Shown here: piece after piece, positions 1 to 58,357 of the stretch
Position numbering within the stretch: position 1 is the first letter of the stretch
Layout of the letters: the number at the start of each line of letters is the position of its first letter
IMG/VR virus record: IMGVR_UViG_3300041409_001210
Location: 1 to 58,357 of that record
Reading direction: 5' to 3' (one strand)
DNA from: a virus
Length of the DNA stretch: 58,357 bases
Notes under the pieces: model-generated
Told to the model about the DNA's origin: nothing
What the model saw: the letters and a program-made list of their open reading frames with translations, nothing else
Database searches by the model: none
Translations under genes and position numbers: made by a program

Positions 1-195
1 CTAGTCGGACGCGGCCTGACGCCGCACCGCATCCAAGATCACCTGCGTGTTGGATGCGGATCTTGGGAGATTCAGCCGGACGCGAAGGGCCTCGAGATCG
101 TCGCCCATCTCCGCGTACTGACGCGGGGAGAGGGTCAGCAGCACCTCGATCAGACCATCGGCGGGCGGCGCCTCGACCTGGGCCATCTCGGCCAT
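1..195 (-). CDS. Hypothetical protein, 64 aa
   Basis: Small acidic/basic mixed protein of unknown function. Starts with ATG at 195 and ends with TAG at 1-3. The middle (SPRQYAEMGDDLEALRVRLNL) looks like a short amphipathic helix, and the C-terminus resembles a small ribbon-helix-helix-like helix pair, but I cannot assign a family. Last gene of the leftward early block before the contig edge. If the contig is circular, the next gene (TTG start at 58357) follows its stop directly. A 15-codon frame at 198-245 lies just upstream and is probably not a gene. Confidence 0.6.
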   Translation of the reverse strand: MAEMAQVEAPPADGLIEVLLTLSPRQYAEMGDDLEALRVRLNLPRSASNTQVILDAVRRQAASD

Positions 196-252
196 CGCTA
201 GCTGAACGCCCCCAGCTTTATTCCCTCTCCATTCACTTCATTCATGGTCTAT

Positions 253-696
253 TCAGCCCTTCCCTCTATCTGACTGCTGCCCCTGCTTGGACTCCAGAAA
301 GCGTCGAGCGTTCTCCCGGTCTACTCGGCTGGGTATAGGTGCGGGAGACGGATGCGGATCGGGGATCACCGGCGTAGGGCGCGTCTCTCCGGCGCCGATG
401 ACGTAGACGCCGCTCCGAAACCGACGGAGCGCTCGGCGCACCACCTCCTCGATGCGCGGGTCACAGGAGCCGACCTGGCAGCGGGGATCTCCACAGCCGG
501 CAGCGCGCTTCAGGCAGCGCTTACAGACGAACTGCGCATCGACAGCGGCGAGTGTCGATTCCTTCGGCGTCGAGCCGATGACATAGCCGCACAGGGCCTC
601 CTCGACTTTGAAACCTGAGCCAAGGTGCCGATAGCGACCGGAGGCCAGGTGGACCTTCTCGCGGCCCCAATCGAGCGTCACGTGCTGGTCCGCCAT
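253..696 (-). CDS. Hypothetical cysteine-rich protein, 147 aa
   Basis: Unknown function. Seen: a central cluster of cysteines (C37, then CKRC and CGDPRC/GSC near residues 58-80), which suggests zinc binding, and a Pro-rich, low-complexity C-terminal third. The ATG at 696 overlaps the preceding stop as TGATG; a GTG three bases earlier (699) is an equally possible start. Translationally coupled to its neighbours in the leftward early block. Proteins with scattered CxxC pairs like this are common in actinobacteriophage early regions, but no specific role can be inferred. Confidence 0.65.
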   Translation of the reverse strand: MADQHVTLDWGREKVHLASGRYRHLGSGFKVEEALCGYVIGSTPKESTLAAVDAQFVCKRCLKRAAGCGDPRCQVGSCDPRIEEVVRRALRRFRSGVYVIGAGETRPTPVIPDPHPSPAPIPSRVDRENARRFLESKQGQQSDRGKG

Positions 697-1088
697 CACT
701 CCCCACCACCCTCATAAGAGGAGGCGAGAAGCCCCATGCAGTCGAGCACCATCAGCGCGCAGATGGCCGTATCGGCTGCGAACTCACGGACGGCCTGAAC
801 GTTCCTGAGGCCGTCGACCAGGTCATCGGGGCCATCGCGCAGAGCGTGGTCGGCGTCCTTCACTGCGACCGCCAGCTTGGCCGCGTGCCAGTGAACCTCG
901 CCAATCGCCGTCTTCCGGTCCATCGTCAGCCACCCCGGGCGATTTCCCGCGCCGTCGTTCGCGGCCAACTCCTCGACCATCATCGCCACGAAACTCTCGA
1001 CACAGAACTGCTCCTGCGGATGTTTATCGAGCCACCGGATCGTCTGCGGCGCGAGTTCCAGCGTCAGCTTCTTCGGTCGCTCGGCCAC
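696..1088 (-). CDS. Hypothetical protein, 130 aa
   Basis: Unknown function, largely alpha-helical by composition, with no recognised motif. GTG start at 1088 overlaps the TAG of the gene before it (TAGTG) and is preceded by a strong GGGGAGGAG ribosome site. The N-terminus (KKLTLELAPQTIRWLDKHP) looks like a short beta strand plus helix, as in small DNA-binding ribbon-helix-helix proteins; this is weak. Coupled to the next gene by a TGATG overlap. Confidence 0.65.
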   Translation of the reverse strand: MAERPKKLTLELAPQTIRWLDKHPQEQFCVESFVAMMVEELAANDGAGNRPGWLTMDRKTAIGEVHWHAAKLAVAVKDADHALRDGPDDLVDGLRNVQAVREFAADTAICALMVLDCMGLLASSYEGGGE

Positions 1089-2782
1089 TACTCCTCCCCT
1101 TCATATGGGGTCGGGTGGTCCTTGGGCTGCGTGGAGCTAGCCGCAGCGATGCGCTCGACGATCTCCGGCTTCACCAGGTGCCGCAGGTTGACCGGTGACC
1201 ATTCGATCCAGCCGCAGAGGTCACGAGCGGCGAGGTCGAAGCATTGGACACACCAGGTCCCTGCCGCTGGTTCGCGAGTGCCCGACGGCCTACGGTTCCC
1301 CGTCACCGCCTCCCAGAGGAATTCGTCGCTGCACCACCAAACGAGGTCGATCGGGCCGCCACATTTTTCGCACTTCTCGCCTCCGGTTATCTCGGGGGAG
1401 GGCTGGGTGAGGGCGAGCGAGAAGTCGATCCAATCTCCTAGTCGTTTGATCGCAGCATCGAAGTTCGCGTAGTTGTGATCTTCGTGGTGCGCAGCCGAGA
1501 CCAGGGCGGTCGCTTCCTCCAAGCTGAGCGTGATCGGCGGAACGTCCGGCAGCTTGAAATCGTGCCCGGCCGCCTCCTCAGCCGATACAGCCTCGTCTAC
1601 CGGTGGGGCGCAGTATGGACACGGCGCGCTTTCAGGGATGCCGATCGCGCCGGACTGACCGGACACAGCTTCGCCTTCGACGGAGATCAACCCGGTATCC
1701 CCGCACCGCTCACACTCCCCGGCCACATCGGACACGGCTGCGGGAAAAGCTGCGGTAAGGGCGGCTTCCATCCCAGCCCCGAACGGCTCGACGCAGGTCT
1801 CCCGCTCTTCGGCGGTCTCTTGCGTGTTGGGGGCGCTCGGGTTGAGCCAGTCGTACTGGGCATTTGCCCCGCCAAAGACTGCCTGGATGCTAAGCATCCG
1901 CTCCCGTACGGCCTCTGTGGTGTAGCGAGCATCGGCGCGACTTCTTTCGCGTTTGGCCCAGTTTTCGGCGTTCTGAATGTCCTCGCGGGCCTGCACCTTG
2001 TCGAGGCGTCGATTCCGTTCCTCTCGCCTCAGTTGCTCTTCGAGTTCACGCGCCCCTCCGCACCGCTCAGAAGGCTCGTCTACTACTCGGTGAACGGCTG
2101 CGGCGCGCTCCCGTAGCTCCTCCGCCTTCTCGGTCGAGTGGGTACGCCAATCAGCCTCTTCCACTTCCTGCCGGTCCTCGTCTACTACGGAGAGGGAGGC
2201 GAGGGAAGCGGCGTCGGCGCGAAGAGCATCCCTGAGAGAGTCCATGCCGTCTGCACTGTCGTCGGGGCGGCACTTCAGGTCCAGTAGATCGGCATAGTCT
2301 TCGAGGTGACCTTGGACTCGTGAAAGCGTCTCGCCCTGCTCTCGCAGTACCTCTTTACGGATCGAGTCGCGCTGGAGTTGCTTGGATGCGGCAGCGGCGC
2401 GTTTAACGTTTTCTACGGCGAGTTCGCCAGCTTCGTCAGTCGGGCCAAGCGGCGCTGAGATCAATTCGTAGGCCCGCGTCGAGGCGCTCGGAACATCGGG
2501 GCCGCCGCGCATCCATGCAGGGCAGGCGTAGTAGAGATCGCTCAGGGCGGTTCGGACCTCCTCAAGCTGGTTGGAGAGCAGGATCGCTTCCGCGCCGATG
2601 TGGTCCCGTTCAGCTTCCACCGGCCCACGGATCGAGTCGGTAAGGCTGGGTAGGGCGGCGTTGAGGGTCACGCGGATCTCGGTTCGCGTCGTGTCGTGCC
2701 AGGCTTTCGTCCCCGGCGGGTTGTCGCCGATCAGCCGAGCTTCCGCCGCCTCTACCGCTACCTGGGGGATTTGCTCAGCCAC
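1088..2782 (-). CDS. Large coiled-coil protein with two zinc-ribbon-like clusters, 564 aa
   Basis: Function unknown. Residues about 40-300 are rich in Glu, Arg, Ala and Leu with heptad character, consistent with a long coiled coil. Further on are two CxxC...CxxC clusters: CERCGDTG followed by CPYC (about residues 357-392), and CEKCGG followed by CVQC (about 470-515). Both look like zinc ribbons, the first of DnaJ-like spacing. The GTG start at 2782 follows AAGGAG and overlaps the small gene 2775-2945. Largest protein of the early block. It could be a scaffold or nucleic-acid-binding protein, but that is guesswork. Confidence 0.75.
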   Translation of the reverse strand: MAEQIPQVAVEAAEARLIGDNPPGTKAWHDTTRTEIRVTLNAALPSLTDSIRGPVEAERDHIGAEAILLSNQLEEVRTALSDLYYACPAWMRGGPDVPSASTRAYELISAPLGPTDEAGELAVENVKRAAAASKQLQRDSIRKEVLREQGETLSRVQGHLEDYADLLDLKCRPDDSADGMDSLRDALRADAASLASLSVVDEDRQEVEEADWRTHSTEKAEELRERAAAVHRVVDEPSERCGGARELEEQLRREERNRRLDKVQAREDIQNAENWAKRERSRADARYTTEAVRERMLSIQAVFGGANAQYDWLNPSAPNTQETAEERETCVEPFGAGMEAALTAAFPAAVSDVAGECERCGDTGLISVEGEAVSGQSGAIGIPESAPCPYCAPPVDEAVSAEEAAGHDFKLPDVPPITLSLEEATALVSAAHHEDHNYANFDAAIKRLGDWIDFSLALTQPSPEITGGEKCEKCGGPIDLVWWCSDEFLWEAVTGNRRPSGTREPAAGTWCVQCFDLAARDLCGWIEWSPVNLRHLVKPEIVERIAAASSTQPKDHPTPYEGEE

Positions 2783-2945
2783 GGTCTGTCTCCTTGGTCT
2801 CGATGGGCTGGGTGGCGACTTGCCATGCCTCGTTTGCGGCCGACGCCCACATGACCGCCGCGTCGAAGTCGCCGTTTTCGGCCTCGGCCACCGCGTCGTT
2901 GAGCTTCCAGAGGACGTCCGCTTTCACGGCATCGAGCGCGCTCAT
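2775..2945 (-). CDS. Small hypothetical protein, 56 aa
   Basis: Short gene that bridges two larger ones: its ATG at 2945 overlaps the stop of the upstream gene (ATGA), and its TGA overlaps the GTG of the downstream gene by 8 bases. The product is acidic, Ala-rich and probably two helices (MSALDAVKADVLWKLNDAVA, then a Trp-containing helix). No family recognised. The tight coupling on both sides is the main evidence that it is real. Confidence 0.6.
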   Translation of the reverse strand: MSALDAVKADVLWKLNDAVAEAENGDFDAAVMWASAANEAWQVATQPIETKETDRG

Positions 2946-3580
2946 CGCTCTCCCTCGGCCTTCTCCTGGGATGCGAGTTTCGGGCCGAGACGCTCTAGAA
3001 GCTCGCGGTTTTCCTCGATCGACCGTTCGAGGCGAGCGCGGAACTCCAGGTCTGATCGGCGCTCCTCGATCTCCATCTCGTCCACCGTGGAAGCGGGCAG
3101 AAACGGCTCCGACTTCTCCTGGGATGCCAGCTTGCGAAGGAAGGCAGAGTCATCCTCGGCTTCTGGGTCGAATGGCGCTCGACTCTCCAGCGAGTAGTCG
3201 ATCTGTCCCGCGATCTCTTTCAGCCGCTCCCGCTCCTCATCGGTAAGGGGTGGTGAAGCTGGACCGTCTGCCGTGGGGTGGGATGCCAGGGCGGTGAGGG
3301 CCGAACGCACAGTTTTGAGCTGCTTTCGGACCTTGGGCTTGTAGTCGTCGCGCGGCGCCATCAACTCACCCCACCGGTCCAAGACGGCTTCGACCATCTC
3401 GTCACTCAATAGCAGGGCCCCTAGGCGGGCTCTCTCGTCGGCCCTGATGGCGTGTTCGGAGGCACCTAAGGCCGCGGCGGCGCACATGCGGTCATGACTG
3501 GAGGGCTTCCCTGGCTCCCCTGCGACGTACGCGATTCCTTTCGCCGCTGCCTCCAGGGCGTCGTCCATATAGCTAGGCAT
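2942..3580 (-). CDS. Hypothetical charged helical protein, 212 aa
   Basis: Unknown function. The N-terminal part (about 1-60) is Ala-rich helical; the C-terminal third (about 140-212) is strongly charged with heptads (RARLERSIEENRELLERLG), consistent with a coiled coil. A short phrase (KLASQEK) occurs twice near the C-terminus, at about residues 150-160 and 200-207, suggesting a small internal duplication. ATG at 3580 overlaps the preceding TAG by 8 bases. Confidence 0.65.
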   Translation of the reverse strand: MPSYMDDALEAAAKGIAYVAGEPGKPSSHDRMCAAAALGASEHAIRADERARLGALLLSDEMVEAVLDRWGELMAPRDDYKPKVRKQLKTVRSALTALASHPTADGPASPPLTDEERERLKEIAGQIDYSLESRAPFDPEAEDDSAFLRKLASQEKSEPFLPASTVDEMEIEERRSDLEFRARLERSIEENRELLERLGPKLASQEKAEGER

Positions 3581-4037
3581 TCGGCTCCCCCTCCTCTGCA
3601 TAGGCTGAGAGGCGCCGGGCCAATGCTTCGATCTTGGGTCGGACCTCGTGGTGATAGCTGGGGGCAGCGACGGCGAGGTTTTGGGCGCAGTCGATCGCCT
3701 CCTCTTTCGACAGGACCGCCAGATGGGCGGCTGGGTAGTAGGTCTGTTCCTCGGCATCGCCGGGGATACGGGCGGTCGGCGAGTACTTGACGGGCTTACA
3801 GCCGGGAAGACGGTGCAGCGTGACCACCGGCCAGCGGTCCTCTACCTGCTCCGCCTTCTCCTTCTCTGGGCTCCTAGGCATCGGGGTTTCCTTCGTGGCA
3901 GACCACCAACGGTAGATCGTCTTGCCGTCCTGGCAGCTGTGGCGCCCCGCGTGATCCGCGCCCAGTTCGCATTGCTGGCCGTTGTAGCTGAACTCGCACG
4001 CGCCGTCTCCCTGCTCTTTCGTCTTAGTGGCACTCAT
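3573..4037 (-). CDS. Hypothetical protein with small C-C-H-H module, 154 aa
   Basis: The N-terminus carries a compact cysteine/histidine module, CEFSYNGQQCELGADHAGRH, followed by aromatic residues (YRWW). The same spacing (C-x8-C-x-L-x3-H-x3-H-like) recurs in the proteins at 56616-56816 and 57983-58357, so this is a small repeated zinc-binding-type domain of the phage. The C-terminal half (about 95-150) is helical. GGAGAG lies just before the ATG. Function unknown. Confidence 0.65.
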   Translation of the reverse strand: MSATKTKEQGDGACEFSYNGQQCELGADHAGRHSCQDGKTIYRWWSATKETPMPRSPEKEKAEQVEDRWPVVTLHRLPGCKPVKYSPTARIPGDAEEQTYYPAAHLAVLSKEEAIDCAQNLAVAAPSYHHEVRPKIEALARRLSAYAEEGEPNA

Positions 4038-4046
4038 CTCTCCAGG

Positions 4047-4229
4047 TCACTTCCTCTCTCTGCTCGGCTGCGGTGGTTGGCAATTGGCGCACTGCTCGGA
4101 AGTCGCCTCACGACGCGCCTGCTCCTCGGTGTCGCAGTACTTGGTCAGGACGGAGCCGCACGAGCCACAGCGGGCACACCAGTTATCGCCCTGAAACATC
4201 GATGCCGCTTTGAAGGTCTCGCCGCTCAC
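4047..4229 (-). CDS. Small zinc-ribbon protein, 60 aa
   Basis: Contains CARCGSC near residue 18 and CANC near residue 47, the two halves of a zinc ribbon, with a charged C-terminal tail. The GTG start overlaps the Dam stop codon (GTGA), so it is translated with the methylase gene. Small zinc ribbons beside methylase genes are common in phages of high-GC Gram-positives; no function is known. Confidence 0.65.
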   Translation of the reverse strand: MSGETFKAASMFQGDNWCARCGSCGSVLTKYCDTEEQARREATSEQCANCQPPQPSRERK

Positions 4230-5077
4230 GCCCCAGACCCCCCAGAGACAGCCCCGGCTTCCAGTTCGGTGAAGAGGTTTGGCTGGGCGGAGACGGCAGG
4301 GCTGAGCCAGAGCGTCTCGGGGACCTTGGCCAACTTGCCGTTGGCGCGCCCCTGAACGGTCTTGAGCGCGTGGAGTTCGACGGTGCGCCAGCCAAGCTCC
4401 TCGACCTCGACACAGGGATAACCGGAGAGGATCACGGCGGCGTGCTCGATACCCGAGAGCGCGCCGACCAGTCGCGGCCAGAGATCGGGCCCGGCGTCAT
4501 GGGCGTAGCCGTTCGCCATCGTCAGGCGGTGTGCGCCGACATAGGGCGGGTCGCAGTAGATGACGCAGCCGGGTATGTCCCAACGCGGCAGCATCTCCAT
4601 CGCATCCGCGTTCTCCACACAGACGTTGGTGAGGCGACTCGCCGCTACGCGGATACGGTCGGGGAGGTTTGCCCAGGTGCCGGGCTGCCAGCGACCCTTG
4701 CGGTCCTTGAGTAGTGACGGTGGCGACCAGTTGTCGCGGCTACGGCTGAAGGACTGATCGACGTTGACCAGTAGTCGGCGCGCAGCCTCTACATCGTCGG
4801 TGGCGGATATCTTCGAGTCGGCCCACTCGGCGCGTCCGTAGGGCGTCATCGCGACGGCCGATGCCAACTCCTCTGGCCGGTCGCGGAGGGCCCGCCAGAA
4901 CGCGGTGATCTGCCCATCCAGGTCATTGATCGTCTCCCGCTCGGCGCGCGGCTTGGCGAAGAGCACCGCCGCTCCACCTGCGAACGGCTCCAGGTAGACG
5001 GTGTGCGAGGGCATCAACTCGACAATCTGAGCGGCCAGCTTCTGCTTCCCGCCGTAGTAGGTCAGCGGAGTCCTCAT
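4226..5077 (-). CDS. dam: DNA adenine methyltransferase (Dam / D12 class)
   Basis: Methylates N6 of adenine in DNA using S-adenosylmethionine, probably to protect phage DNA from host restriction. The motifs of the D12 class are visible in order: YYGGK near the N-terminus, the SAM-binding FAGGAA at residues 32-37, the catalytic DPPY at 176-179, and a LSGY strand near 215. Length (283 aa) is typical. ATG at 5077 overlaps the stop of the truncated C5 methylase (ATGA). The target sequence cannot be read from the protein. Confidence 0.93.
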   Translation of the reverse strand: MRTPLTYYGGKQKLAAQIVELMPSHTVYLEPFAGGAAVLFAKPRAERETINDLDGQITAFWRALRDRPEELASAVAMTPYGRAEWADSKISATDDVEAARRLLVNVDQSFSRSRDNWSPPSLLKDRKGRWQPGTWANLPDRIRVAASRLTNVCVENADAMEMLPRWDIPGCVIYCDPPYVGAHRLTMANGYAHDAGPDLWPRLVGALSGIEHAAVILSGYPCVEVEELGWRTVELHALKTVQGRANGKLAKVPETLWLSPAVSAQPNLFTELEAGAVSGGSGA

Positions 5078-5484
5078 GATCGGGCCCTGCCAGAGACAGC
5101 CTGGTTGGTCTTGGGTTCGATCAGGGCGGCGCCAGGGACGTTCTCGATGACGTAAGGCAGCCCGGTCTCGATCAGGAGCTCGCGGGTCGCGGGGATCAGT
5201 TCAGGGTGCTCGCGGTCCTTCCAGAGATGACGGAGCGCCGAGCTCGACTGGCACGGCGGCGACGTATGGATCGCAGCGAATTCCGAGAGCCGGTAGCCAC
5301 ACCACTCGCCGCCGTCGATCAGCGTCCGCAGGACGACCAGCGCATCGGCCTTGATGAAGTCCGAGCCGCAGTAGTTCGGCTGCCGGTGCAGGTCGATCCC
5401 GACAACCTCGAAGCCCGCAGCTTCGTAGCCTTTCGTGCAGCCGCCGGCACCGCAGAAAAGGTCCAGAAGGATCGGCTTGTTCAC
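5074..5484 (-). CDS. C5-cytosine DNA methyltransferase, N-terminal half only
   Basis: Residues 5-31 (LLDLFCGAGG ... VVGIDLH) are the SAM-binding motif I/II of C5-cytosine methylases; TSPPCQSSS at 74-82 holds the catalytic Cys of motif IV, and ENV at 114-116 is motif VI. The protein stops at residue 136, so motifs VIII-X and the target recognition domain are absent. GTG start at 5484 is set by the GTGA overlap with the upstream gene. It could be a degenerate remnant, or a minimal enzyme needing a partner; the intact coupling to dam argues against simple decay. Confidence 0.8.
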   Translation of the reverse strand: MNKPILLDLFCGAGGCTKGYEAAGFEVVGIDLHRQPNYCGSDFIKADALVVLRTLIDGGEWCGYRLSEFAAIHTSPPCQSSSALRHLWKDREHPELIPATRELLIETGLPYVIENVPGAALIEPKTNQAVSGRARS

Positions 5485-5621
5485 CCCTCGGCCCTCCTCG
5501 CCGCATTGGCCTTGATCAGGTCGGTTTCCCGCTTGGCCCGTAGGAGGATCAGCGAGATCCGCAACCGGGTGCCGCATCGCAGTGGTCCCGAGCCTCTGGC
5601 TACACGTGCGGGGCTAGGCAT
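5481..5621 (-). CDS. Small basic hypothetical protein, 46 aa
   Basis: Short, Arg/Ala-rich protein. Its ATG overlaps the stop of the HNH gene and its TGA overlaps the GTG of the methylase fragment, so it sits in a chain of coupled genes. The C-terminal part (LILLRAKRETDLIKANAARR) is a probable amphipathic helix. A remarkably similar helix (KRIALLRAQKGERR) occurs in the 45-residue protein at 57775-57912. Function unknown. Confidence 0.5.
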   Translation of the reverse strand: MPSPARVARGSGPLRCGTRLRISLILLRAKRETDLIKANAARRAEG

Positions 5622-6243
5622 GGATCGCGTTCTCCGGTTCGATGATGCGCGCAGTCGCCACATCGAGATCCCGCTGCGGCACCCAGACTTCACCCGTCAC
5701 CCGACGCACCAGTTCCAGCGGAGTGAGACCGTGCACCCCGACCGCGTGGGCCAGCTCCTTCTCGTAGCCGCCCATCGCCAGCCTCGCATGCAGATCCAGC
5801 TCGCCGCGATCAAACTCAGGGTGGCATCCGACGAGAGGGATTGAGCGGTGTCGGCAGAGGGGCAGAACGCAATCCGGCGAGTCGCACCCACCGCCGCTAC
5901 GGGGCACCAGGTGCGCCGGGTCGATGGTCCACTCGCCGACCGTGTCAGGGTCGACCTCCCTCCCGCAGCCGAGACAGACCAGCAGCTTCACCTTGGCGCG
6001 CTGTGCCGGGGCGGCGGCGAAGCCCCGGCCCGGTTTCAGTGTCGAACCGGTGTGATGTCGCTCGCCGGAGTCGTACTCCGCCTGGCGCTTCAGGCTGACC
6101 CGGCGTAGAGGGGAGCGCTCTTTCGGTTTCAGTTCCGCCTCCGTCAGGAAGTGGTTGCCGTGAGGGCACCTCTCCTTGGGGCGCGGGTAGCCGGCGCCGC
6201 GGGGTGCGGTGCAGTCGCAGTTGCGGGTGAGGTAGCTGGTCAC
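5614..6243 (-). CDS. HNH endonuclease-like protein, 209 aa
   Basis: Likely nuclease or recombination protein. A zinc-binding CLGC pair (about residue 90) is followed by IDPAHLVPRSGGG (about 106-118), the His-containing core of an HNH fold, then VLPLC and CHPEFDRGEL, matching the second half of the ββα-metal motif. The N-terminal third is Cys/Arg/Lys-rich and may bind DNA. It resembles the HNH/NinG-type proteins found in phage recombination regions. GTG start at 6243. A role in recombination or packaging is inference. Confidence 0.75.
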   Translation of the reverse strand: MTSYLTRNCDCTAPRGAGYPRPKERCPHGNHFLTEAELKPKERSPLRRVSLKRQAEYDSGERHHTGSTLKPGRGFAAAPAQRAKVKLLVCLGCGREVDPDTVGEWTIDPAHLVPRSGGGCDSPDCVLPLCRHRSIPLVGCHPEFDRGELDLHARLAMGGYEKELAHAVGVHGLTPLELVRRVTGEVWVPQRDLDVATARIIEPENAIHA

Positions 6244-6257
6244 GACTGCTCAACCCA

Positions 6258-6974
6258 TCAGCCCGCCGCAACCGGCAGGGCTTCCAGCTCGACGATGAGG
6301 CGATCAGCCTCACGGTCGAAAGCGGCGGACCACGCGGCGGACTCGGCGGACCACGCGGCGGACCACGCGGCGGACCACGCGGCGGACCTCGCGGCGGACT
6401 CGGCGGACCACGCGGCGGACCTCGCGGCGGACTCGGCGGACCACGCGGCGGACCTCGCGGCGGACCTGTCCCCCTCCTTGCCGCTTTCCAGAGCAGCGAT
6501 CGTCTGCTCGATCGCGGCGACCACCTGGGCGCGGATCGAGTCTGGCCACTCGCCACTCAGCGGTAGGCACTCCTCCTTGAGCCGGCGGATCGCCAGGCAG
6601 TCGGCGAGCCCGTCGAACTCTGCACCGACCGGGATCGCCTCGGCGAAGCGACGCGGGAAACCGGTCCGCTTCTCGGCTGACATCCCCTCGAAGATCCCGT
6701 CCTCGAGGTAGGCGACCCACTCGGGGATGCCGAGCAACTTCGGGTAGAGGGCGTGCGGGTCGTCGTCGCGCTGATCCTCGGCGAGTTCGTAGGCCGAGCA
6801 GCCCACGGCGCAGCGTTTCCAGATACCGCCTTCCTTCGTGCCGTACGTGCCGGAAATGATCGCGTCGGCCTCCTCGTGGGCGGCGATGCGGGCGATCAGT
6901 GCGTCCTTGGTGGCGGGTTCTCCGTGGTAGGCGCGGAGTGCATCCAACGGCGTGTCGATGGTCGGCGGATTCAC
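6258..6974 (-). CDS. Protein with tandem SAAW/SAAR repeats, 238 aa
   Basis: Residues 1-165 form a globular part with two cysteines (CAVGCSAYEL) and an acidic loop. Residues about 170-218 are a tandem array of four-residue units SAAW and SAAR interrupted by three-residue SAE units, then a short closing helix. Similar Ala/Trp/Ser repeat tails are known in actinobacteriophage proteins, usually of unknown function, and may form a helical stalk or solenoid. GTG start overlaps the upstream stop (GTGA). Confidence 0.75.
   Translation of the reverse strand: MNPPTIDTPLDALRAYHGEPATKDALIARIAAHEEADAIISGTYGTKEGGIWKRCAVGCSAYELAEDQRDDDPHALYPKLLGIPEWVAYLEDGIFEGMSAEKRTGFPRRFAEAIPVGAEFDGLADCLAIRRLKEECLPLSGEWPDSIRAQVVAAIEQTIAALESGKEGDRSAARSAAWSAESAARSAAWSAESAARSAAWSAAWSAAWSAESAAWSAAFDREADRLIVELEALPVAAG
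6325..6468. repeat. Tandem 12/9-bp coding repeats
   Basis: About twelve contiguous units of the form GCGGACCACGCG, GCGGACCTCGCG or the shorter GCGGACTCG run through this stretch and encode the SAAW/SAAR/SAE repeats. All units keep the reading frame. Identity between units is near perfect, so the array can be expected to vary in copy number by slippage. Confidence 0.9.
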
Positions 6975-7408
6975 GGTGTGTTCCTTTCGGGAGTGCTTGA
7001 TTGAGCGTCGGTCGAAGCTCGGTCGCCACCCAGGTAGCGACGGGTGGTCTCGGCGGAGAACTCACCGCGGTGGATCCGTTCGACCTGCTGGCAGTCCAGC
7101 GGTAGGTCGAAGTCGAGGTGGAGCAGCTTCGTGATCGCGTCGAAGCCGATCCCGGCCTCGCGCAGTTCACGGATGCGGGCGAGCCGACGGTGCCAGCCCC
7201 AGCGCCGCGTCTGCACTCCGCCGGTCCGGTCGGACTGCCGTTGACGCTCGGCATAGTCGGCGTCGACCCAGCGGCGGACAGTGGTTTCTGCAGGCTCGAT
7301 CCCCATGAATTCGTCTGGGAGGCGACGGGTGATCTCCGCGACGGTCCATCCCGCCTCGGCAAGCTCCTTGGCCCGGTTCACGACGGCGATCGAGTGACCC
7401 ATGCCCAT
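6971..7408 (-). CDS. Helix-turn-helix DNA-binding protein, 145 aa
   Basis: The N-terminal half (ELAEAGWTVAEITRRL ... TTVRRWVD, about residues 14-50) has the shape of a Hin/transposase-type helix-turn-helix. A second HTH-like segment (RIRELREAGIGFDAITKLL, about 80-100) is followed by a possible third helix. It may bind the phage origin or act as a regulator. ATG at 7408 overlaps the stop of the gene before it (TGATG). It lies directly downstream of the two replication-type genes. Confidence 0.7.
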   Translation of the reverse strand: MGMGHSIAVVNRAKELAEAGWTVAEITRRLPDEFMGIEPAETTVRRWVDADYAERQRQSDRTGGVQTRRWGWHRRLARIRELREAGIGFDAITKLLHLDFDLPLDCQQVERIHRGEFSAETTRRYLGGDRASTDAQSSTPERNTP

Positions 7409-7860
7409 CAGGCCGACGCCCTTCGGATCTCGGCACCTGAGAGAGACTGCTCGATCGCCTTCCGTACCTCTTCTCGCTCGGCCGTGAGATCGGCGCACTT
7501 CTTGGCGAAGAGGGCGGTCACGTTCGGGGCGCGGTCCTGGGACTGGACGATTTCCCTGGCTTCCTTCGCTGCCCGTTGACAGGTCTCGGCGTCGTACTGC
7601 TCGACCAGCTTGCGGACGGCCTCGATGCGGGGACGCGGCCAGCAGCGACCGTGGCGAGTTTCGGTGCAGTCTCCGGCAGCGCGGTCTAGAACTCCGAACA
7701 ACTCTTGAGTAAAGGCAGTAAGGGAAAGGGATGAAGGCGTGAGTGAAAGCCCCACCCCTGCAGTTCTTCTCTTCTCTCCTCTACTCTGAGTCTTATCTAG
7801 GGACGTTTTCGGACACCTGCGGACAGGTGCGGACACCTTGAGAGGAGTTGGCTTATTCAT
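7408..7860 (-). CDS. Replication-associated protein, 150 aa
   Basis: Unassigned, but it follows a replication-initiator-like gene with an ATGA overlap and could be the C-terminal part of a split initiator. The N-terminal 50 residues are basic and Ser/Thr-rich (the iteron-like DNA repeats at 7801-7840 are translated here). The C-terminal 100 residues are helical with three Cys/His residues (CTETRHGRCW) and the helix RIEAVRKLVEQYDAE. The initiator role is inferred from position and the internal repeats. Confidence 0.65.
   Translation of the reverse strand: MNKPTPLKVSAPVRRCPKTSLDKTQSRGEKRRTAGVGLSLTPSSLSLTAFTQELFGVLDRAAGDCTETRHGRCWPRPRIEAVRKLVEQYDAETCQRAAKEAREIVQSQDRAPNVTALFAKKCADLTAEREEVRKAIEQSLSGAEIRRASA
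7801..7840. repeat. Iteron-like 10-bp repeats, cluster A
   Basis: Four abutting 10-base units begin with GGAC: GGACGTTTTC, GGACACCTGC, GGACAGGTGC, GGACACCTTG. The last three share GGACA, and CACCTGC/CAGGTGC are near-complementary, so the cluster also has dyad character. It lies inside the gene 7408-7860, like the iterons inside the lambda O gene. Candidate origin element. Confidence 0.55.
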
Positions 7861-8207
7861 GCGGAATCCTCCGCCGCTCGGCTTGCCGCCTTGCGCGCCG
7901 CTTCGTTCCACCGTCGCCAACTGTCGGGGTCGAAGGCGACCACCGCGCCCAGGTCGGTCGACTGCGGACAACTCAGGACACCTGCGGACACGAGGCTTTC
8001 CAGCGCGGGGTTCAGATGCTCCCAATCGGTGCATAGTGCGGTCGCGAATCGGCGATAGCTGAACTTCACCCGACCCCCGTCGTTCTGCGTCTTGGCCATC
8101 GCCAGGAGCACCGGGAAGATGGCGAAGACCAAAGGCCCTGAGTCGACCGCCGCCGCCTCTACCAGCTCGTCTTCGAACCAGTGGTTGTCTAGTCGGAACC
8201 ATGGCAT
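7857..8207 (-). CDS. Replication initiator-like protein, N-terminal domain, 116 aa
   Basis: Starts MPWFRLDNHWFEDELVEAA and continues with a helical, winged-helix-like body (FAIFPVLLAMAKTQNDGGRVKFSYRRFA ... LESLVSAGVLS). This resembles the N-terminal domain of phage replisome organisers and DnaD-like proteins, which bind origin DNA. At 116 aa it is shorter than a full initiator; the coupled next gene may supply the rest. ATG at 8207 follows the upstream TGA directly. Iteron-like repeats lie inside the gene (7966-7995). Family assignment is by resemblance only. Confidence 0.65.
   Translation of the reverse strand: MPWFRLDNHWFEDELVEAAAVDSGPLVFAIFPVLLAMAKTQNDGGRVKFSYRRFATALCTDWEHLNPALESLVSAGVLSCPQSTDLGAVVAFDPDSWRRWNEAARKAASRAAEDSA
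7966..7995. repeat. Iteron-like 10-bp repeats, cluster B
   Basis: Three abutting 10-base units: GGACAACTCA, GGACACCTGC, GGACACGAGG. The middle unit is identical to one in cluster A, 126 bases away, and the 10-base phase is the same. It lies inside the initiator-like gene. Confidence 0.5.
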
Positions 8208-9218
8208 TCACGCCGCCCATGGGTCGTACGCGGACGGCACTCGCCGCGCCTCGTCGAGGGACAGGGGCTCAGAGGCAACGGCAGGGACTTCCGATTTGTC
8301 ACCCTGCGTCTCGGTCCTGCCGGGTCGCCCAGCTATCCCGGCGGTTATGGGATTGTCTTCGCATCCCGCGCGCTCATTTGTGGATCGCCTAGTTGCGCCA
8401 CGCTGCCTCTGAGCGCCCCCGCCTGGATTCGAACCAGGTACCTGCGGATTAGAACGCCGCTGCTCTTCCGATGAGCTACGGGGGCATGGATCGGGCGTCT
8501 CGATGCCGGCGACGGAGGACGGGGAAGAGATCCGCCCTTGCTCGTGCTTACCTGCGGCTTGACCGGCATCGAGGGTGAGATCGCCCGGCTCACCGCTACG
8601 TCTGCCCCGAGAGGTTCCCTCGGCCGCAGCGGTGAGTCCGACGCTCTCTTGTTCCTGGCCCGATCGAGCAGCGGCTATGCCAACCCCAGGAGGGCCGCTG
8701 CTCGATCCGACAGGCGTTGAAGCTGAGGGCCTGTGTCTCGTGAAGGCGTAGACGCCTGACTTGCCGCGTTTCCGGGCCGGCACCGTGGACGCGCGACGTT
8801 CGCGCTCGAAGATCAGCGGGTTCTTGCCTGACCGCAGAGAGGCGAACTGGCGAGTGGCAAGCTCCCGGCAGCGGTCGACTTCACCGACCGGGTAGAGGTC
8901 GATCAGGTCATCGGCGTGACACTCGCCGCGGATCCTGATCGTGTCGATGATGGCCTGGCGGATCAGGCCGTTCAGGTCGCGGGTGTGTTTGTCGAGGGCG
9001 GCCTGGTCGCGGACCGCTTGCAGGGGATGGGGATCAGTCCCGGCTTTGTCCCGGCTAGCTGCTCGCTGGGCGCGCTTCTTGCAAGCTTCCGAGGCATGGC
9101 GCGCATCCGCCCTCAAGCCGTCGAGAGAGGCTCCGCATCCACAGGCGCAGAAACGCGAGTCGCTGTTGGCCGCCGACCGGTTGGCCGGCGGGGTGACGAT
9201 GTGCTGCGGTGAGGTCAC
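8208..9218 (-). CDS. Hypothetical protein with N-terminal zinc-finger motif, 336 aa; a tRNA gene lies inside
   Basis: Residues about 20-50 (FCACGCGASLDGLRADARHASEACKKRAQR) form a Cys cluster like the short zinc fingers of phage DNA-binding proteins. Residues 80-150 look like a winged helix (LIRQAIIDTIRIRGECHADDLIDLY). From about residue 170 on the protein becomes Ser/Gly/Arg-rich and low-complexity. A tRNA gene on the same strand covers codons for about residues 245-268, so this part translates tRNA sequence (VPGSNPGGG). The true C-terminus is therefore uncertain. GTG start overlaps the YfdQ stop (GTGA). Confidence 0.6.
   Translation of the reverse strand: MTSPQHIVTPPANRSAANSDSRFCACGCGASLDGLRADARHASEACKKRAQRAASRDKAGTDPHPLQAVRDQAALDKHTRDLNGLIRQAIIDTIRIRGECHADDLIDLYPVGEVDRCRELATRQFASLRSGKNPLIFERERRASTVPARKRGKSGVYAFTRHRPSASTPVGSSSGPPGVGIAAARSGQEQESVGLTAAAEGTSRGRRSGEPGDLTLDAGQAAGKHEQGRISSPSSVAGIETPDPCPRSSSEEQRRSNPQVPGSNPGGGAQRQRGATRRSTNERAGCEDNPITAGIAGRPGRTETQGDKSEVPAVASEPLSLDEARRVPSAYDPWAA
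8414..8485 (-). tRNA. tRNA-Arg (anticodon UCU)
   Basis: Full cloverleaf of 72 bases: 7-bp acceptor GCCCCCG/CGGGGGC, D-stem GCTC/GAGC, anticodon loop GTTCTAA (U33, anticodon TCT, A37), 5-bp T-stem CCTGG/CCAGG with loop TTCGAAT, discriminator G. No CCA is encoded. The last pair of the anticodon stem is a C-U mismatch and position 32 is G, both unusual. It would read AGA, a codon that should be rare in such GC-rich DNA. It lies inside an open reading frame on the same strand. Confidence 0.9.
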
Positions 9219-10054
9219 GCAGGCGTGCCCCGGTAGACGCGCTCGAAGCGATCACCGAGACGTTCGGCGACGCGGGTAAGGGCGTCATCGACGGCGCGCT
9301 CGGGACGTTCCAGCTTGTAACCGATCTTGAGCGATCCGCTGCGGGCGTCGTGCCGCAGGTTGGCGATTATCCCCACTGGTTCCTCGCCCAGGAACGGCGC
9401 GATGTGGAGCGTGAACTGCCGCGGGACCTCGATCTCGCCGTCCGCGGCCGTCGTCGCACTCGCGTCGACCGTCTCGTCGTATTTGAACTTCCGCGCGCCG
9501 CTGGCGAAGTCGACCTTGGATCGGAAGTGGACGCCGGTCGTGGACTCGAACGACTCGGCGATTTCGATCAGGGTCGCCGCATCGGGGTCCTTGATCTCTG
9601 GCATCCCTTCCCGAAGGTGTTCGGCAAAGGCCTCCTGGGCGAGCAGCTTGCCATCGCTGCCCTTCCACAGATCCCACTCGGGCGTCGTCTCAAGGGTGAG
9701 TTCGGCTCGATGGTCGCGCCAGCCGGTGCCTTTCTCGGAGTTGTCGTCGAGCACGGCGACGACCTTGCCTTGGGTGGGATGGACCCAGATCGTGGAGGCC
9801 GCGTCATCCTTGTGGACGGTGACGTAGTCGATGAAGCTGGCGACGTCCCCCGGTTTGTAGACGCCGCGTGGTCGGGTGGGTTGCGGCAGGAACTTCTCCA
9901 GGTCGAGCGTTTTCTGCTCGGCGCCGGCCGGAACGGTGACGCTGTATAGGCGCGCCGGGTCCAGCTCAGGTGGTTTGGCAGCCGCCAGCGCCGTGCTGAC
10001 GATGGCGGCGGCGTTGCCTTGGTTTTCGATCCCGGTCTCGGTATCGATGGGCAT
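9215..10054 (-). CDS. YfdQ family protein (DUF2303)
   Basis: Matches the DUF2303/YfdQ family known from prophages (E. coli YfdQ) and actinobacteriophages in layout: N-terminal LYSVTVPAGAEQKTLDLEKFL, the strand-rich centre with STIWVHPTQGKVVAVLDD and GWRDHRAELTLETTPEWDLW, and the C-terminal VPRQFTLHIAPFLG. Its biochemical role is not known; the family usually sits beside recombination genes, as here (RecT and exonuclease upstream in the same operon). 279 aa is a normal length. GAAAGGA lies before the ATG. Confidence 0.88.
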   Translation of the reverse strand: MPIDTETGIENQGNAAAIVSTALAAAKPPELDPARLYSVTVPAGAEQKTLDLEKFLPQPTRPRGVYKPGDVASFIDYVTVHKDDAASTIWVHPTQGKVVAVLDDNSEKGTGWRDHRAELTLETTPEWDLWKGSDGKLLAQEAFAEHLREGMPEIKDPDAATLIEIAESFESTTGVHFRSKVDFASGARKFKYDETVDASATTAADGEIEVPRQFTLHIAPFLGEEPVGIIANLRHDARSGSLKIGYKLERPERAVDDALTRVAERLGDRFERVYRGTPA

Positions 10055-10087
10055 AGGTGGGTCGGTCCTTTCGGTTGAGCGGTCGGG

Positions 10088-10465
10088 TCAGCCGCGACTT
10101 GCGTCGCGAAGGCCGGTGATCTGTGGCTGGCGGGGGTCGGACCGCGAGACGTTCCCGTGGTCGTCGGTGAACCAGCGCGAGGGCTTCGTCGATGGCCGCG
10201 GCGCCTTGGCACTCAGGGCGTCCATGAGGACGACCGACATCTCGTCGTCCTTGGCCGGCTCGACGCTGATCGTGATCGTCAGCGACCCTTTCTTCTGGGT
10301 CTCCTTGACGGCCGCGACGACCTTCTGTAGTTCCTCGCTTGCTTCGTTGTGGAGGCCTCCGCCGCGGTGTTCCATGAGGATCGCCGAGAGCGGCTTGACG
10401 GGCGGGGCCTCCACCTCGCCGGTGACGGGATCGACTCCCGCCGGGGTGGTGCTGGGCTCAGGCAT
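10088..10465 (-). CDS. Conserved phage protein beside YfdQ, 125 aa
   Basis: Unknown function. A protein of this type (N-terminal Pro-rich segment, then a helix of the kind LHNEASEELQKVVAAVKETQ and a strand LTITISVEP) often precedes YfdQ/DUF2303 in actinobacteriophages. ATG at 10465 follows AAAGGAAGG and overlaps the upstream stop by 8 bases; an in-frame ATG at 10480 is possible. Ends with a Trp-Phe-Thr-Asp segment and basic tail. Confidence 0.7.
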   Translation of the reverse strand: MPEPSTTPAGVDPVTGEVEAPPVKPLSAILMEHRGGGLHNEASEELQKVVAAVKETQKKGSLTITISVEPAKDDEMSVVLMDALSAKAPRPSTKPSRWFTDDHGNVSRSDPRQPQITGLRDASRG

Positions 10466-10634
10466 GAGCCTTCCTTTCATTGTGTGGTCTGGTCGGGATC
10501 TCGCCCGAGACGGCGCCGCTTTCCACAGCGGGGGCCAACTCATCAAGAGTTCCTTTCTTGGATGAACCCCCTTCGGCGCCGTCTCCGGCGAGCGTTTGAA
10601 GCTCCAGCGCGAGCAATTCGCAGCGGACGTTCAC
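10458..10634 (-). CDS. Small hypothetical protein, 58 aa
   Basis: GTG start at 10634 overlaps the stop of the zinc-ribbon gene (GTGA). The product has a short hydrophobic helix (CELLALELQTLAGDG) and an otherwise polar, Gly/Glu-rich body. No family recognised. It is supported mainly by the exact overlaps at both ends in a run of coupled genes. Confidence 0.5.
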   Translation of the reverse strand: MNVRCELLALELQTLAGDGAEGGSSKKGTLDELAPAVESGAVSGEIPTRPHNERKAHA

Positions 10635-10810
10635 GCGACATCGCCTTCCCCGTCGCACCCAGAACTCGGGCACTCCGCCTGCTTGTCGGTGACGTCCTCG
10701 CCGTGGTGGACGAAGACCACCCGGCACTCGCCGCACTGGTTGCAGGCGATGTCGACCTCATCGCCGGTGGAGGCTGCGTCGGCGAGTAGCTCTGCGGGTG
10801 AGGTGGTCAT
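10631..10810 (-). CDS. Small zinc-ribbon protein, 59 aa
   Basis: CNQCGECR (residues 23-30) and CPSSGC (47-52) form the two knuckles of a zinc ribbon around a strand VVFVHHGEDVTDKQ. ATG overlaps the upstream stop (TGATG). Such ribbons often bind single-stranded DNA or RNA or support protein contacts; no specific role can be assigned. Confidence 0.65.
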   Translation of the reverse strand: MTTSPAELLADAASTGDEVDIACNQCGECRVVFVHHGEDVTDKQAECPSSGCDGEGDVA

Positions 10811-11253
10811 CAGGCGGCCACCCTCGGGTAGGTGACGACCTCGCCGGTTTTCGGATCCCACTCCGGCGGCGCGTCGGTGCGAAGATCGCGCCGCTGCGAC
10901 CAGACGATGAGTTGGTGGAGATCCCTGCGGTCGGCGCCGTAGCGGAAGCCCTGCTGGCTGACCGACCCGAGCAGACCCTTGGCGATGTCCCGCGCCTCGC
11001 GAAGCTCGGCGACGTCGGTTTCCCCGCGCGCCATCGTCTCGCAGGCGGTCCAGGCGACGCCTTCGTTGGTGTGCAGGTGGAAGATCCGCTTGGTGAGCAG
11101 TTCGCGATAGGCGCGCTCGGCCTCGGCCAGCTCGCGGGAGCGGTCGCGGATCGCGTCCTCGACCAGGCGCTGCTGCTCGGAGGCGGCGCGGGCGGCAGCT
11201 CTGGCATCCACCACCTCGAAGGGAGTCAGGGTGTTGTCTCCGAACTCGCTCAT
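10810..11253 (-). CDS. Hypothetical helical protein, 147 aa
   Basis: Residues 12-55 are a long charged helix (ARAASEQQRLVEDAIRDRSRELAEAERAYR shape), followed by a mixed region with FRYGADRRDLHQLIVW. Unknown function. ATG overlaps the upstream stop as ATGA. It belongs to the recombination operon by position. Confidence 0.65.
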   Translation of the reverse strand: MSEFGDNTLTPFEVVDARAAARAASEQQRLVEDAIRDRSRELAEAERAYRELLTKRIFHLHTNEGVAWTACETMARGETDVAELREARDIAKGLLGSVSQQGFRYGADRRDLHQLIVWSQRRDLRTDAPPEWDPKTGEVVTYPRVAA

Positions 11254-11576
11254 ATCGCCATCGCCGCCTTGACTTCGAGGGTGATCCGCCCCTCGCCGAC
11301 GGCAGCCGCGTAGCGATCGAAGACCGAGCGGACACGGTCCGAGAAGGACATCGGGTGGTTCAACTTGAAGGCCAGTTCCTCGGCCAGTTCGTCGAGCAGG
11401 GCCGTGTCCACCGGCGACGCCGGCTCCCCGGTGACACCGATCGCGGCGCGCGCCAGCAGCAGATAGCGGTTCTGGGTGGCGACGCTCAGTTCGTCGAGCG
11501 AGTCGGGCATCGACGGGCCCGGACCGTCCTTGCCAGCCTGGTACATCGCTTCGGCGACCTCGAGGACGGAGGCCAT
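11250..11576 (-). CDS. Hypothetical protein, 108 aa
   Basis: Helical protein of unknown function in the recombination operon. ATG at 11576 overlaps the stop of the coiled-coil gene (TGATG), and its own stop overlaps the next start (ATGA). The centre (LSVATQNRYLLLARAAIGV) looks like an amphipathic helix. The chosen start is fixed by the overlap, which also excludes a longer frame reaching 11657. Confidence 0.65.
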   Translation of the reverse strand: MASVLEVAEAMYQAGKDGPGPSMPDSLDELSVATQNRYLLLARAAIGVTGEPASPVDTALLDELAEELAFKLNHPMSFSDRVRSVFDRYAAAVGEGRITLEVKAAMAI

Positions 11577-12418
11577 CAGCCACTCACCGAGAGGCCGTCC
11601 GGCACCCTCTCGAACACGGCGCCGGGCAACTCCGGCGGCTCGCCGGTCTCCGTCCACCGCTCGTTCATCCAGCGGCGCAGGGCGACCATGTCGACGACGA
11701 TCAGCGGGGTACCGTCGGGGAGCGTGTCGGGAAGGGCGGCGCGGTCGGTGATGAACGCTTCGCGCTTCGTCCGACCTGAGATCCCCTCCTGCCTCGGCGC
11801 CGACTCGACGACGGCTTTAGGCAGTTGGACATCCGGCAGCGAGGCGATGGCCTGCTCGGCGACTGCGGCCTCCTGCGCTTTGATCCGTGCCTCCTCGGCG
11901 AGTGCTTCAGCGGCGGCGCGGTCCTCGGCGTCCTTGGCCTTCCGTGCCTCCTCCTCGGCTTCGCGAGCTTCCTTCTCGGCCTGCTCCCGCTTGCGGCGTT
12001 CCTCCGCCTCCTGCGCTTCGCGGGCCTCGCGGGCCTTCCGCTCACGCTCCTGGCGCTCGGCCTCGAGCCGGGCTTCCTCCTCCCGGCGGATCCGTTCTTG
12101 CTCGGCGGTGTAGGTGCCGAGCTTGGGCCGGACGATCTCATCGGCGGCGTCGAGCGGAGCCGTCCACTCTTTGAGCTTGCCGTCGAGGGTGCGCCCGGCG
12201 TCGAGGATCGGTGCCTTCAGTTCTTTGTGGAGGGCTTTCGCCGCTTTCTTTCGGCGGGCGATCTCCCGCAATAGCTCGGCGGCATTGTCGGCGCTTGCCT
12301 GGTCGACGACCTCGATCGCCTCGGCGGCTGCCTTGGCGGCGGCTACTTCGGCTTCGACCTGCGCAGCTTTCGCGTCGACCTCGGCGGCGACGAGAGCGGT
12401 CGTCTCGGTGGCGCTCAT
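11576..12418 (-). CDS. Coiled-coil protein of the recombination operon, 280 aa
   Basis: Residues about 100-185 are almost pure Ala/Glu/Arg/Lys heptads (EERRKREQAEKEAREAEEEA), a long single coiled coil. The N-terminal 60 residues are helical and the C-terminal 80 form a small domain with PLIVVDMVALRRWMNERW. Proteins of this design lie beside RecT/exonuclease genes in many phages, where they may organise the annealing complex; that role is inference. ATGA overlap with the exonuclease. Confidence 0.75.
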   Translation of the reverse strand: MSATETTALVAAEVDAKAAQVEAEVAAAKAAAEAIEVVDQASADNAAELLREIARRKKAAKALHKELKAPILDAGRTLDGKLKEWTAPLDAADEIVRPKLGTYTAEQERIRREEEARLEAERQERERKAREAREAQEAEERRKREQAEKEAREAEEEARKAKDAEDRAAAEALAEEARIKAQEAAVAEQAIASLPDVQLPKAVVESAPRQEGISGRTKREAFITDRAALPDTLPDGTPLIVVDMVALRRWMNERWTETGEPPELPGAVFERVPDGLSVSG

Positions 12419-13380
12419 GCTGCCGAGACCTCGACCTTCGAGCCGTCCTTGGACGAGTCGATCTTGAGGAAGTCAGGCCGCTCGGCGTAGAACTCCGCCG
12501 GCTTGTTCATCCGCCGCTCCAGCGACTTGCCCTGCTTGTGGGCGACCAGTGCGGCGGCGAAGTCGGCGTCGGTCCCGACGCACCACTTCTCCTTGTACTC
12601 ACCGTCCGGCAGCAGCAGAAGCACCAGTCGGTGGTCGGTGGCCCCGATCTCGCAAGCTCGGTTGGACCGCTCGTAGCCGGCCAACTGGATGTGGTCGGAG
12701 CGACGGTCCTTCCCGCTCTCGCGACTCTTCGCGTCGGTGAGGATCGTGAAGGGCCCGTCGACATCGAAGGGCAGCGACTCGAACCGGTCGGAGTCGACCT
12801 CGGCCATCAGGTCGAAGGTGCCCGCGACCCCGGTGGCGACGTCGGCGGTGACCTGCTCGACCATCTTCGGCCGCGGTGCCCGGTCGCGCACCCACTTGAA
12901 CAACGCCTGCCCGTAGCCGCGCTGATCGTCGGGGAACGCCGCGAGCGTCGGCTTGCCGCCGGTGAATATCGCGACCTGCAACTCGTGGGCGAGGTCGCCG
13001 CGCGCCGCCGCTTCGTCGCGGATGTCGGTCCACGCGAGCCCAGCTTCGGCGAGGGCGTCGCGGATGGTCCTCTGTTCGAGGACCCAGGTCATGTCGCGGC
13101 CCTCGTCGAGCGCCTGCACCGCGAGCTTCGCGATGCCGATTTGCTCCAACTTCACCGCCCAGTAGAGGAGTCCCTCTACCGAGCCGTCAAGGTGCTTGGC
13201 GACGGTCGAGATCCCCGGCAGTCGTGAGGATTGGACGTAGCTGTAACCGCCCTCGCTCCGCGCGCTCTCTTTGAGTTCGCCGTAGTAGGCGTGCTTCTTG
13301 GGTTCGAAGTAGACGGTCGATCCGTCAGGCAGGGTGTGGGCCTGAAAGCGCCCGACCATGTCGAAGCTAGGCGTTTGCAT
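12415..13380 (-). CDS. PD-(D/E)XK exonuclease (RecB/Cas4-like)
   Basis: Probable 5'-3' exonuclease that makes the single-stranded ends used by the RecT-like annealing protein. Motifs in order: ARGDLAHE (His132, motif I), AGTFDLMAEV (Asp190), LTDAKS (Asp216-x-Lys218, the DxK signature), and HIQLAGYE (Gln232-x3-Tyr236), the pattern of RecB-type nucleases. The ATG at 13380 overlaps the RecT stop by 14 bases, so both are translated together. 321 aa fits the phage exonuclease class. Confidence 0.85.
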   Translation of the reverse strand: MQTPSFDMVGRFQAHTLPDGSTVYFEPKKHAYYGELKESARSEGGYSYVQSSRLPGISTVAKHLDGSVEGLLYWAVKLEQIGIAKLAVQALDEGRDMTWVLEQRTIRDALAEAGLAWTDIRDEAAARGDLAHELQVAIFTGGKPTLAAFPDDQRGYGQALFKWVRDRAPRPKMVEQVTADVATGVAGTFDLMAEVDSDRFESLPFDVDGPFTILTDAKSRESGKDRRSDHIQLAGYERSNRACEIGATDHRLVLLLLPDGEYKEKWCVGTDADFAAALVAHKQGKSLERRMNKPAEFYAERPDFLKIDSSKDGSKVEVSAA

Positions 13381-14308
13381 TCGCGGCCTCCCCCCCGGTC
13401 GGAGCCTCGTCAACGATCTCGCCCTCGACCTCCTCGGCCGGTTCGGCGGCCTCGTCGATCAGCTTCGTGAACTCGGCGTTGACCTCCTCGGCCTGCGCGG
13501 GCGACCAGTAGGCCATGACCTCGCGGATGTCGAGATCCGGCTCAGAGTCGATGCCGTCGAAGCCAAGCGAGCCGAGCAGGACGTTCAGCCCGTCGAGCTT
13601 TGAGAGGGCGCCCAACTCGGGCGCGGCGATCTCGTAGCCCTTGACCAGCTGGTCGAGGACGTCGTCGTGGAGGCGCGGTCGGTCGTCGGGAGCGGCCTCG
13701 GTGGGCTCGACCTGGGACTCGACGAAGACCGGATCGCCTCGGTCATCGACCTCGTTGGTCAACTCCTCCGGCGTGTAGGCCGGATGGCCGCCGGTGACGT
13801 CCGGGCAGTGCTGGCGCTCGCCCCGAGTCAAGCAGCGGGCGAACAGCATGTCCTGTGGCGAGTTCTGCCACCGCAGCGTGTCGGCGAGTTGGACCCACTG
13901 GCCCTTCTGGCGCGTCTTGATCTTCCGCGCCTGCTCGATGGTGAACGAGACGAGGCCGAGCGACTCACCGTCCTCGAAGAACTCGATCGAGCACTTCTCC
14001 TCGGTGCTCTCTCTGACCTTGTAGTCGTAGTGCTCCGAGCGTTTGATGAGGGTCGCCAAGATGTTGGCGCTGAAGCTCGGGCTTTCTTCGATGATGTGGA
14101 TGCCGCGCATCGAGGCTCCGACGCCGAGACCGAGTTCTTCGCCGAAGACGACCTTGACGACGGCCTGGCTCATCGACTTGACGTCGCTGAAGTAGCCGGA
14201 TTTCCAGAAATGTTCCGCCAGCTCGACCGGATTGCGCCGGCTCAGCGGCGTCCGGTCGGGACGCTTGGCGACAGCGGCGGTCGGCGCCGCGCCGTTCTCC
14301 GCGCTCAT
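13367..14308 (-). CDS. RecT-like single-strand annealing protein
   Basis: Residues 30-190 show the RecT-type core: HFWKSGYFSDVKSMSQAVVKVVFGEELGLG, MRGIHIIEESPSFSANILATLI, then KCSIEFFEDGESLG and WQNSPQDMLFARCLTRG, ending with YTPEEL. Such proteins bind and anneal ssDNA in phage recombination and replication. The acidic C-terminal third (about 195-313) is variable. ATG at 14308 overlaps the upstream stop (ATGA). Partnered with the exonuclease that follows. Assignment to RecT rather than ERF is by resemblance. Confidence 0.8.
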   Translation of the reverse strand: MSAENGAAPTAAVAKRPDRTPLSRRNPVELAEHFWKSGYFSDVKSMSQAVVKVVFGEELGLGVGASMRGIHIIEESPSFSANILATLIKRSEHYDYKVRESTEEKCSIEFFEDGESLGLVSFTIEQARKIKTRQKGQWVQLADTLRWQNSPQDMLFARCLTRGERQHCPDVTGGHPAYTPEELTNEVDDRGDPVFVESQVEPTEAAPDDRPRLHDDVLDQLVKGYEIAAPELGALSKLDGLNVLLGSLGFDGIDSEPDLDIREVMAYWSPAQAEEVNAEFTKLIDEAAEPAEEVEGEIVDEAPTGGEAANANA

Positions 14309-14655
14309 GACTCGCTCCGCAGGTGGTCGCTGACGACCGCCAGGAACTCGTCGCACTCCGCGACGAGGGCGAGGGCGGCGACATGGATGCGGCGCGGCGC
14401 GTTCTTGTCGAGGTGCCGCAGCTCGCGGAATGCCTCGTGGCGGAACTCTGCCGCCTTGTCGGCGACGCGCCCGACCAACTCCTCGTCGACCACCATGACC
14501 GGTGCGTCCTCGATCGGCAGGTGGTCGGTGGCGCCGCCGCCGATCCGCTCGGCGAGCATCGGGAACGCGAGCCTGTTACCGGCGTCCGTCTGCTCTCTCG
14601 CCGCGACCAACTCCTCGATCGTGGGTTCGTCTCTTAGACTGCCGGTACGGGCCAT
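14305..14655 (-). CDS. Hypothetical protein, 116 aa
   Basis: Unknown function, helical; contains VMVVDEELVGRVADKAAEFRHEAFRELRHL (about residues 52-80). The ATG at 14655 has an excellent GAGGAGG site eight bases upstream. Its leader holds a small hairpin (CGGGG-AGGCAA-CCCCG on the minus strand) in the 107-base gap before the gene, one of the few real gaps in the operon. Its stop overlaps the RecT start. Confidence 0.65.
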   Translation of the reverse strand: MARTGSLRDEPTIEELVAAREQTDAGNRLAFPMLAERIGGGATDHLPIEDAPVMVVDEELVGRVADKAAEFRHEAFRELRHLDKNAPRRIHVAALALVAECDEFLAVVSDHLRSES

Positions 14656-14762
14656 AGGAACTTCCTCCTCTGGTTCGTGGGTGTTCAGGCCCGGCGGGGT
14701 TGCCTCCCCGTCGGTGCCTCTTCTCGGTGAAGTGGTGTGCGGCTCGCGGCCGACTCCGAAGC

Positions 14763-14984
14763 TCACGACGCCGCCTCTCGCCGATACAGCTGCCGGACCT
14801 TCTCGACGAGCGTCCACATCGACGCCTCGCCGACATCGGTGAGCGCCTGGGCAGTCGCCCTCTCGGCGAGCACTGCGTCGGCGACGGCGCTCTCGTAGAC
14901 GCGGCGAAGTTCGCCCTCGGTCAGTTCGAGGACGGCCACGATCGGCGCTTCGCGTTCGCGCTTGACTTCTGCGACCGAGGCCAC
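14763..14984 (-). CDS. Hypothetical helical protein, 73 aa
   Basis: Small, mostly helical, acidic/basic mixed protein (ELTEGELRRVYESAVADAVLAERATAQALT). The GTG start at 14984 follows the TAG of the upstream membrane-protein gene directly. No family recognised. Confidence 0.55.
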   Translation of the reverse strand: MASVAEVKREREAPIVAVLELTEGELRRVYESAVADAVLAERATAQALTDVGEASMWTLVEKVRQLYRREAAS

Positions 14985-15248
14985 CTAGACCACCCCGCCC
15001 CATCGCTCGGCAGCAGTAGGCCGGGCGGCGTAGGAGCGCATCTCCGAGCGGCGCCGTTCATGGGCCCTCAACTCCGCCCTGACACGGGCACGTTCACGCT
15101 CGATAGCGGCCAGGTGGTGACGGTCGGAGCGTCGGACGACTGCCTCGAACAGGAGGATCACCAGCAGTCCTGCGATGGCCCCGATGACGATGGCGAGTAG
15201 GCCGACCCCCAGGTCTCGGGCGGTGAGTGCGAGGGCGTGGAGGATCAC
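14985..15248 (-). CDS. Small membrane protein with charged tail, 87 aa
   Basis: One clear transmembrane segment (LGVGLLAIVIGAIAGLLVILLFEAVV, residues 13-38) followed by an Arg/Glu-rich cytoplasmic-type helix (RHHLAAIERERARVRAELRAHERR). GTG start overlaps the upstream stop (GTGA). Phage early membrane proteins of this sort may affect superinfection or host division; nothing specific is visible. Confidence 0.65.
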   Translation of the reverse strand: MILHALALTARDLGVGLLAIVIGAIAGLLVILLFEAVVRRSDRHHLAAIERERARVRAELRAHERRRSEMRSYAARPTAAERWGGVV

Positions 15249-15565
15249 GAGGCTGCTCCGGCGAGATCGATGGCGCGGTCGTACATCGCAAGGGACGCGC
15301 TATGGCCGGAATCGCCGACCGAGGAGATCCTCCGGGCCCCGGCGGCAAGCCTGAGGAATCGGCGCGCTCCCAGGAACGCATCCGCGTCGCCGAGTGCCTC
15401 GGACTTGAGCGCGCCGACGACATCCCAACGAACCGCCTGGGGCGATGACGGACGGACGGCCGTGCCTTTCCTGTCACGCGCAGACGCGTAGGTCGTCCAC
15501 CGCTCGGGGTCGCTGATCCGCTCCCTCGCAGCCTGGAGGATCTCTACGGTCGATCGCTCGGTCAT
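15245..15565 (-). CDS. DUF6197-like protein, 106 aa
   Basis: N-terminus TVEILQAARERISDPERWTTYASARDRKG followed by RWDVVGAL fits the small DUF6197-type family seen in actinobacteria and their phages (helix, WxxG strand, then a C/AxGA helix). The cysteine usual before the second helix is replaced here (SPQAVRWDVVGAL). Function unknown. Lies second to fourth in the leftward early operon. Confidence 0.6.
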   Translation of the reverse strand: MTERSTVEILQAARERISDPERWTTYASARDRKGTAVRPSSPQAVRWDVVGALKSEALGDADAFLGARRFLRLAAGARRISSVGDSGHSASLAMYDRAIDLAGAAS

Positions 15566-15837
15566 CAGGAAGGCACCTCCTCAAATACGTGCCAGACGAG
15601 TCCCCAGTTCCGTTCGATGCAGGTACCGATGTGACGGGCGTTGTCGGGGATCGACTTCCCGGTCCCGAAGTAGGCGAGCCGGCGGTTGATCAGGTTCGCG
15701 GCGCCGGGCTGGACCAGCGCCCAGACGAAGACGGCGTCGCCCTGTACGTCGGCGTGGAGGATCTCCGCGCCGATCGGCATCGGGACGTCGGTGAACTCCC
15801 CTGGCTCGACCTGGAACTTGTGGACGGCGCGGGCCAT
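15565..15837 (-). CDS. DUF7352-like small protein, 90 aa
   Basis: Contains the pattern MPIGAEILHADVQGDAVFVWALVQPGA (about residues 20-47), typical of a small beta-rich phage family (DUF7352-type) with the order strand, turn, VWALV, then NRRLAYFGTGK and a Trp-rich C-terminus. Function unknown. The start overlaps the downstream gene's region only by single bases. Confidence 0.65.
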   Translation of the reverse strand: MARAVHKFQVEPGEFTDVPMPIGAEILHADVQGDAVFVWALVQPGAANLINRRLAYFGTGKSIPDNARHIGTCIERNWGLVWHVFEEVPS

Positions 15838-15840
15838 GAC

Positions 15841-16131
15841 CTACGCGGCCTCGCTCTCGGGGGTGGGGTCGGGGTGGGCGCCGAGGAAATCTTCGAAGGC
15901 ACCGAAAGCCGCGTTTTCGATGGCCGTCGCGTACTGGACCCAAAGATCTGCTGCCTCTGGGTTGCTGGCCTCCTTCGCGAACTCGCGCCGCTTCTCCGCC
16001 TCGGCCTTCAGCCGCTCTTGAATCTCCCCGACCGTGAAGCTGCGGAGGCCCCGTGAGGCGCGTCCGGCGTCAACCTGCTCCGACCTCTCACATCCCCCGC
16101 AGTCGTAGGTGAGCGAGATCCTGATTGCCAT
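15841..16131 (-). CDS. Hypothetical protein, 96 aa
   Basis: N-terminal strand ISLTYDCGGCERSEQV carries a CxxC pair; the rest is a helix-rich segment (EIQERLKAEAEKRREFAKEA). The lone CxxC may be half of a zinc site or a dimeric zinc hook. Directly downstream of the XRE repressor gene and therefore the second gene of the leftward early transcript. Confidence 0.6.
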   Translation of the reverse strand: MAIRISLTYDCGGCERSEQVDAGRASRGLRSFTVGEIQERLKAEAEKRREFAKEASNPEAADLWVQYATAIENAAFGAFEDFLGAHPDPTPESEAA

Positions 16132-16361
16132 CAGACCGACTCCACCTGAGCGGGCTCGCGGTCCCAGCCGAGTAGGTGCTCAACGGTTACGCCGAAATGC
16201 TCGGTCAGCGACCGAAGCGCGTCCGTGGGGATAGGGACCTCGCCACTGATCCAGCGACCGATGGTCGTCGTGTCGCGTTCACACAGCGCCGCGATCTCGA
16301 AGCGCTTGGCACCGCTCGCGGCGATGAGTTCGCCGAGGCGGTTGCTCTCAGTCGTCTGCAT
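16131..16361 (-). CDS. XRE-family repressor (Cro/CI-like), 76 aa
   Basis: A single helix-turn-helix domain: LGELIAASGAKRFEIAALCERDTTTIGRWISGEVPIPTDALRSLTEHF (residues 9-58). It is first in the leftward early block and divergent from a second HTH gene, the usual layout of a phage genetic switch. On the minus strand TTGCAC-17-TACAGT ends six bases before the ATG, which predicts a leaderless mRNA. It may act as Cro or as the CI-like repressor; which one cannot be told from sequence. Confidence 0.85.
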   Translation of the reverse strand: MQTTESNRLGELIAASGAKRFEIAALCERDTTTIGRWISGEVPIPTDALRSLTEHFGVTVEHLLGWDREPAQVESV

Positions 16362-16367
16362 GGCAGG

Positions 16368-16401
16368 ACTGTAGCAACTGCATGCATGCTGTGCAAGCTT
16401 T
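16368..16401 (-). promoter_or_regulatory. Leftward early promoter with internal palindrome
   Basis: On the minus strand, TTGCAC, 17 bases, then TACAGT, then CCTGCC and the ATG of the XRE gene. Between the two boxes lies the 10-bp palindrome GCATGCATGC (16380-16389), a likely operator where a bound repressor would block polymerase. Confidence 0.55.
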
Positions 16402-16451
16402 GGACGTTTATCTACTACGCATCCGCCGGAGAATGCGTACTCTGCCGACCG

Positions 16452-16739
16452 GTGAAGCCCCTTCTTCCATTCCTCGCGGAGGTCTGCAAAGAAGCTCGCG
16501 AGGATGCAGGCTCACGCGTGACCGGAGTTGCGAATACCGCTGGCTACGACGCCACGACGACGATCACTAGGTTCGAGAAGGCTGAAGCTTGGCCGAGAGA
16601 TGCGGACAACGTGGTCAATGCCTACGCGGCTAATTCAAAGCCGTCCGTTTTTGACCTCTGGGATGAGGCAGTGAAACGGGCCAGAGCCGCCGACTCTGGC
16701 GAGCCGGGCGGCGAGCGTCGCCGTCGCCCGAAACGCTAG
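16452..16739 (+). CDS. HTH regulator, divergent partner of the XRE gene, 95 aa
   Basis: Reads PLLPFLAEVCKEAREDAGSRVTGVANTAGYDATTTITRFEKAEAWPRDADNVVNAYA (residues 3-60), which fits an XRE-like helix-turn-helix of the kind found in actinobacteriophages (RFE ... PR/DAVVNAYA), followed by a basic tail. GTG at 16452 has TACTCT ending eight bases upstream. A longer frame goes back into the leftward promoter and is not likely. Its last 110 bases overlap an opposing gene. Confidence 0.65.
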   Translation: MKPLLPFLAEVCKEAREDAGSRVTGVANTAGYDATTTITRFEKAEAWPRDADNVVNAYAANSKPSVFDLWDEAVKRARAADSGEPGGERRRRPKR

Positions 16740-16878
16740 CGTCGATCCCGTCGCGCAGCTCGAGCCGCGCCATCCGCTGCGCCGCAGTCTCCGCGCCGGG
16801 GTCGAGTTCCCTCAGCTGCCACAACCCCGTGTAGGCGACGATCGCCGCCCGTTCCTGCTCTGGACTCAACGCTGCCAC
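16630..16878 (-). CDS. Hypothetical protein overlapping the HTH gene, 82 aa
   Basis: GTG start with a good GGGGAGG site five bases upstream. The first 45 residues (ALSPEQERAAIVAYTGLWQLRELDPGAETAAQRMARLEL) look like a real helical protein; the last 35 are read antisense to the 3' end of the divergent HTH gene and are low-complexity. Convergent overlap could let one transcript interfere with the other. Function unknown. Confidence 0.5.
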   Translation of the reverse strand: MAALSPEQERAAIVAYTGLWQLRELDPGAETAAQRMARLELRDGIDASVSGDGDARRPARQSRRLWPVSLPHPRGQKRTALN

Positions 16879-16984
16879 TGCCGCCTCCCCGTGCGCTTTA
16901 CCGGAATCTCACCGACCAATGCGCGGCAACCTAGCTATTCGGGATTGACTCATTGAAAAAACATGAGCGAACGGATTGTTGCGG

Positions 16985-17587
16985 TCAGGGTTCGCGGGGT
17001 GGCCGCTCGAAGAACATCGCGCTCATCATGGCCGGGAAGGTCTCATGGTCTTTGTCGAGGGACTTCCGGTTCGCCACGCGGCCCATGATCTCCAGGCTCT
17101 CCTCGTACATCTGGGCGAAAGACGCCGCCAGTTCTTCGAAGCCCTCGTCGTCCATATCCTGCATCGGTAGACGGAGCAGCCAGCGGCTCATCCGACTGTC
17201 GAAGGTACCCGCGTCTACTGCCTGCGCGATGTCGACCTGGTGGAGCTGGAGGGTCTGCCGAGTCATCGAGCCGCGTTCCTCCGGGCTCATCTTCTCCCAC
17301 TCCTCCACCTCACAGAACGGTCGGGTGATCGCCTTGTAGAAGTGCTCGACCGCGCCGCGGACCGGGCGCTCATCGACCAATTCCACCTGCCCGATTTCGA
17401 CGAGTTTCCGAACGTGGTAGCCAACGTGACCCACGTCCATCTTCAGATGGTGGGCGATTTCGGTGGGGCTGGCGGTCCGTTCGACGAGGATCACATAGGC
17501 GGCCACGCGCGTCGGGTGAGCGAACAGAGCCCTCAGCGTCGACTCGAACTTGGGCCGCTCCGAAACTGCCGGCTGTGTCTGCTGCAT
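16985..17587 (-). CDS. ArsR/winged-helix transcriptional regulator, 200 aa
   Basis: Residues 15-85 are a winged helix: LRALFAHPTRVAAYVILVERTASPTEIAHHLKMDVGHVGYHVRKLVEIGQVELVDERPVRGAVEHFYKA. The pattern (HPTR...SPTEIA...VGYHVRKL...GAVEHFYKA) is that of a regulator class very abundant in Thermoleophilia. The C-terminal 110 residues are helical, including SPEERGSMTRQTLQLHQVDIAQAVDAGTFD, as in that class, and may bind a ligand. ATG at 17587 is set by GAGGGGAAGG upstream. It faces a 19-codon peptide gene. Confidence 0.8.
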   Translation of the reverse strand: MQQTQPAVSERPKFESTLRALFAHPTRVAAYVILVERTASPTEIAHHLKMDVGHVGYHVRKLVEIGQVELVDERPVRGAVEHFYKAITRPFCEVEEWEKMSPEERGSMTRQTLQLHQVDIAQAVDAGTFDSRMSRWLLRLPMQDMDDEGFEELAASFAQMYEESLEIMGRVANRKSLDKDHETFPAMMSAMFFERPPREP

Positions 17588-17760
17588 GTATGCCTTCCCC
17601 TCAGGTTCGTTTCCGCGAAGCGCGTGCAGCGTAATACAGATCCTGAGCATTTGACTAGCGGGATATGCGCAATCTCAACTGTCCGGTGGAACCTGTTGAG
17701 TCATCGATCCGGGTCACGCCATCGACCCAGCGACGACTTGACGGGAGGGGGTGAGCGACC

Positions 17761-17820
17761 GTGCAGATGACTGAGATCAAGACGATCTGGCCGTCCATCC
17801 GCGTCACCAAGCCGGCCTAG
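17761..17820 (+). CDS. Predicted 19-residue peptide
   Basis: GTG at 17761 lies nine bases after GGAGGGGG and opens a 20-codon frame ending at TAG 17818-17820: VQMTEIKTIWPSIRVTKPA. An ATG two codons in (17767) is an alternative start. A strong hairpin follows 16 bases later, so the peptide sits on its own short transcript opposite the ArsR-type gene. It could be a leader peptide, a signalling peptide or a RiPP-like precursor; none is proven. The 322-base stretch 17588-17909 holds only this frame, the hairpin and a promoter. Confidence 0.4.
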   Translation: MQMTEIKTIWPSIRVTKPA

Positions 17821-17836
17821 CGTCGGCTGTAGCTTC

Positions 17837-17873
17837 GGCGGCCCGACCTCTCGCCAGGGAAGGTCGGGCCGCC
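17837..17873 (+). terminator. Hairpin terminator
   Basis: A perfect 13-bp stem GGCGGCCCGACCT / AGGTCGGGCCGCC with an 11-base loop. Only two Ts follow, as is usual for terminators of high-GC actinobacteria. It separates the 19-codon peptide gene from the promoter of the next gene. Confidence 0.75.
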
Positions 17874-17902
17874 TTACGGCAACCCTCTCGCGCGCTTAGG
17901 AT
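17874..17902 (+). promoter_or_regulatory. Promoter for the gene at 17910, leaderless type
   Basis: TTACGG (17874-17879), 17 bases, TAGGAT (17897-17902), then seven bases to the ATG. The geometry puts the transcription start on or near the start codon. Confidence 0.5.
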
Positions 17903-17909
17903 GCACCGG

Positions 17910-18143
17910 ATGAGACTCTTCTCAGAGGACGACGAGCGGCAGATCGACGAAGCGATCGTCGATGGGTTCGCGAAAGGTCAGGGCGAGTTCGATGACCTCG
18001 ACTTCGCGGCTGCGCGATCGGATGTCATGGACAGCATGATCCGAGCCAGCACCGTCGAGCTGCTCTTCGAAGGACGGCTCGGGATCGTCGTCGACCACGG
18101 CATCGTCAAATACAAAGGCGTGGGCGGCCCTCCCGAGTCCTGA
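17910..18143 (+). CDS. Hypothetical acidic protein, 77 aa
   Basis: MRLFSEDDERQIDEAIVDGF is followed by an acidic, helical body with AAARSDVMDSMIRASTVELLFEGRLGIVV. No family recognised. ATG at 17910 is chosen over 17901 because it lies seven bases after a TANNNT -10 box and nine after AGGA. Rightward gene in the control region, directly before the LexA box. An opposing frame over this gene is a shadow. Confidence 0.6.
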   Translation: MRLFSEDDERQIDEAIVDGFAKGQGEFDDLDFAAARSDVMDSMIRASTVELLFEGRLGIVVDHGIVKYKGVGGPPES

Positions 18144-18150
18144 CGGTTTG

Positions 18151-18164
18151 CGAACATACGTTCG
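18151..18164. promoter_or_regulatory. LexA (SOS) box
   Basis: CGAACATACGTTCG fits the Gram-positive/actinobacterial LexA consensus CGAACRNRYGTTCG at every fixed base. It abuts the GTG of the next gene, so bound LexA would repress that gene and release it after DNA damage. Confidence 0.75.
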
Positions 18165-18491
18165 GTGGAGATGTACATCGTCCTCCTCCAACGGATGCGC
18201 GACGCGGTCGAGCACGAAGATCCCGACGCCGCCATCTCCTGCGTGCGCGAGATCGGAGGGCAGCCGATCAGCTTCCTCGACCTCCTCGACCTGGTACGCC
18301 TCCTGGCGAGGAAGGGAGACCCACGCTTCGACGCCTGGGCCACCCGCTGGCTGACGCGCTTCGTGGTCGAACAGAGGGCGAACCTCGTGCAGTGGCAGAT
18401 CACCACCGCGGCGATGGGTGCGCTGGCCGTCGAACCGGACAACCAGGATCTGGTGGCGGCACTACGTGGCAACCTGCCGAAGCAGAGTTGA
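18165..18491 (+). CDS. SOS-controlled hypothetical protein, 108 aa
   Basis: An all-helical protein: YIVLLQRMRDAVEHEDPDAAISCVREIG, then LDLLDLVRLLARKGDPRFDAWATRWLTRFVVEQ. The GDPRFDAWATRWL-type segment is common in small helical proteins of Thermoleophilia genomes, which have no known function. GTG at 18165 directly follows the LexA box; ATG at 18171 is an alternative preceded by GGTGGAG. Position and SOS control suggest a part in prophage induction, such as an antirepressor, but that is inference. Confidence 0.65.
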   Translation: MEMYIVLLQRMRDAVEHEDPDAAISCVREIGGQPISFLDLLDLVRLLARKGDPRFDAWATRWLTRFVVEQRANLVQWQITTAAMGALAVEPDNQDLVAALRGNLPKQS

Positions 18492-18543
18492 GGGAGGAAC
18501 CGGCGTTCGAGGCGGCGCCGGCGCTGCGGAGGTTCCTGGGTCG

Positions 18544-18897
18544 CTAGGCCGCGGCCATCTCGCCCGTAGGCGAATCGGCGGACTCTTCGCGCGATTCAAC
18601 GCTGGAGCGAACCATTTCAAGGTCGGTGTGCTGCTCGATAATCGCGAGGATCTTTCCGACCTTCTTGTAGATCTCGGCATCGTTTTTGCCGAGCACGTTG
18701 AATCGCAGCTTGATCGAGCAGCTGGCCATGTTGAGTGCAACGGCCGGTCCGAGTGCCAGGTCGGCGGCGTGCTCCAGGAGGGCGTCCATGACATCGTCCG
18801 AGTTGGCGTCGAGAACCTCCTCGGACATCGGGTCCGCCATCTGCATCTCAAGGAAAACGTCTGCCTCGCGGCTATCAGAAGGGGGGGTCATAGCCAT
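18544..18897 (-). CDS. Putative partner of the HicA-like protein, 117 aa
   Basis: Acidic N-terminus, a helix ANSDDVMDALLEHAADLALGPAVALNMA, a strand SCSIKLRFNVLG, and a helix IYKKVGKILAIIEQHT. Not a recognisable HicB. It follows the HicA-like gene by 12 bases on the same strand, so the two form a small operon in the immunity region and may be an antitoxin-toxin-like pair. Opposite-strand frames here have no such features. Confidence 0.6.
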   Translation of the reverse strand: MAMTPPSDSREADVFLEMQMADPMSEEVLDANSDDVMDALLEHAADLALGPAVALNMASCSIKLRFNVLGKNDAEIYKKVGKILAIIEQHTDLEMVRSSVESREESADSPTGEMAAA

Positions 18898-18909
18898 GTG
18901 CCAGGAAGC

Positions 18910-19194
18910 CTACACCGACAGGCCAGCGGACCGGAAGTGGCCCTTGAGGTTTCCCAACGTCCGGCTGCTACTCGGGGTCATGGCCACCTTCACGATGTCT
19001 TTGGTTGGATCGGGTGGACTGCAATAGATGTACTTGCGGCGTCGCTCGACCTTCCATCCGGCCTTCCAGGCGGCTTCGACGAGAAGGCGGTAGTCCTTCT
19101 TCGGGTGGCGAGGGCATTTGGCATCGGGGTGCTCGGGGCGCCATGAATGGGGCTCGGGAGGAGGCTCTTTACTGCGAGCTTTCGGTTTCGACAT
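18910..19194 (-). CDS. HicA-like small RNA-binding protein, 94 aa
   Basis: After a basic, Pro-rich N-terminus the C-terminal 60 residues (YRLLVEAAWKAGWKVERRRKYIYCSPPD ... TLGNLKGHFRSAGL) follow the HicA fold: helix, Gly-Trp turn, strands, then the last helix. HicA toxins are mRNA interferases; the catalytic His usually in the GSH turn is not evident here (RRKYIYC), so activity is doubtful. AAGGAG lies 13 bases before the ATG; an upstream in-frame ATG at 19293 is possible. Confidence 0.55.
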   Translation of the reverse strand: MSKPKARSKEPPPEPHSWRPEHPDAKCPRHPKKDYRLLVEAAWKAGWKVERRRKYIYCSPPDPTKDIVKVAMTPSSSRTLGNLKGHFRSAGLSV

Positions 19195-19380
19195 CGGGGG
19201 GCGCCGCTCCTTTTTCTGTCCGAGCGCTCCGCCACCATCGTCGTCGTTCGGTTGATGGTGCTTCTGCGCTATTTGACTTATCGAGCCCGTCATGGTTCTG
19301 CGGCCATGGCGGGCTCGAAGCATTCTGGGGCGTCAACCGGACGCCTTAGACAACTTCGCTTACCGATCACGAACCAAGAA

Positions 19381-19420
19381 GACCCCCGCCGCCCCGTGGG
19401 AGAACGGGGCGGCGGGGGTC
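19381..19420. terminator. Perfect 17-bp hairpin
   Basis: GACCCCCGCCGCCCCGT and its exact complement flank a 6-base loop (GGGAGA). No T-run follows on the plus strand; the minus side continues CTTCTTGG. It lies between the HicA-like gene and the rightward XRE gene and probably insulates them in both directions. Confidence 0.65.
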
Positions 19421-19495
19421 TATGGGGGCGGCTCGCGGCCGTGGCAGAGAACGGTCGCGGGAGGACTCGGCACCGTGACCGGTGTCCTTCGCGTA

Positions 19496-19513
19496 CAGGA
19501 CGATATCGTCCTG
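19496..19513. promoter_or_regulatory. 18-bp palindromic operator
   Basis: CAGGACGATATCGTCCTG is a perfect palindrome 34 bases before the start of the XRE gene at 19548, the usual place for an autoregulatory operator. Confidence 0.5.
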
Positions 19514-19547
19514 GCCGAATCCGTCCAGTCCGTGCATCGTGCGCCAG

Positions 19548-19760
19548 GTGCAGCCGAAGGACGTCTTCGCCAAGAACGTCAAGGCCGAGCGGGAATGTCA
19601 GGGCCTCTCCCAGGAGGCGCTCGCCGATCGCGCCGACGGCCTCGATGTCGCCCAGCTCGGCCGGGTCGAGAGAGGGGTATACGACCCGCAGCTACTCACC
19701 ATCACAAGGATCGCCCGCGGCCTCGGTGTCCCGGTCGCCGACCTGCTGCGCGGGGTCTAG
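19548..19760 (+). CDS. XRE-family regulator, 70 aa
   Basis: A compact helix-turn-helix: VFAKNVKAERECQGLSQEALADRADGLDVAQLGRVERGVYDPQLLTITRIARGLGVPVADLLRGV. This is the complete XRE domain, with the SQEALA recognition entry and the RVERG turn. GTG at 19548 keeps only the domain; the frame extends further back without a credible start. It is transcribed rightward between two hairpins and has a palindromic operator upstream. Likely a second repressor in the immunity region. Confidence 0.8.
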   Translation: MQPKDVFAKNVKAERECQGLSQEALADRADGLDVAQLGRVERGVYDPQLLTITRIARGLGVPVADLLRGV

Positions 19761-19763
19761 AAC

Positions 19764-19799
19764 AAAAAAAAGCCGTCGCCCCTGGAAGGAGACGACGGC
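19764..19799 (-). terminator. Rho-independent terminator of the late block
   Basis: On the minus strand GCCGTCG/CGACGGC forms a 7-bp stem, extended by partial pairing, followed by eight Ts. It ends the leftward late transcript after RusA and, from the other side, the rightward XRE gene. Confidence 0.8.
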
Positions 19800-19860
19800 C
19801 TGGGTCGATCGGATCATGCGGGGCAGCAGGGTAGCGCCCTATGTGAACTGCGCTGTATGG

Positions 19861-20241
19861 CTACGCGATTCGGATCGCCACGCTCGGCGTTCCGAACTTC
19901 TTCTCCGTGACGATGCGGGTGACGTGGCGATCGTCGACCAACATGCCGCCTTGGGTCAGCCCGTCGAGCACCGCACGGACCAGCTTGTCGAGATCCCCGT
20001 CCTTGGTGGGCCAGCCGTATTTCGGTCGGTCGCCCTTGGGCATCGAGAAGCTGAGCTCGACCTCGTAGGGCGGCTCGAGCGGACCACCCGGCGGACGATT
20101 GGCACGGGCCGCGTAGATGATCTGTTCGACCCACGGCTTGCAACGGTCCGAGGACTCGCGGCTTCCACGACCTTTGCCGAGGAAGACTCGCGAGCCCTTC
20201 GGTGCCGGATGCCCGGCGATGAGGAGGGTGGCTCGCGCCAC
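19861..20241 (-). CDS. rusA: RusA family Holliday junction resolvase
   Basis: Dimeric, metal-dependent endonuclease that cuts four-way DNA junctions. The RusA hallmarks are present: GHPAPKGS near residue 10, and the acidic signature KDGDLDKLVRAVLDGL (Asp83, Asp85) followed by GGMLVDDRHV (Asp103, Asp104). 126 aa is the normal size. GTG at 20241 directly follows the TAG of a 25-codon gene. Being last before the late terminator suggests a role in resolving concatemers before packaging. Confidence 0.9.
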   Translation of the reverse strand: MARATLLIAGHPAPKGSRVFLGKGRGSRESSDRCKPWVEQIIYAARANRPPGGPLEPPYEVELSFSMPKGDRPKYGWPTKDGDLDKLVRAVLDGLTQGGMLVDDRHVTRIVTEKKFGTPSVAIRIA

Positions 20242-20319
20242 CTAGTCCTCGGTCTCGTCGCCCCGTCGTTCGAGCGGACCAGGTGCGCTCTCCGAGCGGG
20301 GGCGCCAGGGGTACCTCAT
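20242..20319 (-). CDS. Mini gene, 25 aa
   Basis: A 26-codon frame (starts MRYPWRPRSESAPGPLERRG) whose ATG overlaps the holin stop (ATGA) and whose TAG abuts the RusA GTG. It may be a real peptide or just a coupling device that carries ribosomes from holin to RusA. Confidence 0.4.
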   Translation of the reverse strand: MRYPWRPRSESAPGPLERRGDETED

Positions 20320-20513
20320 CGGTGCCCAGCCTTCAGCTTCGCAGTAGGCGTCACATGGAAGCGGGCGATTGCCGCAGCGACGAGAGGGACGAGGACAGCG
20401 AGGATCGTTTCCACAGCGCTCGTTTCGAGGCCGACGTGGAAGATGGCGAGGACGGTGACGATCGCCGCAGCGATGCCCCCGATGGTCAGAACTGGCTCTT
20501 TCGCAAACAGCAC
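20316..20513 (-). CDS. Putative holin, 65 aa
   Basis: Two predicted membrane helices: PVLTIGGIAAAIVTVLAIFHVG (residues 7-28) and AVETILAVLVPLVAAAIARF (33-52), joined by a short turn, with a basic C-terminal tail. This is the plan of a class II holin, and the gene lies in the lysis region. GTG start preceded by GAAAGAAGG. Holins form the membrane lesion that lets the lysin reach the wall. Confidence 0.7.
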   Translation of the reverse strand: MLFAKEPVLTIGGIAAAIVTVLAIFHVGLETSAVETILAVLVPLVAAAIARFHVTPTAKLKAGHR

Positions 20514-20591
20514 GGGTGCCTTCTTTCGTTGAGGGACAGCGGGTTCAGGAGCCGGGCGCCGTGGTGGCCCCGGCGGTGCGGGAGGTGGTCG

Positions 20592-21305
20592 CTAGACCAG
20601 GGACAGGTCGGCGGTCAGCGCGGCGAGGTCGATGCCGAGCGTGTCCTTCTTCGCCGCGAGGAGTTGCGGGCCGAGGATGCACCACGCCTCGTCGAGATAG
20701 TGGGCGCGGAACCCCGCGGTCAGCTTCGCGATGCCGCCCCACGTGGCGACTTCGAGATCGCCGCGCTCGTCGTAGCCGACGGCGACGACGCAGTGGCCGT
20801 CATCGGTTTCTTCGCCGCGGTAGGTCCACGGTTCGCCGTTCTCAAACTGCTCCTGCGCCGATTCGGGGCAGAGGATCCCCAGATAGGCGGCGCCGTAGAA
20901 GGCGATCGACTGGTGGATCGTCAGGAGGCTCGTCGGTTTGATCGGCGCGTAGCCCTCGATCTTCGTCCCGAAGAGGCCCTTCGTCATCCAGGCCTTGAGC
21001 ACGTCGGCCTCGACCAGGCCGGTGTCTCCGCCGCCGGTCAGGCCGCGGTAGGTGCTCTTGATCTGCGGTTGCGTCGGCACCTTGAGGATCTCGCCCGGGT
21101 AGAGCGCGTTCCAGAGACGGATGAGGTGGTCGACCCCGGCGATCGTGCAATCGCCTTCCACGTCGTTGTTGTCCATCGGCAGCAGGCACTTCGGCGCCTT
21201 GGCCGACGGGGGTGGCGTCGGCAGCTTCCCCGCTGCGTAGACCTCGAGGTCAGAGAGATGTGCTGGCCGCGTGGCCGAGAGTCGGCCGGTCATGAACTTG
21301 GGCAT
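20592..21305 (-). CDS. C39-like cysteine peptidase, 237 aa
   Basis: Resembles papain-like C39 peptidases of phages: EGDCTIAGVDHL places a catalytic-type Cys at 53 at the start of a helix, and DDGHCVVAVGYDERGDLEVATWGG gives His171 followed by a strand and turn for the third residue. 237 aa. The target is unknown: it may mature phage proteins or cut a cell-surface substrate. RBS AAAGGA lies ten bases before the ATG; a second ATG is four codons on. Confidence 0.65.
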   Translation of the reverse strand: MPKFMTGRLSATRPAHLSDLEVYAAGKLPTPPPSAKAPKCLLPMDNNDVEGDCTIAGVDHLIRLWNALYPGEILKVPTQPQIKSTYRGLTGGGDTGLVEADVLKAWMTKGLFGTKIEGYAPIKPTSLLTIHQSIAFYGAAYLGILCPESAQEQFENGEPWTYRGEETDDGHCVVAVGYDERGDLEVATWGGIAKLTAGFRAHYLDEAWCILGPQLLAAKKDTLGIDLAALTADLSLV

Positions 21306-21362
21306 GCGGATGCGGTCCTTTCGGGACGTAGGGATTTCGGTCGGACGAGACCGGGAGGGGCG

Positions 21363-21947
21363 TTAAGCGGCTAGCTGAAGGCCGGAACTGTTCGCGCTCT
21401 GGTCGCCCCAGGTGTCCCAGCCGAGGCGCTCGCGACGGGCGAACATCTCCAGATAGGGACCGGGACTGACCTGCTCGACGACGTCGTAGAAGCCCTCCGG
21501 CTTGGCGGAGTGTTTGACCGAACCGGAGGCCATCACGCGTTTGAAGTTGAACCAGCTACTCGGGTGGCGCTGGATCGGCGCCAGGCTTCCACGGCGACAG
21601 TAGAGAACGAACTCGGTGGTGATCGCGTACGCGCCACCGGGACCGAGACCCATCGGCGACTTGCACCAGGGCAACAACGTCGAGTAGGTGAAGCCCCATG
21701 CGCGGGCGACCGAGAATGCCTCCTCCACGAAGCGGTTCGTCGTCCAGAGGTAGAGATGGGCGTCATCCGCAGCGTGGGCTTCGACCGGGAGCGCCGTGAT
21801 GCCTTCCACCGTCATCGTCTCGTAAGGCAGCTCGGTCCTCGTGCCGGCCTTCCAGACGCGGGGGCCCTTCGACTTCTGAGTGCTTCGTGGCCCTGATTTC
21901 GCTTGCGGCCACGGCGGATCGGCGACGATCGTCCGGTACTCGCCCAT
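21363..21947 (-). CDS. MT-A70 family adenine methyltransferase
   Basis: IVADPPWPQ (residues 7-15) is the DPPW catalytic motif of MT-A70 N6-adenine methylases; further on, HLYLWTTNRFVEEAF and STLLPWCKSPMGLGPGG match the family core, and the C-terminal EMFARRERLGWDTWG is its typical end. ATG at 21947 is fixed by the TGATG overlap with the lysozyme; a longer frame upstream reads lysozyme DNA. It probably modifies phage DNA (anti-restriction). Its place between lysis genes is unusual. Confidence 0.88.
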   Translation of the reverse strand: MGEYRTIVADPPWPQAKSGPRSTQKSKGPRVWKAGTRTELPYETMTVEGITALPVEAHAADDAHLYLWTTNRFVEEAFSVARAWGFTYSTLLPWCKSPMGLGPGGAYAITTEFVLYCRRGSLAPIQRHPSSWFNFKRVMASGSVKHSAKPEGFYDVVEQVSPGPYLEMFARRERLGWDTWGDQSANSSGLQLAA

Positions 21948-22486
21948 CAGCGTCGGTGAGCCTTGGGGTGCGGGTGGTCGCCGTGGCGACGCGGCACCGG
22001 CGGCTTCTTGCGGGGATGGGTCATCAGCCACGCCTCAGCGCGACGTCGACGAAGCAGCCCCTCCTCCACTTCCCCGTTGCCACCGTGGTCGTACTGGAGC
22101 ATCAGGAGAGCCGCGCGCGGGAAGGCACCACGGTTCAAGGCGTCGAGCAGGTCAGTTCCCGGCAGGATGTTCGGGCCGAGGTTGAAGACGAACGAGATCA
22201 GCGCCATCCGCTGTCGGGCGGTGAGCTTGTGCTTGACGTAGCGGTCGACGGCCGCGGCGCTCGAGCGGCAGTCGGAAGCGAGGACGCGGAGCGATTTGGC
22301 GCGGCTCCAATGCTCGCCGGGGACAACCTTGGGTGACCCCGCGTAGTCGGTATGACCAAAACCGGCAGTCCAAATCTCTGGCGACGCGATCGTGTCGAGA
22401 TAGGGCTCAGGAAGGTAGCCCTCCCAGCGAGCAATAAAGCGCGCGGCCCAAAGGATCGACCAGTGGTGCTTCAGCTTCGCCGTCAT
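21947..22486 (-). CDS. GH24 phage lysozyme, 179 aa
   Basis: Endolysin that cleaves the glycan backbone of peptidoglycan. The WEGYLPEPYLDTIASPEIWTAGFGH stretch (residues 21-45) has the GH24 order Glu22, Asp31, Thr40, comparable to the E-D-T triad of T4 lysozyme, and RQRMALISFVFNLGPNIL is the conserved later helix. A basic, His/Pro-rich tail ends the protein. No signal peptide. ATG overlaps the stop of the 32-residue membrane protein (ATGA). Confidence 0.88.
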   Translation of the reverse strand: MTAKLKHHWSILWAARFIARWEGYLPEPYLDTIASPEIWTAGFGHTDYAGSPKVVPGEHWSRAKSLRVLASDCRSSAAAVDRYVKHKLTARQRMALISFVFNLGPNILPGTDLLDALNRGAFPRAALLMLQYDHGGNGEVEEGLLRRRRAEAWLMTHPRKKPPVPRRHGDHPHPKAHRR

Positions 22487-22581
22487 TCCCCCGACATCCC
22501 GTTCGCGACGTAGACGAAGAAAGCGGCGGCTATCACGAGGACGACAGCGACCGCGATCCCGGCCCATGCGTACCAGGGCAT
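22483..22581 (-). CDS. 32-residue single-span membrane protein (lysis cassette)
   Basis: MPWYAWAGIAVAVVLVIAAA and a further hydrophobic stretch (FFVYVANG) form one membrane span, followed by a tiny polar end. GGAGG lies seven bases before the ATG, and the gene overlaps its neighbours on both sides (TGATG and ATGA). Position immediately before the lysozyme suggests a holin, antiholin or pinholin-like role; at 32 residues it is among the smallest such candidates. Confidence 0.65.
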   Translation of the reverse strand: MPWYAWAGIAVAVVLVIAAAFFVYVANGMSGE

Positions 22582-22757
22582 CAGCTCGCCTCCGGCATCG
22601 GGTCCTTCTCCAGCCTCAGCACGTCGCCCACCTTCGGGCCGTCCTCGTCGGGGCCGTAGTAGATCGGGGTCAGGACGACCTTGAGCGGCCCTTCCTCGTC
22701 GCGCTCGACCTTCTCGACGCGCCATGCCTCGGGTATCTGCTTGCCCTCGTCGGCCAT
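22581..22757 (-). CDS. Small hypothetical protein, 58 aa
   Basis: Strand-rich charged protein: IPEAWRVEKVERDEEGPLKVVLTPIYYGPDEDGPKVGDVLRLEKD. It looks like a small beta-barrel or SH3-like fold. The ATG has an ideal AGGAGG-6-ATG site. It lies inside the lysis cassette between the NlpC/P60-like lysin and the small membrane protein. Function unknown. Confidence 0.65.
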   Translation of the reverse strand: MADEGKQIPEAWRVEKVERDEEGPLKVVLTPIYYGPDEDGPKVGDVLRLEKDPMPEAS

Positions 22758-22770
22758 CGCTGGCCTCCTT

Positions 22771-23502
22771 TCAGTCGACGGCCCGGTAGCGCACTTCCGT
22801 GCCCGAGCCGAACTCGTCGAAATGTCCGATGTCGAGCGCGGGGGTTCCGTGCTCCCAGGTGAAGGGCCCGTGGCCGGTCGTGGTCCCCATGTGGAATCCC
22901 TCACCGCTGCCGAAGATCACCCAGACGCCGCAGTGGGTTTCCGCGTAGTGGCGATCGACGTCGCGGCCGAAGGTCAGCGCCGAGCCGGTGAAGCGCGGTT
23001 CGGCGTCGATCGTCTTCAGGCCACAGACGCGCCGGACCTCGATCGCCGTCCGGCTGCAGTCACTGCGGAGGTGCCTCATGCCTGCGTTGGTCAGCACATT
23101 GACGAGCGTGTACAGACCGGACTCCGAGTAGTACTCGTGCCAGTGCTTCATCGCCCAGCCGAATGCGCGGTGCAGCCGTTCTTCGGCATTGCCGCCGACG
23201 ACGGAGAACATGCCGCCGCCGTGGCGGAGCACCAGCGGCTCACGCCGCGCCAGCTTCTTGACCAGGCGCTTCAGGGCCACGCGCAGGTGGTGGCGCCGCA
23301 GGTAGGCCTTCCGTTCTTTCGCCCGCCAGTACTTCAGCCGTCGATCGGCTCGTTCGAGGACCAGCGGGTGAGGGTTGTCGGGGTTCTCCGCGTTCTTCGC
23401 CCGTGCCTTGAAGTGGGCGACGCGGCGTTCGGCGACCGCCAACCCGCTCGCGATGTCGGCGAGCTTCGACCGGAGCGCGCGGATCCGCTTGAGCAGTTTC
23501 AC
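22771..23502 (-). CDS. NlpC/P60-like cell-wall peptidase with coiled-coil N-terminus, 243 aa
   Basis: The N-terminal 95 residues are a basic coiled coil (LERADRRLKYWRAKERKAYLRRHHLRVALKRL). The C-terminal half carries RSDCSRTAIEVRRVCG (Cys149 at a helix start), the FTGSALTFGRDV element, and GFHMGTTTGHG (His204), as in NlpC/P60-type lysins of actinobacteriophages. It probably cuts peptide bonds in the wall and, with the GH24 lysozyme, makes a two-enzyme lysis system. It could also be a virion wall-degrading protein. Confidence 0.7.
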   Translation of the reverse strand: MKLLKRIRALRSKLADIASGLAVAERRVAHFKARAKNAENPDNPHPLVLERADRRLKYWRAKERKAYLRRHHLRVALKRLVKKLARREPLVLRHGGGMFSVVGGNAEERLHRAFGWAMKHWHEYYSESGLYTLVNVLTNAGMRHLRSDCSRTAIEVRRVCGLKTIDAEPRFTGSALTFGRDVDRHYAETHCGVWVIFGSGEGFHMGTTTGHGPFTWEHGTPALDIGHFDEFGSGTEVRYRAVD

Positions 23503-23514
23503 GGTCGCCGCTCC

Positions 23515-23706
23515 TCAGACCGCGACACGATGCCGATTCCCGTCGAGCACCTGCTGCACTCCGGCGGCGCCGTAGCCGTCGTCGTCGCGGATGCAATCGG
23601 CGACCGTGAGCAGGATCTTGTGGGCCTCCTCGGAGTCGTAGCCGTCAGATTCGAGGCGTCCCTTCAGGTTCGGGATGAAGTCGTCGGAGAACAGGCCGTT
23701 GGGCAT
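23515..23706 (-). CDS. Hypothetical protein, 63 aa
   Basis: Small acidic protein (FIPNLKGRLESDGYDSEEAHKILLTVADCIRDDDGYGAAG) with two likely helices. AAGGAG lies ten bases before the ATG. First leftward gene after the rightward island at 23.86-24.18 kb, so it may be read from a transcript passing through that island. Confidence 0.55.
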   Translation of the reverse strand: MPNGLFSDDFIPNLKGRLESDGYDSEEAHKILLTVADCIRDDDGYGAAGVQQVLDGNRHRVAV

Positions 23707-23821
23707 CGGGAATCAACTCCTTCGGGAGTGGGTCTGTCGGTTATGGGAGCCGCGCTGGGCGGCGAGGATCAGGGGGAAGGCAGCGCGTCGGAAGATGCGG
23801 CCTCTTCTTCGGCCGACTGGC

Positions 23822-23850
23822 TTGTCTCGGAAATCGCCCGCAGTTATGGT
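23822..23850 (+). promoter_or_regulatory. Promoter for the rightward gene at 23857
   Basis: TTGTCT (23822-23827), 17 bases, TATGGT (23845-23850), then six bases to the ATG. Same leaderless geometry as the promoters at 17.9 and 30.6 kb. Confidence 0.5.
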
Positions 23851-23856
23851 CGGGCG

Positions 23857-24177
23857 ATGGCGCTTCAGCAGTTCGACTACTTCCCTGCCGAATTCCAGCC
23901 TCGGCGTCGAGATGACTTGACGCCCGCCGCCGCCGAGTGGATCGGCTGGTCAGGCCTTTGGGAAGCAGCCTTCCTGATCGAGGAGGGACCCTTCTGCGGC
24001 GAGTTCGCCTGCACGGTGAAGTTGAAGCGAGACGGCACCTACTCCGGCGGCCGTCCCTATCCACCCGCCGAGGCGTTCGCGTGGGTACCGCAGTTCGATC
24101 TACTACTGCCGACGATCGATGCCGAGGCAACCGCGCGCATCGTCAGGGAGCGACACGAGGAACGCACGAACGCGTAG
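23857..24177 (+). CDS. Lone rightward gene (moron-like), 106 aa
   Basis: The only plus-strand gene in the lysis region. Product: MALQQFDYFPAEFQPRRRDD followed by a strand-rich body with FLIEEGPFCGEFACTVKLKRDGTYSG and FAWVPQFDLLLPTIDAEATARIV. No family recognised. It has its own promoter with the -10 box six bases before the ATG, so it can be expressed independently of the late genes, for example in a lysogen. A superinfection or host-fitness role is inference. Confidence 0.65.
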   Translation: MALQQFDYFPAEFQPRRRDDLTPAAAEWIGWSGLWEAAFLIEEGPFCGEFACTVKLKRDGTYSGGRPYPPAEAFAWVPQFDLLLPTIDAEATARIVRERHEERTNA

Positions 24178-24180
24178 CGC

Positions 24181-24978
24181 CTATTCCTGGCAGAGCACCT
24201 TCGCCAACGAGCAGGTGGTCCCGGTCACGCCTTCCACCGTCCCGTCCACCACTTCCCCGGTCCCCTGAACGGTCGCCCCGACCCCGCCGACCAGTTCCCC
24301 TAGGCCTTCACGTACCGGAGCAGCTTCAGCTTCGGTCTGCACCACGGTCGATTCGATCCGTTCGGTCGTCGTGGACGAGGACTGCTGGGACGAGCTCGGG
24401 GCGGCTTGGGCGGCAGGGGCCGCGGCTTCCGGCGACCTGGCACCTTCGCTGCCGCTGTTACCCGGCGCCGGAGGAGCGTGGCTGCCGCCGTTGCCCGGCA
24501 GCGGAGCGCCACCGCTGTCAGGCGAACCGTGGTCACCGATGCCCCCGTCGCCGGGGGCCGGTTGCGAGTGGCCCGTGGAAGGGCTTGAGTTGGCACCACC
24601 CCCTTGGATGGGATGCGCTCGTCGGGTCTGGCGCCGCGACTGGCGACTCGCCGCGGTGCTGCCCGGCTTCGGGCACGGGTAGCCGGCCTTGAAGAACGGG
24701 ATGCAGGTGACCCGCAGGTTCGCCGCTTCGGCAGATTCGGCCTTTGCCTTCTGGCATTCGCCTCCGGCCGGCGCGACCTGGCAGGCCGAGTGCTCGACCG
24801 TCTTCTCGACATGCGTGATTTCGGCGCGGTTGTTCAGGCCGAGGACGAAGGAGAGGGTCCCGACCGCCAGCGCGAGCAGGACGGCGGCGGTGATGCCTTT
24901 GAGCAGCCAGAGCTTTCGCTGTTCGCTCCGCGCCCACTTCGGGTCCACGGCTTCGGCTTCCCTCAGTGCGTCGTTCAT
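24181..24978 (-). CDS. Single-span membrane protein with long Gly/Pro/Ser-rich domain, 265 aa
   Basis: Short cytoplasmic N-terminus with KWARSEQRKLWLLKG, a membrane span AAVLLALAVGTLSFVLGL (about 31-48), then an outside part with four cysteines (HSACQV, GECQ, VTCIPFFKAGYPCPK), a low-complexity Gly/Pro/Ser stretch (about 125-210), and a C-terminal VGATVQGTGEVVDGTVEGVTGTTCSL. Likely anchored in the membrane with the rest outside. Follows the XhlA-like protein by an ATGA overlap. It may help lysis or reach the wall. Confidence 0.7.
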   Translation of the reverse strand: MNDALREAEAVDPKWARSEQRKLWLLKGITAAVLLALAVGTLSFVLGLNNRAEITHVEKTVEHSACQVAPAGGECQKAKAESAEAANLRVTCIPFFKAGYPCPKPGSTAASRQSRRQTRRAHPIQGGGANSSPSTGHSQPAPGDGGIGDHGSPDSGGAPLPGNGGSHAPPAPGNSGSEGARSPEAAAPAAQAAPSSSQQSSSTTTERIESTVVQTEAEAAPVREGLGELVGGVGATVQGTGEVVDGTVEGVTGTTCSLAKVLCQE

Positions 24979-25232
24979 AGGTGCAGCGCCCCCGATGCGA
25001 TCAGGCCCGAGACCACGGCGATGACGATCCCGGTGCCGATCGTGAAGATCGCCCGCATCACGTAGTCCCAGCGTTTGTCGCGGCCGGCTTCCTTGCCCTC
25101 GATGTCGGTCACGCGCCCCTCCACTGCCGGGAGTCGTTCGTTCTCGACCTTGTCGACACGGTCCTCGAGATCCCGCAGCTTCGCTTCACGACCCAGCGGG
25201 GTGAGCAGTGCATCGCGTTCGTCATCGGGCAT
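24975..25232 (-). CDS. XhlA/DUF2746-like coiled-coil membrane protein, 85 aa
   Basis: An acidic coiled coil (GREAKLRDLEDRVDKVENERLPAVEGRVTDIEGKEAG, residues 14-50) leads into one C-terminal membrane span (AIFTIGTGIVIAVVSGLIASGAL). This is the plan of hemolysin XhlA-type proteins and the actinobacteriophage DUF2746 family, which work with holins in lysis. ATG at 25232 follows AAAGG. A longer start at 25262 lacks a ribosome site. Confidence 0.75.
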   Translation of the reverse strand: MPDDERDALLTPLGREAKLRDLEDRVDKVENERLPAVEGRVTDIEGKEAGRDKRWDYVMRAIFTIGTGIVIAVVSGLIASGALHL

Positions 25233-25271
25233 TCGCCAGCCTTTCTGGGTCGGGAGGGACAAGGGGTGCGG

Positions 25272-27038
25272 CTAGGAGCCGAAGCCCGCGGCGGTCTCGC
25301 GGACCTGCAGCTCTTCGAGAATCGCGGTGTAGGAGTCCGGTGGCGCATCGATCTTGATGTTCACCGAGCGCGATTTCCGGCTGCGGGTGGCTTCGACGAT
25401 GTAGCGCGGACCCGAGATCGAGGAGTCGATGAATTCGATTTCGTCGGCCGCGTGGACGCAGTAGTAAGGCCATTCCGCGCCCTTCTCGTCTTCGACGAAG
25501 CCGGTCAGCGTGGCTTCCCCTGAGCCGTCGAGGAGGCGGCACTTTTCGAGGAAGAGCCGCGACGTTTCCGCAGCCCCTTCCACCGTCGCCACGCCGTTCA
25601 TGGTCAGGTGTTTGGTGCGCACGACCCCGGCTTCGTTCAGGGCGTTTTCGGGATCGACGTCTTCGCAACGGGAGTCGGTGAGCGGGTAGCCCGAGCCGAT
25701 CGGCCCCATCGTCCCCATCGTCCCGTCGTCGTTCTGCCACGACATCACGACCCGGTTGTAGATCTGGTCCATCTGCTGGCCGGTTTCGCTGAACTTCGCC
25801 GGGCGGATCCGGGTGCGCCAGCGTTTCGCGCCCTCCCTCCTGCCGCGTTCGTTCAGGTAGAAGGTCGGCCCGAACTGACCGGACCACACCCCCCACTCCA
25901 GGGTCTCGAAGCGGAGCGACTGCGTGACCATTTCCTGCACCGTCGTCGGTTCTTTGAAGACGAGGTGGGGGATGACGAACCTCGACGCCTTGATCGATCC
26001 GAACGGCCCGGTCGTAAAGCGGATCCCCGGCGCCCACCTCGACAGCGCGTAGCCGATCACGTCGGAGGCGAGCACCCCGATCTCGGCGCGGGAGGCGCCG
26101 TACAGCGGCAGTCCGTGGCGACCGAGCACCCTCGGCGTCTGCCAGCGGGGATAGGCGACGTAGCGTTCGAGCGACGACGCCCCCTGGTCGCGGGCGACCT
26201 GGAAGAAGGCGTACTTGCCGCCTTCCGGTGCGATCGCGCCGCCTTCCGGGACGTCCCAACTCGGCTCGCTCACCGAGTTGAAGTCGCCGGTCTGCGCGAT
26301 CAGCGCCGACGTCCCGGTATCTCCGGCCCTGATCCCCGCGAAGTCAGACCAGGCTTCGTCGAAGCCGGTCCCGACGAAGCCGAACAGGACCCGGCCGATG
26401 TCGATGCCCGCTCCGAAGTAGCTGTACTCGTTGCCCATCCAGCCTTCGGTGAGGCGTTCGTAGGCGAAGATGATCGACGCGGGCTCGTTGCCGATTCCCT
26501 GCGTGCCGACCATGACATTCACCTTCGTCATGAATTCAAGTTCCAGCAGCCGGGCCGTCGAGACATCGCTCCATGCCCCGAGTTCGGCATCGACGAAGAT
26601 TTCCCGCGCTTCCTCCTTGTCGGAAAGGAGCACCTGATACCCGCTCGCCGCTGGGTCGACCACCAAGGTGTCACCCGACGTCCGCGGGTTGCGCTCCAGC
26701 CGATACTCGGAGACCTTGTACTGGCCTGCGCCGAAGACCTCGAGCTTCGTCCCGAGCTGCATGTCTGAGTAGTCGGTGCCCGGTTTGCGGGCGAGCGCCG
26801 CGGTCAGGTCTTTGTTGCCGCCCGGAGCGGTGTCGGAGTCGGTGAGTTCTTCGAGGACGTCGGCTGCGTCCGGCTCGTCTTCTCCCCAGCGCCTTACGTG
26901 CCCTCCCGGGGTCGTGGCGATGAGGTACTGGCGCATCGGGGGCTTCTCGATGACGCGGAGGAGTTCACCGCCGGTCTCGGGATAGAGTTCTTCTTCCGGG
27001 AAGAGGTCTTCTTCCGGGAAGAGCGCTTTGGGGGACAC
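25272..27038 (-). CDS. Minor tail protein, 588 aa
   Basis: Large protein in the tail-fibre region. It begins with a repeated acidic phrase (LFPEEDLFPEEELYPE), then a region with TTPGGHVRRWG, and continues as mixed alpha/beta with many aromatic residues; near the C-terminus ADEIEFIDSSISGPRYIVEATRSRKSRSVNIKI resembles the end of tail hub or baseplate-like proteins of siphoviruses. Exact family not certain. GTG at 27038 directly follows a TAG; ATG at codon 35 is an alternative start. Confidence 0.65.
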   Translation of the reverse strand: MSPKALFPEEDLFPEEELYPETGGELLRVIEKPPMRQYLIATTPGGHVRRWGEDEPDAADVLEELTDSDTAPGGNKDLTAALARKPGTDYSDMQLGTKLEVFGAGQYKVSEYRLERNPRTSGDTLVVDPAASGYQVLLSDKEEAREIFVDAELGAWSDVSTARLLELEFMTKVNVMVGTQGIGNEPASIIFAYERLTEGWMGNEYSYFGAGIDIGRVLFGFVGTGFDEAWSDFAGIRAGDTGTSALIAQTGDFNSVSEPSWDVPEGGAIAPEGGKYAFFQVARDQGASSLERYVAYPRWQTPRVLGRHGLPLYGASRAEIGVLASDVIGYALSRWAPGIRFTTGPFGSIKASRFVIPHLVFKEPTTVQEMVTQSLRFETLEWGVWSGQFGPTFYLNERGRREGAKRWRTRIRPAKFSETGQQMDQIYNRVVMSWQNDDGTMGTMGPIGSGYPLTDSRCEDVDPENALNEAGVVRTKHLTMNGVATVEGAAETSRLFLEKCRLLDGSGEATLTGFVEDEKGAEWPYYCVHAADEIEFIDSSISGPRYIVEATRSRKSRSVNIKIDAPPDSYTAILEELQVRETAAGFGS

Positions 27039-27074
27039 CTACGACTGCCGCTTCTCACGCGTAGTGACAGTCAT
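27039..27074 (-). other. 11-codon bridge frame between two tail genes
   Basis: ATG overlaps the stop of the phosphoesterase gene (ATGA), reads MTVTTREKRQS, and its TAG abuts the GTG of the next gene. It is probably a re-initiation bridge, not a functional protein. Confidence 0.3.
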
Positions 27075-29062
27075 GCCTGCACCAGATCTCCCGCGACCTT
27101 GACCCAGCGAATCGCCTGCCCGGTGACGCCGCCTTCGCTGACCCAGACCGTCTTCGGCGGGTCGGCGTCAGGAATCGCCATGCTGACCGCTTCGGCACCC
27201 TGGATCGTCGTCCATTCGTGGGTGCCGTGGTTGCGCGCGAAGACCTTGATTTCGTCATCGAGCCAGCCGAGGAAGAGGCTTACGAGTGGGTCGCTGTCCC
27301 CCGGTTCGGTGCCGGTGTAGGCGGTCGCCGAGGCGTTGATCGTGATCAGGTCCCGCGTGCCCGCCGGGAGCAGTCCGGCGTCGCCCTCGAGGATCGCCGA
27401 GCAGGTGAACTCCAGCGTCTCCCCCGCGGCGAGCGTCGTGGTGCTCTGGTTGCCGACGTAGAGGACCACGTAGGCCGAGCCGGACGGCGCCTGCCCCGCG
27501 ACTTCGGAGCGGAATTTGCCGGTGCCGGTCGCCTGGTTGCCGTAGAAGGTGTCGAGCACTTCGCCGCTTTCGGTGAGGAACTGCATCGCCAGGTTGGGAC
27601 CGGCGGCGCCCTTGGTGGTGACGTTCAGGTCGGCGGCGTAGGCGTAGACCTTGCCGGGGGTCGCTTTCAGTTCTTTGTTTCCCGAGGTGCGCCTGAACCG
27701 GGCGGCGCCGCTCGTGCCGGTCGCGTGGGCTTTCAGGTGGAGCAGGAAGTGGACCGCGACGGTGATTTCGTAGCCGCGCACGTTGCGCCAGTAGAACTCC
27801 GACACGTCGCCGCTCTGGAGCGTTTCCGAGTTGCAGAGACGCATGCGGCAGTAGGCGGCCCCTGCGGGCGCGAGGGCGGTGACGGTGAGCGTCTGTTCCC
27901 CGGTCGCCGTGACCGCGGGGCTGTCGACGCTGGAGATCGCGGCATTCGCGGCCGTGTACCAGGTGATGCGGAACGTCTGCCCGGTCGCCGGCTTCTGGAC
28001 GATTTTCGTGTCGACCTTCAGGTGGTAGAACGTGCCCGGCGTCACCACGAAGAGGCCCGGGGTGGCGGCGGTTTTGCTGCACCACACCTGGGCCGTTTTT
28101 TTGGCGGCCGTGCAGGTGGCCTTGAAGTAGCCGGCGGATTCGCCGCTCCACGCGGTGCTCAGTTCGAATTTTTCTTTCGTCACCCCGGTGCCGCTGACTT
28201 CGGAGAGCCAGTTGGTGAGGCTTTTGAGGTTGCCCGACGCTTCCGGGACGAGGTTGGTCAGGCCGGTGACGACGCCGTTGAAGTCGGTCCCCGCCGAGAG
28301 GTCGTCGAGGACCACGCCGCCGCCGATGCTCGACTGCCAGCCGGTGAGCCCGAGCGAGAAGTCGCCGTTGGGGACCACGACCGGGGTCGAGTTTTCGACC
28401 GTCGCCAACTCCGGCAGGAGGACGTGGCGCTTGATCAGGTCGTAGCAGTCCTTCGCGTTGTGGGTGTGGCCGGATATCGCCAGCTTGACGATCGGATATT
28501 CGTTCAGCAGTTCGCGGATCTGCCGATCGGGGTTGATCGCGAAGAAGGCGAGCGTCGGCGTGTACTGGTTCTCGGTGACGCCCGGTCCGGCGCCGACCAC
28601 GGTGTGCATGAGGGGGTTGTGGTTGACCCAGATCACCGGGCGCCTCGCCGCTTTGAACTGGGCCTCCATCCATTCGAGCGTGGCGGCAGACAGCGTGTAC
28701 GGTTCGACATTCGCGTCGGGGGCAGTGAACACGCCGATCGCGAAGCCGAGGTCGCGGGTGTAGTTCTGGGTGAGGCCGTAGGCGGCGGAGGCGGTGGCCG
28801 AGCTGCGACCGAACATGTCGTGATTCCCCATCGGGGCCGACCAGTCCTCGGGCAGGCCGTCCAGCAGAGCCTTCGGCAGGGAGTCGGTGTGCGGGGAACT
28901 GTCGGTGAGGTCGCCGAGCTGGATGCGGTGGGCGACCGGGATCGGATGCGCCGCGAGGTCGGCGGCGACCGCTTCGGCGCGGGCGGTCCCGTCGTATTCG
29001 GCGCCCGTGTGCATGTCGCCCCAAAGGTGGATTAGGCGGTGGCGCGGCGAGAGGACCGTCAT
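27071..29062 (-). CDS. Tail protein with calcineurin-like phosphoesterase and sugar-binding-like modules, 663 aa
   Basis: Residues 10-205 contain all metallophosphoesterase motifs: WGDMHTG (Asp16, His18), QLGDLTD (Asp51), MGNHD (Asn80, His81), VNHNP (His148) and SGHTHN (His199, His201). The remaining 450 residues hold beta-sandwich-like repeats typical of carbohydrate-binding modules (VVPNGDFSLGLTGWQSS, then FELSTAWSGESAGYFKATCTA). Such a protein may sit at the tail tip, bind the wall and hydrolyse a phosphodiester such as teichoic acid. Start at 29062 is fixed by ATGA with the gene before. Confidence 0.85.
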   Translation of the reverse strand: MTVLSPRHRLIHLWGDMHTGAEYDGTARAEAVAADLAAHPIPVAHRIQLGDLTDSSPHTDSLPKALLDGLPEDWSAPMGNHDMFGRSSATASAAYGLTQNYTRDLGFAIGVFTAPDANVEPYTLSAATLEWMEAQFKAARRPVIWVNHNPLMHTVVGAGPGVTENQYTPTLAFFAINPDRQIRELLNEYPIVKLAISGHTHNAKDCYDLIKRHVLLPELATVENSTPVVVPNGDFSLGLTGWQSSIGGGVVLDDLSAGTDFNGVVTGLTNLVPEASGNLKSLTNWLSEVSGTGVTKEKFELSTAWSGESAGYFKATCTAAKKTAQVWCSKTAATPGLFVVTPGTFYHLKVDTKIVQKPATGQTFRITWYTAANAAISSVDSPAVTATGEQTLTVTALAPAGAAYCRMRLCNSETLQSGDVSEFYWRNVRGYEITVAVHFLLHLKAHATGTSGAARFRRTSGNKELKATPGKVYAYAADLNVTTKGAAGPNLAMQFLTESGEVLDTFYGNQATGTGKFRSEVAGQAPSGSAYVVLYVGNQSTTTLAAGETLEFTCSAILEGDAGLLPAGTRDLITINASATAYTGTEPGDSDPLVSLFLGWLDDEIKVFARNHGTHEWTTIQGAEAVSMAIPDADPPKTVWVSEGGVTGQAIRWVKVAGDLVQA

Positions 29063-29370
29063 GCGGTTTCGATCCAGATATCGCCGTCGACCATGTGTTC
29101 GGGCTCGACGCTGCCGATCCAGGTGTACTGCGCGAACTTGGTCCCGCGGGCTTTGCCGGCGACCGCGCCGTGGACGATCACGCCCATCGCTTCCGCCTCG
29201 GTGAGACTGTCGGTTACCACCGAAGACGGCAGTTGCGATTCGGCCAGCTTGCCCGCTTCGAGGTCGGCCTTGCCTTCGGTGATGCGCTCCTCGAGGTCGT
29301 TCATCCCCGCTGCGTTGAGCTTCGTTCCCCCCGCTTTGGAGTTTTTCCATAGCTTCTGCGCGAAGGCCAC
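29059..29370 (-). CDS. Small tail-fibre-associated protein, 103 aa
   Basis: The sequence AQKLWKNSKAGGTKLNAAGMNDLEERI is typical of the N-terminal part of tail fibre and receptor-binding proteins in actinobacteriophages, where it forms a short connector. The C-terminus (VHGAVAGKARGTKFAQYTWIGSVEPEHMVDGDIWIETA) matches the usual end of such modules. It may connect the fibre to the tail tip. Confidence 0.75.
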   Translation of the reverse strand: MAFAQKLWKNSKAGGTKLNAAGMNDLEERITEGKADLEAGKLAESQLPSSVVTDSLTEAEAMGVIVHGAVAGKARGTKFAQYTWIGSVEPEHMVDGDIWIETA

Positions 29371-30546
29371 TTACGGCTCCGGTACCGTGGCGCCGTTGTC
29401 GTCCCAGACGTTGTCCGACCAGACCGTGGGGCCGGAGAAGTAGGCACCCACGCCGTAGTAGCCACCCAGCGGGAAGTAGCCGTTCGAGTCGGTGCTCCCG
29501 GTGCAGGTCGTCCCACCCGAGCTGGATTCGTAATGAGCGCCTCCGAGACACCGCGCGAAACGGTTGCCGGTGATCGTGGTCGTGGCATCAGCCGGAGCGG
29601 TGTTGTTGGCCTGCGGGTAGAGCAGGAACCCGCCGCCGGCGAGCAGGGAGTTCTTGACCGTGAACTGGTTGCCGCCTGAGTCGCCGAAGACGGTCGCAGT
29701 CTGTCCTTCGGCATTCAGCAGCGTCGAATGTTCGACCGTGACCGCTTCGTTCCAGATGTAGACGTCCTCGGCGTGGGCGCCGGAGAAGATGTTGGTGATC
29801 GCGATGTAGGAGTCGCGGATCGTCGGGTTGCCGTATTCCACGCAGTCCGCGCAGCCGACGAAGTAGTCGCCTTCGAGCGTGATGTGGCTGCCGCCTGCCC
29901 AGACCGCGTTCTGGATCGGTTTCGAGACGGCGACGACTTCGCTGTCGACGATCCTGACGCCTGTGTGGCCGTTGACCACGATCGCCTCCGAGCCGTTACC
30001 CGTGGCGGTCGGCGTGACCTTGACGTTTTCGACGGTGACGTTGTCTGCGTTGATCGTCAGCTGACCGCTGATGCTGAGGTTCTTGACGACCTGACCGGTG
30101 GTGGAGGCCGCGACGGAACCAGAGGGAGTCAGAGCCGAGAGCGGCGGGACGCCCGTGTTCGAACGAGCGGGGAGGCCACAGACGGCCGGAGACGCGAAGC
30201 AGTGCAGCGTCCGCGGCGATTCTTCGACCGATTCTTCTTCGACGGGGGGTTCAGTCGGGACTTCGACCATGTTTCCGGGAGGTCCCTGCTTGCCTTCGGG
30301 GCCGGTCAGCCCGCGTTCACCACGTTCGCCCCTTGGACCCTGGGGGCCGGTCGCACCCTGCAGCCCCGTGGCCCCTCGTTCGCCGTGGGGACCCGGCACG
30401 GGCGCCTTGGCTTCGAGGGCGACGACCCGCTGCTTGAGGGCGTTGAATTCGGCCCTGGTCGGCGAGTTCGTGGCGGCGACGACCGCAGGAGGGCCGATCG
30501 CGACGATGGCGATGACGATGGCGAGGAACAGCGTCCGAGATCGCAT
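29371..30546 (-). CDS. Secreted collagen-like / beta-helix protein, 391 aa
   Basis: A signal peptide (RTLFLAIVIAIVAIGPPAVVAA, residues 4-25) is followed by a short coiled coil, then a collagen-like GXY run (about residues 52-90: GERGATGLQGATGPQG), then a linker with two cysteines and a right-handed beta-helix of pectate-lyase type (ITLEGDYFVGCADCVEYGNPTIRDSYIAITN shape, about 170-370). Virion fibres seldom have a signal peptide, so it may be exported and act on the cell surface, or be a fibre with an unusual N-terminus. AAGGAG precedes the ATG. Confidence 0.75.
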   Translation of the reverse strand: MRSRTLFLAIVIAIVAIGPPAVVAATNSPTRAEFNALKQRVVALEAKAPVPGPHGERGATGLQGATGPQGPRGERGERGLTGPEGKQGPPGNMVEVPTEPPVEEESVEESPRTLHCFASPAVCGLPARSNTGVPPLSALTPSGSVAASTTGQVVKNLSISGQLTINADNVTVENVKVTPTATGNGSEAIVVNGHTGVRIVDSEVVAVSKPIQNAVWAGGSHITLEGDYFVGCADCVEYGNPTIRDSYIAITNIFSGAHAEDVYIWNEAVTVEHSTLLNAEGQTATVFGDSGGNQFTVKNSLLAGGGFLLYPQANNTAPADATTTITGNRFARCLGGAHYESSSGGTTCTGSTDSNGYFPLGGYYGVGAYFSGPTVWSDNVWDDNGATVPEP

Positions 30547-30562
30547 TGGACTCCTTGGTCGG

Positions 30563-30592
30563 TTGACGGATCGAGATGGGAACGGCTACGGT
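30563..30592 (+). promoter_or_regulatory. Promoter of the rightward envelope cassette
   Basis: TTGACG (30563-30568), 18 bases, TACGGT (30587-30592), then eight bases to the ATG at 30601. The mRNA would begin at or just before the start codon. Confidence 0.5.
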
Positions 30593-30600
30593 CTGCGCCC

Positions 30601-30876
30601 ATGTTGCGGACGACGCGGTACACGGTCAGAGGGGTGCGCAGGGCGAATCGGGAGTTGAACGGCTGGGTCTCGGCGGCGATCTTGCTGATGGTCCTGCTGG
30701 CCGTCGGGGTTCTTGTCGTGCTCTGGTTCCTCGTCCCGGCCGTGATCGGTGGCGTGGTCTGGATCTACGGGGTTCTGGCGGGGATCGTCAGCGAGCGCGG
30801 GGAGCCGGCCAAGCGCCGAGGGGCAGCGATCGCGGGTGCCCCGTGGCGCGGACTGCAGCGGGCGATCGGCGAATGA
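30601..30876 (+). CDS. Small membrane protein of the envelope cassette, 91 aa
   Basis: Basic N-terminus (LRTTRYTVRGVRRANRELNG), then one long or two closely spaced membrane spans (VSAAILLMVLLAVGVLVVLWFL and VPAVIGGVVWIYGVLAGIV), then a basic tail. First gene of a three-gene rightward island inside the leftward tail block. Its stop overlaps the lipoprotein ATG (ATGA). Membrane proteins of this type in prophages often block superinfection; that is inference. Confidence 0.7.
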   Translation: MLRTTRYTVRGVRRANRELNGWVSAAILLMVLLAVGVLVVLWFLVPAVIGGVVWIYGVLAGIVSERGEPAKRRGAAIAGAPWRGLQRAIGE

Positions 30877-31337
30877 GGCGCCTGGCGGGACTTCTGGTGA
30901 CGTTGGCGGTGGCCGCGCTGGCTGGCTGCGGCGGCGGCACTGGAACTACGGGCGCTACGGCGCGCGCGCCTTCGCGCAGCAAAATCATCAAGTGCGTGAA
31001 TCACGGGGGCGGCGTCAGTCAACAAGAGGTGCAAGCCGAAATAGGCGCGCTTCCTGCGCACGACGAAATCGAAACGCCGGGCCTTCCTGAAGGCGGACCC
31101 GGCGTCCTTGAAGAAGGTGACTTGCCAGGCGCTGTCATCACGGTCGACCTTTTCGGCACCGCATCAGAAGGCAAAGAAGCAGCCGAGATGCTGACCGAAG
31201 AAGAACCCACGGCTGAAGTCCATAGCTATGCAGGCGGCGCTGCCGTCTCAGTCATCGCTCGCGTGGAAAATGAAGGCTCGACCGTCACGTCGGCGCCGAA
31301 GGACAGGCAGCTAGTGGCGAAATGCCTCGGGGCTTGA
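30873..31337 (+). CDS. Lipoprotein of the envelope cassette, 154 aa
   Basis: The N-terminus MRRLAGLLVTLAVAALAGC is a lipoprotein signal with the lipobox LAGC, so the protein should be anchored to the outer face of the membrane through Cys19. The mature part is polar and acidic with two more cysteines (KCVNHGG near residue 42 and AKCLGA at the end), which could form a disulfide. It has ASEGKEAAEMLTEEEPTAEVHSYAGGAAVSVIA, a plausible small alpha/beta domain. No family recognised. Base composition appears less GC-rich than the flanking tail genes. Confidence 0.75.
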   Translation: MRRLAGLLVTLAVAALAGCGGGTGTTGATARAPSRSKIIKCVNHGGGVSQQEVQAEIGALPAHDEIETPGLPEGGPGVLEEGDLPGAVITVDLFGTASEGKEAAEMLTEEEPTAEVHSYAGGAAVSVIARVENEGSTVTSAPKDRQLVAKCLGA

Positions 31338-31366
31338 GATTCGCGCTACCCTTGTCGAGCAATCAA

Positions 31367-31397
31367 GCGCCCCCGCGCCGCTCTAACGGCCGGGGGC
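31367..31397 (+). promoter_or_regulatory. Structured leader hairpin before the metzincin gene
   Basis: GCCCCCG (31369-31375) pairs with CGGGGGC (31391-31397), then a bulged C, an inner 4-bp stem GCCG/CGGC, and a 6-base loop. It lies 12 bases before TGGAGGT and 26 bases before the ATG. A hairpin of the same design precedes the HNH gene at 41593. Confidence 0.55.
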
Positions 31398-31423
31398 ATG
31401 GCCATCTGAACTGGAGGTTCGAG

Positions 31424-31876
31424 ATGACGAAGTGGATTCTAGGAGTGCTGGTCGCTTTGGCGATGCTCATCGGCGCTCCCACTGCAAGCGCCGACACCGA
31501 CGCTCTCGCCGAAGCGCCACCGACGAGCACGCCGATGCCCGCTTTGCCGGTGATCGAATCTCTCGAACCCGTGGCGACTGCCTATTGGGCGCTACGGGGC
31601 GTGACTCTGCCGCCGGTCGAAGTGTTCTACGTCGAAAAGATCCCGAGCGATTGGGCTGCGGCCGAAGAGCCTGGATCGCGGATCTGGCTCACCGAAGCGT
31701 TCCTCAATCAGACCGGCCGCGGCGGCCGCGAACTCCAGTGCATCGTCTGGTTGCATGAGCGCGGCCATACTGCGGGCCTCACCCACGAAAGCCCTGATCC
31801 GGTGATGAACGCCGACCTGGCCGGCGCCCCCGGCTTTCGTGTTCCGCCGAAGTGCAAGGAGTGGGCGCGCTCCTGA
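31424..31876 (+). CDS. Secreted metzincin-like zinc protease, 150 aa
   Basis: Signal peptide (WILGVLVALAMLIGAPTASA, cleaved about residue 23), then a Pro-rich linker and a compact domain. HERGHTAGLTH (residues 111-121) fits HExxHxxGxxH, the zinc-binding signature of metzincins such as matrixins: His111, His115, His121 bind zinc and Glu112 is catalytic. DPVMNAD follows, and Met128 would be the Met-turn. Cys106 and Cys144 may pair. At 150 aa it is short for the class. ATG at 31424 follows TGGAGG. Substrate unknown; the protein should act outside the host cell. Confidence 0.75.
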   Translation: MTKWILGVLVALAMLIGAPTASADTDALAEAPPTSTPMPALPVIESLEPVATAYWALRGVTLPPVEVFYVEKIPSDWAAAEEPGSRIWLTEAFLNQTGRGGRELQCIVWLHERGHTAGLTHESPDPVMNADLAGAPGFRVPPKCKEWARS

Positions 31877-31881
31877 ACGCC

Positions 31882-33858
31882 CTACGTCTCCGGGATAGAC
31901 GAGTAGCAGGGGCAATGCGTGACCTGGACCTTGAATCCGTCCTTCCCGGAGTCGACGATTTCTCCGAACTGACCACGGCTCGGCGCGACCGCGATCTCTA
32001 CCGGCGCTTCTTCGGGGCCGGAGACGGGAAGGCGCGGCAGGTCCGCCCCTGGGTAGCCGATCGGTGCGGCGCCGGCGCCGTCCGAGCTTTCGCGGTACAT
32101 GCCCTGCGTCGAAAGAAAGACGCTCTTGCTCGCGTACATGACGGCGTCTTGCGGCGGGACTGGTGAGGCGAAAAAGTTTCGGTAGATGCGCACGATGACG
32201 GTAGTCGAGCCGTTGAAATCGTTGATTCCCACCTTGCCTTCGGCGTGCGGTTCGCCGCTCTTGAAGGTGGCCGCGATCGTCCTCCGCTGTTCCTGACCGG
32301 CGTGACGAACGATCACTTCGGCTCCGGCGTTGATTTCAGCTTCGAGGGTGCCGTGCTGCCAGATCATCCCTCTGAGAGTGAAGATGGTGAGCACGCCGGC
32401 GACGGAGTATTCGATCTGGACGCTCGAGCCTGCGCCGCCTCCAAACCCCACCACCCTCACCCAGTAGGTGGAGGAAAACCAGCGCAGGTAGATGCCTTGC
32501 GCCAGACTGCCGACAGAAGCCGACGCCGACATTTCGCACCTGACGCGGACTGGGCCTATCGTCGATCCGGCCAGGACAGCGCTGCGACCTTCCGAGTCTC
32601 CTTTGAAGGCACGTTCCGTACCTTCGGCGGTCCGCGTGAAGCCGCCTTTCGAACTCCCCAGTTCTTCCCATTTGCCGCCCGTGATGGCTTCGCTTTCTTT
32701 CAGCATGCCGGTACCGGCAAGGCTGTCATTGGCATCAACCGAGGCAAGCGAGACCGAGGACTGCAACGCCGCCAGCACCCCCGATGACTCGTCCGCACAC
32801 ACGAACCGCAGCCGGTCGATCGAGATGTTCTCGCCGCCCGCTTCCCCGCGGGCCTGGATCACACCCGCCCAACGCTGCGCGCCGAACGGCAGCGCCTTGA
32901 CATTCACTTGGCCGAGCGGCACCCAGACGAGTGCTCCGTTGCCGAATACCTGGATCTGCGTGTTTTCCTGCGGTGCGACGATGTCCCCGACGCCGTAGAG
33001 GAGGCGTAACCAGGGAAGCTTTTCCGAGGTCGAGTAGACCCGCGCCCAGACCGTGTACAGGCCCGCGTGGGTCAGGAAGGTGGTTCCGGCCTTGTTGGTC
33101 GAGAGCACCGGCGTCCAGCCCGTCGAGAGTTTCGGATGTTTGACGACTTTGGTCCCGTAGGAACCGGCGAGCGTCACTTTTTCGGCGATGTCGAGCAGGC
33201 CCAACGCTTCAGCGTTGTAGGCCCATTCGGCCGTGTTCGCCGAGGAGTAGTTGCGGCGCCGGTAGTGCCACATCAGCCCGGCCTGCGCGTTGCCCGACTT
33301 GTCTTCGACCTGCATGTTGGTGACGCGGGCCGGCATGTCGCCGCCGACCTGCATCGTGAAGGCGCCGTCGCCCGTGAATTCGTGGGCGGTCCCGGTGACT
33401 TCTTCTTCGTACCAGTCGGGCAGCCGTTGGAGTTCGAGGGTCGCTTCGCGGTCGACGTCCTTGTTCTCGGCCAGCCAGCTCGAGGAGAAGTGGAGTTTGG
33501 CTTCGGTGAGGTCGGCGAAGCCGTAGCGGCCCGACTTCAGCACCCGTTTGAGACGCCCTCCGCCTTCCTGGTTTATCTGCGCGACCTTCTGCTGGAGCAG
33601 CACCCGCCAGTCGTCGAAGGACATCGCTTCGGTGGCCTTGATGATCAGCGGGATCTTGACCGGGATCAGCGGCCAGACGTGGTCGATCGGCGTCGACCCG
33701 AAGACGCCTTCGGCCATGAACTGTTTGACCTCCTGGTCGCCGAAGTCGAGGCCCTGCCAGTAGATTTCGATGCCGCCTTCGGTGAGGTCACCGGTGAGCC
33801 CCAGTTCGGTGCGGCCGGGACTCGCTACCTCTTCCGGGTCCAGGATCACCGTCTGCAT
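31882..33858 (-). CDS. Distal tail / minor tail protein, 658 aa
   Basis: Directly follows the tape measure (TGATG overlap), the usual place of the distal tail protein. The N-terminal 200 residues (LGLTGDLTEGGIEIYWQGLDFGDQEVKQFMAEG and PVKIPLIIKATEAMSFDDWRVLLQQKVAQINQEGGG) resemble Dit-type domains of siphoviruses. The rest contains beta-sandwich modules with Trp/Tyr-rich strands, similar to carbohydrate-binding domains. It probably forms the ring at the tail tip and may bind the cell wall. Confidence 0.8.
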   Translation of the reverse strand: MQTVILDPEEVASPGRTELGLTGDLTEGGIEIYWQGLDFGDQEVKQFMAEGVFGSTPIDHVWPLIPVKIPLIIKATEAMSFDDWRVLLQQKVAQINQEGGGRLKRVLKSGRYGFADLTEAKLHFSSSWLAENKDVDREATLELQRLPDWYEEEVTGTAHEFTGDGAFTMQVGGDMPARVTNMQVEDKSGNAQAGLMWHYRRRNYSSANTAEWAYNAEALGLLDIAEKVTLAGSYGTKVVKHPKLSTGWTPVLSTNKAGTTFLTHAGLYTVWARVYSTSEKLPWLRLLYGVGDIVAPQENTQIQVFGNGALVWVPLGQVNVKALPFGAQRWAGVIQARGEAGGENISIDRLRFVCADESSGVLAALQSSVSLASVDANDSLAGTGMLKESEAITGGKWEELGSSKGGFTRTAEGTERAFKGDSEGRSAVLAGSTIGPVRVRCEMSASASVGSLAQGIYLRWFSSTYWVRVVGFGGGAGSSVQIEYSVAGVLTIFTLRGMIWQHGTLEAEINAGAEVIVRHAGQEQRRTIAATFKSGEPHAEGKVGINDFNGSTTVIVRIYRNFFASPVPPQDAVMYASKSVFLSTQGMYRESSDGAGAAPIGYPGADLPRLPVSGPEEAPVEIAVAPSRGQFGEIVDSGKDGFKVQVTHCPCYSSIPET

Positions 33859-36800
33859 CAGCTACCTGCTCTCGCGAGACCGCGCCGAGCCGTGCGGGCG
33901 CCGCGACGTTGCATGCGGTTGATCACGGCTTCCACCTTCTCGTCGTTGATTTCGACCTCGGTCCTGCGCTCGGCCTCGTAGTGGTTGACCACGACCTTCG
34001 GGCTCAGGAGCGAGGAGGTCTCGGCCGCGGTGCGGATATAGGCACCGGGACGGGTGGCGACGATCTCAGGACCCTGCTCGCCGACCAGCGCGGCGACCAT
34101 GCCGCCCGATTCGTAGCCGCCCGCGTACGGAAGGATGTGGGCACCGTTCAGGGTCTGGCGCTCGACTTCGCCGATCGCTGCCCGTTCGTTGGCCTGCCGG
34201 AGTAGTTCTTCGAGGAGCTGGGTCCGTTCTGATTCCGCGGCGGAGGTCGAGGAACCGGCCGACCCGGCGCCGCTGCCCGCCACGCTGCCGATCCCCGCCT
34301 GCGCCTGCGCGACGTTCAGCCCAAGTTCTTCGATCGCCGTCTGCGTGTCCCAGATCGCGCCACCGACGCTGCCGGCGTGGCGCGGAGGGGCGAGCGCGGC
34401 GGCCGCGAGGTGTTCGTGCTGGCCGGGCCAGTGGATGCCCTGCACTTCCTGCATCGACTGCTCGAAGGAGCCGGAGCCCGGGAGCGGCGGCTGTGGTGGC
34501 TGGAGCGCTTTCGGGAAGCCGGGGTAGAACTCCTGGCGAGCTTCGCCGAGGGCCTTGCGGAGTTCCCCGTCCTGGAACCGGAGTTCAGGCAGCAGCGACC
34601 GTTCGTACTGGGCGTCCTGCCATTCGCGGCCGAGGATCGTCGGCAGCGCTTTTTTCGGGTTCTTCTTCTGCCACTCGTCGACGCGCTTCTTGACGGCGTC
34701 GAAGTGGCGCGGGATGCCCGCGATCATCACGTCGTCGGAGTGGATCTGGACTTCCCAGTTAGCCTCCAGGCCGGTCGCCTTCGACTCGGCGCCGAGGATC
34801 GTGTTCCGCCAGTCGGCCTCGGCGCCCAGCACCTTCTCGTAGGCCGGCCGCTCGCGGCCTTCGACGAAGGCTTCGTAGTCGTGCAGGTGGTTCAGTTCGA
34901 TCTGGTGGTTGGCTTCTTCCACCCCGCGGACCTTGACTTCGTAGGCCTTTTCGGTTTCCGATCCGACCTGTTCCGGCGTCTGCTGGAGGGTCGGTTCGGT
35001 GGGCTCGAGAGCGACGACCTGTTCGGCGTACTGGCCGGCGGTCTCGTAGCCGCGCTCGGCGAGTTCGATGTTCTTCTCCTCGCCGGTGATCTTCCCGAGC
35101 TGCTTGGCCAGGTGGTGGGAGTAGTGTTTTTTCGCCTCTTCGTTGCGCAGCTTGTGACGGGCGCGCTCGAGTTCACGGAGGTACTTCTGGATCCTCGTGA
35201 CGTTAGCCTGCAGGGCGCGCTGGAGTTTGGGGCGACCCGTGGCCAGATGGGCGGCGTGTTCGTAGGTCTGGAGCTCGCCGCGCCAGCGGTGCATCTCCTC
35301 CGCGATCCCGTGGAGGGTCTTCGGCACCTTGGAGGAGCCGAGGCTGAGGCTTTTCGTGTGGGCGCCTTTGAATTCACCGGGGACCGTTTCGGTGGGTTTG
35401 GAGCCGGCGCCGGGGCCGTGGCCTTTCGAGTATTCGGGCCACCGGACCGCAGTGATGCCGCTGCCACCCACCGACCCGACGATCGGGGAAGTCCCGACGA
35501 CCCCGTCGTGGTCGTTGCCCTGGATCATTTCCGAGGAGCTGATCGCGAGGGCGACGTGTTCGCCGCCGTAGTCGATGACCGCCCCTGCCTGCATGTGGGC
35601 GCGGCCGAGCGCCGTGCCGTAGCTCGCCTTCCCCCAGTTTTCGGCGAGCGCATATCCCGAGGGGACCGGCAGCCCGTGTACGCGCATGTCGTCCGCCAGG
35701 AAGTCGCCGCACCACTCGCCGGGGGATTCGCTGTCCCAAGGTTGGCTCTGGCCGATCCGTTCCATCGCCCAGTGGACGACTTCAGTCGGCGTCTGCTTGC
35801 TTTCAGCTTCGGTCTGGGCCTTCTTGGCTTCGCTCGCGGCGGTCGAGTTCGGGACACCGAGACGCGCTTCTTCCTTGGCAATCAGGCCGCCTTCGGCCAT
35901 GTGCGCCCCCCACTTCCAGGCGAGGTGCTCTTGCTGCTGCTCAGTGGTCAGTCGCGCCCGCGGGTGATGCGCCACGGCACGGGGATCGAACCGACCGCCG
36001 GCCCCGGCGGCGATCCCGATGGGGCCGCCTCCCTGGCGATGATTGAAGTCGCCCGCCAGCGGCTTGAACTGGCCCGAGAGAACCCAGTTTTCGTCGTAGT
36101 GGGCCTTGACATAGGCAAGCTGGGAGGGGTAGGCGCTTTCCACGTGGTGAAACGGGATGCCGAGGGCCGCGTAGACATCCGAGGAGCGAAGGTCGGAGAA
36201 CCACGAGGCACCTCCCTCTGCCTGAACGTCGTGGTTCCACACCTCCGGGTTCTGGCGGACATGGGCGAACTCGTGGACCAGACCGCGCCGGACGTCATCC
36301 GTGACCCAGTCCCGGCTGCTGCGACCTGCCCCGGCGTTCGACACCAGGAAGGGGATCTCCCACGTCGGGATCTCGACCGTCCGACCCCGCGTCGTGTCGG
36401 CGGTTTCTCCTTCGCGACGGTGCGGGAAGGAGATCGCCGGTGGGCCCACGGCGCCGAACAGGGCGTGCCAGACGTCGTCGGCGAAGCCCCGTGCGGCGAC
36501 AGGACCCCCCTCCGCAAAGCCATTGCGCCGCATCATGGCTTCGGCCTCGGCCTGGTGGGTGCCGTAGTTGTCGCGACCCATTGAGGATGCCCCGGCGCCC
36601 GACGCCTGGATGATCTGCGCGATTTCGTACGCAGGCATCTTCGGATGCATCCGAGCGAGCCCGATGGCCGAGCCGTTCCCGGTCCACGCCGGGGTACCGG
36701 TGAGGAAGCCCGCGATCTCCTTCGCGGCCGACATGATCGGGGCGCCGACGCCGGCCCCCTCCCCCTCCAGCACGTTGCTGAACGGCCCGTTCTCGTCGAT

Positions 36801-39800
36801 CAGCGCCTCGAAGAGGGCGAGGATCGCCAGATGGGGCGCGTGAGCGCGGCGGACCTCTTCTGCGGCGATGTCAAACCGGTTGCCTTCAAGGCCCGAGATA
36901 TTGATGGTCCCGCCGGTGCCGGTGCGCCCCTTCGACCCGTGCGCCTGGAGGAAGTGTTGGGCCGCGGTGTAGCCGGTGTGGATCGCCGCGTCCCCCAGGC
37001 CGAGGACAGCGCCTTTCGGACCCTGAAGCTGCGGTTCCGGGCCGAGCATCCCGCCGTGCTGGAAGCGCGGCACCGAGGAGTTCATCCATTCGAGCTTCTG
37101 GGCACCGACCGCCGCGACTTCGGGCGGCGTGAAGACGCGCTCGCCCGACTCCAGCACCACCGGGCTCATGCCGCCCTTCTGGAGCCCGTGGGCCGCCGTG
37201 GCTTCCCGGTTCATGATGAAGGATTCGTGGGGCAGCAGATAGGGGTGGTTGTCGCCCGTCGAGTTGCCAGGGACGGTGAAGCCACCGGTCTGGTGGCCTT
37301 GGCCTTCCCCGAACGCCTTGAAGGCCGACTGGTCACCCTTCGTGAGGCCCTTGTCGAGCTGGCCGGTCTTCAGGTGGAACTGAGGGAGGCTGGTCACGCC
37401 GAGGGCTTCGAGCACCTGCGAGGTGTTGCCGCCGATGTCTTCGAGGGCTTCGCGGACAAGAGAGTTCATTTCGCCGAAGGGTCCGACGACGTTGACGCCG
37501 AGCGCCTGCGCCTGTTCGCCCGCTTTCAGCGCCATCAGGCCGAATTCGGTGACCACGGCGCTCCGAAGGCGCCCGTAGGAGCCTTTGACCAGGGCGCCGG
37601 TCTGTTCGGCGTGGCGGACCTGCTCGAGCTCCATCTGGACGGCGATCGCCCGCATCTTGGGCGGCATCTGCCCCAATTCACTGATCTGGCTCGCGATGCC
37701 CTTGCGGTTGGCGCCTCCCGCTTTTTCCCACGACGAGACGAAGCTGTGGGCGATGCCGAAGGGGTCGTTGCCGGTGACGAGGTGGGCTTCTTTCAGAAGG
37801 GCGGCGATTTCCTTGTTGCCCTTTTCGACCGCGATGTAGCCTTCGTGCTCGCCGGTCTTGATCGCTTCGATGGCGGCGTGCATGTTGTCGGCGGCGGCGG
37901 CCCGCCATTCCGGGGAGCCTTCCTGGAAGGCCTTCGCGTTCTCTTCGGAGCCCTTCCGCAGCAGCGTCTTGATCTGGTCGAGTTCGACGACGTAGCCTGA
38001 CTTGAGTCGGCCGAGGTCTTCGGCCTCGCCGCCGATCGCCTGACGCTGGCTCTGGGGAATCTTGAGTTCGGGGTTCTTGGATGCTTCGAAGAGGGCGGCG
38101 GCGTCCGACTTTTCGAGTGCGCCGGCGACGACATTGCTGAATTCGCCGACCGCGACACCCATCTGGATCAGCAGCGCGTGAACACGTTCGTGACCTTCGG
38201 ACATGTCGATCGTCCCGTCCCGCATCCCGGCCCGGATCGCTTCGACAGCAGCGTGCATGGCGTCGGCGGTGTGCCCTCCCCACTGCGACGTCCCGGTCTG
38301 CCAGGTCTCATCGGCCTGATGGAGTCCCGTTTCGAGGGCACCGTCGATCGCGCCGAGACCCTGCTTCGCGTCCGAGTGGATCTTCCCCATGGTGTCCGAG
38401 AAGTGACCGCGGAGACTGGTCAGTTCGGCTTCTGACTTCATCCATTCGAGGCCGAGCGCTTTCTGGTGCGAGTTGGCCCGGTTGCGCCCGGTGTGGGACG
38501 ATTCGCCACCGAACCCGAGGGCGCCCAGAATTTCTTCGGCGCCCTGGAAGTGACCGACCCCCGGGATTTCGGGCAGTAGCGAATGTCTGCCGTTTCCACT
38601 GGTGCCGTCGTGTCCCGAGATCTTGTTCGCCTCTTCCCCGACCTTTTTCGCCACGATGCCACCGACGCCGATGATGAGCGCCGGCAACACGATGCCCGTC
38701 CCTGCGTACATCGCCGATCCGCCCCCGGCAGCCGCCTCACCCGCACCTGCGCCCGTCCCCAGGTAGCCGGCGGACCCGGACGCGCGCATCCGAGCATCCT
38801 GCGCCTTCAATGCGGCCCAATCCGGCTCCCAGGGATCGTCGATCAGAGGAAGCGGCGCGACCTCAGCAGGCCCCAAGGCTCGCTCGGCGAGCGCCGGGTC
38901 CATCGTGGCGCCCGCAGAGGTGACGTTGACCGCTGCGGCCTCCTCGCCGGCAGCCGCCGCGGCGGTGCCCATCGCCTCATAGGAGACGGTGAGGTTGTCC
39001 ACGGCGCCCGTCAGCCCCTCCGTGGCGGTCGTCAGAGCGTCGGTCTCGGTGACCTGGTCCTCGAAGAACCTGCCGATCAGCGGGTCTTTGGCCAGCAGGG
39101 ACTCGAAGGGCGCCCAGAGCTGCTTACGAAGCAGCGCGAGCGGCCCCTGCAGGAGTCCGAGTTTCAGCCCGATCAGCCCGAGTCCGAGCGCCCACCGGGT
39201 GACGGGTCCCGTTTCGTCCATCAGGTGCAGGAAACCGCCGACGACGTTGAGGATTTCCGTCATCGCTTCGACCATCGGAGGCGCGATCGTCATGTAGACC
39301 GGCTCCAGCGAGGAGATCAGCGGAGGGATCACTTTGAGAAGGGAGAGGATCTCTTCCTTGTGCACGACGAAGAGGTTGTGGAGCTCTTCTTTGCCTTCGG
39401 TCGACGTCTCCCATTCGTGAAGGTGGGTCAGCATTTCGGTGAGCGTCGAGACGATCGCTTCACCGCTTCCTGCGTCCTGCGAGAAGATGTCGACGACGTC
39501 GCTGCCGAGCTCCTTGAGGAAGCCCTCCCACAGGTGGAAGTCGCCGATCATGTGTTCCATGTGGCCTTCCCAGATCACGAAGCCCTGGGGGTTGTTCCAC
39601 TTGGTGAAGAATGCATCGACGGAGTGGATGAAGCCGCCCGTCGATTCGGAGGCCACGTTCAGCGTTTTGATCACGAACTGCGTGCCCTGGTCGAGGGCAT
39701 CCATGGCCGTCGGCAGGTTGTGCTGGAACTCTTCCTCGAGGTGTTCGAAGATCCCGGTGCCTTCCGGTCCCTCCAGCCATGAGAAGAGCGGTTTGAGGCC

Positions 39801-40991
39801 CTTGTTGACGAGGGAGAGGTTCTGTTCGGCGGCGTGAGCGACCAGCGGCGTGTAGTCGTGGCCCAGGTGCACGACCTGTTCGAGAACCTTGGTCGAGTTG
39901 ACCCGCGCATCCTGGGTCTGCTGGGTCCAGAATTTGCCGAGGGCGGAGCTGCTTTTCGCGAGTTCGAGCTCGGCCTTCCCGGCCGGCCCTTCCTGCTTCT
40001 CGACGAGGTGCAGTTCGGCCGCCGCTTTGGCCGCCTGTTTGGAGTCGTGGCCATAGAGCAGGACTGCCTGCTGGAGCGCCTTGTATTTTTCGGACAGTTG
40101 CTCGGTGTCGGAGATCGTCGATTTCGAGACCGCCATGTCGGCACCGCCGCCGACCAGCTGGGTAGCCAACGCGCCGCCGGCCATCAAGCCGGCGCCCGCT
40201 GCGGCCGAACCGGCAGAGCCGAGGACGCCGAGGCCGCTGAAGAGAAAGTGCTCGGCCCCGAAGCCCGCGAAGGCGCCCAGCGAGCCCGCGCCGGCGAGTT
40301 TGCCGCCACCCATCATCGCCCGCATCCACCATGGCCCGCTGCTGCCGGGGCTGTGGTTGCCCCACGCGAGCGTCGAGAGCGGTCCTTTGCCGTGGCCACC
40401 ATCTCCGGCGCTGGCGAGAATCGCGGCCAGGAGACCGGCGTCGTCAGCAGCGCCGCCGCCTGAGTGGCTGCGGAGGATGGTTTCCCGGGCGGTTCGCGCG
40501 GCAGTCGCCGTGGCGACTTCGCCGGCGCCGGCGGTCGGGGAGGCCGCGCCGACTGCGGCATCCTCGGCCGCGAGGGCGGCGAGCGAGGACTTGTCGATCT
40601 CGAGCTTGACCTCCTGGACGATCGGCGCTTTCGCCATTGCCCGCACCGCATCCATCTGGGCGATGACGGTGTCGAAGCCCATCGACTCGGCCTGGAGGTG
40701 GGTGGTCACCGACTCCTGGAAGATGTGCTTTTTCAGCCCACCCTCTTCGAAGCCGAGATCGTCCACCTCGGCTCGCAGCCGGGTCGTCGCCGGATCCTCG
40801 AAGATCGCCTTTTTGATCCCGGCCTCTTCGAAGCCCAGGTCATCGATCAGGGCGTGCAGGGTGACGGTCGGGTCGGAGGAGGCGAGCGCTTTGACGTCGG
40901 CGTCGAACTGGAGGAGTTCCTTTTTCGCCAACGCCATCCCGTCGACCCCGACGAGGACTTTCAATTCTGAGGCGGGGATGATGGCGTTCAC
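33858..40991 (-). CDS. Tape measure protein with embedded peptidase-like domains, 2,377 aa
   Basis: Sets tail length and enters the cell with the DNA. N-terminal repeats (DDLGFEEAGIKKAIF and DDLGFEEGGLKKHIF), Gly/Ala-rich membrane-like stretches and long helices are typical; a second repeat pair occurs near residues 870-1060 (MHAAVEAIRAG / MHAAIEAIKTG). Two enzyme-like parts lie in the middle: VHEFAHVRQ at 1572-1580 (HExxH, His1573) and an NlpC/P60- or CHAP-like domain with Cys1761 (GEWCGDF) and His1812 (GEHVALAIS). GTG at 40991, 20 bases after the HNH stop, is the likely start; the frame extends further up without support. Confidence 0.88.
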   Translation of the reverse strand: MNAIIPASELKVLVGVDGMALAKKELLQFDADVKALASSDPTVTLHALIDDLGFEEAGIKKAIFEDPATTRLRAEVDDLGFEEGGLKKHIFQESVTTHLQAESMGFDTVIAQMDAVRAMAKAPIVQEVKLEIDKSSLAALAAEDAAVGAASPTAGAGEVATATAARTARETILRSHSGGGAADDAGLLAAILASAGDGGHGKGPLSTLAWGNHSPGSSGPWWMRAMMGGGKLAGAGSLGAFAGFGAEHFLFSGLGVLGSAGSAAAGAGLMAGGALATQLVGGGADMAVSKSTISDTEQLSEKYKALQQAVLLYGHDSKQAAKAAAELHLVEKQEGPAGKAELELAKSSSALGKFWTQQTQDARVNSTKVLEQVVHLGHDYTPLVAHAAEQNLSLVNKGLKPLFSWLEGPEGTGIFEHLEEEFQHNLPTAMDALDQGTQFVIKTLNVASESTGGFIHSVDAFFTKWNNPQGFVIWEGHMEHMIGDFHLWEGFLKELGSDVVDIFSQDAGSGEAIVSTLTEMLTHLHEWETSTEGKEELHNLFVVHKEEILSLLKVIPPLISSLEPVYMTIAPPMVEAMTEILNVVGGFLHLMDETGPVTRWALGLGLIGLKLGLLQGPLALLRKQLWAPFESLLAKDPLIGRFFEDQVTETDALTTATEGLTGAVDNLTVSYEAMGTAAAAAGEEAAAVNVTSAGATMDPALAERALGPAEVAPLPLIDDPWEPDWAALKAQDARMRASGSAGYLGTGAGAGEAAAGGGSAMYAGTGIVLPALIIGVGGIVAKKVGEEANKISGHDGTSGNGRHSLLPEIPGVGHFQGAEEILGALGFGGESSHTGRNRANSHQKALGLEWMKSEAELTSLRGHFSDTMGKIHSDAKQGLGAIDGALETGLHQADETWQTGTSQWGGHTADAMHAAVEAIRAGMRDGTIDMSEGHERVHALLIQMGVAVGEFSNVVAGALEKSDAAALFEASKNPELKIPQSQRQAIGGEAEDLGRLKSGYVVELDQIKTLLRKGSEENAKAFQEGSPEWRAAAADNMHAAIEAIKTGEHEGYIAVEKGNKEIAALLKEAHLVTGNDPFGIAHSFVSSWEKAGGANRKGIASQISELGQMPPKMRAIAVQMELEQVRHAEQTGALVKGSYGRLRSAVVTEFGLMALKAGEQAQALGVNVVGPFGEMNSLVREALEDIGGNTSQVLEALGVTSLPQFHLKTGQLDKGLTKGDQSAFKAFGEGQGHQTGGFTVPGNSTGDNHPYLLPHESFIMNREATAAHGLQKGGMSPVVLESGERVFTPPEVAAVGAQKLEWMNSSVPRFQHGGMLGPEPQLQGPKGAVLGLGDAAIHTGYTAAQHFLQAHGSKGRTGTGGTINISGLEGNRFDIAAEEVRRAHAPHLAILALFEALIDENGPFSNVLEGEGAGVGAPIMSAAKEIAGFLTGTPAWTGNGSAIGLARMHPKMPAYEIAQIIQASGAGASSMGRDNYGTHQAEAEAMMRRNGFAEGGPVAARGFADDVWHALFGAVGPPAISFPHRREGETADTTRGRTVEIPTWEIPFLVSNAGAGRSSRDWVTDDVRRGLVHEFAHVRQNPEVWNHDVQAEGGASWFSDLRSSDVYAALGIPFHHVESAYPSQLAYVKAHYDENWVLSGQFKPLAGDFNHRQGGGPIGIAAGAGGRFDPRAVAHHPRARLTTEQQQEHLAWKWGAHMAEGGLIAKEEARLGVPNSTAASEAKKAQTEAESKQTPTEVVHWAMERIGQSQPWDSESPGEWCGDFLADDMRVHGLPVPSGYALAENWGKASYGTALGRAHMQAGAVIDYGGEHVALAISSSEMIQGNDHDGVVGTSPIVGSVGGSGITAVRWPEYSKGHGPGAGSKPTETVPGEFKGAHTKSLSLGSSKVPKTLHGIAEEMHRWRGELQTYEHAAHLATGRPKLQRALQANVTRIQKYLRELERARHKLRNEEAKKHYSHHLAKQLGKITGEEKNIELAERGYETAGQYAEQVVALEPTEPTLQQTPEQVGSETEKAYEVKVRGVEEANHQIELNHLHDYEAFVEGRERPAYEKVLGAEADWRNTILGAESKATGLEANWEVQIHSDDVMIAGIPRHFDAVKKRVDEWQKKNPKKALPTILGREWQDAQYERSLLPELRFQDGELRKALGEARQEFYPGFPKALQPPQPPLPGSGSFEQSMQEVQGIHWPGQHEHLAAAALAPPRHAGSVGGAIWDTQTAIEELGLNVAQAQAGIGSVAGSGAGSAGSSTSAAESERTQLLEELLRQANERAAIGEVERQTLNGAHILPYAGGYESGGMVAALVGEQGPEIVATRPGAYIRTAAETSSLLSPKVVVNHYEAERRTEVEINDEKVEAVINRMQRRGARTARRGLARAGS

Positions 40992-41011
40992 CTCCTCCCC
41001 GTCGATGGGGA

Positions 41012-41593
41012 TTAGTCGGGCTGGTCGTGGTGCCGCGCGCCGTGGCAGTCGCGACAGAGCCACTCGACATCGAGCGGCTGCGAATAGTCGGGGTGATGTG
41101 CCTGTATCGGAGCGCGGCCGTCCGCGTAAGGCTGGCCTGGTCCATGGCACGTCTCGCAGATCTTGGGACGCACAAGGTCGCCGCGGTTCAACGCCGCGGC
41201 GACAGCAGTTCTCGCCTCGTATTTCTCTGGGTAAGCGGCCCGGAGTCGATCGCGTTTGGCGGCTAGACGCTCCGGGTTGTCGGCTTCCCACTGCTCATCG
41301 GTCGCCTTCTTGCGCTCGCGGTTCTCTTGCCGCCAGCGAGCGGCCGTGGCGCTACGGCGCTCCGGATTGCGCTGCGCCAACTCACGGACTCGGTCAGGGT
41401 TCTCAGCTCGCCATCGCACTCGATTCTCGGTGACGCGCTCGGGATTGTCCTGCGCCCATTTCTTTGCGTATTCGCGCTGGCAGTCCTTACAGTTCCATGC
41501 GGCACCGTCGGTGCTCTTGGCGCTCTTGTGGAACTCGCCGAGCGGCTTCTCCTCGCCGCAGCGGGAGCAGCGTTTGTACGCTGGCTCTGGCAT
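41012..41593 (-). CDS. HNH homing-type endonuclease, 193 aa
   Basis: A zinc finger (CSRCGEEKPLGEF and CKDC, residues 9-36) is followed by a charged region with four NPER/NPDR motifs (about 45-120), then CETC, PIQAHHPDYSQPLDVEWLCRDCHGARH: the HNH ββα-metal core (His-His ... Cys-x2-Cys-His). This is the build of free-standing HNH endonucleases that invade phage genomes. It sits between the tail chaperone and the tape measure, outside the usual gene order. ATG at 41593 follows GGAGG; a leader hairpin lies before it. Confidence 0.88.
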   Translation of the reverse strand: MPEPAYKRCSRCGEEKPLGEFHKSAKSTDGAAWNCKDCQREYAKKWAQDNPERVTENRVRWRAENPDRVRELAQRNPERRSATAARWRQENRERKKATDEQWEADNPERLAAKRDRLRAAYPEKYEARTAVAAALNRGDLVRPKICETCHGPGQPYADGRAPIQAHHPDYSQPLDVEWLCRDCHGARHHDQPD

Positions 41594-41614
41594 CTGGCTA
41601 CCTCCAGGTGTCCG

Positions 41615-41646
41615 GCCCCCGGGTGTTTCGACCACCGCGGGGGCGC
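41615..41646 (-). promoter_or_regulatory. Structured leader hairpin before the HNH gene
   Basis: On the minus strand GCCCCCG, a bulged C, inner stem GGTG, loop GTCGAAA, CACC, then CGGGGGC. Outer stem and bulge are identical to the hairpin at 31367-31397 while the inner stem differs but still pairs. TGGAGGT and the ATG of the HNH gene follow. Confidence 0.55.
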
Positions 41647-41664
41647 TTTTACGTGTGGGGAATT

Positions 41665-41844
41665 CTATCTCCGGTTCCCTGCTTCTGCCTGCGCCTCCGC
41701 GAGGCGTCGCTCGTAGTCCTCGACCTCGACCAGGGTGTTCCAGTAGACGCGTTCGCGACGCGGCATCTCTTCGATTTCCCAGACGAACTTGCCCAGTCGA
41801 TCGGCAAGGTAGAAGAGGAACCGAAGTTCAGTCTTCGGTTCCAG
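41665..41844 (-). CDS. Tail assembly chaperone, frameshift extension (59 aa)
   Basis: This frame has no start of its own. It reads LEPKTELRFLFYLADRLGKF and continues VWEIEEMPRRERVYWNTLVEVEDYERRLAEAQAEAGNRR to TAG at 41665, the typical C-terminal part of the longer (GT-type) tail chaperone. It is joined to the shorter chaperone in the +1 frame; the only shared window lies between a TAG in this frame (41859-41857) and the TGA of the 0 frame. TTT-C at 41848-41845 is the best slip site. The fusion would be 199 aa. Confidence 0.75.
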   Translation of the reverse strand: MEPKTELRFLFYLADRLGKFVWEIEEMPRRERVYWNTLVEVEDYERRLAEAQAEAGNRR

Positions 41845-42265
41845 GAAACTCGTCCGCTACGGCGGTTTCCTCCTCGTCGGTGATGTCCATGATCTCGGCG
41901 ATCTTTTTGTTGATCCGGGTCATGGCCTTGCCCGGGAATGGCTTGCCGCCGTCCGAGCCGTCCCTGGACAGCACCGTCGTCCACTCGGCCTGCGTCAGCA
42001 CCGGAGCCTTGACGTACCGGGAGAGCGTGAAGGCGGTGTGCTCGATTTTGAAGCCCTGGATGGTGTCGGGCAGATTGGCCTGGATCGCCCGCTGCTCTTT
42101 GAAGCTGACGCCCCTCAGCAGCAGTTTGCCGCCGAGCTCAGGGACGTTCAGGTTGTCCTCCTCGGACTTGAAGCCAGTGCCGCTGGTGAGCGCGTCCTTG
42201 GTCAGAAAGCCGTCGCTGGTCGCCGTGGACGCCGTCTTCGCCGTGGCCGTGGGTGCATCGGTCAT
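41828..42265 (-). CDS. Tail assembly chaperone, short form (145 aa)
   Basis: Lies between the tail tube and the tape measure, where the G-type chaperone is found. The N-terminus is Thr/Ala-rich; the core (LLLRGVSFKEQRAIQANL, then FTLSRYVKAPVLTQAEWTTVLSRDG) is of the helical chaperone type, and the C-terminus is acidic. It coats the tape measure during tail assembly. The last five codons after TTT are used only when no frameshift takes place. Confidence 0.82.
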   Translation of the reverse strand: MTDAPTATAKTASTATSDGFLTKDALTSGTGFKSEEDNLNVPELGGKLLLRGVSFKEQRAIQANLPDTIQGFKIEHTAFTLSRYVKAPVLTQAEWTTVLSRDGSDGGKPFPGKAMTRINKKIAEIMDITDEEETAVADEFPGTED

Positions 42266-42352
42266 CTGGAACTACCCCCTTCGAGAGTGTGGAGAAACGG
42301 GAACGCGCCGGGACACCCCTGTCGGGCATCCCGGCGCGCGGTGCAGCGAGCG

Positions 42353-42805
42353 TCAGATTTCGCTTTCGCCGCCTTCGGTGGTCGGGATCCGTTCGACGCC
42401 CGACTGGCCGTTGTTCATGAACTCGACCGAGACCGACATCAGTTTCTTCGGTCCCGCGACGGGGATCGGGAGGCTGGTCAGGATCGCCTCTTTCATCCGA
42501 AAACGAGGGTTCGTCTCGGAGGCGAGGCCTTTCTTGGGGCGGAAGTTGATTTCCACCGTTTTGGCCTCTTCGAAGATTTCGCTGAGGAGTTCCTCGATCG
42601 AGCCTTCCCCGAAGTTGAGGAAGATGGTGACCGGGATCGACGCTTTGCCGAGGGTCGTGACGACCGTTTCGTAGTCGGCGTGCATCCCGGTCGAGTCTTC
42701 GGTCTGTTTTTCGCGTTTGACTTCGCCTTTGTTGCAGCTTTCGGAGACGACGACGCCGTCGATTTCCAGGCACATATCTCCGAGCTCGCGGGTGGGGAGC
42801 GTCAT
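42353..42805 (-). CDS. Major tail (tube) protein, 150 aa
   Basis: Position and fold features fit the tail tube: strand-rich, with CLEIDGVVVSESCNKGEVKREKQTEDSTG, ASIPVTIFLNFGEGSIEELLSEIFEEAKTVEINFRPKKG and KLMSVSVEFMNNG. It forms the hexameric rings of the noncontractile tail. Short for an actinobacteriophage tube protein, and without an added Ig-like domain. Its start overlaps the previous stop (ATGA). Confidence 0.78.
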   Translation of the reverse strand: MTLPTRELGDMCLEIDGVVVSESCNKGEVKREKQTEDSTGMHADYETVVTTLGKASIPVTIFLNFGEGSIEELLSEIFEEAKTVEINFRPKKGLASETNPRFRMKEAILTSLPIPVAGPKKLMSVSVEFMNNGQSGVERIPTTEGGESEI

Positions 42806-43053
42806 TTGGTCAGTCCTCCTTGGACTTTGGAGCCGACGGCGCTACCCGAGACGGGGGCCGGAGGCGGGGTGGTCTGGGGCGGCGTCGCACCGGTCGCATC
42901 GCCACTCGGCGCGGCTGCCGGTTTGTCCGACGTCTCTGAGATCGAGCCACGCTTCACAGCGCGTTCGATCCGCTCATCGGTCTCGGCCTTGAAGGTCGCG
43001 CCGAGGTCGTTCCCGCGGAAAGGGAACGGTCCGGTCACGCGGTATTCGGGCAT
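42802..43053 (-). CDS. Hypothetical protein beside the tail tube, 83 aa
   Basis: Begins MPEYRVTGPFPFRGNDLGATF, then a helical stretch (DERIERAVKRGSIS) and a Pro/Ala/Thr-rich tail. The N-terminus resembles short phage proteins that bind at the head or tail (YRVTGP.PFRG). GAAAGG is nine bases before the ATG at 43053. Perhaps a tail or tube accessory protein; no family certain. Confidence 0.6.
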   Translation of the reverse strand: MPEYRVTGPFPFRGNDLGATFKAETDERIERAVKRGSISETSDKPAAAPSGDATGATPPQTTPPPAPVSGSAVGSKVQGGLTK

Positions 43054-43091
43054 GGTCGATGCCTTTCGGTATGGCTTCACAAGGAAGCGGG

Positions 43092-43430
43092 CTAGCGGGA
43101 GATCTCGACGAGAAGCTCGGTGCCGAGGAGCAGCGTGCCGTCGGGCTGTTTGAAGGCGCGGTGGCCGGAGTGTTTGCGCACCGCGGCCGTCTGCACGACA
43201 TCGCCGAGGGTCTGATTCAGGGCGAAGGCGGTCAGCACCGGGCCGTCGCGCGAGATCAGTTGGTCGAGCACGTCCTCGTTCTCGGGGCTGTCCTCGCCGA
43301 TGAGAAGGACGACAGAGAATTTCTCGATCCCCTCGTCGTAGTCGCCGCCGACGAGTTGGACCTGGACACGGGCCGGGATCTCGCCGAGCGTCGAGCGAAT
43401 GCCGTCGCGGATCTCACCGAGGGTGCTCAT
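43092..43430 (-). CDS. Tail completion / connector protein, 112 aa
   Basis: Between the tail terminator and the tube gene. Sequence: STLGEIRDGIRSTLGEIPARVQVQLVGGDYDEGIEKFSVVLLIG, then LDQLISRDGPVLTAFALNQTLGDVVQTAAV. This pattern is seen in actinobacteriophage head-tail joining proteins of the minor tail or tail-completion type. ATG at 43430 overlaps the terminator gene (ATGA). Confidence 0.68.
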   Translation of the reverse strand: MSTLGEIRDGIRSTLGEIPARVQVQLVGGDYDEGIEKFSVVLLIGEDSPENEDVLDQLISRDGPVLTAFALNQTLGDVVQTAAVRKHSGHRAFKQPDGTLLLGTELLVEISR

Positions 43431-43837
43431 TCCCACCACACCCGGTAGATGCCGCCTGCGTCGGCGACGAGTTCGCCGCCGTCGATTTCGAAGCCCGGGA
43501 GATCGGATTCGCGGAAGAGGCCGATCAGGTGTGCGCCATCGAGAGCGAGTTCGGCCTTGTCGAGCAGTTCCTCGCAGCGGCGGTCGATCGCTTCGGCGAC
43601 GCCGGGGTCGCCCGAACGGTCGACCACGCCGACGAACCAAAGCTGGTTGTGGGCGGCGCTCGCGTGGAAGCCGTGTTCCTTGACGCCGGGGAGCTGGTGG
43701 AAGACGACGAACGGGAATTCGGCACCCTCCGGTGCCACCTTCGGGAAGATCGCCTCGGGCGCCGAGAGCAGCTCGCCGAGCGCCGAGTCGGTGCTGAGGC
43801 GCGCGAAGATGGCCTCAGGGACCGCCGTGGCGCTCAC
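43427..43837 (-). CDS. Tail terminator-like protein (DUF3168 type), 136 aa
   Basis: IFARLSTDSALGELLSAPEAIFPKVAPEGAEFPFVVFHQLPG with the later LWFVGVVDRSGDPGVAEAIDRRCEELLD follows the DUF3168/gpU-like tail terminator layout. The protein caps the tail tube at the head-proximal end. GTG at 43837 is chosen from the exact GTGA overlap; a frame three codons longer exists. Confidence 0.72.
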   Translation of the reverse strand: MSATAVPEAIFARLSTDSALGELLSAPEAIFPKVAPEGAEFPFVVFHQLPGVKEHGFHASAAHNQLWFVGVVDRSGDPGVAEAIDRRCEELLDKAELALDGAHLIGLFRESDLPGFEIDGGELVADAGGIYRVWWE

Positions 43838-44256
43838 CGAAACCACCCCGCGGCGTCCTCGTCGAAGGGCTCACGCTCGGCCTCGAGCGCCGGGATCAGG
43901 TACGCGAAGCCGTGCGCAGGGTCCTTCGGGATCCCGGTCGTCCAATCCATGTCGTAGGTGATGCCGTCCGGTTTGCCAGGGAACTCGTAGCGGGAGCCGC
44001 GCTCGCCGGTCCCGAGCTCGATGTAAACGGCGCGGGCGTCCGGCAGTCCGTCACCGGCACCGATCTCACCCGTGAAGCCGTCTGCGTGTCCCTCCACGCT
44101 CCCGAGCAGCTCGCCGCTGACCACGGAGCCCTGGGTGACGAGGTTGAGCCTGGCGCCGACCGCGACCGCCTCGGTGCGCTTGTCGACCGACTCCATCGCG
44201 TCGGCCTCGGCTCGATCGACGATCTCCGGGAAGCGGCTCTCGACCACGACAGGCAT
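43834..44256 (-). CDS. HK97 gp10-like tail component, 140 aa
   Basis: Resembles HK97 gp10: N-terminal helix SRFPEIVDRAEADAMESVDKRTEAVAVGARLNLV, then GSVEGHADGFTGEIGAGDGLPDARAVYIELGTG with the family YIELGTG motif, and the C-terminal DPAHGFAYLIPALEAER. It takes part in joining the head and tail. The stop overlaps the terminator start. Confidence 0.8.
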   Translation of the reverse strand: MPVVVESRFPEIVDRAEADAMESVDKRTEAVAVGARLNLVTQGSVVSGELLGSVEGHADGFTGEIGAGDGLPDARAVYIELGTGERGSRYEFPGKPDGITYDMDWTTGIPKDPAHGFAYLIPALEAEREPFDEDAAGWFR

Positions 44257-44654
44257 CAGTCCGACACCTCCCTGACCTCGACTTCGAGCAGAAGTTCGGT
44301 GGAGCGTTGCGGGACGAGGATGACCTCGTAGGTCTCGGCGTCGACCACTTCGAGGCGGTCGTGCTGGGTGATGGCGGTGCCAGGTGGCAGCAGGATCACG
44401 TCGTCGCGCCGCTCCTCGATCCGGTCGGCGGCGCTCGCTTTCTCGGCTCGACCGCCGCGGCCGAGGTACTCACCACCAGCTTTCGGCTGGATGGCACACG
44501 GCACCGGTTCGGCGCCGTCCGGGACAGGCCACGTGTAGTTGGTGCCGCCCTGTGCGGTCCGTTCCTCGACCCGCGGTAGGACGATCGCCCGGTTGACCAG
44601 CACCGTGCCGAGTTGCCGGGCTGCCATCGCCGGGGAGACGCCGAGCGGTGCCAT
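44256..44654 (-). CDS. Head closure / stopper protein, 132 aa
   Basis: Third in the connector set. It has a beta-barrel-like pattern: AIVLPRVEERTAQGGTNYTWPVPDG, CAIQPKAGGEYLGRGG, VILLPPGTAITQHDRLEVVDAETYEVILVPQ. Such proteins close the portal after packaging. The start overlaps the upstream stop as TGATG-like coupling. Family assignment is by position and shape. Confidence 0.68.
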   Translation of the reverse strand: MAPLGVSPAMAARQLGTVLVNRAIVLPRVEERTAQGGTNYTWPVPDGAEPVPCAIQPKAGGEYLGRGGRAEKASAADRIEERRDDVILLPPGTAITQHDRLEVVDAETYEVILVPQRSTELLLEVEVREVSD

Positions 44655-45049
44655 CAGAAGTCCCGGTGGTCGTCGAACTGGCCGCGGCGGAAGACGCCCC
44701 CGACCCGGTCGGAGTTCTCTTCCCGCGCTTCCTTGTCGGAGACGCTGATACCGCCGGCGAAGGGACCGCCTCTTGAGGCGACGACGCGGGCACGAAGCTC
44801 TCTCGCACGTTCGGCGAGATTTTCGGCCTGTTTGCTGTAGGTGAGCTTCGTGTCACCGGTCGAGATGTCGGCCTGCAGCGCGTACCGGCGCGAGAGGGAT
44901 TCGAGACAGGCAACCGAGGCCCATTCCCGGTCGCCTTCCACTTCTTCGAGCACCGTCCCGATCTGTTTGTCGGTGAGCAGCGGCGCAGCGGCGTCGATGT
45001 CCCCGATGGCAAACCGGACCGCCGCGATGTCTTCGGCGCCCGGTGCCAT
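44654..45049 (-). CDS. Head-tail connector (HK97 gp6-like), 131 aa
   Basis: DIAAVRFAIGDIDAAAPLLTDKQIGTVLEEVEGDREWASVACLESLSRRYALQADISTGD is the alpha-helical core of head completion/connector proteins that form the ring under the portal. C-terminal part is basic and disordered. Position after the major capsid and one extra head gene is normal for siphoviruses. Confidence 0.75.
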   Translation of the reverse strand: MAPGAEDIAAVRFAIGDIDAAAPLLTDKQIGTVLEEVEGDREWASVACLESLSRRYALQADISTGDTKLTYSKQAENLAERARELRARVVASRGGPFAGGISVSDKEAREENSDRVGGVFRRGQFDDHRDF

Positions 45050-45058
45050 CAGGTTGCC

Positions 45059-45646
45059 TCAGGCCGCGGCGGCGTCGATGGCCTTCTGGACGTCAGGCTT
45101 CTCGATGCGCCCGTCGTTGCCAGAGCCCTCGACGGTGCCCAGGTCGATCTCGTGCTCGGCGGCGAGGCGAACTGCGGCCTCGGTCGCGTTGACATCGGTC
45201 TGACCCGGGATCTCCTTGGCAGGCTCGGTCTCGGTCTCGATCGCGACGATGTAGCCCTCGTGGGTCACGATGGCTTCGCCCGACAGGCCCTCCTTCTCGA
45301 GTTCCTCCCGCTGCTCGTCGGTCAGCGCCAAGGCGCCTCCGCTGACGGCATCGATCGGCCAGCCCAGGGTCTCGCCCGGCGTGACGTCCTCGGGGACCTC
45401 GACATCGCTGTCGCTGCCCTCCTCGAGCTCGACGACCCGCTTGCGGGCGGTGTCGAGCTCCTCGGTCGCCTTCTCGTAGGCGACCGCGAACTCAGCGTCG
45501 TTCATCTCGGCGGCATCCGGCACCTTCGCGATCCTCTTGGTCCGCAAGAGGGACGCGTAGTTGCGTCCCTCCTCGTCCGGTACCGGCTCGCCCGGGGCGA
45601 TCCACTCGTCGCCCCACTTGAGGTGCTTCAGGGCGACGAAGGCCAT
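45059..45646 (-). CDS. Head-region protein with E3-binding-like domain, 195 aa
   Basis: The N-terminus (ALKHLKWGDEWIAPGEPVPDEEGRNY) is a small beta domain often found behind capsid genes. The C-terminal 40 residues (152-191: NATEAAVRLAAEHEIDLGTV, EGSGNDGRIEKPDVQKAI) closely follow the peripheral subunit-binding (E3-binding) domain of 2-oxo acid dehydrogenases, including the GSGxxGRIxKxDV signature. In between lies an acidic helical linker. The domain may bind another virion protein. ATG overlaps the capsid stop. Confidence 0.75.
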   Translation of the reverse strand: MAFVALKHLKWGDEWIAPGEPVPDEEGRNYASLLRTKRIAKVPDAAEMNDAEFAVAYEKATEELDTARKRVVELEEGSDSDVEVPEDVTPGETLGWPIDAVSGGALALTDEQREELEKEGLSGEAIVTHEGYIVAIETETEPAKEIPGQTDVNATEAAVRLAAEHEIDLGTVEGSGNDGRIEKPDVQKAIDAAAA

Positions 45647-46650
45647 CAGCCGATCGCCCCCTCGATGAACACGCCCAGCTCGGGAGCGACGAGCTCGGGG
45701 CTCGCGGCCATCCGCATCTGGAGGATGTCGGAGTGGGCCAGCTCGTCGCGGCCTCGTTCGACCACGCCGCCCATCGCGTTGGCGACGCCGGGGAGCAACC
45801 CGGTCCAGGCGAACGTGTAGCCCGCGGTCGGGGTGTTGATCGCTGGAGCCGAGGCGGCGTAGGCGATGAGGACGGACGTCGAGTCGACGATGAAGTCGAT
45901 GTCCTCCGTCGCGCCCTCCGCCGCGCTGTTCTCGACGCCCCCGGGGACCAGCACTTCGTCGACCCCGAAGAGCTCGGCCAGCAGCTCCTGGGTGAGGACG
46001 CCGCGCTGGGTGTATTTCACCCGGTCGACGATGTCGGGGTGGTCGCAGAGGACGTCGAAGACGTCGCCCCCCATGACCACCTTGTTCGGCCGACGGCCGG
46101 TACGGCGCCCGATCGTGGTGCTCCGTTTGCGGATCGTCTGGATCGGTTCGGAGCCGTCCTGGTCGAACTGCAGCACCTCTTCGCCGCTGGGCGACGAGGA
46201 GACCCCTTCGAGGCTCGTGCCCCAGACGCCTGCCTTGAAGTAGGCGTCCGACCAGAGACGGTCGAGGTGGATCATCTGCTGTTCGGTGAGCATTTCACCG
46301 GAGGCGCGGTCGGGATCGAGAGGCTGATCTGCGTTCGCACGGGTGCGGTCGTCGATCGTGTCCTCGAGGCCTTCCTCTTCGATGAAGTACTGGCCATCTT
46401 TCTTGGCCTTCCCGGCGGTCGGGGGACGACCTCCGAGCGGACGCGGGCCGACCTCGTCGCGGAAGAAGAAGCCCTTGTCCCAAATGATGAATTTGTCGGA
46501 CTGCTTCATCACGGGAACGGTCGGGAAGACCTTCGCGGCGACGAATTTGGTCGGATCCTGCGCCCAACCTACGGAGAGGTCGGTCAGCCACGTGTCGATG
46601 TGGAGCTGACCCGGGGTCGGCTGATCCTTGTTGATTTTCGTGACGGTCAT
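45646..46650 (-). CDS. Major capsid protein, 334 aa
   Basis: Central position, with scaffold and decoration genes just upstream. Features include the N-terminal LHIDTWLTDLSVGWAQDPTKFVAAKVFPTVPVMKQSDKF, the long E-loop-like segment around FFFRDEVGPRPLGG, and RPNKVVMGGDVFDVLCDHPDIVDRVKYTQRG with LAELFGVDEVLVPGG, which is a common pattern of HK97-fold capsids of the gpE/Mu-like type. 334 aa is a usual size. RBS region precedes an ATG at 46650. Confidence 0.85.
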   Translation of the reverse strand: MTVTKINKDQPTPGQLHIDTWLTDLSVGWAQDPTKFVAAKVFPTVPVMKQSDKFIIWDKGFFFRDEVGPRPLGGRPPTAGKAKKDGQYFIEEEGLEDTIDDRTRANADQPLDPDRASGEMLTEQQMIHLDRLWSDAYFKAGVWGTSLEGVSSSPSGEEVLQFDQDGSEPIQTIRKRSTTIGRRTGRRPNKVVMGGDVFDVLCDHPDIVDRVKYTQRGVLTQELLAELFGVDEVLVPGGVENSAAEGATEDIDFIVDSTSVLIAYAASAPAINTPTAGYTFAWTGLLPGVANAMGGVVERGRDELAHSDILQMRMAASPELVAPELGVFIEGAIG

Positions 46651-46683
46651 GCTTGAGGCTCTCTTTCTCGGCTCAGGCCGCGA

Positions 46684-47085
46684 TCAGGCGCGCCCGGTCG
46701 GGATGATCTGGCGGTAGGCGACGACGTCGCCGGAGGCACCGGCTTCGAGCGAGATACCGATGGCGCGGGTGCCTCGCGTGGCGATTTTTTCGGAGGTGAT
46801 GACTTCCGGCGTCGCTTCGACGACCTTTCCGTTGGCACCCGCCGACACGAAGACGCCGGCTTTGATGTTGGTCCCGGAGACGGCCTTACAGCGACCGCCG
46901 ACGGCGAAGGTGCCGTTCTGGCCCTGCTTGGGCGTGTCCTGGAGGGGGAACGCGATGTCGCCCGCGCCGGCGAGGGTGATCGTGCCGGCTTCGGTGATCT
47001 TGACGAGGAAGAACTGCTTTTCGGACAGGTCAGCTGCGGCGGGCAGCGATTCCAGGTCGCGAGGATCGATCTTGGTGGTGGCCAT
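46684..47085 (-). CDS. Capsid decoration / DUF2190-like protein, 133 aa
   Basis: Strand-rich with many Gly/Ala and conserved turns: FFLVKITEAGTITLAGAGDIAFPLQDTPKQGQNGTFAVGGRCKAVSGTNIKAGVFVSAGANGKVVEA. This is the plan of DUF2190-type head proteins, thought to be trimeric cement proteins on the capsid surface. It lies between the scaffold and the capsid gene. Confidence 0.75.
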   Translation of the reverse strand: MATTKIDPRDLESLPAAADLSEKQFFLVKITEAGTITLAGAGDIAFPLQDTPKQGQNGTFAVGGRCKAVSGTNIKAGVFVSAGANGKVVEATPEVITSEKIATRGTRAIGISLEAGASGDVVAYRQIIPTGRA

Positions 47086-47120
47086 GTGGCTCGTTCTCCT
47101 TTCGAGTCAGTCCGCGGCGA

Positions 47121-48101
47121 TCAGCCGCGGACCTCGTCGAGGTAGCGCTGCTGGAGGTCGGGGTTGTCGCGCATGGCCTTGTCGAGCGCCTCGGGCTGCG
47201 AGAGCTTCGGCTCGGCCTTGCGGATCTCCTCCGCCTTGGCGGTCAACTCCTTGGTGGCGTCGCCGCCTTCACTGACGCCCGCGGCGCCCTGCTCCTTGAA
47301 GAGCTCGGACTGCTCGACGGCCTCGTTGGCGGCTTTGAGGATGCGCTCGAACTCCTCGTAGTCGGCCTTGTCGAGCTTCTCGCTCGCCGACTTCAGGATC
47401 GGGCCGAACTTCGACGCGTCGACCGAGAGGGCGGTGTAGTCCTCGGCCTTGGCGATGAACTCCTTGTTCAGGCGCTCGTCGCGCTCGGACTTGGCGAGCG
47501 TCTCCGCCGCCTCGGCGCGCTTCTCGGCCTTTTCGATGCGGGCGCGGGTCTCCGGGTCGGCCTTGGCCAGACTGTCGGCCTCGGCCGCCTTGGCGAGCGC
47601 GGACTCGACCTGGTCGACGAGCGCCGAGTCCATGTCGGACTTCTTGAGCGACTCGATCAGCTCGGCCGCGTCCTTCGGTTCCGGCTTTTTCTTGCCGACG
47701 CCGTACTTTTCGTCCCACTCGGGGGTGCCGAATTTCGGGCCTGCCTTCTCCAACTGCAGGTCGACGCCGGTGGCCTTCGCCAGCTCGAGCAGCGTCTCCG
47801 GGGGCAGATCGGACTTGTGAGCGGCGAGCAGACGCGCGGCACCCTGCAGGGCGAGCGTGGCCTGGTCGGAGTCGTCGGCCTTCTCGACCAGCGTCGCGAG
47901 GTCGGACTCCTTGTTGATCGGGTCGCCGAGCTGGTCGACGATCTCCTTGGTCAGCTTGGACATGTGTCCTCCTTGGGACGGGTCGGTCTCGCGCTTCCAG
48001 ATCAGGAAGCGCATGGGCTCGCTCTGTTCGACGGGGTCGCGAACCGCTGCGCGGTCGACGAGCGACACCCACTCGACGTCGAGGTTGGTGAGGTTGGGCA
48101 T
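47121..48101 (-). CDS. Scaffolding protein, 326 aa
   Basis: N-terminal LTNLDVEWVSLVDRAAVRDP is the short motif often seen at the junction with XkdF-type proteases, then a long, highly charged helical body rich in Lys/Glu/Ala (LAKAAEADSLAKADPETRARIEKAEKRAEAAETLAKSERDERLNKEF) typical of scaffolds. It should guide capsid assembly and be removed by the protease. ATG at 48101 is chosen because the frame further up has no homology-like content. Confidence 0.75.
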   Translation of the reverse strand: MPNLTNLDVEWVSLVDRAAVRDPVEQSEPMRFLIWKRETDPSQGGHMSKLTKEIVDQLGDPINKESDLATLVEKADDSDQATLALQGAARLLAAHKSDLPPETLLELAKATGVDLQLEKAGPKFGTPEWDEKYGVGKKKPEPKDAAELIESLKKSDMDSALVDQVESALAKAAEADSLAKADPETRARIEKAEKRAEAAETLAKSERDERLNKEFIAKAEDYTALSVDASKFGPILKSASEKLDKADYEEFERILKAANEAVEQSELFKEQGAAGVSEGGDATKELTAKAEEIRKAEPKLSQPEALDKAMRDNPDLQQRYLDEVRG

Positions 48102-48191
48102 GTGGACTCCTGTGCTGTGGAAGCCGTGGTGGGGCGCGGTAAGGTGGTCGGACTGCAACCGACAGTTCGGAGTAGAGCCCGAGATGTGGAT

Positions 48192-48386
48192 ATGAGAGGC
48201 AGAGGTCAGGCCGCTACGCGAAGGGCGCAGGGATGGTCTGCTGCCTCAGGGAGAATTGAGGAGTTGGTTGAACAACAAGCACCTTTGACTGAGCGATTTG
48301 CAGCCGGTGAAACTGTTGAGCTGCCCCAGCTCCTTGAGTACATCTGCGCACTTGAGCGAAGGGTCGATCGACTCGAAAATCGCTAG
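48192..48386 (+). CDS. Rightward small gene in the head block, 64 aa
   Basis: The only plus-strand gene within the head genes, filling the 342-base gap between scaffold and protease. The product is basic at the N-terminus (MRGRGQAATRRAQGWSAASG), then a helical C-terminal half (RIEELVEQQAPLTERFAAGE and ELPQLLEYICALERRVDRLENR) with coiled-coil heptads, so it may form dimers. No strong ribosome site. A plausible moron; it could instead be chance. Confidence 0.5.
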   Translation: MRGRGQAATRRAQGWSAASGRIEELVEQQAPLTERFAAGETVELPQLLEYICALERRVDRLENR

Positions 48387-48443
48387 CGGTCAAGACGACG
48401 TACAGCCGCCTGCGCTTGAGGGATGGATCGGCTCCGCCGACCC

Positions 48444-49643
48444 CTACTGGTCCTCGTTGCGTTCAGCGGTCCCGCCGATCGAAAAGCCGGTCAGCTCGCC
48501 CTTGGCGACCTGACCCCAGACCTCGGCGTCGGCGACGTGGACCGCCATCACCCAGGAGCCCTTCAGCACCGGGCGTCCTGCGTACTCCATGTCGCAGGGG
48601 GCGATGAAGCTCTCGACCGGGACGGCTTCGACCTGCTCCTCGGCGTGCTGGACATCGTGGAGGCGGGATTCGGCGAGGTAGCGGTGCGCAGCCTTTTCGA
48701 TTTCGGCCGCGTCGACCACGTCGCCCTGCGAGTCGTAGACGCCGGGGTGCATGACGACGCCGTAGACGATCTGCTCTTCGTCGTTCTTCCAGAGCTCGGA
48801 GGTGAACTCGGCCTTCTGCGTCTTCGACGCCGTCCAGCTCTCGGGAAGCTTCGCCGTGGCGCCGAGCGCCTTGGCCCGGCTGACGATGTGCGCCTTGACC
48901 TCGGGCTTGCCGTTGCCGCGACCGAAGGCCGAGATCGCGTTTTCGAGGTCGGCCACCGTCTTGATCGGGTAGCGACCGCCGACGATCTTGTCGCCTTCCT
49001 TGACCGGGATCGCCTTCCCTTCGCCGGCGAGTTTGGCCCGTTCCTCGGTGGAGTAGTCGGCCTTGTCGAGCGGGTCGAGGTCGGTGGTCGGCGCCGCGCC
49101 GCGCGCCTTGAAGAGATCCTTGAGGCCAGCCATGTCGCTCCTGTCCGATGCGGTCTTGCCGATGAGGGGGAAGTCGAGTCGTTCGCCTCCGATGACCAGC
49201 GAGAGCGCGTTGAAGGCCAGTGCCAGGTTCGGCACCTCTGGCTCGATCTGGTCGTAGGCGACGGTGATGTGCGGGAGAAATCCGTGGTCGGTGGTCGGTG
49301 GGAACCCTGCGCCGACCAGCGCTTCGCAGAGGCACTGGCGGAACTCGGGCAGCCCCGGCACGTCCGGCGAGGCGTAGGTGACCGGCGCGGGCCCGGCGGT
49401 GAAGTGACCGATGCCGCCGACCACGCCGGTCAGCGGCGGCAGCGACGCGGCGCACCCGGCGACCACGGTCGCGAGCACTTCGAGGTCGCCCAGCGCGCTC
49501 GCTTCACCGAGGAAGGCGAGCGTCAGGTGCAACGTCTCCGGCGGTTCCCCACCCGGCTGAGCGAGGATCTGCGCCACATCCCAGCTCGGGTAGAGCGCGA
49601 CCATCGCGCCGGTCTGTTCTTCGGCCTTGGTGAGGAAGTCCAT
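48444..49643 (-). CDS. 2H phosphoesterase fused to XkdF-type head protease, 399 aa
   Basis: Residues 1-165 are a 2H (LigT-like) phosphoesterase: HLTLAFLG (His39-x-Thr41) and HITVAY (His125-x-Thr127) are the paired HxT motifs. Residues about 195-270 (AIPVKEGDKIVGGRYPIKTVADLENAISAFGRGNGKPEVKAHIV) match a small DUF6582-type region. Residues about 280-399 (IVYGVVMHPGVYDSQGDVVDAAEIEKAAHRYL ... GSWVMAVHVADAEVW) fit the XkdF putative protease. The 2H part could cleave 2',3'- or cyclic nucleotides (cf. Acb1). Fusion and position before the scaffold are clear. Confidence 0.82.
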   Translation of the reverse strand: MDFLTKAEEQTGAMVALYPSWDVAQILAQPGGEPPETLHLTLAFLGEASALGDLEVLATVVAGCAASLPPLTGVVGGIGHFTAGPAPVTYASPDVPGLPEFRQCLCEALVGAGFPPTTDHGFLPHITVAYDQIEPEVPNLALAFNALSLVIGGERLDFPLIGKTASDRSDMAGLKDLFKARGAAPTTDLDPLDKADYSTEERAKLAGEGKAIPVKEGDKIVGGRYPIKTVADLENAISAFGRGNGKPEVKAHIVSRAKALGATAKLPESWTASKTQKAEFTSELWKNDEEQIVYGVVMHPGVYDSQGDVVDAAEIEKAAHRYLAESRLHDVQHAEEQVEAVPVESFIAPCDMEYAGRPVLKGSWVMAVHVADAEVWGQVAKGELTGFSIGGTAERNEDQ

Positions 49644-50011
49644 CAGGAACCCTCGTTGACCGAGTGGCCGACGCAGCTACAGCCGAAGGCGCACGGCTCG
49701 CCATACGGAAATGCACGGCACATCTCAGGCCGCTCGTCGTAGATCGTGCAGAGCCGCGTCTCTTCGTCCCAGTTACGGCAGGCGTAGTGGAGGCCGGCGT
49801 CCTCATCAGCGAAGTTGGGTTCCCCGCCGAACTCGATATTGCGCGCCCGCGCCTCGTCGGGCGTCAGCGGGATCACCATGTCAGCGATCTGCCCCGCTTC
49901 CTCATTGCCGTTCTCACCGAGGGCACGGAGTTCGTCGAGCGACCTCGGGATCCTGAACGCCGAACAGCAGACGCCGGAACATCCGTTGGTGACTGTCGCG
50001 GCGTCCGCCAT
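49643..50011 (-). CDS. YkgJ-type cysteine-cluster protein, 122 aa
   Basis: Cysteine pattern GCSGVCCSAF (residues 10-19), CRNWDEETRLCTIYDERPEMCRAFPYG (78-104) is that of the YkgJ family, thought to bind zinc or an Fe-S cluster. Two further cysteines lie in GEPCAFGCSC. Rare among head genes. It may be a metal-dependent assembly factor or a modification enzyme. ATG overlap with the protease (coordinates 49643). Confidence 0.75.
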   Translation of the reverse strand: MADAATVTNGCSGVCCSAFRIPRSLDELRALGENGNEEAGQIADMVIPLTPDEARARNIEFGGEPNFADEDAGLHYACRNWDEETRLCTIYDERPEMCRAFPYGEPCAFGCSCVGHSVNEGS

Positions 50012-50023
50012 CTGGTCTGGGTC

Positions 50024-50365
50024 CTACAGACGGAAGGCGCGGAATTTGAGTTCCGTGTTCGCGGCGTTGATGAACACCATCGAGCCTTTGTTGTTGAAGT
50101 CCTCCGGCGGGAACGGCCCGAAGAGCTCGGTGACTTCTTTGGCGACGGAGATTTCCTCGTCGGCGATCACGATGCCATCGACGGCGCCGGGGATGACGAG
50201 GGTGAATTTCTCGGTCGTCGTGGTCGAGACGTTCTTGACTTCGAGGAACACGAGGCCGTCGTTGGGACCGACCTCCATTTCGGCCGCACCTGCGACCACG
50301 GCGTTCGAGGCCTGTGAGACTCCGGCGACGGTGATGCCGGCGATCGGGATTTCGGTACGAGCCAC
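50024..50365 (-). CDS. Head decoration-like beta protein, 113 aa
   Basis: Almost all beta: IPIAGITVAGVSQASNAVVAGAAEMEVGPNDGLVFLEVKNVSTTTTEKFTLVIPGAVDGIVIADEEISV, ending in MVFINAANTELKFRAFRL. This is typical of small Ig-like or jelly-roll head stabilisation proteins in actinobacteriophages. It follows the portal gene. It may decorate the capsid. Confidence 0.65.
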   Translation of the reverse strand: MARTEIPIAGITVAGVSQASNAVVAGAAEMEVGPNDGLVFLEVKNVSTTTTEKFTLVIPGAVDGIVIADEEISVAKEVTELFGPFPPEDFNNKGSMVFINAANTELKFRAFRL

Positions 50366-50378
50366 GGTGGGCGTCCTT

Positions 50379-52481
50379 TCAGTTGGATGACGCCGGCGAG
50401 AAGACCGGCATGAGCGTCAGCGTGCAATTCGGATGAGTGGTCGGACTGGAGACGGCCTCGGCGGCTTCGGCGAAGCTGACCTTGCTTCCGCTGCGGGCTT
50501 TGCAGTCGGGGTCGGAGTCGGCCATCAGGCCGTCGAGCAGTTCGACTTCGACCACATCGGGGTGGTTTTCGTAGGCCGCGAGCGAAGAGAGGCGCTGGGC
50601 GTTGGCGGTCTCGGTGCGGGCGATCAGCTTGGAGCGGTACTCGGCGCCCGCCTTGACGAACCGCCCGGCCGGGACTTCGCGGCGGATCTGGTCGGCGACC
50701 GCCTTCCAGTCGCTCGGTGCCCGTTCCTCACCCTGCTTCAGCGCCCGCTCGAGGCCTTCGCGTAGCTGCCGTTCGATCGAGAGCTTGGCGACCCGCAGGC
50801 CACCGTCGCGCTGGATGTCCGCGACCGCGGGTTGCGGGATGTCGACGACGACTTCGCGCCCTTCGGATTCGAGGGTCTGGGAGAAGGACTTGGCGACGCC
50901 CTGGGCGACGCGGCCGTAGTGGTCAAACCAGGCACGGGCGAGCTTGCGGGCGAAGCCGGAGACGCCGACCTTCTTGAGGATCTTGGCCGCGACCTGCGAA
51001 GGCGATTCGGCCTTGTTGGCGAGGTGTTCGTAGGTGGAGGCCGCTTCCTCGGCGAAGCTCTTCAGCGCCAGCGACATGTCCCGGCTGAGCGCGTGTTCGT
51101 CCTGCGCCGCGCTCGCCTTGTAGGACTGTGCCAGCGGCGGAAGGTCGGACGTCGGGTCGGACTTTTCGGCCTGCACCGCCGCGGGTGCCGGGAGACCTGC
51201 CTGCTTGAACAGCCACCCGAGCATCTCGTCGTCGGGGAAGATCACGGCGCCGGCCAGCGTCAGGCGTTCGAGCATCTGCGTCACCGCATCGAGGTCGACG
51301 CGGCGCGTCGTGCCATGGCCGAGCTGCGGCGGGTCGATGATCGGGCGCCCGTTCAGTTTGAGGAGGCGCGGGATCGCGTAGCGGTTGAACACGTCGGCGA
51401 CGCCGTCCAACCAGGTGTCGACGGCGGCCCCGAAGATGTCGGCCTTCACATCGACCATCGCGTAGGAGCCGACCTTGTCCTGCCCGGTCAGCAGCAGGTC
51501 GGCCAGGATCGTCGTGGCGATGTCCTGCTTGTAGCGGGTGACGACTTCGTTCGTGTCGATCTGCCGGGAGCCGCCGGTGGTCACGAGGTCGAAGGCCCAG
51601 CCGTGCGGCAGCACGAGTCCCTCGTCCTCATCGCGCTTGATCGTCGTGACGACTTCCTGGGCGCGGTTGAAGATCTCTTTGTTCTCGTCGCTCCAGAGGT
51701 CGACGTTTTCCGGGCCGGTCATCTGCGGGATCCCGGCGAGGTCGCGTTCGATGCCGATCGCCTCGATCTCTTCGATGTTCTTCTTGCGGAACCAGGCGAC
51801 GTACGAGTTCCGCAGCATCGACCGACCCTCGGGGTTGCCCTTGGTGGTCCTGGTGCGGAAGAGCAGGGACTTGCCGATCGGGATCGGCCGCACACCACCC
51901 TGAGGCGGCTGCTGTTCCATCGCTTCGATGCCGCCCGCCTCGTCGAAGCGCCAGCGCAGCAGCGTCTCCTGTGCGCGGATCGGGAGCTTGCGCCAGCCGA
52001 CCCGGCCGTCGTCGAAGTTCGAGGTCGGCAGTGGGCGACCGTCAGGGCCCATGCCTTTCGGTTCTGCCCCGAGGCGCCGCTTGAACACTTCCTCGTGCCA
52101 CGACCAGCCGAAGATGAGCATCGTCATGACCTCGGAGATGAAGTCGCCCCAGGTGCTCGACATGTCGTCCATGCACTGCTCGACGAGCTCGGCGTCCTCG
52201 GCCTGCGCTCCCTCCTCGACCGTCCACTCGACGCCGCGGGCGAGCATTTCGACCATGAACAGGATCGCGCCGACGGTCGCGTCGTTGTCGGCCATCTCCC
52301 GCCAGACGTGGACGCGGTTGCGCCCGGAGAGTTGACGAAGCCACTCCTCCTGGACGAAGCCGCCGTACTGACGAAGGCCGGTGACGCCGACCTCGGTAAA
52401 GGGCGTCGATGCGGGTCCGCGCCTTGACGACGTGGAGCGCATCACCATCGGCCCCGACGAGGACTGATCAGAATCGGGCAT
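50379..52481 (-). CDS. Portal protein fused to MuF-like head morphogenesis domain, 700 aa
   Basis: Residues about 30-470 are a DUF935-like portal (LRQLSGRNRVHVWREMADNDATVGAILFMVEMLARGVEW, FGWSWHEEVFKRR, DIATTILADLLLTGQDKVGSYAMVDVKADIF). Residues about 480-610 are helical. The last 90 residues (YRSKLIARTETANAQRLSSLAAYENHPDVVEVELLDGLMADSDPDCKARSGSKV ... HPNCTLTLMPV) are the MuF/SPP1 gp7 minor head domain, usually a separate protein. AGGAGG precedes the ATG closely. Confidence 0.87.
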   Translation of the reverse strand: MPDSDQSSSGPMVMRSTSSRRGPASTPFTEVGVTGLRQYGGFVQEEWLRQLSGRNRVHVWREMADNDATVGAILFMVEMLARGVEWTVEEGAQAEDAELVEQCMDDMSSTWGDFISEVMTMLIFGWSWHEEVFKRRLGAEPKGMGPDGRPLPTSNFDDGRVGWRKLPIRAQETLLRWRFDEAGGIEAMEQQPPQGGVRPIPIGKSLLFRTRTTKGNPEGRSMLRNSYVAWFRKKNIEEIEAIGIERDLAGIPQMTGPENVDLWSDENKEIFNRAQEVVTTIKRDEDEGLVLPHGWAFDLVTTGGSRQIDTNEVVTRYKQDIATTILADLLLTGQDKVGSYAMVDVKADIFGAAVDTWLDGVADVFNRYAIPRLLKLNGRPIIDPPQLGHGTTRRVDLDAVTQMLERLTLAGAVIFPDDEMLGWLFKQAGLPAPAAVQAEKSDPTSDLPPLAQSYKASAAQDEHALSRDMSLALKSFAEEAASTYEHLANKAESPSQVAAKILKKVGVSGFARKLARAWFDHYGRVAQGVAKSFSQTLESEGREVVVDIPQPAVADIQRDGGLRVAKLSIERQLREGLERALKQGEERAPSDWKAVADQIRREVPAGRFVKAGAEYRSKLIARTETANAQRLSSLAAYENHPDVVEVELLDGLMADSDPDCKARSGSKVSFAEAAEAVSSPTTHPNCTLTLMPVFSPASSN

Positions 52482-52603
52482 GGTCCTCCTGTCGGGTCGA
52501 GGTTGACGGGGTGCTCAAGTTCGCCGCTGCAGATTGCCGAGCAGCACGCGCCAGGCACCGGGGGCGGCGATCCACCGGCCCGGCTGCGGTCGCTGCTCGG
52601 CAG

Positions 52604-52647
52604 TTCCGGGCCAAGGATTTGAACCTCGGCTACAGCACCAGCCCGGA
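52604..52647 (-). other. tRNA-like remnant (acceptor stem plus T-arm)
   Basis: On the minus strand TCCGGGC pairs with GCCCGGA (7 bp) and encloses a 5-bp T-stem CGAGG/CCTTG with the loop TTCAAAT, a perfect T-arm consensus, then discriminator A. The D and anticodon arms are missing: only 12 bases separate acceptor and T-arm. It lies in the 282-base gap between portal and terminase, which shows no credible gene. It could be a decayed tRNA or a structured element. Confidence 0.4.
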
Positions 52648-52763
52648 AGGAAGGGGTCTGCCGCCGGGCACCGCTCCCATCGCGTGGGCGCCTCGATGGG
52701 TTGGTCGTTCGACGCCTGAGCGGGAACCGGTGGAAAGCCGCTCTGGCCCCGATGGCAGTCGTG

Positions 52764-54314
52764 TCAGCCCTTCCACCTGCTCGCCTTGCGCCGCACGATC
52801 GGCGCGCTGACCTTGGCGTGCGCCAGCCAGTTGAGCACCTGACTCATCGCGTCGACCTGGTCGTCGTGGGAGCCGTTGGGGAAGACCGCGCACTCGTGGA
52901 TGAACTCGTCGACCCGCGTCGGGTCATAGCCGGGTGGCGCGGGGATGAAGTCGGCCGCCGGCAGCCAGACGTTCCCCGACTCGACAGTCGGCTGCGCCGC
53001 CGCGGCGCGTACGTCCTTGCCGCCCTCGGGCTCGATCGGGATCAGGCCGGGCACTTCACGACCGAGCGCGTCCATGACCGCCTCGCCGTTGGCCTTGCGC
53101 TCGACCAGCTTGGCCGATGCCACCTTCCATGCCGCGAGCGCCTTGACGGCCTTCAGGCTGTCGTTGAAGCCGATGCGCACCCGGATCTGACCGAGCAGAT
53201 AGTGGTCGGCGCGGAAGATCCCCCACACCTGACCGACGACGTAGCTCGAGGCGGCGTCCTGCGATTTGCCGAACCGCATGTCCCACGAGTGGACGACGCG
53301 GTCCCAGCGCGGCGGCAGATCCTCGTCTCGCCAGCGCTTCCACCAGTGCTTCTTGAACATGCCACCCTCAGCAGGTGCAGGGCGCTGCTGAAACTGGCCC
53401 GCGTAGCCGTAGGACCCCTGTTCCTTCAGCAGCTCGTCGAGTTTGCGAGGGCCGAGGCGGATCGGCTCCAGCAACTCGCCTTCCTCGGTGCGCCGGTCGC
53501 CGGGAAGCTCGCGGCCGCTCGGCAGCGTCACCACGTCCGGGTAGACGAAGGGGTGCTTGGGCTCGTACTCGGCCGGTAGGCACAGGTGGTGCCAGCTCCC
53601 ACCGCGCCCCAGCAGGTAGCCGGTCAGGTCTTCCTCATGCAGCCGCTGCATCACGATCACCGCGGCGCCTGCGTCGTTGTTGAAGCGGCTGGTCATGGTG
53701 CCGCTCCACCACTCGTTCGCGTTGACCCGTTTTGCGTCGGAGCGCGCCTGGTCGGCGGAGAGCGCGTCATCGACGACGACCCGGTCGCCGCCTTCGCCGG
53801 TGGCTTTCGCCTCGACCGACGTCGCGAGCCTGTAGCCCGTCGCCGTGTTCTCGAATTTCGTCTTCTCGTTCTGGTCCGTCGTCAACTGCCACGGGTCGTC
53901 AGAGAGCATCGCGAGGACGCCTTGGTAGCCGACGCGCTCGAAGAGCGTGCCGTCTTCCTTGCCACCCTCGGACTCGATCAACCGCCGCATCTTCAGCGAG
54001 TCACGGGTGCTGAGCGCAGCGGCGTAGGAGGCGTACAGCCACTTCAGGTGCGGGTTCTCCACCCACTCCCACGACGGCCAGAAGACGGCCGTCGTCAGGC
54101 TCTTCATCGCCCGCGGCGGGATGTTGATGATCAGCCGCAGCAGTTCCCCACGCGAGACGGCCTCAAGGTGCTCGGCCATCACGTCCACATGCCAGCCGTC
54201 CACGAACGGCGTGGCGGGCTCAAGGATCGGCCACGCCTCACGGATGAAGGTGCTCAGCGAGCGGCGGCAGCGCTCCGCGAGTAGCTCGTCGGGGGAAGGG
54301 AGGTAGGTGAGCAC
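52764..54314 (-). CDS. terL: Terminase large subunit, 516 aa
   Basis: Packaging motor and nuclease. ATPase: LIINIPPRAMKS (66-72, a Walker-A variant of the PPRxxKS type) and RVVVDDAL (Walker B, about 178-185). Nuclease: HSWDMRFG, VERKANGEAVMDAL and the C-terminal GSHDDQVDA with the metal-binding acids. GTG at 54314 follows the TerS stop by five bases; a longer frame upstream lies within terS and is not real. The nuclease type is compatible with headful packaging, which would agree with a permuted genome. Confidence 0.92.
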   Translation of the reverse strand: MLTYLPSPDELLAERCRRSLSTFIREAWPILEPATPFVDGWHVDVMAEHLEAVSRGELLRLIINIPPRAMKSLTTAVFWPSWEWVENPHLKWLYASYAAALSTRDSLKMRRLIESEGGKEDGTLFERVGYQGVLAMLSDDPWQLTTDQNEKTKFENTATGYRLATSVEAKATGEGGDRVVVDDALSADQARSDAKRVNANEWWSGTMTSRFNNDAGAAVIVMQRLHEEDLTGYLLGRGGSWHHLCLPAEYEPKHPFVYPDVVTLPSGRELPGDRRTEEGELLEPIRLGPRKLDELLKEQGSYGYAGQFQQRPAPAEGGMFKKHWWKRWRDEDLPPRWDRVVHSWDMRFGKSQDAASSYVVGQVWGIFRADHYLLGQIRVRIGFNDSLKAVKALAAWKVASAKLVERKANGEAVMDALGREVPGLIPIEPEGGKDVRAAAAQPTVESGNVWLPAADFIPAPPGYDPTRVDEFIHECAVFPNGSHDDQVDAMSQVLNWLAHAKVSAPIVRRKASRWKG

Positions 54315-54319
54315 ACGCG

Positions 54320-54877
54320 CTAGCCGTCCATCTTTGCGGCGAGCCGCTCGAGGTCGGCGAGCTCGTCGTCGCTCAGCTTCGACAGATCGACCTTGACCCG
54401 CTGTTCGATGCCCCCCGAGTGCTTGATGTCGACCCGGTCGCGGTACTTCTCCGGGCGCCGCGCCTTCAGCATGAACTCCAGCAGCCGGTCGGAGTAGGAC
54501 TGGACGTCGGTGACGTGCTTCCCGGCGGAGACGACCGGTTCGGTCACGCCCTCGACGGCGCGGCGGTAGGCCTCGCGCTCCATCGTCTCGGTCGTGCGCT
54601 CCTCGACGTCGGCCCATTCGATCGCGAAGTCCTCGTTGCGCTGCCGCTCGACATAGGCCGTCTGCCGGGAGATGCCGATCTGCTCGCAGGCCCGGCTCAC
54701 CATGCCCGTCTTCTCGAACGCGGCGAGGAAGCCGTCGCGGCTCCAGTTCTCATTGTGCGCGCGCGATGGGTCAGAGGCGTCAGCGTCGAGCGGGTGGCGC
54801 CAGCACCGCTTGGTGCCCTTCAGCGGAGACGCGGTGCAGCGCTTCCCGTCCTTCCGTTTGCCCGTGCAGGTCGCCAT
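54320..54877 (-). CDS. terS: Terminase small subunit, 185 aa
   Basis: Binds the packaging site on phage DNA. The N-terminus has a Cys/His cluster (CTGKRKDGKRCTASPLKGTKRCWRH) like a zinc finger; then an HTH (DGFLAAFEKTGMVSRACEQIGISRQTAYVERQRNEDFAIEW), and a C-terminal oligomerisation part with EKYRDRVDIKHSGGIEQRVKVDLSKLSDDELADLERLAAKMDG. The order and size match the usual TerS. It directly precedes TerL. Confidence 0.88.
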   Translation of the reverse strand: MATCTGKRKDGKRCTASPLKGTKRCWRHPLDADASDPSRAHNENWSRDGFLAAFEKTGMVSRACEQIGISRQTAYVERQRNEDFAIEWADVEERTTETMEREAYRRAVEGVTEPVVSAGKHVTDVQSYSDRLLEFMLKARRPEKYRDRVDIKHSGGIEQRVKVDLSKLSDDELADLERLAAKMDG

Positions 54878-54880
54878 CGA

Positions 54881-55048
54881 CTACACCCGCAGTTGGTGCG
54901 ACGTGACCACGCACCCCTGCTCATGCTCGCGAATGAGCGGCGTCCCCACCGGCCCGACGACGCCGCCACGAGCGAGGCGATCAACGGCCCGGTCGAAGGC
55001 TCGCGTCTGCCGCCGACGCCGCGTCCGCATCCAGCGTCGGCGGTTCAC
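54881..55048 (-). CDS. Small basic protein upstream of terS, 55 aa
   Basis: The first 16 residues are nearly all Arg (NRRRWMRTRRRRQTRAF), followed by FDRAVDRLARGGVVGPVGTP. GTG overlaps the stop of the preceding 33-residue gene (GTGA), and its TAG lies three bases before the terS start. It may bind DNA or the packaging complex, though no family is known. Too short for most gene finders. Confidence 0.5.
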   Translation of the reverse strand: MNRRRWMRTRRRRQTRAFDRAVDRLARGGVVGPVGTPLIREHEQGCVVTSHQLRV

Positions 55049-55146
55049 CGAGCATTCCTTCCGTGCTTCAGTCGCCCACGCCGTTTACGCGCTGCACGGA
55101 ACGGGGCGTTCTTCTCACGCCGTGCCTTACCGGTGATCTTGCTCAT
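55045..55146 (-). CDS. 33-residue basic protein, start of the late block
   Basis: MSKITGKARREKNAPFRAAR, then KRRGRLKHGRNAR: a Lys/Arg-rich peptide. The ribosome site AAGGAAGGAG six bases before the ATG is among the best in the window. First gene of the leftward late transcript; the promoter should lie in the 117 bases between 55147 and 55263, where I see no clear -10/-35 pair. Confidence 0.6.
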   Translation of the reverse strand: MSKITGKARREKNAPFRAARKRRGRLKHGRNAR

Positions 55147-55263
55147 GCCGTACTCCTTCCTTTCGCACCGCCGCGATGCGAGGCCGTTGAATCGAAGTGA
55201 TGCAGCAGTCTTCCCGATGTGCTAAGTTACTGGTCAACGCAACCCAGGAGGCTGAGTTCTCAG

Positions 55264-55359
55264 ATGTTCGAAGTGATCGCCGCCATATCCGTCATCGCGT
55301 TGATCCCCCTGTCCGCCGTCGTGGCGTACCTCTACCTCGTCTACCACGAGCAGTGGTGA
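55264..55359 (+). CDS. 31-residue membrane peptide
   Basis: MFEVIAAISVIALIPLSAVV, then AYLYLVYHEQW: one membrane span with a short outside end. AGGAGG lies twelve bases before the ATG. Its stop overlaps the ATG of the next gene (TGATG), so both are translated together. Opposite in direction to the late block that starts 118 bases away. Function unknown. Confidence 0.55.
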   Translation: MFEVIAAISVIALIPLSAVVAYLYLVYHEQW

Positions 55360-55562
55360 TGAGCGAGGTCGAGAAGATCCGCGAGGGGATCTGTGGCGCC
55401 GCCGCAGCTCGAGCGGAGGCGGACGAGGCGAAAAGCAAAGCCACCGCCGATCTCGTGCGGTGGCTTCAGCGCGCGGAGGCGGCCGGGATCTCCCACAGTG
55501 AGGCGGCGCGGCTCGCGGGGCTCACCCGCAACGGTGCCTATCACCTGCTTGGTCGGCTCTGA
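55359..55562 (+). CDS. Small helix-turn-helix protein, 67 aa
   Basis: The C-terminal half (DLVRWLQRAEAAGISHSEAARLAGLTRNGAYHLLG, residues 28-64) is a clear HTH of the MerR/recombinase-like type. The N-terminal half is a charged Ala/Lys/Glu helix. ATG overlaps the stop of the membrane-peptide gene. It might regulate the late promoter next door or the tRNA that follows. Confidence 0.65.
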   Translation: MSEVEKIREGICGAAAARAEADEAKSKATADLVRWLQRAEAAGISHSEAARLAGLTRNGAYHLLGRL

Positions 55563-55596
55563 ATTCGGGATAGGGACGCACGACTGAACTTAACGC

Positions 55597-55670
55597 CGCG
55601 GGGATGAGCAGCCCGGTTGCTCGCTGCGCTCATATCGCAGAGGTCGTGGGTTCGAATCCCATCCCCGCAA
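55597..55670 (+). tRNA. Initiator-type tRNA-Met (CAU)
   Basis: 74 bases: acceptor CGCGGGG/CCCCGCA with the C1xA72 mismatch that marks bacterial initiator tRNAs, D-stem GAGC/GCTC (A11-U24, also typical), anticodon stem CTGCG/CGCAG with loop CTCATAT (anticodon CAT), variable AGGTC, T-stem GTGGG/CCCAT, T-loop TTCGAAT, discriminator A. No CCA. The three G-C pairs normally at 29-31/39-41 are changed in the middle pair (G, C, G), and position 38 is U. Confidence 0.87.
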
Positions 55671-55986
55671 TGGCGACGATGCAGAGATCGCCCCGGACGC
55701 GCCTTGCGGCTCAACGCGCCGCGTTGTGAATAGGTCCCGCTCGCGTCGGCGCCTCTATCCAGGGAGGTGCGTGCGCGCTTACGAGCGGGGGAAGACTCCC
55801 GATCACCGAGGGAAGGGCGGCGACCGGGCAGCTAGACGCGCCGGATCCATAGCGACTGCGGAACGTTCGGGAGGAGGCCACGCCGTAGGGAAGGCGGCGG
55901 GACGAGTGCCGAGGCGGTTCAGGGCATAGGTGTGCCAGCGCCTCAGCGGTGTCAACGATACACATTGACACCGGACGCGATGTCGA
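55671..55986. other. Gap with no convincing gene
   Basis: 316 bases after the tRNA. Frames of about 67 and 86 codons exist on either strand, but they are Arg/Ser/Pro-rich, lack ribosome sites and look like noise. The only structure I see is the inverted repeat at 55949-55971. Confidence 0.5.
55949..55971. promoter_or_regulatory. Inverted repeat GTGTCAA-N9-TTGACAC
   Basis: Two 7-base arms in exact inverted order. Each arm contains a TTGACA -35-like hexamer, one on each strand, but no matching TANNNT box is found at the right distance. Candidate operator at the end of the leftward early block. Confidence 0.35.
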
Positions 55987-56214
55987 TCAGGGCAGCGAAA
56001 GCGACGATTCGACGCGCTCGTACTCGCGCCGCCGATGCTTGCGAGCGGCGCGGCGAGCGCCCCACTTCGCGCTCCAGCGAAAGAGCGCCGAGCCGGTTTC
56101 GATCCAGAGCGGCGCTTCGGTCGTGTGCGCTTCCCAATGCCACGGACTGTCGAAGAACGGGCCGCTTCGATCGCGCCGCACGGTGATCCGGTAGTTGCGA
56201 TTGCCGTCAGCCAC
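55987..56214 (-). CDS. Small basic hypothetical protein, 75 aa
   Basis: GTG overlaps the stop of the previous gene by eight bases. Begins ADGNRNYRITVRRDRSGPFF with Trp/His-rich strands (DSPWHWEAHTTEAPLWIETG), and ends with an Arg-rich helix. No family. The last leftward gene of the early block before the tRNA region. Confidence 0.55.
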   Translation of the reverse strand: MADGNRNYRITVRRDRSGPFFDSPWHWEAHTTEAPLWIETGSALFRWSAKWGARRAARKHRRREYERVESSLSLP

Positions 56215-56383
56215 GTCGAGCCTTCCACCGCGCCCATTCGACACGTAGGCGCTTGATCGGTTCACGGTGCCAGCGGTAGGGCGGCGTCCACGGCTCGTGC
56301 TGCTCGATGACCAGCCCATCTCCACCAGCCCGATAGACCTCGTCGCTGTGCCAGTAGCCGGTGTTCGGATCGTAGGTCGCCAT
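56207..56383 (-). CDS. Small Trp-rich hypothetical protein, 58 aa
   Basis: MATYDPNTGYWHSDEVYRAG then GDGLVIEQHEPWTPPYRWHREPIKRLRVEWARWKARRG: aromatic and strand-rich with a basic helical end. ATG follows AGGCTGAGG, which belongs to a conserved junction (GCGGCGTAGG) with the upstream gene. It is short enough to be missed by most gene finders. Confidence 0.6.
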   Translation of the reverse strand: MATYDPNTGYWHSDEVYRAGGDGLVIEQHEPWTPPYRWHREPIKRLRVEWARWKARRG

Positions 56384-56392
56384 CGCCTCAGC

Positions 56393-56605
56393 CTACGCCG
56401 CGTCCCGGCTGGCGATGATCGAACGCGCAGCCTCGCGGTAGGCCTCTTTCAAGTCCTCGCGCAGCGCGAACCACCGAGGCAGCGCGAGGTTGAAGTGGAG
56501 CACGCTCCAGTCCGCAGTCGCGACATGGAGTCGTTCGGCGAGCGATTCGACCTTCGCCGCATCGAAACTCTGCTCCGCAGTCCAGTTGCCGGTTGCCGCA
56601 TCCAC
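56393..56605 (-). CDS. Hypothetical protein, 70 aa
   Basis: GTG start, then DAATGNWTAEQSFDAAKVESLAERLHVATADWSVLHFNLALPRWFALREDLKEAYREAARSIIA: strand, helix, strand, helix. Its coding sequence ends with GCGGCG-TAGG, as do the two genes upstream. A longer frame up to 56725 lies in the neighbouring gene and is not real. Function unknown. Confidence 0.55.
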   Translation of the reverse strand: MDAATGNWTAEQSFDAAKVESLAERLHVATADWSVLHFNLALPRWFALREDLKEAYREAARSIIASRDAA

Positions 56606-56615
56606 GATGCTCAGC

Positions 56616-56816
56616 CTACGCCGCCCAACTGACGAGCGTAAAGGGACCAGTCTCTGCTTCGTGGGAGGATGAATGTCCCTCCAGGAGATCACATTGCCGG
56701 CCTGATTCAGGCGATCGGGAACCACAACGAGGCGGCCGACGGTCTTCGAGGATCTCAGAGACGGTCGGTCCCTCGCGCAACGTCACGCCGGCGCGTCTCA
56801 CGCTGATCTCGGTCAT
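56616..56816 (-). CDS. Small protein with C-C-H-H module, 66 aa
   Basis: After a strand-rich N-terminus, CGSRSPESGRQCDLLEGHSS followed by SH and ETGPFTLVSW gives Cys-x9-Cys-x-Leu-x3-His-x3-His, the same motif as in the proteins at 3573-4037 and 57983-58357. Probably binds zinc. Function unknown. Confidence 0.6.
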   Translation of the reverse strand: MTEISVRRAGVTLREGPTVSEILEDRRPPRCGSRSPESGRQCDLLEGHSSSHEAETGPFTLVSWAA

Positions 56817-56825
56817 GTCGCCACC

Positions 56826-57488
56826 CTACGCCGCCACTGCTTCACGCTCAACCGCCTCTTTGGGCAGGTAGCGCTTCACCGTGTTCGTCGCCACACCGAG
56901 ACGGTGGGCGATCTTCACCGAGCCGAGACCCCGTCCCGCGAGCGCGGCGATCTCGCGCCGTCGCCGGTCGTCGTCCCACGTCAGGAACTCCGGCCGCGGC
57001 CGTCCGTCCTCGGCGTTGCGGGCGAGCAGGCGCCGGGCCTTCTTGACCCACTCGACCGTCTGGCCCTCGAGTAGGGCGACGACCAGGACCGGCACTCCCT
57101 CGTACCAGTCCACCACTCGCTCTTGGTGCTTTTCCTCGGCTTTCCCGCCGTCCATACGGTCGTTGTCGGTCAGCTCGCCGCTACGGAGTTCGACCCGCTT
57201 GGCGACGTGGAAGCGGAAGTCTCGCCAGTCCATCTCGGCGACGAGGACCAACGAGGCGATCCGATGCTCGTCACCGGCGGCGTCGGCGAAGTGCCACCGG
57301 TACCAGTCGTAGAGGGTCACCTGGGCTTTGTCGGGCGGTCGGTCGGCGATGGGGATCGAGACGCCGCCGGGTGCCTTCGACTCCGCGTGGGTGCGGCTGA
57401 TCTTGTTCGGGTCGAGGTTTGAGGTCGAGCCCTCGGCGAGCATCTGGAGGCGGCCCAGCACATCGCGTACGCGGTCTTCGAGGGTCAC
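56826..57488 (-). CDS. DNA-binding protein with C-terminal HTH, 220 aa
   Basis: The last 35 residues (RRREIAALAGRGLGSVKIAHRLGVATNTVKRYLP) form a clear LuxR/transposase-type helix-turn-helix. The first 150 residues are alpha/beta with VTLYDWYRWHFADAAGDEHRIASLVLVAEMDWRDFRFHVAKRVELRSGEL, of unknown family. GTG start set by GTGA overlap. Candidate regulator of early or late genes. Confidence 0.65.
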   Translation of the reverse strand: MTLEDRVRDVLGRLQMLAEGSTSNLDPNKISRTHAESKAPGGVSIPIADRPPDKAQVTLYDWYRWHFADAAGDEHRIASLVLVAEMDWRDFRFHVAKRVELRSGELTDNDRMDGGKAEEKHQERVVDWYEGVPVLVVALLEGQTVEWVKKARRLLARNAEDGRPRPEFLTWDDDRRRREIAALAGRGLGSVKIAHRLGVATNTVKRYLPKEAVEREAVAA

Positions 57489-57778
57489 GCCGGTCCCCTT
57501 CCGACGCAGCATCCGTCGCAGCCGTGGGTGGCTTCGACGCTGGCGGCGGTGCTGCCACGAAGCTGCCGGGTGTAGGCGATGTGGTCGGGGTCGGGGTGGC
57601 CGATCCCGTGCGGGCATATCCGCTCCATGAGGTGCCGGTCGTTGCGCCAGTTGAGCGGCCAGTCCCTCATCGCGTGATCGGATGGCGAGTGGATCGGGCA
57701 GGCGCCCATGCAGTCGGCGCGATCATGGACGTTGGTGAGCATCTGCCGCGCGCCACCGATCTCGACCGTCTCGGTCAC
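57485..57778 (-). CDS. Cys/His-rich hypothetical protein, 97 aa
   Basis: Several Cys/His clusters: RADCMGACPIHSPSDHAMRDW (about 21-41), ERICPHGIGHPDPDH (52-66) and THGCDGCC (84-91). Likely binds one or two zinc ions. GTG/ATG-type overlap with its neighbours. Function unknown; it resembles cysteine-rich early proteins of actinobacteriophages. Confidence 0.6.
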   Translation of the reverse strand: MTETVEIGGARQMLTNVHDRADCMGACPIHSPSDHAMRDWPLNWRNDRHLMERICPHGIGHPDPDHIAYTRQLRGSTAASVEATHGCDGCCVGRGPA

Positions 57779-57912
57779 CGCGTTCCCTTCTTCCGGGTCC
57801 TGCGCGGCCGCAACCCGGCGGTCCCCTCGGCGCCGCGGCGCTCACCCTTCTGGGCTCGTAGGAGGGCGATCCGCTTGCGGTTTTCGGCTGCGGTGAGAAC
57901 GTGCGCCTTCAT
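57775..57912 (-). CDS. Small basic protein, 45 aa
   Basis: MKAHVLTAAENRKRIALLRA then QKGERRGAEGTAGLRPRRTR: one helix plus a basic tail. Resembles the 46-residue protein at 5481-5621 in its KRIALLRA/ISLILLRA helix, and both are short basic proteins. The ribosome site is weak (GAGGGG, nine bases before). Overlaps the next gene by four bases. Confidence 0.45.
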   Translation of the reverse strand: MKAHVLTAAENRKRIALLRAQKGERRGAEGTAGLRPRRTRKKGTR

Positions 57913-57982
57913 GACGGGCGCCCCTCGTGATCCCAGCGGAGTCGGGATATTGCGATGCGGTGACGACTGAGGGCGGCAGTGT

Positions 57983-58357
57983 TCAAGCTGCGACGACCTC
58001 CAAAGTCGGGCAGCGACGGACCCAGCGATCACCGACGCGTACGGCGGGACGGTTGACCGGCCGCATCTCGGTGCCGCGATCGGAGTCCTCAAAGTTCGAG
58101 CCGAGCCAGACCTCTTCGCGGCCCTTGTACTGATGGACGGTGGCGAAGTCGAGAGAGCGCTCGTCGAGGTTCCGGGCGTCGACCGGCCCACTGCCCATCA
58201 TCGTCACGACGTAGTTGCGGTTGAGCGGCCGCAGCCTCCGATCGACAAGGATGACCTCCGCCGGTTCGTGCTCGCCGTCGTGCTTCCACCGCAGCCCACA
58301 GACAGCACCACCATCGAGCATGTAGCCGCAGCCAATATCCGGCGTGTTCAGGCTCAA
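57983..58357 (-). CDS. Protein with C-C-H-H module, at the contig edge, 124 aa
   Basis: Starts (TTG) at the last base of the window, so it may be complete only if the contig is circular; otherwise it is partial. CGYMLDGGAVCGLRWKHDGEH near residue 10 is the phage's recurring small Cys/His module; then AEVILVDRRLRPLNRNYVVTMMGSG and LDFATVHQYKGREEVWLGSNFED, strand-rich. Joined to base 1, the TTG would directly follow the TAG of the gene at 1-195. Confidence 0.55.
   Translation of the reverse strand: MSLNTPDIGCGYMLDGGAVCGLRWKHDGEHEPAEVILVDRRLRPLNRNYVVTMMGSGPVDARNLDERSLDFATVHQYKGREEVWLGSNFEDSDRGTEMRPVNRPAVRVGDRWVRRCPTLEVVAA

What the first reader, a model, noticed from the sequence alone, without database searches (positions are those of the whole stretch)
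30563..31876. Rightward envelope cassette: membrane protein, lipoprotein and secreted metzincin-like protease
Three overlapping or close genes run against the tail genes with their own promoter. All are sent to the envelope: a TM protein, a lipobox lipoprotein and a signal-peptide protease with HExxHxxGxxH plus a Met-turn. Their base composition looks less GC-rich than the flanks. A small secreted metzincin in a phage tail block, linked to a lipoprotein, could be a lysogenic-conversion or superinfection-exclusion system that cuts surface proteins.
Basis: partly seen in the sequence, partly recalled or inferred. Interest (0 to 1): 0.75.

Follow-up and report, generated by a model that had tools for sequence, protein, structure and literature searches.

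The report
Phage-borne secreted mini-metzincin cassette
A soil phage carries, backwards inside its tail genes, a small gene for an exported zinc protease of a phage family missing from the reference libraries, and the gene starts behind a conserved hairpin that unrelated phages put in front of their mobile endonuclease and integrase genes.

Summary
The three rightward genes are real: a TM protein (30601-30876), an ATGA-coupled lipoprotein (30873-31337) and a Sec-exported protein with HERGHTAGLTH plus Met-turn (31424-31876). No curated family claims them, but a motif scan recovered 23 further phage contigs coding the same exported mini-metzincin. With 25 sequences AlphaFold2 gives a confident model (pLDDT 83.6) whose best PDB matches are metzincins, and the family profile hits matrix metalloproteinases (E 3e-9). 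Full-length cellular relatives occurred only in Thermoleophilia. The gene often lies convergent to structural genes, with abutting or overlapping stops, so it reads as a moron.

The unexpected part is just upstream of its start: a hairpin (31365-31407) with compensatory stem changes, shared with metzincin genes of other phages. The same hairpin stands mostly 22-31 nt before start codons of HNH, GIY-YIG and integrase genes in many phages, and before an endonuclease gene in this genome (41606-41648). It is not in Rfam.

The substrate is unknown; the nearest characterised analogue is the Listeria prophage Mtz-Tim pair.

The parts
30601..30876 (+). P0003, 91-aa membrane protein with two hydrophobic stretches; no significant family match
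30873..31337 (+). P0001, 154-aa lipoprotein (lipobox LAGC); start overlaps the previous stop (ATGA)
   Evidence: lipobox and overlap read from sequence
31365..31407 (+). Leader hairpin, 11 pairs with one bulged C, shared with metzincin genes of other phages and with endonuclease and integrase genes
31424..31876 (+). P0002, 150-aa exported mini-metzincin: signal peptide about 1-23, HERGHTAGLTH 111-121, M128, one retained pair of family-conserved Cys; stop 5 nt from the convergent tail gene
31882..33858 (-). 658-aa tail-block protein directly downstream of the tape-measure-sized gene, border of the insertion slot; homologues in G001 and G004
29371..30546 (-). Collagen-like tail fibre with signal-like N-terminus, divergent from the cassette
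41606..41648 (-). Second copy of the leader hairpin (37.4 bits), ending 12 nt before the endonuclease start
41012..41593 (-). Free-standing endonuclease gene (phrog_2340 E 2e-34; endonuclease VII/HNH type) behind the second leader

Best explanation
The cassette is a moron: an accessory gene unit inserted convergent to the tail operon. Its constant core is the leader hairpin plus P0002, a minimal matrixin-like metzincin exported by Sec, held by a disulfide and acting outside the membrane of the infected cell. I think it cuts envelope or surface proteins, most likely to loosen the envelope around lysis as the Listeria Mtz-Tim pair does, with the upstream lipoprotein as anchored partner (substrate or inhibitor). 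The hairpin lies in the 5' leader just ahead of the ribosome site and probably sets when or how strongly such late-acquired genes are expressed. Shown: export signals, motif, predicted fold, family, antisense convergent setting, leader conservation and covariation. Inferred: proteolysis, substrate, timing, partner role.
For: Family of 25: window, 23 contigs by motif scan, and L086. All 25 match Pfam Peptidase_M10, best 5e-9; profile hits MMP-8 at 2.8e-9. Model pLDDT 83.6; the 50 PDB matches listed are all metzincins. 10 of 25 members lie in antisense islands against 35 of 398 background genes. 12 of 17 convergent members abut or overlap the neighbour's stop against 11 percent of background convergent pairs. 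The same tail slot carries lipoprotein plus metzincin in L086. Leader. Analogue with measured effect: PMC8235301.
Against: P0002 itself is below the Pfam cut-off (12.9 against 24 bits). Foldseek E-values are marginal (0.007 upward) and TM-scores low (0.33-0.45). L086 has HAVGH, so one member has lost the catalytic Glu. Partner genes are not conserved. Only about five of the family members carry the leader. No promoter, substrate or expression data exist. Island and stop statistics treat related loci as independent.
Confidence: 0.55

Rival explanations
1. Superinfection exclusion or lysogenic conversion: the exported protease removes a surface receptor or changes the surface of the infected cell.
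For: Export signals and antisense placement fit a gene expressed apart from the tail operon. Repressor-like HTH proteins occur in the early region.
Against: No integrase family was found among 44 scanned proteins. The capsid protein has only one weak relative (24 percent identity) in 299 Thermoleophilia genomes, so there is no sign of a common prophage.
Confidence: 0.2
2. The protein is carried by the virion or released with it and helps tail penetration through a protein surface layer.
For: Located in tail or baseplate blocks in many phages.
Against: Opposite strand to virion genes, Sec signal peptide, and some members lie outside tail blocks (L092, L095, L104).
Confidence: 0.1
3. A binding protein on a metzincin scaffold, proteolysis being dispensable.
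For: L086 HAVGHLMGLAD lacks the catalytic Glu and has Asp for the third His.
Against: The Glu is kept in 24 of 25 members (23 of them were found with a pattern that demands it) and in the separately found L163/L205 protein.
Confidence: 0.12
4. The hairpin is not an expression element but a terminator, an operator, or a DNA recombination mark left by insertion of mobile genes.
For: GC-rich long stem; association with endonuclease and integrase genes.
Against: Distance is fixed to the downstream start (22-31 nt in most copies), strand orientation follows that gene, and a bulge and flanks are kept. A terminator there would cut off the gene it precedes.
Confidence: 0.35

Closest known systems
Listeria Mtz-Tim pair (PMC8235301)
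   Same: Phage-associated secreted metzincin next to a lipoprotein in a Gram-positive host
   Different: Listeria order is metzincin then lipoprotein, beside a cI-cro switch; here the lipoprotein comes first, a TM gene precedes it, no repressor is adjacent, and the lipoprotein was not shown to be TIMP-like
Matrixins, peptidase family M10
   Same: HExxHxxGxxH and Met-turn, profile similarity, predicted fold
   Different: About 125-aa mature protein, no room for a cysteine-switch prodomain, family-specific conserved cysteines, P0002 under the Pfam cut-off
T4-type homing endonuclease leaders, notably seg43 of Aeromonas phage 25 (PMC2988022)
   Same: Very stable hairpin immediately upstream of the ribosome site of a mobile endonuclease gene
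   Different: Here one conserved sequence and structure recurs across unrelated genes and phages, including exported proteases
ESAS of cluster K mycobacteriophages (PMC3203893)
   Same: Inverted repeat at a fixed place before start codons of unrelated phage genes
   Different: Different sequence, no SAS motif, one or two copies per genome here instead of many

Membership tests
Metzincin clan | HExxHxxGxxH/D zinc motif and Met-turn | tested here: met
   H111, E112, H115, H121, M128; conserved across the family
Metzincin clan | Metzincin fold | tested here: met
   Model pLDDT 83.6; best PDB matches metzincins, but E-values marginal and TM-scores low
Metzincin clan | Zinc binding and peptidase activity | not testable with these tools
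   needs protein
Peptidase M10 (matrixin) | Pfam gathering score | tested here: not met
   P0002 12.9 bits against cut-off 24; other members match with E down to 5e-9
Peptidase M10 (matrixin) | Cysteine-switch propeptide | tested here: not met
   Only about 20 residues between signal peptide and catalytic domain, no such motif
Listeria Mtz-Tim type pair | Secreted metzincin with adjacent lipoprotein | tested here: met
   also L086
Listeria Mtz-Tim type pair | Metzincin upstream of lipoprotein, cI-cro switch adjacent | tested here: not met
   Lipoprotein is upstream; the HTH genes at 16131-16361 and 19539-19760 are over 10 kb away
Listeria Mtz-Tim type pair | TIMP-like fold of the lipoprotein and its cleavage by the metzincin | not tested
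Phage moron | Accessory gene absent from some relatives, inserted between conserved genes | tested here: met
   Slot holds other genes in G001 and is absent in L089
Phage moron | Own promoter and terminator | tested here: inconclusive
   No + strand sigma-70-like match; actinobacterial signals not covered
ESAS/SAS of cluster K phages | SAS motif GGGATAGGAGCCC next to the start | tested here: not met
   Sequence before 31424 lacks it (motif from PMC3203893)
Any Rfam family | Covariance-model match of the leader | tested here: not met
   No match at E up to 1 in the window (tRNAs only) or up to 0.5 in seven leader loci

The most novel reading that the evidence does not exclude
The leader hairpin is an undescribed class of phage regulatory RNA that marks mobile or late-acquired genes across unrelated phages, and an exported mini-metzincin family has joined the set of genes that use it, giving phages a plug-in expression signal for cargo such as homing endonucleases, integrases and surface proteases.
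Probability: 0.45. Interest if true: 0.82.

Novelty: new variant of a known kind. Interest (0 to 1): 0.7.

Why it matters
It adds a family of exported phage proteases, absent from PHROGs, with a likely host class (Thermoleophilia), and it offers a sequence and structure tag for finding phage cargo genes. If the hairpin controls expression, it would explain how newly inserted genes, even ones facing against the operon, are expressed at the right time, a question that simple reporters can test.

Tried and rejected
Direct search of P0002 and P0001 in viral contigs, and of P0002 in bacterial genomes, found nothing, because the family is too diverged; a two-sequence alignment also failed. Single-sequence folding gave a useless model. 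Sequence homology between the flanks of L093 and the window was not detectable, so the shared slot is positional only. The antisense secreted ORF in G001 (L085) has a similar signal peptide but no zinc motif and was not kept by the gene caller, so it was not counted as a member. A GC dip as evidence of import was rejected. A capsid search for prophages in Thermoleophilia gave one weak hit. The Acinetobacter phage record with Matrixin genes matches only around the motif and is treated as a separate case. The weak leader matches at window 18935 and 8411 (the latter overlaps a tRNA) were not accepted. A 50-nt consensus leader found no match in cultured phages by blastn, a weak test for so short a query.

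Full report
The window is one IMG/VR virus record of 58,357 bases with terminase, portal, capsid and a tape-measure-sized gene on the minus strand. The cassette runs rightward between the fibre gene at 29371-30546 and the 658-aa tail-block gene at 31882-33858. All three genes exist as described. A gene caller trained on the structural genes scores coding sequence at each of the three loci. The claimed GC dip is absent and no rightward sigma-70-like promoter was found.

P0002 has no match above cut-off in Pfam, PHROGs or NCBIfam, and none in solved structures by single sequence. Terminase relatives led to related records. In the 59-kb relative G004, right after the homologous tail gene and on the opposite strand, lie a lipoprotein and then an exported protein with HAVGHLMGLADSSDPYNVMY; it aligns with P0002 at 35 percent identity by the aligner's count. 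In G001 the slot holds an antisense signal-peptide ORF without the motif, and in L089 nothing.

A degenerate DNA pattern for CxxxxHExGHxxGLxH in viral contigs returned 27 stretches. Twenty-three of them encode proteins of 95-221 aa of one architecture, nearly all with a clear signal peptide: a YWG-like motif, four conserved cysteines, the zinc motif, a Met-turn (the other four were a different protein or lacked the peptide motif). The window protein lacks the first two of the four cysteines together and keeps the last two, which suggests two separate disulfides. All 25 aligned members match Peptidase_M10, best E 5e-9, and the family profile matches MMP-8 at 2.8e-9. With this alignment AlphaFold2 reaches pLDDT 83.6, over 90 through much of the domain, and the listed PDB matches are all metzincins, though with marginal E-values and low TM-scores. 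PHROGs has no family for it.

Host. Full-length matches occur in 13 of 299 Thermoleophilia genomes; in 297 genomes across the phylum only the Thermoleophilaceae seed genome matches full length, the rest only around the zinc motif. The cellular copies that I inspected sit mostly among chromosomal genes. In the tree, phage and host members are not cleanly separated, the backbone is weak, and the window protein groups with L090 (97/95). Thermoleophilia is therefore the likely host class, by inference.

Setting. Ten of 25 members lie in short antisense islands, against 35 of 398 background genes. Of 17 members convergent with the next gene (L163 included), 12 lie within -20 to +15 nt of its stop, seven with a 4-nt overlap, against 11 percent of 71 background convergent pairs. 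These counts include related loci and are descriptive. Flanking genes include tail fibre, baseplate, tape-measure and head-closure proteins. A lipoprotein is the neighbour in the window and L086, and weakly in L092; L163 has a membrane protein upstream instead. These partners are not alignable, so the metzincin is the constant part.

Leader. DNA comparison of window and L086 showed one strong block outside the coding sequence, 38 of 46 bases, just before the metzincin start; L093 has it too, and L101 has a weaker form at the same place. It folds into an 11-pair hairpin with a bulged C. A model from three leaders also finds a copy at 41648-41606 before a gene that is an endonuclease (37.4 bits). 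A pattern for the outer stem in viral contigs gave 70 stretches. In 88 percent of 69 readable cases an ORF start lies 18-36 nt after the stem, against 8 percent for random positions. The three inner pairs, which the pattern does not fix, are complementary in 52, 58 and 50 of 61 distinct elements, against 23-25 when partners are shuffled; the alignment count agrees, with 106 two-sided changes against 36 in shuffles. Of 56 downstream proteins, many are HNH (HNH_3 11, HNH_5 5, HNH 5, NUMOD4 5, overlapping sets), endonuclease VII (3), integrase (3-4) or GIY-YIG types, and a further exported metzincin, antisense to baseplate and fibre genes, occurs in L163 and L205. The pattern is absent from 297 genomes of the actinobacterial phylum, and no Rfam family matches. 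The set contains some near-duplicate contigs, and the pattern was derived from metzincin leaders, so the real range may be wider.

Literature. Hairpins before phage homing endonuclease genes are known in T4 relatives, including one that leaves the ribosome site free (PMC2988022), and ESAS repeats are known in cluster K phages (PMC3203893). I found no report of this element in the searches made, which cover open-access papers only. The closest functional precedent for the proteins is Listeria Mtz-Tim, where the metzincin cleaves a lipoprotein and the pair sensitises cells to phage lysis (PMC8235301).

Mechanism. The best-supported reading is a moron whose product is exported and cuts proteins at the envelope. 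That it aids lysis is inference from the Listeria case. The leader most likely acts in the transcript because it keeps distance and orientation to the start codon, but no experiment separates this from a DNA role.

Noticed in passing
window 41012-41648 (-): A free-standing endonuclease gene between the tape-measure-sized gene and the next tail-block genes carries the same leader hairpin.
   Followed up: yes
L086 6396-7028 (-): Metzincin-like protein with HAVGH, the catalytic Glu replaced, third ligand Asp: a possible inactive member.
   Followed up: partly
L108 1385-1609 and L114 2565-2909: A second small exported protein (MKLKVLAVSLL...) sits next to the metzincin in two related phages, as an alternative partner.
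   Followed up: no
L189 67-525 (+): The leader and an MTKWI start precede a different exported protein, as if leader plus signal peptide were re-used.
   Followed up: partly
L121, L125, L126, L129: Host chromosomal family members lie near genes for secreted proteins of one repeated type (VGLGTAASFSVLGGSTVTNTGPT and similar).
   Followed up: no
window 23743-24177 (+): Another rightward ORF of 144 aa with moderate coding score inside the leftward late region, no Pfam match.
   Followed up: partly
window 27071-29062 (-): Tail-region protein with a weak calcineurin-like phosphoesterase match.
   Followed up: no
L085 7399-8232 (-): Antisense ORF with a signal peptide like that of P0002 in the same slot of G001; not kept by the gene caller.
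   Followed up: partly
window 8413-8485 (-) and 55598-55669 (+): tRNA-Arg(tct) and tRNA-Met(cat) genes.
   Followed up: no
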